Origin: Bacteroidota bacterium
GTDB lineage: Bacteria > Bacteroidota > Bacteroidia > Chitinophagales > Chitinophagaceae
Direction: 5' to 3'
Assembly (NCBI GenBank): GCA_013288285.1
Contig: JABDCE010000029.1
Location: forward strand, 1 to 33,149
Length of the DNA: 33,149 nucleotides
Shown here: in pieces, positions 1-33,149 of the stretch
Position numbering within the stretch: the stretch's first letter is position 1
How the letters are laid out: every line of letters begins with the position of its first letter
The notes under the pieces: model-generated
Database searches by the model: none
The model's input: only the letters and a program-made list of their open reading frames with translations
What the model was told of the DNA's origin: nothing
Program-made: the position numbers and the translations under genes

Positions 1-8
1 ATATATAC

Positions 9-671
9 ATGGATCATCACGACAAGAGCAGCTCAACTGCTAATGCGATCCAGCCGAAACCTAAAAGAATTCCCGAAAAAGCTAAGCCTGCTATAGCTAA
101 AGCAACTCCGCAACCCGAGTCTCCAAAGGTGATCGCATCGACAGACCCGAAGGTGACCTATATAATTATCGACAAGCGCCCGGCTGCCGTGGTGCCTGTT
201 CCCGTTGCCGAAAAAACAGAAGTACCTACCCGGCACCAAACGAATGCGCTCTGCCGCAAGTATGCCAATCTGATAGGTGTGGAACCTAAAGAGATAGAAA
301 ATATTACGCTCTACTCCTTCATAGATAAATGGTATGGTACCGATTACAAAATGGGCGGCTGTGATATTTCCGGGATAGACTGCTCCGGCTTTGCGCAAAA
401 ACTATATGGCGATGTGTATGGAATAGACCTGCTGCGCACTGCGCTTGACCAGTTCAAAAACTGTGAGCGCATAAAGCACACAAAAGACGCTACCGAAGGC
501 GACCTGGTATTCTTTCGTATCAGGGGAAAACGCATCTCACATGTAGGCGTATACCTCGCCAACAACTACTTTGTTCACGCCTCCACTTCAAATGGCGTGA
601 TGATCAGCAACCTCAACGAAGACTACTGGCATAAGACCTATGCCGGTATAGGCCGCCTGCCCAGGGGCTAA
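9..671 (+). CDS. NlpC/P60 family cell-wall peptidase
   Basis: Predicted cysteine peptidase that cleaves peptide cross-links or stems of peptidoglycan. Residues 1-75 are a Lys/Pro/Ala-rich, low-complexity linker; the catalytic domain follows from about residue 100. The triad is visible: Cys125 in DCSGFAQKLYG, His178 in SHVGVYL and His190 in YFVHAST, in the order and spacing of NlpC/P60. No signal peptide is seen after this ATG, but the frame is open to the window edge (two more sense codons), so the true start and an export signal may lie upstream; treat it as possibly 5'-partial. The next gene begins 41 bp downstream on the same strand. Family assignment is confident; the exact bond cleaved cannot be told. 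Confidence 0.85.
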   Translation: MDHHDKSSSTANAIQPKPKRIPEKAKPAIAKATPQPESPKVIASTDPKVTYIIIDKRPAAVVPVPVAEKTEVPTRHQTNALCRKYANLIGVEPKEIENITLYSFIDKWYGTDYKMGGCDISGIDCSGFAQKLYGDVYGIDLLRTALDQFKNCERIKHTKDATEGDLVFFRIRGKRISHVGVYLANNYFVHASTSNGVMISNLNEDYWHKTYAGIGRLPRG

Positions 672-712
672 TGCGCTTTCTCTAATTGGCATGATTTTAC
701 CAGTGTAAGATC

Positions 713-2458
713 GTGGCTAAGTCCAAAGTGAATATACCGTTACGCATTTTGTTTTTTTCGCTTGCGCTCATTGTGGTGTCTGCGGGTGCAGTAGCATGGT
801 GGTTTTCGCATCATTACGAAACTGTGCTGAAAGAACGTTTGCCGGGGATGATGCTACGGGCAACTGACAGCGTATATCACATTTCTTTCCAGGACCTGAA
901 TGTCAATGTGTTTGACCACAAGGTGACCATAACGGGCCTGGAGCTATGGGCGGATGAAAAGCAAGCGCTGGCCCTCAAACAACAACATCGCCATACGCCA
1001 CCTACGCTTTCTACGCTATCCATATCGCTGCTGGAAGTAACCGGTATAAACTGGCACAATATCATCTCTGACAAATCGATTGAGAGCGCACATGCCAGCG
1101 TACAAGATCTAAAATGGACAATGGATTGCTCACCCAACCCTAAAGACTCATTATATTCCAGGGACAAGAAAAAACCGGCGGCCATCACTTCAATAACATG
1201 CGACCATGTCGATTTTATCAACCCCGACATTACCTACCATTACAAAGGAATAAAGGAACATTTTGACTGTTACATGAAAGGAGGCACGGCAACCCTGGAA
1301 AATTTCGCCTATGACATGGATGAAAAGAAAGACACCAGTGTGTTTCTCTATGCGCGTTCGGGCAAGGTGCGTTTCAAGGATTTTATTTTCAGCAAGCCCG
1401 CAGGCCGGTACGTAATAAATGCACCGCTCCTGGATTTTGTAACTACTCCCAATACGGTGACACTCAGGTCAGTGAAGATCACGAACATGAGGGACCTGGA
1501 CCAGAAGACGGGCAAAGAGAAGGAATTTTACAATCTTGTTTTTCCGTCCATTGAGCTGGCCGGCTTTAACTGGAACAGGCTCATTAATGATGGCGAGTTG
1601 CTGATACCCGGCGTTCATGCTGCGGAACCATCAATTGATGTACACTACATCAGGGCAAATGCCGATGCAAATGCCCGGACAGGCGACTACCCCAACCAAC
1701 TGATGCTGGAAGTAGGCCTAAAGACAAACATTGAAAAAGTGAACATAAAGAACGGCCGGTTCAGGTATACCGAAGTAACGGCAAAAGGAGACGAGGGCAC
1801 CATAGAATTCTCCGGTATTCATAGCAGCTTCGCCAATATCACTAACCTGCCGGCTATTATCGCCCACGATAACTATTGCGCCGTAAAACTGGAAGGGAAG
1901 TATATGAACAAAAGCCCGCTGGCTGCCAATTTCAAACTCTACCTCAATGACAAAAAAGGCCACTTCACCATGGATGGCTACCTGGACAGCCTGAACGGAA
2001 ACGATGTGCAATCACAGGCAGCGGTCTTTACCATTGTTAAGGTCACATCCTTTAAGCTTAACCGCATGGATATGCACATAGAGGGCGATGAAACTTACAG
2101 CAAAGGCGACTTCACTGTACTCTATGATGACCTGAAAATATCGCTGTTCAAATTTGACAGCAAACAGCGGGAAACCCGGCATGGGCCGTTCGCATTCGTG
2201 GGTAGTGCGCTGTTGCTTTATCCCAGCAACCCTATGCCGGGCAAGGATGTTCGGAAAGTAACCACCTCCTTTGCCCGTGATACGACGAAGGGCTTTGTGG
2301 GTACTATATGGCAAAACATGTTCCGGTCGGTAAAAAAGAGCGCGATACGGGATCAGGGTATAGTTACGCTCACAGATGGCCCGGAAACCGCCAAAGGCCA
2401 GCAACCTAAAAAGGGTTTCTTTACCCGCTTATTCGGAAAGAAAAAAGGCCGTAGTTAA
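713..2458 (+). CDS. AsmA-like membrane-anchored protein, function unknown
   Basis: 581-residue protein with one N-terminal membrane segment (about residues 10-32, after basic MAKSKVNIPLR) and a long periplasmic-type region rich in short alternating beta segments, ending in a strongly basic tail (FFTRLFGKKKGRS). This layout resembles AsmA/DUF748-like proteins of Bacteroidota, a superfamily that also includes TamB and is linked to envelope lipid transport or outer-membrane biogenesis; the link here is by pattern, not by a diagnostic motif. The start is GTG: an in-frame TGA at 692-694 excludes an upstream start, and the membrane segment begins just after it. It follows the NlpC/P60 gene by 41 bp and may share its transcript. 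A hairpin at 2473-2507 follows. Confidence 0.7.
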   Translation: MAKSKVNIPLRILFFSLALIVVSAGAVAWWFSHHYETVLKERLPGMMLRATDSVYHISFQDLNVNVFDHKVTITGLELWADEKQALALKQQHRHTPPTLSTLSISLLEVTGINWHNIISDKSIESAHASVQDLKWTMDCSPNPKDSLYSRDKKKPAAITSITCDHVDFINPDITYHYKGIKEHFDCYMKGGTATLENFAYDMDEKKDTSVFLYARSGKVRFKDFIFSKPAGRYVINAPLLDFVTTPNTVTLRSVKITNMRDLDQKTGKEKEFYNLVFPSIELAGFNWNRLINDGELLIPGVHAAEPSIDVHYIRANADANARTGDYPNQLMLEVGLKTNIEKVNIKNGRFRYTEVTAKGDEGTIEFSGIHSSFANITNLPAIIAHDNYCAVKLEGKYMNKSPLAANFKLYLNDKKGHFTMDGYLDSLNGNDVQSQAAVFTIVKVTSFKLNRMDMHIEGDETYSKGDFTVLYDDLKISLFKFDSKQRETRHGPFAFVGSALLLYPSNPMPGKDVRKVTTSFARDTTKGFVGTIWQNMFRSVKKSAIRDQGIVTLTDGPETAKGQQPKKGFFTRLFGKKKGRS

Positions 2459-2472
2459 TCGATAAAAAAGTT

Positions 2473-2507
2473 AATGGCCAGTTAGCGTTGTGTTCTACCT
2501 GGCCATT
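2473..2507 (-). terminator. Intrinsic terminator between convergent genes
   Basis: Perfect 9-bp arms AATGGCCAG (2473-2481) and CTGGCCATT (2499-2507) with a 17-nt loop. Six A residues at 2464-2469 become a U run after the hairpin when read on the minus strand, so it best fits the end of the prolyl oligopeptidase transcript, whose stop is at 2531. On the plus strand no T run follows, though the hairpin may also slow the converging transcript. Confidence 0.6.
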
Positions 2508-2530
2508 TGCAAAAACATTCTACCACTCAA

Positions 2531-4648
2531 TTATGATTTATAAGTCAGCCCCATGTTCCAGAACAGGAAAGCCCACTTATCAGCCTGTTCAGAGATCACC
2601 ATTTCGGTTGGTTTTCCCGCTCCGTGTCCCGCCTTGGTTTCTATGCTTATCAGCACCGGGTTCTTGCAGGTTTGTGCCGCCTGCAGCGATGCCGAAAACT
2701 TAAATGAATGTGCCGGCACTACCCTGTCGTCATGATCACCGGTAGTCACCAAAGTAGCCGGATAGCAGGCTTTCTTTGTATTATGCACCGGGGAGTATTT
2801 ATACAGGTAAGCAAACATTTCTTTGTTGTCTTCCGCCGTACCATAATCATAAGACCATCCGGCACCGGCAGTGAACTTATTATACCGGAGCATGTCAAGT
2901 ACACCTACCGCAGGGAAGCATACCTGGAACAGATCCGGGCGCTGTGTCATGCAAGCGCCTATAAGCAAGCCGCCATTAGAACCACCTGAGATAGCCAGGT
3001 ATTGTTTGGAAGTATATTTTTCTTTGATCAGAAATTCGGCAGCCGCTATAAAGTCATTGAACACATTCTGCTTCTTTGTTTTGATACCGGCATTGTGCCA
3101 TTTGTCGCCATACTCGCCGCCTCCGCGCAGGTTGGCCACAGCATAGATACCACCGTTCTCCATAAAGGCCAGGTTGCTGACACTGAACGAAGGAGTAAGG
3201 CTGATGTTGAACCCGCCGTAGCCGTACAACATTACCGGGTTCTTACCGTCCATTTTCATTCCTTTCTTATAGGTAATGATCATGGGTATTTTCTCGCCGT
3301 CTTTCGATTTGTAAAACAACTGCTTGCTCTCATAAAGTGATGGGTCAAATTTCACGCCAGATACTTTATATATATCCGACTTGCCTGTTTTCAGGTCATA
3401 CTTGAAGATAGTGGGCGGATACACATAAGAGGTGTAGGTGTAGTAGGTCTCCTGCTCATCCATCTTACCGCCAAAGCCACCGGCTGTTCCCAGCCCGGGC
3501 AGCGTTATGGTCTTTTCCTTCTTACCATCGAGGCCGTACTGGTATACATGAGAGACTGCATCTTCGAGATAGTGGGCAAAAAACTTGTGCCCACAGGAGG
3601 ATACACTCAATGGAAATTTTGTTTCCGGGATCAGTGTCTTCCAGTGCTCCTTAGTGGGGTTAGCCGCGCTCACCACTACCAGCTTGCGGTTAGGCGCTCC
3701 CTGGTTTGTTTCTATATACAGGTTACCGTTTTCTGTATAGGCTATGCTCTGTTCAAAATCAAAGCCTGTTACCACCGGTACTATAGGCGCATTTTTCTTT
3801 GTCAGGTCTTGTATATACAATTCATTCCCGTAAGTAGCATTTGCGGCAGATATCACGAGGAATTGCTCGTCCTCTGTCACGCCACCGCCTATATACCTGC
3901 GCGGCGTGGCCTCTCCGCCAAATATGAGCTTGTCATCGCTTTGCGGCGTACCCAGTTTGTGGTAATACAGTTTGTGTATCTGTGTTTTTTCAGATAGCTG
4001 GCTGCCCTTGGGCTTGTCGTAACTGCTGTAGTAAAACCCGTCGTTGTGCAGCCATGAGGTGCCGCTGAATTTCACATCACGCAGCGTATCGTCCATTTTG
4101 TTCCCGGTCTTGGTATCTATCACTATTACTTTACGCCAGTCCGATCCGCCTTCGCTGATCTGGTAAGCCGCCAGCGAGCCGTCCTTTGTAAAATCTATAC
4201 CCTGCAGCGATGTAGTGCCATCGGCAGAAAACTTATTGGGATCCAGGAACACTTCCGGTGCTCCGTTCCCTTTCTGCCGGTAGAGGACACTTTGATTCTG
4301 CAAACCGTCATTTTTATAAAAGTAGGTATATTCGCCTTCTTTGAAGGGGGCTGAATATTTCTCATAATTCCACAATTCCGTGAGGCGTTTCTTTATCGCA
4401 TCGCGAAATGGTATCTGTGCCAGGTAGCCATTGGTCACATTGTTCTGCGCTACCACCCATGCCTTTGTCTCGTCCGACCGGTCATCTTCCAGCCACCGAT
4501 ACGGGTCAGCCACTTTGGTCCCGAAATAGTCGTCAGTTTGATTGGTCTTCCTCGTATCGGGATACTTACCCGTAAAATCTGTTTGCGCCTGTGCGTATGC
4601 CATTATACCCGTCATTAAAAAAGAAGTAAAAAGTCCGATTGCTTTCAT
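2531..4648 (-). CDS. Prolyl oligopeptidase (S9A), exported
   Basis: Serine peptidase that cuts short peptides after proline (EC 3.4.21.26-type). It has an N-terminal signal peptide (MKAIGLFTSFLMTGIMAYAQAQ, cleavage near residue 20-22), then the conserved DPYRWLEDDRSDETKAWVVAQN opening, a seven-bladed propeller region (about 75-430) and a C-terminal alpha/beta-hydrolase domain. The catalytic triad is visible: Ser557 in GGSNGG, Asp640 in GDHDDRVVP and His675 in KAGHGAGKPT; the Arg after the Asp pair, a known substrate contact in this family, is kept. At 705 residues it is full length. It is divergent from the TamB-like gene and probably acts in the periplasm on peptides. Confidence 0.93.
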   Translation of the reverse strand: MKAIGLFTSFLMTGIMAYAQAQTDFTGKYPDTRKTNQTDDYFGTKVADPYRWLEDDRSDETKAWVVAQNNVTNGYLAQIPFRDAIKKRLTELWNYEKYSAPFKEGEYTYFYKNDGLQNQSVLYRQKGNGAPEVFLDPNKFSADGTTSLQGIDFTKDGSLAAYQISEGGSDWRKVIVIDTKTGNKMDDTLRDVKFSGTSWLHNDGFYYSSYDKPKGSQLSEKTQIHKLYYHKLGTPQSDDKLIFGGEATPRRYIGGGVTEDEQFLVISAANATYGNELYIQDLTKKNAPIVPVVTGFDFEQSIAYTENGNLYIETNQGAPNRKLVVVSAANPTKEHWKTLIPETKFPLSVSSCGHKFFAHYLEDAVSHVYQYGLDGKKEKTITLPGLGTAGGFGGKMDEQETYYTYTSYVYPPTIFKYDLKTGKSDIYKVSGVKFDPSLYESKQLFYKSKDGEKIPMIITYKKGMKMDGKNPVMLYGYGGFNISLTPSFSVSNLAFMENGGIYAVANLRGGGEYGDKWHNAGIKTKKQNVFNDFIAAAEFLIKEKYTSKQYLAISGGSNGGLLIGACMTQRPDLFQVCFPAVGVLDMLRYNKFTAGAGWSYDYGTAEDNKEMFAYLYKYSPVHNTKKACYPATLVTTGDHDDRVVPAHSFKFSASLQAAQTCKNPVLISIETKAGHGAGKPTEMVISEQADKWAFLFWNMGLTYKS

Positions 4649-4771
4649 TATAGTTTATTTAAAGATGCGTCATTGGAATCAGGGTCAAAATAAGTGTATT
4701 TTTGTGATAATAGGTTATCGGATATAGGCTAATGTTAACAGTTTATATGAGGCTAAGTGCGATAATGAATT

Positions 4772-4779
4772 TAAATTTG
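4772..4779 (+). promoter_or_regulatory. Candidate promoter -7 element for tamB-like gene
   Basis: TAAATTTG matches the Bacteroidota -7 consensus TANNTTTG and lies 28 bp ahead of the CTG proposed as the start of the TamB-like gene. A second match, TATTTTTG, is at 4697-4704, with a TTG 21 bp further upstream. No clear -33 element precedes the 4772 site, so which is used is open. Confidence 0.35.
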
Positions 4780-4807
4780 TAAAAAGTAAATAACAACTGT
4801 TTATCCA

Positions 4808-7800
4808 CTGAAGCGCTTTTTAAAAATATTCCGTTACTCAATAGCCATTTTGCTCCTATTGATAGTGACCTGTGTTGTGCTGATAAATCTGACCCCGGTT
4901 CAGAATTATCTTGCCGGCAGAGCTGCGGAACTGCTGTCACGGAAGATGAAAACGGAAGTGAGGGTAGCACATGTTCGCGTAGACCTCCTCAATCATATTT
5001 CACTCGAAGGCGTTTACATAGGCGACCAGGCGCATGATACCCTGTTATATGCAGGCGAAGTACAGATAAGGTTGACAGATTGGTTCCTGTTCAAAGAAAA
5101 GCCGGTCTTACATTATCTGTCGCTCGGCAACACTTACGTGCACCTCTATCGTACTGCTGCGTCCAAAGACTGGAACTATGATTTCCTGGCGAACGCATTC
5201 GTCACCACGAAAAAAGATAAGGATACCAGTACCAACAACCCCATCCGGTTCGACCTGAAGAAAATAGAGCTGAGCAATGTACGGTTTCACTATGATGACA
5301 AATGGGGAGGAGAAGACCAGGATTATGACATAGGTACTTTGCAGATAAATGCGGATGGCATCGACTACAACAAAAAGATGCTGCAGGTAAATGACATCGT
5401 TGCCAAAAACTGCAATATCATAATTAAAGAATATGCTGCAGCTCGGCCTAAGTGGATGCGCCCCCCAACGGTTGACACTTTTGACACCACGCCCTTTAAC
5501 CCCGAAAAATGGGCCGCCAATGTAAAAAGCGTTTCGGTGGAAGGCTGCGAATTTCACCTGGTAATGAACGATAAGAAGCCGGTGCCCGGAGAATTCGACT
5601 ATAACCACATTGACGCAACCAAGGTCAAAGCCTACGTTACCAACGGCACGATAAGGGGCGACACTATACGCGGCACGGTAGAACACTTTGAAGTAAAAGA
5701 GCGGTGCGGTGTCGCTATACGCAACATGCGCAGCAAGGTCACAGTATCGCCCATAGCCTCTATCTGCGACAACCTCTTCCTGGAGACCAACTACAGCACG
5801 CTGCATGACAAATATGCGATGCATTACAAGCACTTCCCGGATTTTATTAATTACATCGACAGCGTAACAATGAGTGGCAATCTGAACAACTCTATTGTGG
5901 ACATCAGGGACATCGCCTACTTCGCCCCGGAGTTGAAAGCATTCCCACCTATAGTACTCCATGTATCGGGCGACGGCGGGGGCACCGTTTCCAACCTTCA
6001 TGCGCAGCACATCAATGTCAGCGATGGCAATACAGTTGTAAAAGGCACCCTCACCATGAAGGGCCTGCCGGATATTTACAAAACCTACATCACTTATTCT
6101 GATGGGGAACTGTTTACCACCAATGCAGGTATCATCAGGTATGCACCCGCCCTGAAGACGAATCCCAACATCAACATGAGCAGTATTGTTTACGCTTATT
6201 TCAAAGGTCGGTATGAGGGCTATGTGCAGAACTTTGCGGTCAATGGTGTGATCACCACAAACCTTGGCTCGATAGGCGCCAATATCAAAATGAACATACC
6301 GGGTTTCGTTGGCAGCAATGCGGTATACTCCGGGCATATCAGTTCAGACCAGGTGCAATTGGGCACTTTTTTCAAACAACCGCTGCTGGGCAGCATAACG
6401 TTTAATGAAGATATATCAGGCGCATCCTTCAACCCGGAAAAGGTGCAAATGAACATTGACGGCACCATCAAAGAATTTATTATCAATAACTACGCCTATC
6501 ACAACATCATTACGCACGGCACGCTGGCAAAGAAGCAATTCAACGGCACACTGATGGTCGACGACCCCAACCTGGCCCTTGAGTTCGACGGCGGCATCAA
6601 CTACGGCAATAAGAACGTAAACATCAATGCCACAGCGCACATGCTGGGCTGCAACTTCAAGGCGCTGAACATACTGAAAGACTCCGTGACCGGGTCAGCC
6701 GATTTCGACCTTAACTGCACCGGCAGCAATATTGATAACTTCTCAGGCTACGCGAAGCTGAACAACATAAATATGAAACGGAACAGCCGCAAACTGGCTA
6801 TCGATTCTGTTTTCTTAAATGCTACCGGGGAGAACGATCATAAATCCCTCACCATACAAAGTGATGACCTGGTAGCGAGTATCACCGGCAATTATCAGCT
6901 TAGTAATCTACCCGCATCCGTGCAGTATTACCTATCGCGTTACATACCTAACTACATCAGCACACCTGCAAAGTTCGCACCGGAACAGAATTTTAAGTTT
7001 ACAGTCACCACCCGGAACATAGACAGCATACTGGCGGTAACCACCCCATTCATCAGGGGGTTTGATTCATCTACAGTCAGCGGTTCTTTAAACACCTCGG
7101 CACAGAAAGTAACGCTGATGGCCAGCATACCTAACGGCAGCATCGGCAAGTTTCACATGAACAATGTGGCGGTCAACGGGCAAGGCAACCTGGACGCTAT
7201 AAGCCTCAGCACCACCATAGACAATGTGGTGATAGGAGATAGCTCACTGAGCGGCTCTTTAAGCCTTACTGCGGCACTTGCCAACGACTCGGTATCCTTT
7301 ACCATAGCCACCACCACCCCCGACCCAAGCAGCTCCATAGCCCTGAACGGACAGATCATTGCCCGGAAAGACTCCTTATTCCTGAACATATTGCCGTCAC
7401 AGTTTTTCCTCAACCAGGTGAAATGGGACATTGCTGGCGGCAGCAAAATAGTATACAGCGACAAATACCTCTCTGTAGCGGGGCTGTCGCTCACATCTGG
7501 CCTGCAAAAAATCTCCGCGTCCACTGAATTGCAGAACCAGGACAAAACACTGATCATAAGCACGGAGAACCTCGATCTCGGGCAATTCGGGTCATGGGCA
7601 GGGTTTGCCGCCTACCAGCCCGATGGGCGTGTGAACGGCACGATACAGATCAATAAATTATTCCAGGACCTGTACGTAAGTGCCAACCTCAAAGCCACCG
7701 GCGTACTACTGGGCACTGATACCCTGGGCACTGTTAACTTCATCGGCGACTATGATGGGGCAAAAAAGCTATACAGTCTCGACCCCCAGACCGGCATTTA

Positions 7801-9604
7801 CAGAGACAATGCGTCCCTCACTGCTTCCGGTAATATCTCTTTCGACAGCGCCACCAACCAGAAACTGGATGGTGCTATCCAGTTCAACAACGCCCCTGTT
7901 GCCTGGTCGTCTACCTTCCTCATGGGTATTATGAGCCGTTTGTCCGGCACACTGAATGGCAGCATTAATTTTGGCGGATCGGCTTATGCACCGGTAATCA
8001 AGGGCGAGGTAGCCTTGCACAACGCAGGTTTCCGCGTAGACTACCTGGGCTGCAACTACACCATACCTACCGCCGACATACATGTAGATAACCGCACCAT
8101 CAGCTATGGCAGTGTTACTGTTCTAGACAACTATAAGAATCCCGCAACACTCACCGGCCATTTCTCGCACAATATGTTCCGCGACATGAGAATGCACTTA
8201 TCGGTTAAGTCAAAGAAATTTGAAGTAATAAACCTTACCAATAACGACAATAACCTTTTCTACGGCAATATTATCGCCAGTATGGACTCATTCACTATCA
8301 AAGGCCCGTTCAATTACGTCCGGCTGAATATTTATAATGCCGCACCTGCAGCAAAGTCACGCATCTATATACCCCTTATCACCGGCGGCGATGTAGGCAC
8401 TTACAACTATGTTTCTTTTAAGAAATACGGCAAAGACCAGGAGAAGGTAACAAGAAAGACCCCGTTCAAAATAGACGTGAATATTGACGCCAACCTGAAT
8501 ACGCTGGCAGAAATGCACATCGTCCTCGACCCGTCTACCGGCGATGAGATCATGGCCCGTGGCGATGGACGCATACAGTTGGACATACCATGGGATAACG
8601 ATATACACACTACCGGCCTGTACAATATCGACAACGGGGCTTATACCCTTACGTTCAAGTCGCTGTTCATTCACCGTATATTCAAGCTCAATTCGGGCGT
8701 CATTAGTTTCAACGGGCCGTTTTCAGAGACCAGCCTCAATGTGGACGCGGTTTATACTGCCAAAGCAAAGCTGGCCGACCTGCTCAATGAAACGGACCTG
8801 AGAAGCTTATCTGATAACGAAGTAAAAGATGCCCAGACGCCCCAGTGGGTAAATGTATCGCTGAATATGAGTGGCCAGTTAAAAAGCCCCAAGCTCACAT
8901 TCGACCTCGACCTCGAAGACAAACACTCCCAAAGCACATTTGCTTACCACAAATTAATGCTCATCAATGCAGACGATCGCCAGAAAACGGAAGAGGTCTT
9001 TTCACTGCTGCTCATCAGCAGTTTTATCCCGCCTGAAGGCATTGGATCGGGCACAGTGGCTACCGGCACTTTAAATAATATCAGCCAGGTAATATCCAGC
9101 TCTGCCTCTACAGGCCTAACCAATATCGCCAGCAAAATAACCGGCGACAAACAATTAAATATTGACGTAAAGTACACCAACTATAACTATAACGACCAGG
9201 CATTGGGCGGCATAAACAGGAACCAGGTGAAAGTAGCCGCCAGCAAAAACTACTTCAATGATAAGCTGGAACTGGAAGTGGGGGGCACCTCTGACTGGGG
9301 ACGGCCCACCAGTGCAGCAAGTACATCTACTATCAACATCACAGGCGACTTCCGGCTCCAATACCGGCTTAGCTACGCCAGCGGCCTGAGGCTCGACTGT
9401 TTCCGTACCAGCGATTATGATGTGACCATCGATCGTGATATTATCCGCAGCGGGGTGGGTATAAGCTGGCGCAAATCATTTGATAACTTCAGTGACTTTT
9501 TCAGAAGCAACCAGTACATGGCCCGCAAGAAACAACAGGAAGAGAACAAAACACCGGACCCTGCTGATACCACTGCCAAACAAGCAGCATCAGGCACGGA
9601 ATAA
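4808..9604 (+). CDS. tamB: TamB-like translocation/assembly module protein (DUF490)
   Basis: Very long (about 1,598 residues) inner-membrane-anchored, periplasm-spanning protein of the TamB/AsmA superfamily, which forms a hydrophobic groove and is linked to outer-membrane protein assembly and phospholipid transport. It shows an N-terminal membrane segment (KIFRYSIAILLLIVTCVVLINLTP), the typical following phrase VQNYLAGRAAELLSRKMKTEV, hundreds of residues of repeated short beta strands, and a C-terminal DUF490-like region from about residue 1050 containing IYIPLITGG and the SLLLISSFIPPEG phrase. Start choice is difficult: the frame is open from an in-frame TAA at 4787 but has no ATG or GTG before the membrane segment. 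CTG at 4808 gives a complete basic-plus-hydrophobic anchor; TTG at 4850 would cut the anchor in half. Its stop lies 3 bp from the stop of the convergent glycosyltransferase. No TamA/BamA partner is in the window. Confidence 0.85.
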   Translation: MKRFLKIFRYSIAILLLLIVTCVVLINLTPVQNYLAGRAAELLSRKMKTEVRVAHVRVDLLNHISLEGVYIGDQAHDTLLYAGEVQIRLTDWFLFKEKPVLHYLSLGNTYVHLYRTAASKDWNYDFLANAFVTTKKDKDTSTNNPIRFDLKKIELSNVRFHYDDKWGGEDQDYDIGTLQINADGIDYNKKMLQVNDIVAKNCNIIIKEYAAARPKWMRPPTVDTFDTTPFNPEKWAANVKSVSVEGCEFHLVMNDKKPVPGEFDYNHIDATKVKAYVTNGTIRGDTIRGTVEHFEVKERCGVAIRNMRSKVTVSPIASICDNLFLETNYSTLHDKYAMHYKHFPDFINYIDSVTMSGNLNNSIVDIRDIAYFAPELKAFPPIVLHVSGDGGGTVSNLHAQHINVSDGNTVVKGTLTMKGLPDIYKTYITYSDGELFTTNAGIIRYAPALKTNPNINMSSIVYAYFKGRYEGYVQNFAVNGVITTNLGSIGANIKMNIPGFVGSNAVYSGHISSDQVQLGTFFKQPLLGSITFNEDISGASFNPEKVQMNIDGTIKEFIINNYAYHNIITHGTLAKKQFNGTLMVDDPNLALEFDGGINYGNKNVNINATAHMLGCNFKALNILKDSVTGSADFDLNCTGSNIDNFSGYAKLNNINMKRNSRKLAIDSVFLNATGENDHKSLTIQSDDLVASITGNYQLSNLPASVQYYLSRYIPNYISTPAKFAPEQNFKFTVTTRNIDSILAVTTPFIRGFDSSTVSGSLNTSAQKVTLMASIPNGSIGKFHMNNVAVNGQGNLDAISLSTTIDNVVIGDSSLSGSLSLTAALANDSVSFTIATTTPDPSSSIALNGQIIARKDSLFLNILPSQFFLNQVKWDIAGGSKIVYSDKYLSVAGLSLTSGLQKISASTELQNQDKTLIISTENLDLGQFGSWAGFAAYQPDGRVNGTIQINKLFQDLYVSANLKATGVLLGTDTLGTVNFIGDYDGAKKLYSLDPQTGIYRDNASLTASGNISFDSATNQKLDGAIQFNNAPVAWSSTFLMGIMSRLSGTLNGSINFGGSAYAPVIKGEVALHNAGFRVDYLGCNYTIPTADIHVDNRTISYGSVTVLDNYKNPATLTGHFSHNMFRDMRMHLSVKSKKFEVINLTNNDNNLFYGNIIASMDSFTIKGPFNYVRLNIYNAAPAAKSRIYIPLITGGDVGTYNYVSFKKYGKDQEKVTRKTPFKIDVNIDANLNTLAEMHIVLDPSTGDEIMARGDGRIQLDIPWDNDIHTTGLYNIDNGAYTLTFKSLFIHRIFKLNSGVISFNGPFSETSLNVDAVYTAKAKLADLLNETDLRSLSDNEVKDAQTPQWVNVSLNMSGQLKSPKLTFDLDLEDKHSQSTFAYHKLMLINADDRQKTEEVFSLLLISSFIPPEGIGSGTVATGTLNNISQVISSSASTGLTNIASKITGDKQLNIDVKYTNYNYNDQALGGINRNQVKVAASKNYFNDKLELEVGGTSDWGRPTSAASTSTINITGDFRLQYRLSYASGLRLDCFRTSDYDVTIDRDIIRSGVGISWRKSFDNFSDFFRSNQYMARKKQQEENKTPDPADTTAKQAASGTE

Positions 9605-9607
9605 CAC

Positions 9608-11068
9608 TTACCTGCTCACGATCCTGAACGACAATCCATCACCCACCAATACAAACTTGATACCCGGCGGCAATACCCGCAAATATTCGTTCAGCTTTGT
9701 CAGACTACTGATACCATACACAGGAAGATTACCAGATACGGTATAGGCAGGAAAAGTCTTTAGTACCCAGTCTCCCGGCACAGTAGTATTATAAGGAAGG
9801 TTCCGCGTGTTATCGTATGGCCACGCCACCGCAGGTGTGATCACTATAGGCAGCTTATCTAACTCCGCTACCTTCAGCGCATTTTCCGTCGATTTGAATA
9901 TCTCCATCTTCCGGGTGTATTCAGGCCCGGTAATACTGGCGTAGAACGTGGTATAAATGTTACCGATAACACCTATGTACAACATCACCGACAACCCGCC
10001 GGCAAACTTTGCAGCCCGTGGATAGCTCCTTAAATTGTCTAAGAAAAAGATCATCAGTATAGACACTGCCGGTATGGCAAATGCATTCAACCTCGGCTCT
10101 CCCAGCGGCAGTTTCCCTGCCACAAACAGCACTATGGACAGTATCAGCAGCAATGAACTGTACAATACCATTACCTCTTTCCCGCCCAGTTCATTCTTTA
10201 CCAGGCTTTTCACACAGCTATATACACCAAACAGGAATGAGCTGATACCAAGTATGCCAAACAGGTACCAGAACAGCATACCCGCGCCTATCTCCGCAAA
10301 CAGATTATAACAGTTCATAAAAAATGAAGACCAGCTAAACCCGCCGTCCATCATCAGGTGTCCCCAGAACTTATGCATCCCCTGGTCTGCCATTAACTGT
10401 TTCACATCTATAAAATAGAACGTCACAATGCCGCATGCGCTTAAAAATAACGGGAACCACTGGCGCATAAGCATACCGGCAGACAGCGTATGTTTTCTCA
10501 GGTCAACAACACCCTGCAGCAATAAAACCACAAACACCGGCGCTATCACCACGGGGTATGTATAACTAAAAAACGGCGCTGCCAGGAAGCTGGCACACAG
10601 CAATACATACCTGCCACGGCGCAGCCGTTCCTTATCTTTTAGCTGCAGCAATTCTATGCATTGCCACAATGCCACCAGGCTCATCAGCAGGTCCATGGTG
10701 TACTGTTTTATCTGCACATAGTAGTCCGTAAATGTACATGCCGATACCAATATCATTACAAAAAGGAATCTATTGCTGTTGTCCTTTCCATACATCTTGT
10801 TCATTAAGCGGTAGCAGAAGAATATGGTAAACGTGCCCACGACATACGATGGCAGCCGCAGTGCGTAATAACTATAATCAAATGTGGAAGTAAACGCCTT
10901 CACAATCTCCAGATACACCCTTGGGAATTGCTGTAGAAAATCCAGCGGGCCCCAAAGCATAGCGGCGCTTTTATATTTTAGATTGTAGATAACCCGCCAT
11001 TCGTCTATCCAGAAAGGGCGTATCTGCGCCACCACCATGACAAGCCCCCAGCACACCATAAAAGACAA
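9608..11068 (-). CDS. GT-C type membrane glycosyltransferase (GT39/ArnT-like)
   Basis: Polytopic membrane protein of 486 residues or slightly more, with around ten hydrophobic segments. The first extracytoplasmic loop carries RPFWIDEWR, the acidic D-E motif typical of GT-C enzymes that use polyprenyl-phosphate sugars, followed by the LRLPSYVVGTFTIFFCYRLMNKMYG phrase common in GT39/ArnT-like proteins. It probably moves a sugar onto an envelope acceptor; donor and acceptor are unknown. The end given uses a TTG at 11066-11068, which begins inside the first membrane segment. The frame stays open to a TAA at 11123-11125, encoding a plausible cytoplasmic lead-in (IRNPEKIIRVATIATL) without any ATG or GTG, so the true start is unresolved. 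It lies just downstream of purF on the same strand. Confidence 0.72.
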   Translation of the reverse strand: MSFMVCWGLVMVVAQIRPFWIDEWRVIYNLKYKSAAMLWGPLDFLQQFPRVYLEIVKAFTSTFDYSYYALRLPSYVVGTFTIFFCYRLMNKMYGKDNSNRFLFVMILVSACTFTDYYVQIKQYTMDLLMSLVALWQCIELLQLKDKERLRRGRYVLLCASFLAAPFFSYTYPVVIAPVFVVLLLQGVVDLRKHTLSAGMLMRQWFPLFLSACGIVTFYFIDVKQLMADQGMHKFWGHLMMDGGFSWSSFFMNCYNLFAEIGAGMLFWYLFGILGISSFLFGVYSCVKSLVKNELGGKEVMVLYSSLLLILSIVLFVAGKLPLGEPRLNAFAIPAVSILMIFFLDNLRSYPRAAKFAGGLSVMLYIGVIGNIYTTFYASITGPEYTRKMEIFKSTENALKVAELDKLPIVITPAVAWPYDNTRNLPYNTTVPGDWVLKTFPAYTVSGNLPVYGISSLTKLNEYLRVLPPGIKFVLVGDGLSFRIVSR

Positions 11069-11149
11069 AGTGGCTATAGTAGCAACGCGTATGATCTTTT
11101 CCGGATTCCTGATACAAATAGGTTATAGTGGTTGTAAAAAAAGGCCTGA

Positions 11150-12997
11150 TCAATAGCCCCTGCCCTCTTGCTTTTCCATATAATTCATAAATGCCCTGTT
11201 CGCTACCCTGTTGCCGCCTGGCGTAGGATAATCGCCCGTAAAGTACCAGTCGCCCTGGTTATGTGGGCACGCCTGGTGCAGCCCTTCTATCGACTGATAG
11301 ATCACATTTACTTCCGCAGTCACTTCTTCATGCCGCAGCATGGCTGCTATCTTATCGCTTATCTGCTCTGCTGTAAACGACTCGTATACTCCTTTCACAA
11401 AATTCTTTTCATGCAGCCTGCCTTGTTCTTCAGCTTCCTTGCATTGCTTATATATGTCTTGCAACTTATGCGCCTCTCCGTTGTCTGCCAGCAGGCCTAC
11501 TGCTGCCTGGAACGCAATAAAATCTCCCATCCTGCTCATGTCTATTCCATAGCAGTCGGGGTACCTTATCTGCGGCGCAGACGACACCACTATTATTCGT
11601 TTCGGGCCCAGGCGGTTCAGCATCTTTATAATGCTTTCTTTCAGCGTAGTGCCGCGTACTATCGAGTCGTCTATCACTACCAGCGTATCCACGTCGCGCT
11701 GCACAGTGCCGTAGGTAATGTCATATACGTGCTGCACCATTTCATTCCTCGATGCATCTTCCGTGATGAAGGTGCGCATCTTCACGTCCTTTATGGCTAT
11801 CTTTTCTATCCTCACCCTGCGGCTGATGAGTTCTCTCATCTCTTCCTCCGTCATAGTATCACGGCGGGAAAGAATGCGTTTCAGCTTTATCTCTTTCAGA
11901 TAATCCTCCAGCCCTTTTATCAATCCGTAGAACGCTATCTCTGCCGTATTGGGAATAAAAGATACTATCGTATTCTTAAGGTCGTTATCCAGTGCCTTCA
12001 ATACAGTGCCCGCAAGATTACGTCCCAGTTCCATACGCTCCCTGTATATATCCGGGTCGCTGCCGCGGCTGAAATATATCCGCTCAAAGCTGCAAGCCTT
12101 ATGTTCTTTTGCAGGCAGTATTTCTACATTCTTAAATTCTCCGGCGCTGGTCACTATTATAGCATGCCCCGGCTCCAGCTTATGCACGTCCTGCTGTGTC
12201 ACATTGAAGGCCGTCATTATTGCCGCTCTTTCAGATGCCGCCACCACTATCTCGTCACTCTCATAATAATAGCATGGGCGTATGCCATTGGCATCCCGCA
12301 TCACGAAGCTATCGCCATTGCCTATCAGCCCGCTGAATACGAAGCCACCGTCAAAGTGTGTGGTAGCCTGCTTCAGTATACCCTCTATGTTCAGTTGTGC
12401 GGGATTGGTATCATCGGCCAGGCACAGGTAGTAATGTATGGTCTCTATCATTGCGCCCAGGTCACTTTCGCGCATGGTGCCACTCGGGTGCTGGTCCAGC
12501 ATCGAGAACAGCTCATCTGTATTTACTAAATTAAAATTACCCGCCATTATAAGGTTGCGGGTAGGATTGATGTGTGGTTTCAGGAATGGGTGGCAAAACT
12601 CCACATTGTTTTTCCCCTGTGTGCCGTAGCGCAGATGCCCCAGCATCACTTCGCCTACAAAGCGCATATAGCCCTTCATCAGTCCGGAGTGTTGCAGTAT
12701 CTCCGGGTACATTTTTTCCAGCTCACTCACTTCCTGGTTTATGTTCTGGAATATCTGCGCTATCGCCTGCCCGCCGCTCACCCGCAACCGGTGCGTGAAC
12801 TGGTGTCCCGGCTCTACGTTTAGCTTCACGGTGGCTATACCTGCGCCGTCTTGTCCACGGTTGTGCTGCTTTTCCATCAGCAGGTATAATTTGTTTAGCC
12901 CGTAAAAAGCGGTACCGTACTTGCGGTGATAATAAGAGAGAGGTTTTAGGAGGCGGATATATGCCAACCCACATTCGTGCTTTATTCCGTCAGACAT
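11150..12997 (-). CDS. purF: Amidophosphoribosyltransferase
   Basis: First committed enzyme of purine synthesis (EC 2.4.2.14): moves glutamine-derived ammonia onto PRPP to give phosphoribosylamine. The N-terminal class II glutamine amidotransferase domain has its nucleophile at Cys9 (IKHECGLAYIRLLKP) and the KQHNRGQDGAGIA phrase. The C-terminal phosphoribosyltransferase domain has the PRPP loop VVIDDSIVRGTTLK at residues 440-453. The length, 615, is longer than the E. coli enzyme (about 500) but the N-terminal lead before and after Cys9 is the form usual in Bacteroidota. The start is fixed by the conserved N-terminus; a TANNTTTG promoter ends only 7 bp before it. A LysE-type gene lies 89 bp upstream; the stop TGA overlaps an ATG at 11153 near the glycosyltransferase. 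Confidence 0.95.
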   Translation of the reverse strand: MSDGIKHECGLAYIRLLKPLSYYHRKYGTAFYGLNKLYLLMEKQHNRGQDGAGIATVKLNVEPGHQFTHRLRVSGGQAIAQIFQNINQEVSELEKMYPEILQHSGLMKGYMRFVGEVMLGHLRYGTQGKNNVEFCHPFLKPHINPTRNLIMAGNFNLVNTDELFSMLDQHPSGTMRESDLGAMIETIHYYLCLADDTNPAQLNIEGILKQATTHFDGGFVFSGLIGNGDSFVMRDANGIRPCYYYESDEIVVAASERAAIMTAFNVTQQDVHKLEPGHAIIVTSAGEFKNVEILPAKEHKACSFERIYFSRGSDPDIYRERMELGRNLAGTVLKALDNDLKNTIVSFIPNTAEIAFYGLIKGLEDYLKEIKLKRILSRRDTMTEEEMRELISRRVRIEKIAIKDVKMRTFITEDASRNEMVQHVYDITYGTVQRDVDTLVVIDDSIVRGTTLKESIIKMLNRLGPKRIIVVSSAPQIRYPDCYGIDMSRMGDFIAFQAAVGLLADNGEAHKLQDIYKQCKEAEEQGRLHEKNFVKGVYESFTAEQISDKIAAMLRHEEVTAEVNVIYQSIEGLHQACPHNQGDWYFTGDYPTPGGNRVANRAFMNYMEKQEGRGY

Positions 12998-13004
12998 GAG
13001 GCCG

Positions 13005-13012
13005 CAAAGTTA
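13005..13012 (-). promoter_or_regulatory. purF promoter -7 element
   Basis: Read on the minus strand this is TAACTTTG, an exact TANNTTTG match. Only 7 nt (CGGCCTC) separate it from the purF ATG, so a normally spaced transcription start would fall within a few bases of the start codon, giving a nearly leaderless message. No obvious TTTG -33 element is seen at the usual spacing. Confidence 0.5.
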
Positions 13013-13086
13013 CTATGTTATTTCGGAATTTATGATGCGCAATAGCCATGCCTTATCTCCCTATAGGTAACTACGCCTGCCATAGC

Positions 13087-13758
13087 TCAGCGCGAGAGTA
13101 TTTTATCTATCTGGCTCTTTTCCTTGTTATTGGAAGACTCTACATTAAATATAGTAGTAATTAATAGAGCTAACCCTATCAGCATCAGGCACAAAGACGA
13201 AAACCGATGCATATAAATGATCCTCCTTGGCGTCAGCAGGCCCTTGATCCGCTCGGCAAGAAATACTTTGAGAAAATCGATACCTAATATAATAGACAGG
13301 CAAGTACCGAAAAGCACAAACCTGTAGTTGCCCGATGAGGCCCCAGTGAGTGTCACTGCGCCCAGCCACGTGATGAAAACGCCCGGATTCAGTGTGTTTA
13401 CCAGGAATCCGCTCAACCATATTTTAAAATAATGCCCTCCGGCAAGCGCCGGTTGCAGCGAAGAGGGCCGTTTAGGCTTTTGCCGTTTCAGCAGGCCCAT
13501 CACCCCTATGGCCATCAGCGCTACAGCTCCACCGAAAGCAATGTGCCGTTCGTATGGTTTCAGGTATTCCAGCCATTGTGCGGCCACATTTGCCAGCGTC
13601 ACATAGATAATGTCGCTCACAGACACGCCCAGGACAAATGCCAATCCTGATTTATAACTAAAATTTAAACTATATTTAATGACAGCAAACAGTGTCGGCC
13701 CCACCGAGATCGCCATAAACAGCCCCACCAATATCCCTTTTACTACTGCGTCGTTCAT
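13087..13758 (-). CDS. LysE/RhtB family exporter
   Basis: 223-residue membrane protein of the LysE/RhtB translocator family, which exports amino acids or related small molecules across the inner membrane. It opens with GILVGLFMAISVGPTLFAVIKYSL, the family's GPxxF-type signature in the first membrane segment, and has about six hydrophobic segments, including WLSGFLVNTLNPGVFITWLGAV with the conserved N-P pair. The C-terminus is short and polar. The ATG is clear. It is divergent from purC with 163 bp between, and lies 89 bp upstream of purF on the same strand, but purF has its own promoter. The substrate cannot be told. Confidence 0.85.
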   Translation of the reverse strand: MNDAVVKGILVGLFMAISVGPTLFAVIKYSLNFSYKSGLAFVLGVSVSDIIYVTLANVAAQWLEYLKPYERHIAFGGAVALMAIGVMGLLKRQKPKRPSSLQPALAGGHYFKIWLSGFLVNTLNPGVFITWLGAVTLTGASSGNYRFVLFGTCLSIILGIDFLKVFLAERIKGLLTPRRIIYMHRFSSLCLMLIGLALLITTIFNVESSNNKEKSQIDKILSR

Positions 13759-13874
13759 ATGCTCACTAAGGGAGGCAAGATAATAAGTAAATCTGAACGG
13801 TAAATTAACAACATATTATAAATGTGTTCCGCCACTAAGCGGGTATAATCTTACCGACAATCAATGTATCAGCC

Positions 13875-13882
13875 TATATTTG
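13875..13882 (+). promoter_or_regulatory. purC-hutU-ispF promoter -7 element
   Basis: TATATTTG matches TANNTTTG exactly and is followed by C-rich sequence (CTTCCC), a common context for Bacteroidota promoters. The purC ATG is 39 bp downstream. A TTAC at 13851-13854, 20 bp upstream, could stand in for the TTTG -33 element. Confidence 0.55.
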
Positions 13883-13921
13883 CTTCCCAAACTTTTTAAC
13901 TACTAAAACCAGACCACTTAT

Positions 13922-14839
13922 ATGCAATTACCCGGCCAGACAAATTTCTACAAAGGCAAAGTACGCGACGTATACACTATTGCCGATAAGTACATGGTGA
14001 TGATCGTGAGCGATCGTATCTCTGCTTTCGATGTGGTGCTGCCACGCCCCATCCCTTACAAAGGACAGGTACTGAACCAAATCGCGGCACAATTTCTCGA
14101 CGCTACCAAGGATATTGTTCCTAACTGGATGCTCAGCGTGCCATTGGCCAATGCTACTATTGGCTACAAATGCGACACCTACCCGGTAGAGATGGTGGTA
14201 CGTGGTAACCTCACCGGCCATGCATGGCGCACCTACAAGAGCGGCAAGCGTGAACTGTGCGGCATCACAATGCCTGATGGCATGAAAGAAAACGACTTCT
14301 TCGAAAAACCCATCATCACGCCTACCACAAAGGCACATGAAGGCCATGACGAAGATATCTCCCGCGACGAGATCATCAGCAGCGGCCTGGTAAGCAAAGA
14401 AGAATACGAGCAACTGGAAAAATACACACTCGCTTTATTCGAGCGCGGCCGCGAAATAGCTAAAGGCCGCGGACTGATACTGGTAGATACCAAGTATGAA
14501 TTTGGCAGGATAGGCGATACCATCTACCTGATCGACGAGATACACACACCCGATTCTTCCCGTTATTTCTATATGGAAGGCTATGAAGACCGTCAGAAAA
14601 ACGGCGAGCAACAACGCCAGTTGTCCAAAGAGTTCGTGCGCGAATGGCTGATGGAAAATGGCTTCCAGGGCAAGGACGGCCAGCAGGTGCCAACTATGAC
14701 CGACGAGGTAATAGGCAGCATATCTGAACGCTACATAGAGCTGTATGAAGTGGTGACCGGCAAGACCTTTGTGAAGCATGATGAGAACCACGAAGAAGAT
14801 ATGAACAAACTGGTAGAGGCGATAGGAAAACTGAAATAA
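13922..14839 (+). CDS. purC: Phosphoribosylaminoimidazole-succinocarboxamide synthase
   Basis: SAICAR synthetase (EC 6.3.2.6), which joins aspartate to CAIR in purine synthesis using ATP. The sequence shows the expected [33 protein letters not shown] opening (ATP-binding region, residues about 8-42), the [14 protein letters not shown] phrase, [15 protein letters not shown], and the [23 protein letters not shown] core with the acidic metal and ATP contacts. Its 305 residues match the longer Bacteroidota/eukaryote-like form rather than the 237-residue E. coli form. It has its own promoter (13875-13882) and is followed 11 bp later by hutU, so it heads a three-gene transcript. Confidence 0.95.
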
Positions 14840-14850
14840 TAATACCGGCT

Positions 14851-16497
14851 ATGTCTACATCCCGTGTAATACACGCACCAACAGGCACACAGCTTACCTG
14901 CAAAAACTGGGTAACCGAAGCTGCGTACAGAATGATACAGAACAACCTGGACCCCGACGTGGCTGAGCGCCCGGAGGACCTGGTGGTGTATGGCGGCAAC
15001 GGTAAAGCCGCGCGTAACTGGGAGAGTTTTGATAAGATACTGGAATGTCTCAAAAACCTCAACGAGGACGAAACGCTGATGGTCCAATCCGGCAAGCCGG
15101 TAGGTGTACTGCGTTCACACAAGCATGCACCGCGCGTACTCATCGCCAATTCCAATCTCGTAGGCAAGTGGGCCACGTGGGAGCACTTCCGCGAACTGGA
15201 AGCCAAAGGATTGATGATGTACGGGCAGATGACCGCCGGCAGTTGGATATACATAGGCTCCCAGGGCATTGTGCAGGGCACTTACGAAACCTATCTTTCG
15301 CTGGCCACTAAACATTATGACGGATCTCTGAAAGGCAAGCTGAATGTAACCGCCGGACTGGGTGGCATGGGTGGCGCACAGCCATTGGCCATCACTATGA
15401 ACGAAGGGGTTTGCCTGGCTGCGGAAATGGAAGAATGGCGGATAAAGAAACGTATAGAAACACGCTACCTCGATAAATGGACTGCGGATATTGACGAAAG
15501 CATAGACTGGGCGCTGGACGCCAAAGCAAAAGGCGAACGCATATCCATTGGTGTCTGCTGCAATGTGGTGGACTTATTGCAACGCCTCATAGACCGTAAC
15601 ATAACACCGGACACACTTACCGACCAGACATCAGCACACGACGAGCTGATCGGGTACTTCCCGGAAGGGTTGAGTGTAGCAGATGCAAACGCATTACGCA
15701 GCAGCAATCCTGAAGAATACGTAAAACGCTCTCTTGACACTATGGCAAGACACGTAAATCAAATGCTGGAGCTGCAGAAACGCGGTGCTATTACTTTTGA
15801 TTACGGCAACAACCTGCGCGGACAGGCACACGATAAGCGGGACGTGAAAAATGCTTTCGATTTTCCCGGCTTTGTTCCTGCATATATAAGGCCATTATTT
15901 TGCGAGGGCAAAGGTCCTTTCCGCTGGGTAGCGCTCAGTGGCGACCCGGAAGACATTTATACTACCGACAAGGCATTGATGGAATTGTTTCCTGACAATA
16001 AAGGACTGCACCGCTGGCTGCACATGGCCCGTGAGCGCATAGCGTTCCAGGGCTTGCCTGCGCGGATCTGCTGGCTGGGCATGGGCGAACGCGAAAAAGC
16101 AGGGCTGCTCTTCAACGAGCTCGTAAGAACAGGCAAAGTGAAAGCACCCATAGTTATTGGCCGCGACCACCTCGACACAGGCTCTGTAGCCTCTCCTAAT
16201 CGCGAGACCGAGGCAATGAAGGATGGCAGCGATGCGGTTGCCGACTGGCCCATACTCAATGCACTTATCAATACTGCCGGCGGCGCCAGTTGGGTATCAT
16301 TCCATCATGGCGGCGGTGTGGGCATGGGTTATTCATTGCACGCAGGTATGGTCATCGTAGCCGATGGTACGGCTGACGCAGAAGAAAGATTAAAGAGAGT
16401 ACTCTTTAACGATCCCGCAATGGGCGTTATCCGGCATGCTGATGCAGGATATGAAGAGGCACAACAGACAGCAGAAAAATTCGGGCTGAATATTTAA
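14851..16497 (+). CDS. hutU: Urocanate hydratase
   Basis: Second enzyme of histidine degradation (EC 4.2.1.49): hydrates urocanate to imidazolonepropionate using tightly bound NAD+ as an electrophile. Full length at 548 residues. Visible family marks are [11 protein letters not shown], the [12 protein letters not shown] stretch, the glycine-rich NAD site [10 protein letters not shown] (about 169-178), the DQTSAHDEL segment and the [10 protein letters not shown] motif with the conserved Cys407, equivalent to the active-site Cys of Pseudomonas urocanase. It starts 11 bp after purC and ends 31 bp before ispF, so it is probably co-transcribed with both. The other hut genes (hutH, hutI, hutG/ftcD) are not in the window, an unusual arrangement. 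Confidence 0.96.
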
Positions 16498-16528
16498 GTT
16501 CACAATAATTGCCGCACAGCGGTTTACT

Positions 16529-17008
16529 ATGTATCGTATCGGGCAGGGAATAGATTTTCATAAACTGGTAGAGGGCCGCGAGTTCTGGCTTGGCGGCATT
16601 CACATTCCTCATAGCAAGGGCGCGCTCGGCCATTCCGATGCCGATGTGCTGTTGCATGCCATCTGCGATGCCCTGCTCGGCGCACTGGGTCTTGGCGACA
16701 TAGGCCAGCACTTCCCCGACACCGATGCCGCTTACAAAGGCATTGACAGCAAAGTATTATTGCAGCGCTCCTATCAGCTGGTGTGCGAAAAAGGCTATAC
16801 CCTGGTGAATATAGACAGCACCGTGCTGCTCCAGGCGCCAAAGATCAGGAAGTACGTAGATGATATGCGCAAAACCATTGCAGACATTCTGAACGTTGCT
16901 GTTGACGATGTGTCCATAAAAGCCACTACCACTGAGCAACTGAGTTTCATAGGCAGAGAGGAAGGCATCGTAGCCACTGCCAACGTTTTACTACAGAAAG
17001 CAGGCTAA
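16529..17008 (+). CDS. ispF: 2-C-methyl-D-erythritol 2,4-cyclodiphosphate synthase
   Basis: Fifth step of the MEP isoprenoid pathway (EC 4.6.1.12), closing CDP-ME 2-phosphate to the cyclic diphosphate with release of CMP. The 159-residue length is typical of the homotrimer. Metal ligands are visible at Asp9 and His11 (GIDFHKL) and His43 (LLHAICDALLGALGLGDIGQHFPD); the GHSDADVL phrase precedes the third. The C-terminal KATTTEQLSFIGREEGI stretch contacts the cytidine and trimer cavity in the family. It is the last gene of the purC-hutU-ispF run and ends 15 bp from the convergent lipoprotein gene, with no terminator visible in that gap. Confidence 0.95.
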   Translation: MYRIGQGIDFHKLVEGREFWLGGIHIPHSKGALGHSDADVLLHAICDALLGALGLGDIGQHFPDTDAAYKGIDSKVLLQRSYQLVCEKGYTLVNIDSTVLLQAPKIRKYVDDMRKTIADILNVAVDDVSIKATTTEQLSFIGREEGIVATANVLLQKAG

Positions 17009-17023
17009 AGAAAATACAGCTTC

Positions 17024-17767
17024 TTATTTGTGTTGAATATGCGTGGTACACCTGGTTGTATCCAGCCCGGAGACTATAGTATCATTAATAGATAGCTCAT
17101 ACTGGGTATTGCCCGTCATAGGGTCCAGGCCATAAGTACCGCTGCCCCATATTTTACGGCTGCCCACTACCTGGTAGGGCACCTTTACCACATCAGAGAT
17201 CACCGCCTTCACTACAAAGCCGCTACCCAAGGCGTTTATATTCGTGATGTCTATGGTGTAGCCCGTATCTATTGCGGTAGACACTAATGAAGTGTATTTA
17301 TAAATAGCCGGTGAGCAGAAGTCGTAGGAGCTGTCATAAGTGCCTGCCAGCAGGGGTGCATAGTCAGGCGGCGGTACTATATGCAGTATCAGTTTATGCA
17401 CCGCGGTGCCGGTAGCCTTACTGAAGATGCTGAATGTAAGTGTATCGGTTCCCAGCGATATATCTGCCGTCTTGAAGGTAAATACGCCGCCCATGATCAG
17501 GCCCACGGTCATGTTGCCCGGTATCACGGTCACATCGCCCGGCAACCCGGAAATAGTGCACCAGAGTTTATTATCGTTGATGTTGCCATTGGTAACATTA
17601 ATGTCAAAAATAAAACTGTAGGAGTCATTGGCCTGCATCGTTATCACCGAATCATACACCGGCGTATATACGAAACTAAAACTCGGATCGGGTGGTATAG
17701 GCACCGACTTTTTCTTGCAGCAGCACAAGGACAACAGCAGTAAGTAAGCCAGGTATCTTATCTTCAT
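17024..17767 (-). CDS. Small lipoprotein with Ig-like fold, unknown function
   Basis: 247-residue predicted lipoprotein: MKIRYLAYLLLLSLCCCKKKS gives a hydrophobic signal ending in a Cys cluster, which suits lipoprotein processing. The mature part begins with Pro-rich VPIPPDP, and residues about 30-130 (YDSVITMQANDSYSFIFDINVTNGN... DTLTFSIFSKATGTAVHKLILHIVPP) look like an Ig-like/all-beta domain; the remainder has a second beta-rich part with Cys residues that could pair. I recognise no enzyme motif. It follows acs on the same strand after 155 bp and is convergent with ispF. Likely surface or periplasmic. Confidence 0.6.
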   Translation of the reverse strand: MKIRYLAYLLLLSLCCCKKKSVPIPPDPSFSFVYTPVYDSVITMQANDSYSFIFDINVTNGNINDNKLWCTISGLPGDVTVIPGNMTVGLIMGGVFTFKTADISLGTDTLTFSIFSKATGTAVHKLILHIVPPPDYAPLLAGTYDSSYDFCSPAIYKYTSLVSTAIDTGYTIDITNINALGSGFVVKAVISDVVKVPYQVVGSRKIWGSGTYGLDPMTGNTQYELSINDTIVSGLDTTRCTTHIQHK

Positions 17768-17841
17768 AGAACGTTGCTACAGTTAGATTAAAATGGTTAA
17801 AAACCCCATTTGATGCTCTTTATACTCTTGCTAAGTTCGTT

Positions 17842-17891
17842 ATTAATTCCAGAAAAGCCAAAACTCCCCATTTACGTCTGGATTCATTAAT
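17842..17891. repeat. Imperfect inverted repeat in acs-lipoprotein gap
   Basis: ATTAAT-TCCAGA (17842-17853) pairs with TCTGGA-(TTC)-ATTAAT (17877-17891), giving 12 pairs with a 3-nt bulge and a 23-nt loop. No T run follows on either strand, so it is a weak candidate for the acs 3' structure or a protein site. Nothing else is recognised in the 155-bp gap. Confidence 0.3.
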
Positions 17892-17922
17892 CAGCAGTTA
17901 CTTGTATAGCTGTGGTATGGCC

Positions 17923-19839
17923 TCACTCATTCCTACCCTGTTTTATTTCCTCCACCACCGCCGGGTCCAGCAGTGTAGACGTATCCCCTATGTTCGACAT
18001 TTCCCCCTCCGCTATTTTACGCAGTATCCGCCGCATTATCTTGCCGCTGCGGGTCTTAGGCAGCCCTTTTACAAACTGTATCTTATCGGGCCGGGCTATA
18101 GGTCCTATCACGCGGGTCACAGTTTGCAATATGTCTGCTTTCGTTCCGTCCCTGTCGCCGGGCATTTCATCCATGATCACATAGGCATAGATACCCTGCC
18201 CCTTCAGTTCGTGCGGATAGCCCACCACTGCGCTTTCCAGCACACCCGTATGCATATTTATGGCATTTTCCACCTCTGCTGTCCCTATCCTGTGCCCGCT
18301 TACATTCAGCACATCATCCACCCTGCCTGTTATCCGGTAAAACCCGTTCTCATCCCTGTGGCAGCCATCGCCGGTGAAATACATACCCTTATAAGCCGCA
18401 AAATAATTCAGGCGGCAGCGTTCGTGATCGCCATAGGTAGTACGTATGACAGATGGCCACGGGAACCGGATACATAGGTTACCGCTCACATCATTACCCT
18501 CTATTTCTTTCCCTTGCTCGTCCACCAGCACAGGCTGTACGCCCGGCAATGGCAGTGTCGCGTAGCTGGGCTTAGCCGGGGTTATGCCTGCCATATTCGA
18601 TATCATAATACCACCGGTCTCTGTTTGCCACCAGGTATCCACTATCGGGCAGCGCCGCTTACCTATATGTTCATCATACCAGTGCCACGCTTCTTCATTG
18701 ATCGGCTCCCCCACAGATCCCAGCACCTTCAGCGACTCCAGGCTTTTGCCCTCCAGTGGCTGTAGCCCATAGGCCATCAGGCTGCGTATAGCCGTGGGCG
18801 CCGTATACAATATATTCACTTTGTGCTTATCCACTATATCCCACAGCCTGCCCGCGTCCGGCCAGGTAGGCAGCCCCTCATACATCAGTGAGATTCCTCC
18901 CGCGCACAGCACGCCGTACAGAATATAACTATGCCCCGTTATCCAGCCTATATCAGCCGTGCAGAAATGCACGTCGCCCGCTGCATACTGGAATACATTT
19001 ACAAAACTATAAGTGCTGTATACCATATACCCGCCACATGAGTGAACTACGCCCTTTGGCTTACCCGTAGAGCCTGATGTATAGAGTATGAACAGTGGAT
19101 CCTCCGCGTCCATTTCTTCAGCAGGCAGCACCGGATTGCCCTGCGCCTCCACCTTGGCTATTTCATCTGCCCACCATACATCTCTTCCCTTTATCATACT
19201 CACCGGCACATGCGTGCGCTGGTATACGATCACTCTTTCAACAAAGGGGCAGTTTACCAGCGCGTCGTCTATAATAGCTTTGAGCGCAATATCTTTGCCG
19301 CCCCTGTATGCGCCATCGCAGGTAATGATAAATGCTGCCTGTGCATCCTGAAGCCTGTCTGAAATGCTTTGCGCGCTGAATCCGCCAAATATTACAGAGT
19401 GTATCGCCCCTATTCTTGCGCAGGCTAGCATAGCCACCGGTAGCTCCGGCACCATACCCATGTATATGCATACCCGGTCGCCCTTTTTCACGCCGTTGTT
19501 ACGGAGTATGTTGGCAAACTGGTTTACTTTAAAATGAAGTTCCCCATAAGTGATCACCCGGTGCGCTTCTTCCTTGCCGTTAGGCTCCCAGATGATGGCC
19601 GGTTGGTCGGCCGCAGTTGCCAAATGTCGGTCTAAGCAGTTCTCTGTAATGTTCAGCTTGCCATTGATGAACCACTTTACATCAGGCTTTATAAAGTCCC
19701 ATTTCAGCACCTTGTCCCACTTTTTCTGCCACACAAATTCTTCGGCTACCTCACTCCAGAATAGTTCAGGTTGCGCTATGCTCTTTTCATAAGCGCGCTG
19801 GTAGTCTTCGTATGATGTTATCTGGAACTGGAATTTCAT
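17923..19839 (-). CDS. acs: Acetyl-CoA synthetase (AMP-forming)
   Basis: Activates acetate to acetyl-CoA through acetyl-AMP (EC 6.2.1.1). Full length at 638 residues. Adenylate-forming enzyme motifs are in order: YTSGSTGKPKGVVH (253-266), WWQTETGG, the hinge region GRVDDVLNVSGHRIGTAEVE, and TRSGKIMRR near the C-terminus with the catalytic Lys600, the residue controlled by acetylation in this family. The W in the WWQTETGG phrase is the pocket residue that restricts the acyl group to acetate or propionate. The ATG is supported by the MKFQFQITSYEDYQRAYEKS lead-in. It lies 56 bp downstream of the LolC/E-like gene and probably supports growth on acetate. Confidence 0.96.
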   Translation of the reverse strand: MKFQFQITSYEDYQRAYEKSIAQPELFWSEVAEEFVWQKKWDKVLKWDFIKPDVKWFINGKLNITENCLDRHLATAADQPAIIWEPNGKEEAHRVITYGELHFKVNQFANILRNNGVKKGDRVCIYMGMVPELPVAMLACARIGAIHSVIFGGFSAQSISDRLQDAQAAFIITCDGAYRGGKDIALKAIIDDALVNCPFVERVIVYQRTHVPVSMIKGRDVWWADEIAKVEAQGNPVLPAEEMDAEDPLFILYTSGSTGKPKGVVHSCGGYMVYSTYSFVNVFQYAAGDVHFCTADIGWITGHSYILYGVLCAGGISLMYEGLPTWPDAGRLWDIVDKHKVNILYTAPTAIRSLMAYGLQPLEGKSLESLKVLGSVGEPINEEAWHWYDEHIGKRRCPIVDTWWQTETGGIMISNMAGITPAKPSYATLPLPGVQPVLVDEQGKEIEGNDVSGNLCIRFPWPSVIRTTYGDHERCRLNYFAAYKGMYFTGDGCHRDENGFYRITGRVDDVLNVSGHRIGTAEVENAINMHTGVLESAVVGYPHELKGQGIYAYVIMDEMPGDRDGTKADILQTVTRVIGPIARPDKIQFVKGLPKTRSGKIMRRILRKIAEGEMSNIGDTSTLLDPAVVEEIKQGRNE

Positions 19840-19895
19840 AAACCGTATTTAATGATGTTACCCGCAACCCAAATTACAAATTATAGGCAGAAAAA

Positions 19896-21125
19896 CTAAG
19901 CGCTCTTCAATGCAGGATCCACAGCCCTCGTAGCGCGCGTAGCCGGATACCACGATACCGCCAGCCCAACGGCAAGTATAGTGCACATCACCAGTACTAT
20001 GTCAGCGGCTTCTATCTTCACCGGGTAGGCGTCCATCAGGAAACCGGAGCTGATCTTCACAAACCCGAAGTGTTGCTGCAGCATACACACACCTATGCCC
20101 AGTGCCAGGCCGCATACCCCGCCCACCACCGACCACAACATGCCCTCCAGCAAAAATATCTTCATTAATGTTCCGGCTGTGGCGCCCATCGCCCGCAGTA
20201 TAGCTATGTCTTTTCGCTTCTCCAGCACCAGCATAGACAGCGCGCCTACCATATTAAAGGTGGCTATCAGCAGCACCAGCAGCAGTATGGCATATACTGC
20301 CCACTTTTCTCCGCTCATCACCATATACAGCGTCTTGTTCTGTTCATACCGGGTGGCTACCACCCATCCCTTCCCCAGCATTTGTTGTATAGTTGCCTTT
20401 ACCTTTTCAGTACTGCCCGGCTCTGTGCTGATCTGTATCGACGAATACTGTCCCTTCGCATGAAACAGTTCCTGTGTTAGCGATAAGGGCGCCAGGATGT
20501 ATTTGTCATCAAACTCATCCTGTATCCTGAAAGTTCCTGCCGGATGCAGCCGCAGCGTTTGGTATGCAGATAGTGGGTCCGCTTCCGGGTTTACTGCCGT
20601 AGGGTTCGGGTACACCAGCTCTATATAACTGAATACATTCTCTATATCCGCACCCAGTTCATTAAATATCTGCCGCCCGCCTATTGCCGTATATGGGTGC
20701 CCGTCTGATACCGAATCATCTCCGGTTATCGAGTCGCGTATATTATTTACGTCAAAATAGCTTTTGTCAATTCCCTTTAGGGTCACCACCTTCTGCTGCC
20801 CGTTATTGTCGGCTATCACATTGTCTTCTATTACCGTGCTCACATGTTGCACACCGCTCACCTGCCGCACAGATGCAAGTGTAGCCGCGTCCATCCCGAA
20901 GAATTTCCCTCTCGCTACAGTAATACTCAGGTCAGGGTAGAAGGCTTTGTAATTATTCTTTACTATGGTCTCTATGCCGTTAAAAACAGAGAAGATAATG
21001 ATCATGGCGGCGCTGCTCACCGCTATGGCCACCATACTTATCCGCGACAGTATAGGCACAGCATTTCCCTGGCGCTTGCCGCGCAGGTATCGGTATGCAA
21101 GTTGCCATATAAGTGTCTGGTCCAA
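19896..21125 (-). CDS. LolC/LolE-like ABC transporter permease (FtsX domain)
   Basis: About 409 residues with the four-helix layout of the MacB/FtsX/LolCE permeases: helix 1 (ISMVAIAVSSAAMIIIFSVFNGIE), a large periplasmic MacB-type domain (about 60-255), then three C-terminal helices (YAILLLVLLIATFNMVGALSMLVL, FLLEGMLWSVVGGVCGLALGIGVCM, DIVLVMCTILAVGLAVSWYPA). The LEKRKDIAILRAMGA phrase is the coupling segment that contacts the ATPase. Likely role: releasing lipoproteins from the inner membrane for outer-membrane transport; another export role is possible. No LolD ATPase is nearby. The start chosen is TTG at 21123-21125 (DQTLIWQLAYRYLRGKRQG follows); longer frames to 21251 overlap rbfA coding and use no better codon. 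Reading continues directly from rbfA with about 40 bp between. Confidence 0.82.
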   Translation of the reverse strand: MDQTLIWQLAYRYLRGKRQGNAVPILSRISMVAIAVSSAAMIIIFSVFNGIETIVKNNYKAFYPDLSITVARGKFFGMDAATLASVRQVSGVQHVSTVIEDNVIADNNGQQKVVTLKGIDKSYFDVNNIRDSITGDDSVSDGHPYTAIGGRQIFNELGADIENVFSYIELVYPNPTAVNPEADPLSAYQTLRLHPAGTFRIQDEFDDKYILAPLSLTQELFHAKGQYSSIQISTEPGSTEKVKATIQQMLGKGWVVATRYEQNKTLYMVMSGEKWAVYAILLLVLLIATFNMVGALSMLVLEKRKDIAILRAMGATAGTLMKIFLLEGMLWSVVGGVCGLALGIGVCMLQQHFGFVKISSGFLMDAYPVKIEAADIVLVMCTILAVGLAVSWYPATRATRAVDPALKSA

Positions 21126-21149
21126 ATAGTTTTCAGATATGTTTTCCCA

Positions 21150-21166
21150 AGGAACGTTGACGAAAT
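21150..21166 (+). repeat. 17-bp solo copy of the hairpin element's terminal repeat
   Basis: AGGAACGTTGACGAAAT is identical to 22683-22699, inside the left arm of the long inverted-repeat element at 22672-22855. No other part of that element is present here. It fills the rbfA to LolC/E-like gap and reaches the first base of the rbfA stop codon (21166-21168, minus strand). Confidence 0.75.
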
Positions 21167-21558
21167 TACGCCTCTTCCCCCTCAGTCGCCGGGGGTCTTG
21201 CCTCCCGCTCCTCATTAATTTTCTTGAAAAGCTGGTCCATTTTGAACACATGGTCCAGCGTATCGTCCGTGTAAAACGTAAGCTCCGGTACCCTGCGTAG
21301 TTGATTCTTTATCCGTTGTCCCAGCAACTTACGCCATTCCCAACCACGTTCTTTGATTTTATGCAGCAGCGCCATCGGTTCTTTCACCTGGTAAAAGCTC
21401 AGGTATACCCTCCCTTCCAGCAGATCAGGCGTCACCATCACCTTCGATATCGATACCATTCCCCCGTCTACTATATTCATCCCCTCGCGCTGAAAAATGT
21501 CGCTCAGCTCTTCCATCACTAATTTCCCTACTTGTTTTTGCCGCTTATTCTCTTCCAT
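21166..21558 (-). CDS. rbfA: 30S ribosome-binding factor RbfA
   Basis: Small KH-fold protein (130 residues) that binds immature 30S subunits and helps 16S rRNA maturation and cold adaptation. The sequence MEENKRQKQVGKLVMEELSDIFQREG matches the family opening, followed by SISKVMVTPDLLEGRVYLSFYQV (the KH beta strands) and RIKNQLRRVPELTFYTDDTLDHVFKMDQLFKKI, the characteristic C-terminal RxVPELxFxxDxx motif. The ATG at 21556-21558 is chosen over an upstream in-frame start at 21624 because it matches the conserved N-terminus. It is divergent from the Omp28-like gene and is followed closely by the LolC/E-like gene. Confidence 0.93.
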   Translation of the reverse strand: MEENKRQKQVGKLVMEELSDIFQREGMNIVDGGMVSISKVMVTPDLLEGRVYLSFYQVKEPMALLHKIKERGWEWRKLLGQRIKNQLRRVPELTFYTDDTLDHVFKMDQLFKKINEEREARPPATEGEEA

Positions 21559-21710
21559 ATTCGTTATATTACCCCATAAAGGTAAGATTTTAATATCGCG
21601 CCCCAATATCATCCCCTCAACCATAGAACACCAGACTACACATTGATGAAAATTTTACTAAGTGTCGGAATATAATTTTTATGTGGTAATTTCGTTTTTT
21701 ATATCCTCTT

Positions 21711-22646
21711 ATGAAGAAATTATTATCTGCCCTTCTCTGCGGCTCCGCTATTGTATACATAAGCAGCACTGGTTGTAAAGAAATAGGCCCTGCGGTAAAT
21801 CTCAGCCCGGCCGCGTCTGTAGGTATGGTCGATTCTGTGTCCACCCTGTCCTCAGCACAGATAGCTGCCCTCACTGCCGACCCACATAGTGTATTGGTGG
21901 AAGAATTTACCGGTCAGTCTTGCAGCAACTGCGCGCCAGCTCATACCTCGCTCGATAACCAAGTGGCCACAAACCCTTCACATATCAATGTCATCTGCCT
22001 GTTCCCTTATTCTATTCCGCAGGCCCTGCCGCCCACCGGTGCAGTGCATGATTTCCGCGACTCAGCTTCGCAAAACATAGCCAATTATGTATCAGGAAAC
22101 GGCGTAGGAGCTTTACCGAGCGCCTATATCGACCGCGTACCTACATCCGGCAACGTTGAGGTCGACGGCAGCGGTCCGTGGTCTGGCCTTATCAACGGCC
22201 TTCTACCCGCCACAGATTCTGTCAACCTTGCCCTTCAGAGCAGCTACAACAGCACCACTGGCCTGGCTACTATCATAGCCACCGTTACCTATGCGTCCCC
22301 CGTCAGCACTAAGCAGAACCTTAGCGTGGTAGTGGTAGAAGACACCATGTACGACATACAGGAAGTACCGGTAACCACCACTGACCCAACTGGTTTCGAG
22401 AATACCTACCTCTATACCTGTGTCTTCCGCGATATGGTTTCTACTGCACCTTCCGGCGACCCTGTGCTTGATACCGTGGCCACCAAGGTTAAGGGCCGTG
22501 TATTGAAGCGCACCTATACTTACAAACTCAAAACAACCACACCGGCCATCAATCCTGCCCATTGCAGGGTCATCGCCTATATCAACAGCACCAACGGTGC
22601 AGACAAGCATATACTCCAGTCTGCACAAACCAAATTTACTCCATAA
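21711..22646 (+). CDS. Omp28-like thioredoxin-fold lipoprotein
   Basis: 311-residue predicted lipoprotein. The signal MKKLLSALLCGSAIVYISSTGCKE ends in an STGC lipobox (Cys22). From about residue 60 there is VLVEEFTGQSCSNCAPAHTSLD, a thioredoxin-like strand followed by CxxC (CSNC), then a long domain with GVGALPSAYIDR holding the cis-Pro region. This matches Omp28-related outer-membrane proteins of Bacteroidota, whose precise role is poorly defined; redox activity is possible from the CxxC but unproven. TAATTTCG at 21687-21694 is a near match to the promoter -7 element, 16 bp before the ATG. The long hairpin element begins 25 bp after its stop. Confidence 0.75.
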   Translation: MKKLLSALLCGSAIVYISSTGCKEIGPAVNLSPAASVGMVDSVSTLSSAQIAALTADPHSVLVEEFTGQSCSNCAPAHTSLDNQVATNPSHINVICLFPYSIPQALPPTGAVHDFRDSASQNIANYVSGNGVGALPSAYIDRVPTSGNVEVDGSGPWSGLINGLLPATDSVNLALQSSYNSTTGLATIIATVTYASPVSTKQNLSVVVVEDTMYDIQEVPVTTTDPTGFENTYLYTCVFRDMVSTAPSGDPVLDTVATKVKGRVLKRTYTYKLKTTTPAINPAHCRVIAYINSTNGADKHILQSAQTKFTP

Positions 22647-22671
22647 GGTTACCCAATAGAAAAACATCATT

Positions 22672-22855
22672 TGCCTTGCCTTAGGAACGTTGACGAAATA
22701 AGTTTGACAAGTTGGCGCAGTTATTTTTCTTTTTTACAAGGCGTAAAATCTGCGAATAGTGCGCTATTTAAAGACTTTTACAACGCAGTAAAAATGAGAA
22801 AGAACAAGTCAGGTTACCAAACTTATTTCGTCATCGTTCCTTAACACGCAAGGCA
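22672..22855. repeat. 184-bp MITE-like, fully self-complementary hairpin element
   Basis: Non-coding element between two envelope genes. Outer arms TGCCTTGC (22672-22679) and GCAAGGCA (22848-22855) pair exactly. Next, 22683-22706 pairs with 22818-22841 at 23 of 24 positions. After an internal loop, 22721-22737 pairs with 22788-22804 at 15 of 17 positions (one G-T wobble counted). The core GCGTAAAA (22741-22748) pairs with TTTTA and CGC (22776-22786, 3-nt bulge), and the tip is AATAG-TGCG-CTATT (22755-22768). So nearly the whole element folds into one stem. No reading frame of interest is present. Terminal repeats without a transposase suggest a miniature transposable element, but a structured RNA cannot be excluded. 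Confidence 0.75.
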
Positions 22856-22875
22856 TTTTTTTAAAAGCACGCATA

Positions 22876-23895
22876 ATGAACTCATTGAAGACCTTTTCAT
22901 TCATAGCCCTTGGTTTGGCCGTATCTGTTTTATCATCGGGCTGTAGCGGCAATGACGAACAAAAGAAAGAAGCCACCACTACGAGTACTGAGGCCCCTCC
23001 TGCAAAACCCGTCAACGCCCCCGCCTTCAATGCCGACAGTGCTTATCTCTATGTCGGTAAGCAGGTAGCATTCGGTCCGCGCACACCCGGTTCCGCGGCA
23101 CAAACCCAATGCGCCGCATGGATGGAGGCTAAACTGAAACTGGCCTGCGACACTGTATACAGGCAGGCTACCCAGGTGAAAGGAGGCGATGGCAAGTCGC
23201 TGCCATGCATCAATCTAATAGGCGTTATCAACCCCGCCGCATCCAATCGCATCCTCCTGCTCACCCACTGGGACAGCCGCCCCTGGGCCGACCAGGATAC
23301 CAAAGACAAAGACAAGCCCATACTCGCCGCTGATGATGGCGGTAGTGGTGTAGGTGTATTGATCGAGGTCGCCAATGTGCTGAAGGCACATAAACTGCCC
23401 GCCACACTGGGCGTAGACATACTCCTCACCGATGTTGAAGACTATGGCCGCTCAGAGTGGGGCGAAGACTCCTACTGCCTCGGCACGCAATACTGGGCGC
23501 ACCACCCCCACGTGCCCGGCTATAAAGCCAGCTTCGGCATCCTGCTCGATATGGTAGGCGCCCGTGGTTCACAATTTCCTCTTGAGGCCACCTCTGCCCA
23601 GCTTGCCGGCGATATACAGCAAAAGGTATGGAAGGCCGCGTCTGATGCAGGCTACTCATCCTTCTTCCCTTACTACGCCTCTGTAGAGATAACCGATGAT
23701 CATGTACCCGTCAACCGCATCACTGGCATCAAAACAATTGACATCATTAGCCTCACACAAGACCCCAACAACCCATTCCCGGCACACTGGCATACCCACA
23801 ACGATGTGATGGCCATCATAGACACCAGCACCCTCAAAGCCGTAGGACAGACTTTATTGCAAACCATATACGCCACCGCACAGCCAAATATTTAA
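22876..23895 (+). CDS. Glutaminyl-peptide cyclotransferase (M28-fold) lipoprotein
   Basis: 339-residue lipoprotein (LSSGC lipobox, Cys23; then a Thr/Pro-rich linker to about residue 50) with an M28 metallopeptidase fold. Zinc-site motifs: THWDSRPWAD (His131, Asp133), ILAADDGGSGVGVLIE (Asp153), LTDVEDYG (catalytic-type Glu188 and ligand Asp189) and the HWHTHNDV cluster (304-310). The combination HWDSRPWAD...AADDGGSG...DVEDYG is that of the Bacteroidota type of glutaminyl cyclase (EC 2.3.2.5), which forms N-terminal pyroglutamate on exported proteins, rather than a simple aminopeptidase; the latter remains possible. Many Bacteroidota periplasmic proteins expose Gln after signal removal, so action in the periplasm fits. 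Starts 20 bp after the hairpin element. Confidence 0.8.
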   Translation: MNSLKTFSFIALGLAVSVLSSGCSGNDEQKKEATTTSTEAPPAKPVNAPAFNADSAYLYVGKQVAFGPRTPGSAAQTQCAAWMEAKLKLACDTVYRQATQVKGGDGKSLPCINLIGVINPAASNRILLLTHWDSRPWADQDTKDKDKPILAADDGGSGVGVLIEVANVLKAHKLPATLGVDILLTDVEDYGRSEWGEDSYCLGTQYWAHHPHVPGYKASFGILLDMVGARGSQFPLEATSAQLAGDIQQKVWKAASDAGYSSFFPYYASVEITDDHVPVNRITGIKTIDIISLTQDPNNPFPAHWHTHNDVMAIIDTSTLKAVGQTLLQTIYATAQPNI

Positions 23896-23940
23896 GTTTT
23901 GTTTCACGCAAACGTCAAATTCCCGTTCGGAAGTTTAAAC

Positions 23941-23948
23941 TATATTTG
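23941..23948 (+). promoter_or_regulatory. lspA promoter -7 element
   Basis: TATATTTG is an exact TANNTTTG match followed by CCC, the same pattern as upstream of purC. It sits 21 bp before the TTG proposed as the lspA start. Because it overlaps the longer open frame that begins at 23946, it argues that translation does not start there. Confidence 0.5.
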
Positions 23949-23969
23949 CCCAAAATTTTACTACAGCTT

Positions 23970-24659
23970 TTGAAGTACCGCCACGCCATACTCATAGTGC
24001 TCATCATCATCATCGCCGACCAGGCTTTGAAAATTTTCATCAAGACCCATTTCTGCAATGGCGATGATGTTCGTATAATGGGCAATTGGTTCCGGCTGCA
24101 CTTTATCGAGAACGAGGGCATGGCCTACGGCCTCAAGCTCAGCGAGTCGGTCATTGGCAAGCTCATACTTTCGTCTTTCAGGCTCATAGCGGTTGTTTTT
24201 GGCTTCTTCCTCCTAAAAAGGCTCGTGGTAAAAGGCTACAGCCGCGGCGCCATTATTTGCGGCTCGCTCATACTGGCGGGCGCACTCGGCAATCTCATAG
24301 ACAGCCTGTTTTACGGGCTCATCTTCACAGACAGCCCTTACTCCTGCTTCTCCGGTAATTACGACAACCTCCGGAGCATGATGCAAAACCATAACCAAAT
24401 TGCCGTAGCACACTTCACCAATTTCGGCGCCGGCTATGGCAAATTCTTACAGGGCAAGGTAGTCGACATGCTCTACTTCCCTATCCTCGAGACCACCATG
24501 CCGCACTGGGTACCCTTCCTGGGTGGCAAGAGCTTTATTTTTTTCGAGCCCGTATTCAATATCGCCGATGCTGCTATATCAGTGGGTGTGCTTACCCTCG
24601 TCTTTTTCCAGAAGCGGCTCATCTATTCACACAACACACCGCCTGCCTCGGCGGTATAG
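23970..24659 (+). CDS. lspA: Lipoprotein signal peptidase (signal peptidase II)
   Basis: Inner-membrane aspartic peptidase (EC 3.4.23.36) that removes the signal peptide of prolipoproteins. Conserved blocks: IIIADQALKIFIKTHF in helix 1, FIENEGMAYGL, GALGNLIDSLFYG with one catalytic Asp (LID), KVVDML, and FNIADAAISVG with the second (IAD). About 45 residues are inserted between GNLID and KVVD, which I recall as common in Bacteroidota. The start is taken as TTG at 23970 (MKYRHAILIV, 229 residues): it places basic residues just before helix 1 and leaves the promoter element at 23941-23948 free. Several predicted lipoproteins (Omp28-like, glutaminyl cyclase, heme protein) in the window would be its substrates. 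Confidence 0.9.
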   Translation: MKYRHAILIVLIIIIADQALKIFIKTHFCNGDDVRIMGNWFRLHFIENEGMAYGLKLSESVIGKLILSSFRLIAVVFGFFLLKRLVVKGYSRGAIICGSLILAGALGNLIDSLFYGLIFTDSPYSCFSGNYDNLRSMMQNHNQIAVAHFTNFGAGYGKFLQGKVVDMLYFPILETTMPHWVPFLGGKSFIFFEPVFNIADAAISVGVLTLVFFQKRLIYSHNTPPASAV

Positions 24660-24740
24660 TTATCCGCCACTCAGCTAACTAACTCCCGGAAAATTGTATA
24701 TTGCGGGTACTTAGGAATGTTAATTCGTTCCTTACCTCAC

Positions 24741-25031
24741 ATGTCAGAAGAAACAGGCACCATATCCATTACCGTTTGGCTCGCAGGCCGCAGCTACCGT
24801 ATCCGCATTAAGCCCGAGGAAGAATCTGCTGTCCGCAAATCCGTAAAGCTGGCAGATCAGAAGGTCAACGAAATGCGCTCACACTATGCCGGTAAAGATG
24901 ACCAGGATTTTATGGCCATGACCCTCCTCATGTTCGCCGCCGACAGCGCCATCGAATCCTTCAATAACCCTCTCCTGCAGGACGAATTGCACAAATTGTC
25001 CCAGAAGATAGATAAAGCCCTGAAAGACTAA
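24741..25031 (+). CDS. zapA: Cell division protein ZapA-like
   Basis: 96-residue cytoplasmic protein resembling ZapA, which binds FtsZ and stabilises the Z ring. It opens with ISITVWLAGRSYRIRIKPEEESAVRKSVKLADQKVNEMR, the ZapA N-terminal domain with its two strands and helix, followed by the acidic and hydrophobic DFMAMTLLMFAADSAIE helix and a short coiled-coil C-terminus (LHKLSQKIDKALKD). ATG at 24741 (MSEETG) is preferred over an in-frame ATG at 24717 because the family N-terminus begins with the strand just after it. It lies 81 bp after lspA. I found no 6S RNA-like structure in the flanks. Confidence 0.8.
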   Translation: MSEETGTISITVWLAGRSYRIRIKPEEESAVRKSVKLADQKVNEMRSHYAGKDDQDFMAMTLLMFAADSAIESFNNPLLQDELHKLSQKIDKALKD

Positions 25032-25103
25032 GTCTTATATTGTCCTTAATATCGGCGTTTTTCTCCTTGCTCCTTATTATTTTTGACGTACTTTTCATGC
25101 CCC

Positions 25104-27008
25104 ATGCTCCGGAATACGTTATTGATCCTCTGTTGCTTATGCTGTCTCACGGCTGTTGCCCAGTCCCATAAGGCTGGCCGCAACTACAATTCCGCTGAGC
25201 GCTACAAGGCTGCAAAGAAACCGGCCAAAGCATACAAAAAAATGGAGAAGTCCATTCGTAAGGCCCCCGGTTCCCCCGAGGCTTACAGCGAGCTCGGCGA
25301 ATGGTATTTCGAGGCCCACCAGTTTGCAAAAGCTGCAGAGGTATTTAAGAACGCTTCATCCAAATGCCACAATGGCGGCACACGCTTCGCAAAGCCCTAC
25401 GCACGCTCCCTCATCTATTCAGGCGCGCCCGACAAGGCCCTCAGCATCATCAACACCTATGCCACCATCCACGACAGCGCCGAGTGGAACCGCCTGTTGA
25501 AACAGGCAATGTTCGTAAAGCAATTCGGCAGCAAGCTCACATGCCCGCAACCCGTTGCCCTGAATGGCCGCGTCAATAGCCCCGTGCCTGAATTGTTCCC
25601 CTCTATGGCCGTCGACACACAGACACTCTACTTCACCCGCCGCGTCAACGACGAGAACGATGACTTTTATAGTGCCGAATTAGACACATGTGGCGATTGG
25701 TACAATGTCTATAATATGGGCTACCCGCCCAATACCCCCGACCAGGAATCGGCACAGTTCATCTCTGCCGATGGCCATTATCTCTTCCTCACCCGCTGCG
25801 ATCTACGCAGTGACGACGGCTTCGCCCAGGGCGGATGCGATATGTACATGGCCTATCGTGTAGCCAACGACAGCGACTGGACCATCCCGCAGCCTTTCGG
25901 CTTCACCATCAACACCCCCGACTACGAGGGCCAGCCCACCCTCTCGCCCGACACCCGGGAGCTGTACTTCGTCAGCGACCGCAAGGGTGGCTATGGCGGT
26001 TACGATATTTATATTTCCCGGTTCGAGGACGGCCTCTGGCAGCCACCCGTCAACGCCGGGCCGTCTATCAATACCGCCGGCAACGAGACCGCACCATACA
26101 TCAACCTCGATAACAAAACACTCTTCTTTACCAGCGATGGCTGGCCGGGCATGGGTGGCACAGATATTTTCATGAGCAAAAAACTCGCCGACGGCTCCTG
26201 GACCACCGCTCAGAACATGGGTTACCCCATCAATACACCCTATGACGAGAAGAGCGCCTGCGTCACACTCGATGGCAAAAAGATATACTTCGGTACCGAC
26301 CGCAACGGTCCCGCCGGCAACTTCGACATCTTCGAGGCATACATGCCTATGAGTATGCAGCCCGATCGCGTCAGCTATATCGCCGGTTACGTCTACGACA
26401 GCGTGTCCAAGACCCGCATCACCTCCGCCGCCATCTACATCACCGATGCCCGCAAGGGCGATACGCTCTACCAGTTCCGCAGCAACCGCGGCGATGCCAC
26501 CTTCCTCATCACCCTGCCGCTCTACAGCACCTACATCATACATACCGGCGCCATGGGCCACCTCCCGGTCGATGATACACTCGTCTTCGACAAGCAATAC
26601 ACCCAGCAGCCGCTCCTCCACAACATTGCCATGCTCCCCTCCAACTGGGAGGAGATCCGCGCCATACAGGATACCCTCATTGCCACCATACATTTCGATG
26701 CCAATGTCACCGAACTGTCTGAGCTCGACAAAGGCATACTCGGCAATGCCATAGCGCCATGGCTCCAGCACAAGAATTACACCGTTACCATCAATGCCTA
26801 TACCGACAATACCGGCAACCCCATGCTCAATGAAGAATTGTCCACACGCCGCGCCGCCATCGTTTCCAAAACAGTCATAGACATGATGGGCATGGACCAG
26901 ATCACCATCCTCTCCAAAGGCTGGGGCGAAGCCAACACCATCGCTTCCAACGATACCGAAGAGGGCCGCCGCACCAACCGCCGCGTAGAGATACGCATCC
27001 GGCGATAA
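25104..27008 (+). CDS. OmpA-family protein with TPR, beta-propeller and CRD domains (PorE-like)
   Basis: 634-residue exported protein. The signal MLRNTLLILCCLCCLTAVAQ is followed by TPR-like helices (about 22-150, e.g. AYKKMEKSIRKAPGSPEAYSELGEWYFEAHQFAKAAEVF), PD40/WD40-type propeller repeats (about 160-415, with TLYFTRRVN, ELYFVSDRKGGYGGYDIY, TLFFTSDGWPGMGGTDIF and KIYFGTDRNGPAGNFDIF), a carboxypeptidase-regulatory-like domain (about 425-510) and an OmpA C-terminal domain (about 520-634) with the peptidoglycan-binding NAYTDNTG...ELSTRRA...GRRTNRRVEI. This order is that of PorE of the type IX secretion system; many other Bacteroidota OmpA proteins share parts. The start is ATG 25104, since it begins the signal peptide. 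Codon use is strongly C-ending. A hairpin follows the stop. Confidence 0.82.
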   Translation: MLRNTLLILCCLCCLTAVAQSHKAGRNYNSAERYKAAKKPAKAYKKMEKSIRKAPGSPEAYSELGEWYFEAHQFAKAAEVFKNASSKCHNGGTRFAKPYARSLIYSGAPDKALSIINTYATIHDSAEWNRLLKQAMFVKQFGSKLTCPQPVALNGRVNSPVPELFPSMAVDTQTLYFTRRVNDENDDFYSAELDTCGDWYNVYNMGYPPNTPDQESAQFISADGHYLFLTRCDLRSDDGFAQGGCDMYMAYRVANDSDWTIPQPFGFTINTPDYEGQPTLSPDTRELYFVSDRKGGYGGYDIYISRFEDGLWQPPVNAGPSINTAGNETAPYINLDNKTLFFTSDGWPGMGGTDIFMSKKLADGSWTTAQNMGYPINTPYDEKSACVTLDGKKIYFGTDRNGPAGNFDIFEAYMPMSMQPDRVSYIAGYVYDSVSKTRITSAAIYITDARKGDTLYQFRSNRGDATFLITLPLYSTYIIHTGAMGHLPVDDTLVFDKQYTQQPLLHNIAMLPSNWEEIRAIQDTLIATIHFDANVTELSELDKGILGNAIAPWLQHKNYTVTINAYTDNTGNPMLNEELSTRRAAIVSKTVIDMMGMDQITILSKGWGEANTIASNDTEEGRRTNRRVEIRIRR

Positions 27009-27024
27009 ATCTTCACAAAACACA

Positions 27025-27047
27025 GAAGTCGCTCTGGGAGCGGCTTC
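27025..27047 (+). terminator. Probable terminator after the OmpA-family gene
   Basis: GAAGTCGCT (27025-27033) pairs with AGCGGCTTC (27039-27047), nine pairs with one G-T wobble and a 5-nt loop. A T run follows 9 nt later (27057-27061), further away than in a classical terminator. It could also act on the converging heme lipoprotein transcript. Confidence 0.4.
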
Positions 27048-27112
27048 ATGTTGTAATTTTTAGCATTTTCGAACCGAGCTTATCCAAAACGAATACCCGG
27101 CTCTTTTTTTAC

Positions 27113-27146
27113 ACAAAAGGGCCAGCCTTTTGGCCAGCCCCTTTGT
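27113..27146. repeat. Inverted repeat between convergent genes
   Basis: Arms 27113-27127 and 27132-27146 pair at 12 of 15 positions around a TTTT loop (ACAAAAGGGC... / ...GCCCCTTTGT). It lies 13 bp from the stop of the heme lipoprotein gene. Neither side has a T run in the needed place, so it may be a 3' stabilising hairpin rather than an intrinsic terminator. Confidence 0.45.
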
Positions 27147-27159
27147 CGTTGGTACTTTT

Positions 27160-28563
27160 CTAATGCCAGAATTGGCTTTTGTCGCTTCTGTGCAACCTGT
27201 ATTTTCTGATAGCTCTGAAGTTCTGCAAAAGCATTGTGTTTTGTGGCGAAGACGGCTGATTTTGCGTCCAATTACCAATCGACTTATATGCCATAACCAT
27301 ATCATAATCCATTCCTACCTGACCGGCATTGAAGGCTACATTACCATAGTCATCCCTAAACCATTTCATCCAGTCCGGACTACCTGGAGTATACACTATA
27401 CCTCTGAAATCCAGGTAGGGACTTGGCATCAGGAACGATTTAAATGTATCCTGTGCCGGGATATGACAGCTCATGCAGGAAGATAAGGCCAGTCTTGGAT
27501 AAACTTGGTGCGTTGTGTAGTCAGTAACATTATTGGCTACCGCGCCATCATTTGGACCACTGAGCCTGCCGCCCCATCCCAGGGTTTCTGTACTGTATTT
27601 TGGGGCTGCGGGATTAATAACTGTTTCATACAGCTTTGGGTATGGCGGTTGTTGTGGGCTTTTTACATCCGGATCATTGCCCCACATCGCTCCCAATGGC
27701 ACCATTTTATCCCAATAGCTGGTTCCGGTGGCATTCATATCGTATACAAATGTGGAATAGACCCAGCCCGTTTTAGGGGCTGTTTTACTGTCCTTAACAA
27801 TGACGTCCATTTGAAAAAAGCTAACAGTGCGAACCTGGTACCCTGTTTTAGGGTTTCCGGTTGTTGCACCCGTATCATAAATGCTAAAGGTTTGCGCACC
27901 CTGCATTACCGGCCATTGCGGCGCATTAATGTTTGAAAAAGCAAGCTTTACAATAACACTGCCTTCTTTAAACTGGGCGGCATCATTTACAAGGTTAACT
28001 TTTTGCCCGGTTGTGCCCCATATCTGCCCCACGGTATATCCCGCTAAAGAATCATACAAAACCACGGCATACCCTGCCTCGGGCTCGTTCAGGGTAGTAA
28101 ACATACCTGAATCATTTCCGTTCCCTAAGTAAGCGCCCAGGATGGCTTCTCTGTCTGCGCCCATCCATGGCTCCTGGAACCATCCGTATTTTGCAGCAGT
28201 CCATTCTTTATTGTTTGTGAAAAACGGCAATAAATTTGCGGCAATGTAGTTTTTTAGCGCATTCATATATGCTATGGTGTTTGCGCTGTCGATGGGCTGG
28301 CCGTTCAATGCCTGCTGCCACGGTGGATTAACAAGTGCTTGGGCTGTCGTCGGGTAGTTGTGACTGAGCACAAAAAGCGGACCGTCATACTGCGCTTTTG
28401 TGGGTACAGAATCGCGGTGGTCCTGGAACGGGCCACTCATTGTTGGGCCTGCTGTGTCCGATTTGGCTTCGCCCTCTTTGGACTGACCACCGCCACAGCT
28501 GGAAACTATAATGACCGTGGCTGATAAAATTGCGATGGTCGAAAAAAGGAATATTTTTTTCAT
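27160..28563 (-). CDS. Lipoprotein with a single c-type heme site, unknown function
   Basis: 467-residue predicted lipoprotein: MKKIFLFSTIAILSATVIIVSSCGGGQ ends in an SSC lipobox (Cys23). Residues 30-340 are unlike any family I recognise, with GPLFVLSHNYPTTAQALVNPPWQQAL, WFQEPWMGADREAILGAYLGN and a tail of W/G-rich phrases. A c-type heme site CMSCH is at 363-367 (RLALSSCMSCHIPAQDTF), followed by the motif PSPYLDFRGIVYTPGSPDWMKWF. It resembles, by layout, periplasmic electron-transfer or substrate-oxidising proteins with a C-terminal cytochrome part; only one heme is seen. It is the last minus-strand gene of the tyrosinase neighbourhood, after a 290-bp gap, so co-function with tyrosinase is only a guess. 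Confidence 0.65.
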   Translation of the reverse strand: MKKIFLFSTIAILSATVIIVSSCGGGQSKEGEAKSDTAGPTMSGPFQDHRDSVPTKAQYDGPLFVLSHNYPTTAQALVNPPWQQALNGQPIDSANTIAYMNALKNYIAANLLPFFTNNKEWTAAKYGWFQEPWMGADREAILGAYLGNGNDSGMFTTLNEPEAGYAVVLYDSLAGYTVGQIWGTTGQKVNLVNDAAQFKEGSVIVKLAFSNINAPQWPVMQGAQTFSIYDTGATTGNPKTGYQVRTVSFFQMDVIVKDSKTAPKTGWVYSTFVYDMNATGTSYWDKMVPLGAMWGNDPDVKSPQQPPYPKLYETVINPAAPKYSTETLGWGGRLSGPNDGAVANNVTDYTTHQVYPRLALSSCMSCHIPAQDTFKSFLMPSPYLDFRGIVYTPGSPDWMKWFRDDYGNVAFNAGQVGMDYDMVMAYKSIGNWTQNQPSSPQNTMLLQNFRAIRKYRLHRSDKSQFWH

Positions 28564-28690
28564 GTTATGTGGGATTTTATTTTTTTAATGTAATTGTGTA
28601 AAATGTTTTGCGCGTTCGCCAGTCTGTGGCGCCCGCCAACTTCGCTCATCATTGCATTTCGTCGTTACGTTTTCAAGGTGAACGGCACGG

Positions 28691-28721
28691 GATTGATCGC
28701 AATAAAGAATTGCAATCAATC
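28691..28721. repeat. 13-bp inverted repeat in the 290-bp gap
   Basis: GATTGATCGCAAT (28691-28703) and ATTGCAATCAATC (28709-28721) pair at 12 of 13 positions around AAAGA. No T run follows on either strand, so it is not a classical terminator. The surrounding gap (28564-28853) also holds a smaller hairpin CGCCA-GTCTG-TGGCG (28617-28631) and is richer in GC between about 28610 and 28740 than at its ends. I see no gene in it. Confidence 0.5.
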
Positions 28722-28853
28722 CTGGCCGATAGATGGCTCAACGCTGTTTTACCATATTTTTTCAATCCTTTTACTTTCATAAATAAGCTTCCTGCTATTG
28801 GAAATTATTCCGGAAAAATGTCCATTATCGGCGGAATGAGCGCCTATTGCATC

Positions 28854-29534
28854 TCATGAAGGCAAACCATACAGTCCCGGGTCTTTAAGTGGCAGAATAG
28901 TGTCGGGTGGTATTGGTGCGTCTCTTTGGTACACCATAATCCCGGCAGTTTGCCGTGCTATTTTTTCTCCGTCTATCTGCTCCACCAGGTGCAAAGCGCC
29001 ATCTATGCCAGAGGTAATACCACCGGTAGTAATAAAGATGCCATCCGCAACAAACCTTTTGTTCTGGATAAAACTGATTTGCGGATACATTTTTTGAATA
29101 CTGCCATCGGAGTTATCTGCCAGGTTCAGAAAATGCGTTGTAGCTTTTCTACCGTTCAGCAGGCCTGTTTTGGCAAGTGTGTAAATGCCTACGCACACAG
29201 ACATTATATAGGTATGCTTCCTGGGATGCGCAAGAACTTTTTCTCCAAATTCTTTTACCCATTTCACTATTGCAGGGCTCGCCTCATTATCGTCAGTGAT
29301 AAGGCCGGGTAGCACAATAATATCAGGCATCGGACAATCATAAATAGTATAGGTGGGACATATGGAGACCACATCTTTTTCAGTGATTCTCGGCATCCCT
29401 TTTTCCGCTACCGTATATATGTTATACCTATTATTATTCGACCTGTTGGCTTTTACAAAAACATCAATCGGGCCGTTCATGTCCACGAGCTCAACCTCAT
29501 TGTAAAATATCACTGCTACATTTATCTGGGACAT
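28854..29534 (-). CDS. DJ-1/PfpI superfamily protein (isonitrile hydratase-like)
   Basis: 226-residue cytoplasmic protein of the DJ-1/PfpI fold. The nucleophile is Cys114 in YIMSVCVGIYTLAKTGLLNGRKATTHF; the SVCxG...GLLxGRKATTHW-type phrase is shared with isonitrile hydratase and with the N-terminal domain of GlxA-type AraC regulators. The N-terminus (INVAVIFYNEVELVDMNGPIDVF) has the conserved acidic elbow (Glu14-Asp18). There is no AraC DNA-binding domain, so it is an enzyme-like or stress protein rather than a regulator. Candidate activities are isonitrile hydration or carbonyl/quinone detoxification; sequence alone does not decide. It lies 213 bp downstream of tyrosinase on the same strand, with a 13-bp inverted repeat between. 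Confidence 0.78.
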   Translation of the reverse strand: MSQINVAVIFYNEVELVDMNGPIDVFVKANRSNNNRYNIYTVAEKGMPRITEKDVVSICPTYTIYDCPMPDIIVLPGLITDDNEASPAIVKWVKEFGEKVLAHPRKHTYIMSVCVGIYTLAKTGLLNGRKATTHFLNLADNSDGSIQKMYPQISFIQNKRFVADGIFITTGGITSGIDGALHLVEQIDGEKIARQTAGIMVYQRDAPIPPDTILPLKDPGLYGLPS

Positions 29535-29657
29535 AAGAATTTTATTTAAGTACTGTTTGATTTAAATAATACTTGACAACATCAAATATTGCATCGTTAC
29601 GCCTTTATCGGGATTGATTTCCAATATGGATAATTTAGCCCCGGGAAAGACCAACCT

Positions 29658-29700
29658 TAATGTAAACAGGTCACCCGATTACAGGTGCCTGTTTACATTA
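29658..29700 (+). repeat. Strong hairpin with T-rich tail, terminator-like on the plus strand
   Basis: Perfect 13-bp arms TAATGTAAACAGG (29658-29670) and CCTGTTTACATTA (29688-29700), extended by CACC/GGTG inside after a 1-nt bulge; loop CGATTACA. The plus strand continues TTATTTATTTTTT, the layout of an intrinsic terminator, but both flanking genes (tyrosinase and DJ-1) run on the minus strand. Read in their direction the hairpin has no T run, so it may mark an antisense terminator, an mRNA-stabilising structure or a regulator site. Confidence 0.6.
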
Positions 29701-29747
29701 TTATTTATTTTTTGTGCCGCATCTTTACGGCAGAGTCGGCGCTAAAC

Positions 29748-31604
29748 CTACACTACCTGTAGCTTAAATGGATTTTTATGATGTATGCCCGTATCATGTG
29801 AAGCGATGGCAGTTTTCATCAATGTAGAATTTGCAGCTATTGTTCCTGATGCTGATGCACTGACAGATTTTGTAAAATTTGCCTGGTTTGCAACAGTAAA
29901 TTTCGCAAATTCCGTAGCATTGCCCGAACGCCCCTGTATCTGCACATCATAAATAGCATGCTGCAGTTCACTCTCAGAAAAACGGTAAAGGCTGAATATG
30001 GCAGTAACCTCCAGGTTAATCATGCAATTCTTACAAGCTACTACTCGCCACCTGCTCAGCACAGCATGGCTGCCTAAGTAATATCTGTTTCCATTGATGG
30101 TTGCATACGCCAATACGACAAAAGACCCATTGATCTTTGCCCTGTTTATCCCGTCCACTATCAGCACTTTGTTGCTTTTATGCACTGGTGCCGGTTTCGC
30201 TTTTGCTACTGCTATGGCCTTTAACGTTTTTGCCATTCCGTCTGTATTATCAAGCGATAAGTTATCGTAGGTAAATCCAAGCTGTTTCTCTATGTTGAAA
30301 ACATCTTTGGATTGATAGTTTCGCTCAACGCCGTTCTCAACTAATTTAAAAGGATAAAGCGGCGATTCCATTGTCAATTGTTCAGTTGGCTCATAACCTG
30401 TAGGGGGTTGGTTATTTATGTTATTCGTTCCGGGATATGGGCCTGCCGCTATAGTTGTAGCAGACAGTTGAGGTACGGATATGTCAATATTGTTTGTAGA
30501 CTTATGCTTTACCTGCCACATCCAGAATATTCGGTCCACGTTGCAGTGATGAAAGAAAAATATAGGGTCAAGACCTGCGGTTTCATTTTCGCCCATATCG
30601 CCATTGGCGTCAGCCGCTGGTAAGAACGGATTAGGCGAATTTGGATCGGCATCCTGTGTCGGTGCGTTTATCCCGCCAACTGCCAGGTGAATTTCACCAT
30701 GTGGATTTTCCAGTGCCTGTGTTAGTGGTTTTAGTTGCTTGGGATGTTCTTTATTCCAATTCGCTACGTCTTTGTTCCATTGGGTTACAGATGTGGAGTT
30801 AGAAAAAACGGTGTAGCACGGTGCATCCAGGCTCAGATGGTAACCTGCGTCTACGCCATCGGGTTCGCCAATTGGCGCTTGCGGATCTGAAGGGGTAGCT
30901 CCTGGCTGCATTTCAGAGCCACTGAGCCATCCCAGTACATTACCGTTAAGCAAAGAAGTGGTCAATGCATTATCTATAATATTTGTTCCGGCTATATAGT
31001 ATGCGCTGTTGTTTACTTTTGATGCAGCGGCGGCTTCCGGCGTGCCTACAAGCCCGGATAGCGGATAACGCACAGTCTCATATCCCTGGGGCTTCGTGTA
31101 CAGGTTCACTTCTCCCGAGTCTTGTAGTGCCAACGGTAGTGTGAATGATTTAAGTGGGTTTGGTATCGTAATGCCGTCTTTAAATGTGAAGTATTCATCA
31201 GTGAGGCAGGAGGGTATGCCCAGGTAAGTAAGATTGCCGTCCTTCCCGGTTATTTTATAGGTCTGATCCCAGTATGGCAGCATTACACTATCGCATCCGG
31301 GTACGCTTTGCAGTGCCTTCTCTAACTTGTGCAGGTAAACCCTGTGCCATGTCGGGAAGAGAATATTACCGTGATTACAATACCCGCCCCAATAGTTGGC
31401 CACATCGTAAGAACCTCTTCCGGCGAAAGGCTCGCCATGGTAGCCCCCAAGCGCGAAGAATGAATTCGGATCGCTGGCCGGCAATGACTTGATAAATTGC
31501 CATGCTACCATTAATTTTTCCAGGGGATCCTTGTCTTTGCCGCTCGTAAAGTCGTTCTGTATGTCTATAAGAGAACGGCGGACTTTCAGTGATGTCTGTG
31601 TCAT
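29748..31604 (-). CDS. Tyrosinase/polyphenol oxidase with C-terminal cap domain
   Basis: 618-residue type 3 copper protein that oxidises phenols and/or catechols to o-quinones. The central domain carries both copper sites: CuA His56, His78 and His87 (WGGYCNHGNILFPTWHRVYLHKLEKAL; spacing 22 and 9) and CuB His302 and His306 (PHGEIHLAVGG) with His352/353 (DPIFFFHHCNVDRIFWMW). Cys76-Asn-His78 matches the C-x-H thioether of fungal tyrosinases. From about residue 395 a second domain resembles the C-terminal segment of plant/fungal polyphenol oxidases, which covers the active site until removed; here it includes SNKVLIVDGINRAKINGSFVVLAY and a CKNC pair. No signal peptide is visible. It is fourth in a close minus-strand run. 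Substrate is unknown. Confidence 0.9.
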   Translation of the reverse strand: MTQTSLKVRRSLIDIQNDFTSGKDKDPLEKLMVAWQFIKSLPASDPNSFFALGGYHGEPFAGRGSYDVANYWGGYCNHGNILFPTWHRVYLHKLEKALQSVPGCDSVMLPYWDQTYKITGKDGNLTYLGIPSCLTDEYFTFKDGITIPNPLKSFTLPLALQDSGEVNLYTKPQGYETVRYPLSGLVGTPEAAAASKVNNSAYYIAGTNIIDNALTTSLLNGNVLGWLSGSEMQPGATPSDPQAPIGEPDGVDAGYHLSLDAPCYTVFSNSTSVTQWNKDVANWNKEHPKQLKPLTQALENPHGEIHLAVGGINAPTQDADPNSPNPFLPAADANGDMGENETAGLDPIFFFHHCNVDRIFWMWQVKHKSTNNIDISVPQLSATTIAAGPYPGTNNINNQPPTGYEPTEQLTMESPLYPFKLVENGVERNYQSKDVFNIEKQLGFTYDNLSLDNTDGMAKTLKAIAVAKAKPAPVHKSNKVLIVDGINRAKINGSFVVLAYATINGNRYYLGSHAVLSRWRVVACKNCMINLEVTAIFSLYRFSESELQHAIYDVQIQGRSGNATEFAKFTVANQANFTKSVSASASGTIAANSTLMKTAIASHDTGIHHKNPFKLQVV

Positions 31605-31637
31605 GTTGTTTGATTTTGTTTTTTATTATTTTGATTA

Positions 31638-32105
31638 CTAATTCATTTGTGGTGTTGCCATTTGTAAACGATTTCCCGAAAAAGTGTTGAGCAGTGAACC
31701 TGAAATAATTAAAGCCATCCCCAAAAAGAGCAGCCATTTATCACCTGGTATAAATGTTCTTGCAGCAAGTATGGTTAATGCCCCCACCAGGCTCATCAAA
31801 AACGGAAGGTAATAGGCAAGTCGCCGCGCCTTCTTATATAACATGAACAGGTGGATACCCAGGAATACCAACAGTACCGGAAGTAGCCAGCTCAGGTAGG
31901 CCATTTTCGCCAGCCCTAGGCAGCTAAACATACTCATATACACCGCCCAGCAAAGCGGGCATTTCGGAAAAAATGCGATCACTATGCTCAACAATACTGA
32001 TGGCACAGACCGCACAGTTTTCTTTACTTTTATCAATGGCTTTATTTCTGATGCTGCCGGCTCGCTATGGCAGCAACATTTTGCAGTTTCCGCTGAGTTG
32101 TTCAT
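31638..32105 (-). CDS. MerC-like Cys-rich four-helix membrane protein
   Basis: 155-residue membrane protein with four hydrophobic segments. The N-terminus carries a Cys cluster (CCCHSE, residues 10-13), and the first membrane segment holds FFPKCPLCWAVYMSMFSCLGL with Cys49, Cys52 and Cys62, a paired-Cys layout seen in MerC/MerT-type mercury transporters. A further stretch SLVGALTILAARTF resembles the last helices of such proteins. Role by inference: binding or moving a soft metal ion, possibly copper for the adjacent tyrosinase. It ends 33 bp before tyrosinase and begins 17 bp after the 149-aa gene. I am confident of the membrane nature and Cys pattern, less of the family. Confidence 0.7.
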   Translation of the reverse strand: MNNSAETAKCCCHSEPAASEIKPLIKVKKTVRSVPSVLLSIVIAFFPKCPLCWAVYMSMFSCLGLAKMAYLSWLLPVLLVFLGIHLFMLYKKARRLAYYLPFLMSLVGALTILAARTFIPGDKWLLFLGMALIISGSLLNTFSGNRLQMATPQMN

Positions 32106-32122
32106 ATTGCATCATTTTAGAA

Positions 32123-32572
32123 TTATTTTTTAGTGGTTTCTAATTCCTGGTAAACAGCAAAAAAAGAAGCAACCAATCCTGCTTGTTCTCCGCCGGGATG
32201 CGGAATCGCACGTGTAACGCTGCCTACCAGGGCAGGTATCTGCCGCACACCTTCCGGAATATGCGGCACAACATAACATAGGTAGTCGTAGATCCACGGT
32301 GCACCGCCTATTGTACCACTCCCGCGGAACCATAACGTAGCCGGATTGCCCTGCTGAACCGACCCTTTCAGATCAAGGTGCCAGCCATCGCCACCTATTG
32401 TCCCTGTCAGCTTACCATCGGCCGAGGTTATTATGTTCAGTGTCCCCTGTCCAAATTCAGGACAGTAAGTGTTATCACCTTGCGTTAAGTCGTGTGATAA
32501 ATTCGGATCATTCTTAAAACTTCTGTAGGCCCAGCGGCCCGTACCCGGAACAGTTTGATTTGCATTCGACAT
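32123..32572 (-). CDS. 149-aa protein of unknown function in the tyrosinase run
   Basis: Unrecognised soluble protein without a signal peptide. It reads as a single compact beta-rich domain: GTGRWAYRSFKNDPNLSHDL, then GQGTLNIITSADGKLTGTIGGDGWHLDLKGSV and LWFRGSGTIGGAPWIYDYLCYVVPHIPEGV, with alternating hydrophobic strands and a Cys at about position 37 (TYCPEF). Three His residues in the later half (WHLD, PHIP, PHPG) could bind metal. It lies 47 bp after the ABM gene and 17 bp before the MerC-like gene, so it is almost certainly co-transcribed. A small tyrosinase partner, such as a copper chaperone, is one idea; I can show no homology for it. Confidence 0.7.
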   Translation of the reverse strand: MSNANQTVPGTGRWAYRSFKNDPNLSHDLTQGDNTYCPEFGQGTLNIITSADGKLTGTIGGDGWHLDLKGSVQQGNPATLWFRGSGTIGGAPWIYDYLCYVVPHIPEGVRQIPALVGSVTRAIPHPGGEQAGLVASFFAVYQELETTKK

Positions 32573-32619
32573 ATTTTCTATTTTATTGGTTTAAGAAATG
32601 ATAATATTTTGTTGGCAGT

Positions 32620-32976
32620 CTATAAGATGCCTGGCCTGATGTAGCCGGCATGGTGCGTGAGAAACTCAACCGAATTGTAGGGCCCGCCCTTTTCAGTGGA
32701 AAGGAACAACGACCCATAATCTGCTACGAAAGCCACGAAAGCCTTACTCGCTACATGTTCATCAAACGCAGCCTTGTCTTTATAAATTTCGAAGAAAACC
32801 ACCGTGTCGCCATAAGGCGTCGGCAGGCTGGCTTGGCTCATATTCGGTGTATGCACCAGGTAGGCCAGGGTGCCGGCCTGTGTCTCTTCTACAGTTGCTG
32901 CAAGTTGTTTAAGGGCATCAAGTACCTTGGTCTTGTTGCCGGGCAGTATGGTCCATATTGAAATGAGTGGATACAT
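32620..32976 (-). CDS. ABM-family protein (putative quinol monooxygenase, YgiN-like)
   Basis: 118-residue antibiotic-biosynthesis-monooxygenase-type ferredoxin-like domain: YPLISIWTILPGNKTKVLDALKQLAATVEETQAGTLAYLVHTPN followed by DTVVFFEIYKDKAAFDEHVASKAF, the pattern of YgiN-type quinol monooxygenases and related small dimeric enzymes. These act without cofactors on quinol-like substrates. It is the first gene of a close run with the 149-aa protein, MerC-like protein and tyrosinase, which makes a role on phenol/quinone intermediates plausible. TACTTTG at 33011-33017 (minus strand) is a weak promoter -7 candidate. A small palindrome CCGTA-TATT-TACGG lies at 33041-33054. Confidence 0.78.
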   Translation of the reverse strand: MYPLISIWTILPGNKTKVLDALKQLAATVEETQAGTLAYLVHTPNMSQASLPTPYGDTVVFFEIYKDKAAFDEHVASKAFVAFVADYGSLFLSTEKGGPYNSVEFLTHHAGYIRPGIL

Positions 32977-33040
32977 AATTTTGTTAAATTTTTGTTTAAA
33001 TGTGAGCCCACAAAGTATCTACAATCCATACCATTTACCC

Positions 33041-33054
33041 CCGTATATTTACGG
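33041..33054. promoter_or_regulatory. Palindromic site upstream of the tyrosinase cluster
   Basis: CCGTATATTTACGG has 5-bp arms (CCGTA/TACGG) around TATT and lies about 65 bp before the ABM start, between it and a possible divergent gene at 33112. Its place in a divergent intergenic region would suit an operator, but arms this short can arise by chance. Confidence 0.25.
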
Positions 33055-33111
33055 TATTTTATTATTTATTCTTATTCATTCGTTAATAACTTCGAAGCAA
33101 ACATTATTTAC

Positions 33112-33149
33112 ATGCATCGTGTCGCCAGTTTATTAACAGACAATCTCTC
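33112..33149 (+). CDS. Possible start of a divergent gene, cut by the window edge
   Basis: An open frame from ATG at 33112 runs to the edge, reading MHRVASLLTDNL. It faces away from the tyrosinase cluster with 135 bp between, and TAACTTCG (33087-33094) is a near match to the promoter -7 element 18 bp before it. The first residues are compatible with the opening strand of DJ-1/GlxA-like regulators, but 12 residues cannot support a family call. Confidence 0.3.
   Translation, partial: MHRVASLLTDNL

Follow-up and report, generated by a model that had tools for sequence, protein, structure and literature searches.

A family-less small protein and a MerC-like membrane protein recur beside bacterial tyrosinase genes

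A gene for a 149-amino-acid protein that matches no Pfam, NCBIfam or PDB sequence family, here called U149, and a gene for a MerC-like membrane protein lie beside a tyrosinase gene in the window analysed here (33,149 bases, one entire contig of a genome that is 57.67% complete), and both are found beside tyrosinases in other Bacteroidota and beyond. The joint reading, towards which we lean modestly, is that a leaderless tyrosinase receives copper from the MerC-like protein and that U149 serves as a barrel-shaped accessory of the type-3 copper enzyme. The first-pass annotation had proposed a tyrosinase-centred module, to be abandoned if homologues of its genes were usually found apart; for U149 and the MerC-like protein this is not so.

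Six genes follow one another on the minus strand, with the placement and the intergenic gaps (47, 17, 33, 213 and 290 bp, from ORF coordinates) originally described. The first four encode an ABM-domain protein (118 aa, 32620..32976, PF03992 E 6.9e-11), U149 (32123..32572), the MerC-like protein (155 aa, 31638..32105) and the tyrosinase (618 aa, 29748..31604, PF00264 E 1e-39). As had been suggested, these four are probably one transcript, with the ABM gene first and a strong hairpin 3' of the tyrosinase as its probable end (29640..29720, minus strand; 19 pairs and a single bulge; dG -29.2 kcal/mol, z -4.85; no shuffled sequence out of 200 was as stable). The hairpin, which lacks a run of T, fits a single transcription unit; promoter-like motifs (14 against 12.9 expected) and terminator-like motifs (6 against 6.5) are as a whole no more frequent than chance. 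The identical order of the four genes recurs in one other genome (locus L043), and the cluster is therefore more than a chance arrangement. Because the window is a whole contig, the sequence upstream of the ABM gene ends after 173 bases. Pfam bears out the identities first given to the ABM, tyrosinase and DJ-1/PfpI proteins, whereas the matches to MerC (PF03203, E 0.0087, 17.1 bits against a curated cut-off of 27.6) and to cytochrome P460 (PF16694, E 0.0032) fall under the curated cut-offs.

The tyrosinase scores 137.5 bits against PF00264 (cut-off 22.6) and is the one gene of this family found in the 57.67%-complete genome. It has six copper histidines (H56, H78, H87, H302, H306 and the HH pair at 352-353), and its motifs GGYHGEPF, YCNHGNILFPTWHR, ENPHGEIH and DPIFFFHHCNVDR start at residues 53, 75, 299 and 346; phenol oxidation is its predicted activity. 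The closest solved enzyme is btTyr of Burkholderia thailandensis (5zrd_A, 446.3 bits over residues 6-571), which is similar through the C-terminal part, and the btTyr class of the window enzyme is one clade of 11 in a tyrosinase tree that leaves out 5 of 59 sequences (L060, L112, L119, L122 and L131). Position HisB1+1 is Gly in the window enzyme (HGEIH), whereas it is Asn in most U149-linked tyrosinases. Heuristics recognise no leader on the window enzyme and none on 31 of 32 U149-linked enzymes, and one U149 partner, that of S. meliloti (L065), has a Tat leader; 16 of 27 other tyrosinases have a leader. A correlation between leader state and U149 state was not established, since about one of the five independent pairs that the tree provides shows a leader difference. 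This large leaderless set stands in contrast to excerpts from two reviews, in which most described bacterial tyrosinases are held to be secreted (PMC3817396, PMC3658974) and, in the second, the secreted subclass is given as the only one found in bacteria (PMC3658974).

A scan of the whole collection places U149 next to a type-3 copper gene at 25 of 30 loci, the partners being three tyrosinase classes and one hemocyanin-type protein. The five loci with no separate type-3 copper gene nearby are L034, L036, L039, L061 and L062 (the last a fusion), and the two weakest alphaproteobacterial relatives (L085, which is partly masked, and L086) have no adjoining tyrosinase. LodA is present at 13 of the 25 loci and absent at 12, and type-3 copper loci free of both LodA and LodB comprise the window and 11 others among the 30 scanned. 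Tyrosinase is a more constant partner of U149 than LodA. In genome samples selected independently of tyrosinase, PF00264 genes occur in three of four U149-positive Bacteroidota (394 sampled, own genome excluded; Fisher p 2.2e-4) and in three of four U149-positive Alphaproteobacteria (239 sampled, seed excluded; Fisher p 7.8e-4), and the two genes are adjacent in five of the six genomes in these samples that hold both. On the U149 tree, which omits L061, L062 and L010, the partner class switches at least five times among the three tyrosinase classes.

U149 is predicted to be an eight-stranded avidin-like barrel, as avidin-type barrels head the list when its AF2 model (pLDDT 84.4, pTM 0.80) is compared with known folds. 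A 26-row U149 profile finds no match among PDB sequences. The barrel of the quinohemoprotein amine dehydrogenase alpha subunit (1jmx_A 176-283) is 11% identical to U149; since avidins and designed barrels score alike, the two share a fold only. A U149 domain adjoins a His-rich part in two larger proteins, L062 (500 aa, from a planctomycete) and L010 (762 aa). Alignment to a tyrosinase profile with hhalign (L062, E 1.9e-4, probability 48%; L010, probability 0.4%) is suggestive of a fusion to a type-3 copper domain in L062, not in L010.

The MerC-like protein carries CxC and FPKCPLCW motifs, and C10, C12, F46-P47-K48-C49 and C52-W53, including four cysteines, are invariant in 14 aligned relatives. 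Nine of these 14 match PF03203 at E <= 0.1 (best E 8.2e-4). No mercury genes were noticed at the loci compared. At other loci the same place is held by PpoB2 (PF09948, named a copper chaperone by Pfam), to which the window protein shows no profile match. Counted in cis at 32 loci, after removal of reading frames containing at least 20 unknown residues, the membrane-protein gene is MerC-like at 15 and PpoB2 at 6, with both at none and neither at 11; PF09948 was scanned in two of the PpoB2 proteins, and the remainder were labelled by phmmer similarity or record annotation. The MerC-like protein takes the place of PpoB2 at these loci. Genomes were searched for 8 of the 11 loci with neither gene, and a MerC-like gene was found elsewhere in five, a 43-bit match with a stop in one and none in two. 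All five Flavobacterium genomes without a MerC-like gene in cis carry one away from the tyrosinase. MerC-like genes occur in 4 of 316 Bacteroidota genomes, all four of which are also tyrosinase-positive, and have no match in the plasmid records. No paper that joins MerC with tyrosinase was found: among the 10 listed, out of 20 that contain both words, no title concerns a bacterial MerC protein. None was found for DUF2182 either.

In an excerpt of a review, PpoB2 is reported as the protein that transfers copper in the PpoB1 tyrosinase operon of Marinomonas mediterranea (PMC2855505). Its presence in the same place elsewhere strengthens, by analogy, the earlier suggestion of metal supply through the membrane protein, and copper supply by the MerC-like protein is probable from gene context. 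About four helices may hold the protein in the inner membrane, where it would take up copper at its FPKCxxCW site and hand it, via the N-terminal CxC segment, to the apo-tyrosinase, the job reported for the unrelated PpoB2 in Marinomonas. The U149 barrel would then work alongside the type-3 copper enzyme. Because U149 has moved between very different type-3 classes, it would sooner bind a shared phenol or o-quinone than one enzyme surface, and its ligand is perhaps, very tentatively, one of these. Burkholderia tyrosinases of the btTyr class are described, in an excerpt, as active when produced alone in E. coli (PMC9189705), so neither partner would be indispensable there. A broader proposal, which we regard as speculative and rather doubtful, is that cytosolic type-3 copper oxidases are widespread but have been overlooked. 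Each would have a copper importer of its own, either MerC-like or PpoB2, and an avidin-fold protein to catch or steer reactive quinones. In that case the MerC-like proteins would comprise genuine importers of copper as well as mercury carriers, and a quinone-catching U149 could be a bacterial functional counterpart of dirigent-type barrels.

Other roles for the two partners have to be weighed. DsbB and VKOR are four-helix membrane thiol/quinone proteins, and the MerC-like protein, whose predicted structure has four helices and a CxxC, could in the same manner reduce or take up the quinones made by the oxidases, LodA among them, and carry no metal. This is improbable: MerC is the one family that matches most of the relatives, DsbB and VKOR models had no match among them in the family search, a fold search of the model (poor, pLDDT 67.9) against the PDB gave nothing at E <= 0.001, and the gene exchanges with that of a copper protein. 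Similarly, it is rather unlikely that U149 is itself the copper chaperone, a caddie like Streptomyces MelC1, and that the membrane protein serves general copper uptake only. The size of U149, its place beside the tyrosinase and the invariance of H125 in 26 relatives would suit a caddie, but the same alignment has no invariant cysteine or metal-type motif, and the 26 members match no Pfam family, MelC1 included (a single chance match at 0.066). Moreover, PpoB2 exchanges with the membrane protein and not with U149, an excerpt lists the btTyr class as relying on a C-terminal extension instead of a caddie (PMC10526336), and a Burkholderia cepacia enzyme is reported as active when made alone (PMC9189705).

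It is also unlikely, if somewhat less so, that the tyrosinase is exported without a classical leader; the cluster would then be a modified secretion locus of the melanin or amino-acid-oxidase kind, with the membrane protein loading copper at the membrane. The secretion of most described bacterial tyrosinases, the genes shared with LodA-type loci and the Tat-borne S. meliloti enzyme, which also has U149, speak for export; against it, comparison with reference proteins finds no recurrent export gene at the loci. Least probable of all is that U149 and the MerC-like gene are passengers of mobile oxidase islands, kept together by transfer and with no joint function. U149 does occur in scattered taxa and has matches in 107 of 72,556 plasmid records (90 conjugative), but the exchange of the membrane protein with PpoB2, the co-occurrence at a distance in Flavobacterium and the recurrence with several enzyme classes speak against this.

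The arrangement resembles several known systems in part. The PpoB1/PpoB2 operon likewise joins a tyrosinase to a membrane protein dedicated to copper transfer, and PF09948-family genes occur at 6 of the 32 U149 loci, but the window differs in its MerC-like protein, the additional U149 and the btTyr-class enzyme. The Burkholderia pyrrocinia locus has U149 and, unlike the window, no MerC-like gene in cis. Agaricus bisporus tyrosinase has a lectin-like light subunit, also a small beta-rich partner, although that subunit gives no standout fold match to U149, for which avidin-type barrels lead. Streptomyces MelC1/MelC2 also pairs a tyrosinase with a small helper gene, but that enzyme is exported, according to a review excerpt (PMC3817396), and U149 lacks any Pfam match. 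A precedent is found in LodA group ID operons, where a 138-142-aa gene of no known domain or function occurs with tyrosinase, multicopper oxidase and LodA/LodB genes, as described in an excerpt of Campillo-Brocal 2015 (PMC4417212). Compared by layout, L066 (R. ruizarguesonis, 138 aa) and L083 (143 aa) agree with these operons, the small gene lying between lodA and lodB, whereas the window copy has no adjoining LodA or LodB. This report from 2015 qualifies the earlier label of an undescribed module.

A small gene that has had no function since 2015 gains a predicted fold and a constant partner. The leaderless tyrosinases and their membrane copper protein turn the copper loading of cytosolic oxidases, and the importer it would use, into a testable question, and hint at a little-known bacterial way of running copper oxidases. 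The partner genes are possible helpers for recombinant tyrosinases.

The six genes do not form one module, as had been thought. The ABM gene, present at 2 of 40 U149 loci (39 compared and the window) and beyond the window in the same place in L043 only, is a clade-specific passenger, and the quinone handling suggested earlier would be a putative role. The P460-like heme lipoprotein (467 aa, 27160..28563, one CMSCH motif) was rejected as a member: it does not belong to the family of CxxCH lipoproteins seen at related loci (hhalign probability 35%), and its relatives occur in 28 plasmid records, the three opened all placing it away from any listed tyrosinase. It is probably a mere neighbour. The DJ-1/PfpI protein (226 aa, 28854..29534, PF01965 E 1.2e-16), whose nearest solved relative is the isonitrile hydratase InhA (3non_A, E 3.9e-13), has counterparts at 11 of the same 40 loci and is a recurrent but optional associate.

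U149, the 149-aa protein that the first-pass annotation placed in a tyrosinase module, was expected to recur near tyrosinases in other genomes, and it does. Profile searching across 84,980 genomes yielded 30 relatives, and a type-3 copper gene lies within the retrieved flanks (up to 8 kb) of 25 of them. In 24 cases this gene is PF00264-type by similarity to reference tyrosinases (confirmed with Pfam for loci L044, L046 and L058, and on other copies for the types at L033 and L052). The 25th is in a cyanobacterium (Desmonostoc MAG), where an arthropod-type hemocyanin/phenoloxidase with Hemocyanin_M and Hemocyanin_C domains (L060:8001-10972; PF00372, 2.4e-36; PF03723, 1.8e-32) is encoded directly behind U149. 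LodA occurs at 13 of the 30 loci, all 13 of which also have a tyrosinase. At two loci, L034 and L036, there is no type-3 copper gene near U149, and a PF00264 gene is found on another contig of the same genome. PF00264 was not found in the genomes of L039 and L061, where U149 adjoins a CxxCH lipoprotein, or of L062, where it is a fusion. The proteins at L062 (7803-9305) and L010 (1739-4027) combine the U149 domain with a His-rich domain whose CuB wording resembles that of tyrosinases (NPVFWRLHGWVDDRIEDWF in L062); next after the L062 fusion comes another fusion protein, of ferritin-like type (PF12902). L061:5742-6674 holds a tandem pair of U149 copies, followed by a CMSCH lipoprotein gene, and at L053 (5741-7959) the LodA gene is interrupted, giving two reading frames of 151 and 574 aa. 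A contig binned as Limnohabitans (Betaproteobacteria; L038) carries U149, MerC-like and tyrosinase genes close to the Bacteroidota copies, reflecting either transfer or misbinning.

When genomes were sampled without regard to tyrosinase, relatives of U149 were present in five of 395 Bacteroidota (the window's own genome counted) and five of 240 Alphaproteobacteria (seed counted). With own and seed genomes excluded, PF00264 also occurs in three of the four U149-positive genomes in each group, against backgrounds of 16/394 and 15/239, and the two genes are adjacent in five of the six genomes with both. The majority of tyrosinases have no U149, which accompanies only a subset of these enzymes. 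Among 72,556 plasmid records, 107, mostly rhizobial, have U149 matches, and an annotated tyrosinase adjoins U149 in six of nine opened. The remaining three comprise an insertion-sequence-flanked remnant, a record with an unlisted stretch between U149 and a DUF2182 gene, and an unannotated record. A second U149 copy in one plasmid record (L087) is near a multicopper oxidase, without a tyrosinase.

In a tree of 54 tyrosinases, the U149-linked enzymes fall into three leaderless clades, btTyr-type (11 sequences), LodA-type (16, one U149-negative) and DUF7868-type (six, two U149-negative), plus the Tat-borne S. meliloti enzyme (L065). There are at least seven changes of U149 state on this tree and, on a separate U149 tree, at least five changes of partner class among these three classes; both trees are quick and have long branches. 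U149 has thus passed from one enzyme class to another, an argument for a general role.

The MerC-like protein, which scores below the Pfam MerC cut-off, was likewise expected beside tyrosinases elsewhere. Across 32 U149 loci with a type-3 copper gene (25 from the scan, the window, L063-L066, L083 and L084), a MerC-like gene is found in cis at 15, the window included, a PpoB2-family gene (PF09948, 'Copper chaperone') at six, both at none and neither at 11. The same choice recurs at U149-free tyrosinases, followed by a MerC-like gene at L095 and by a PpoB2-like gene at L092 and L093. Two motifs, FPKCxxCWAxY and a CxC close to the N-terminus, are unchanged in 14 MerC-like relatives, and a further, divergent copy (L057) keeps the four cysteines. 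The profile matches 4 of 316 Bacteroidota genomes (own counted), all four among the 17 that are PF00264-positive; the chance of this for the other three, two of which share a genus, is about 5.5e-5. The strongest sign of joint function is unlinked: in all five Flavobacterium genomes whose U149-tyrosinase locus lacks a MerC-like gene, one is present elsewhere. Against the pairing, one Nitrosomonas genome has none, another has a 43-bit match with a stop, and a search of the cyanobacterial genome found none.

All six copper histidines are present in the window tyrosinase, and heuristics for hydrophobicity, twin-arginine and lipobox detected no leader. The closest solved enzyme, at 446 bits over almost the full length, is that of Burkholderia thailandensis, which is listed as regulated by a C-terminal extension and carrying a Cys-His thioether (PMC10526336); the window enzyme has the CxH motif. 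Its first CuB histidine is followed by Gly (HGEIH, 30690-30700), as are those at L043 and L045; the remaining tabulated U149-linked PF00264 enzymes have Asn at this position, a difference that may influence activity on monophenols. The three loci with Gly also have an extra NTYC-type insert in U149.

Judging by gene context and conserved cysteines, the MerC-like protein would most likely supply the tyrosinase with copper, the role reported for PpoB2 in the Marinomonas tyrosinase operon (PMC2855505). U149, given its predicted fold and exchange of partners, would most likely bind the enzyme's substrate or product and in this way help it. Burkholderia relatives are active when alone in E. coli (PMC9189705), so the helpers may make a difference only when copper is limiting or in the native host. 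A tyrosinase paired with a copper helper gene is of an already known kind. In the published literature we found neither a MerC-like protein in this role nor U149 described as a partner of type-3 copper enzymes in general, except for the small gene of LodA operons, noted in 2015 with its function then unknown (PMC4417212).

Re-reading of the window, which is an entire contig of an incomplete genome, bore out the six genes and their intergenic gaps as first described. A stable hairpin 3' of the tyrosinase gene separates ABM, U149, MerC-like and tyrosinase from DJ-1 and the heme lipoprotein. ABM is present at only 2 of 40 U149 loci (39 compared plus the window) and DJ-1 genes at 11, several immediately preceding U149, one of these (L034) at a locus without any tyrosinase. 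Among solved structures, isonitrile hydratase InhA (3non) is nearest to the window DJ-1 protein (28854-29534). Since isonitriles act as ligands of copper, the protein could conceivably serve in detoxification next to a copper enzyme. CxxCH lipoproteins of about 440-555 aa adjoin U149 at 14 of the 39 compared loci (L033, L039, L041, L047-L055, L057 and L061). Three members scanned gave no Pfam match, and the family profile found nothing in the PDB better than E 0.02. The window heme lipoprotein (P460-like, 27160-28563) belongs to a different family; 28 plasmid records, the majority from rhizobia and Agrobacterium, contain relatives of it, among them a Bradyrhizobium plasmid protein that is 42% identical.
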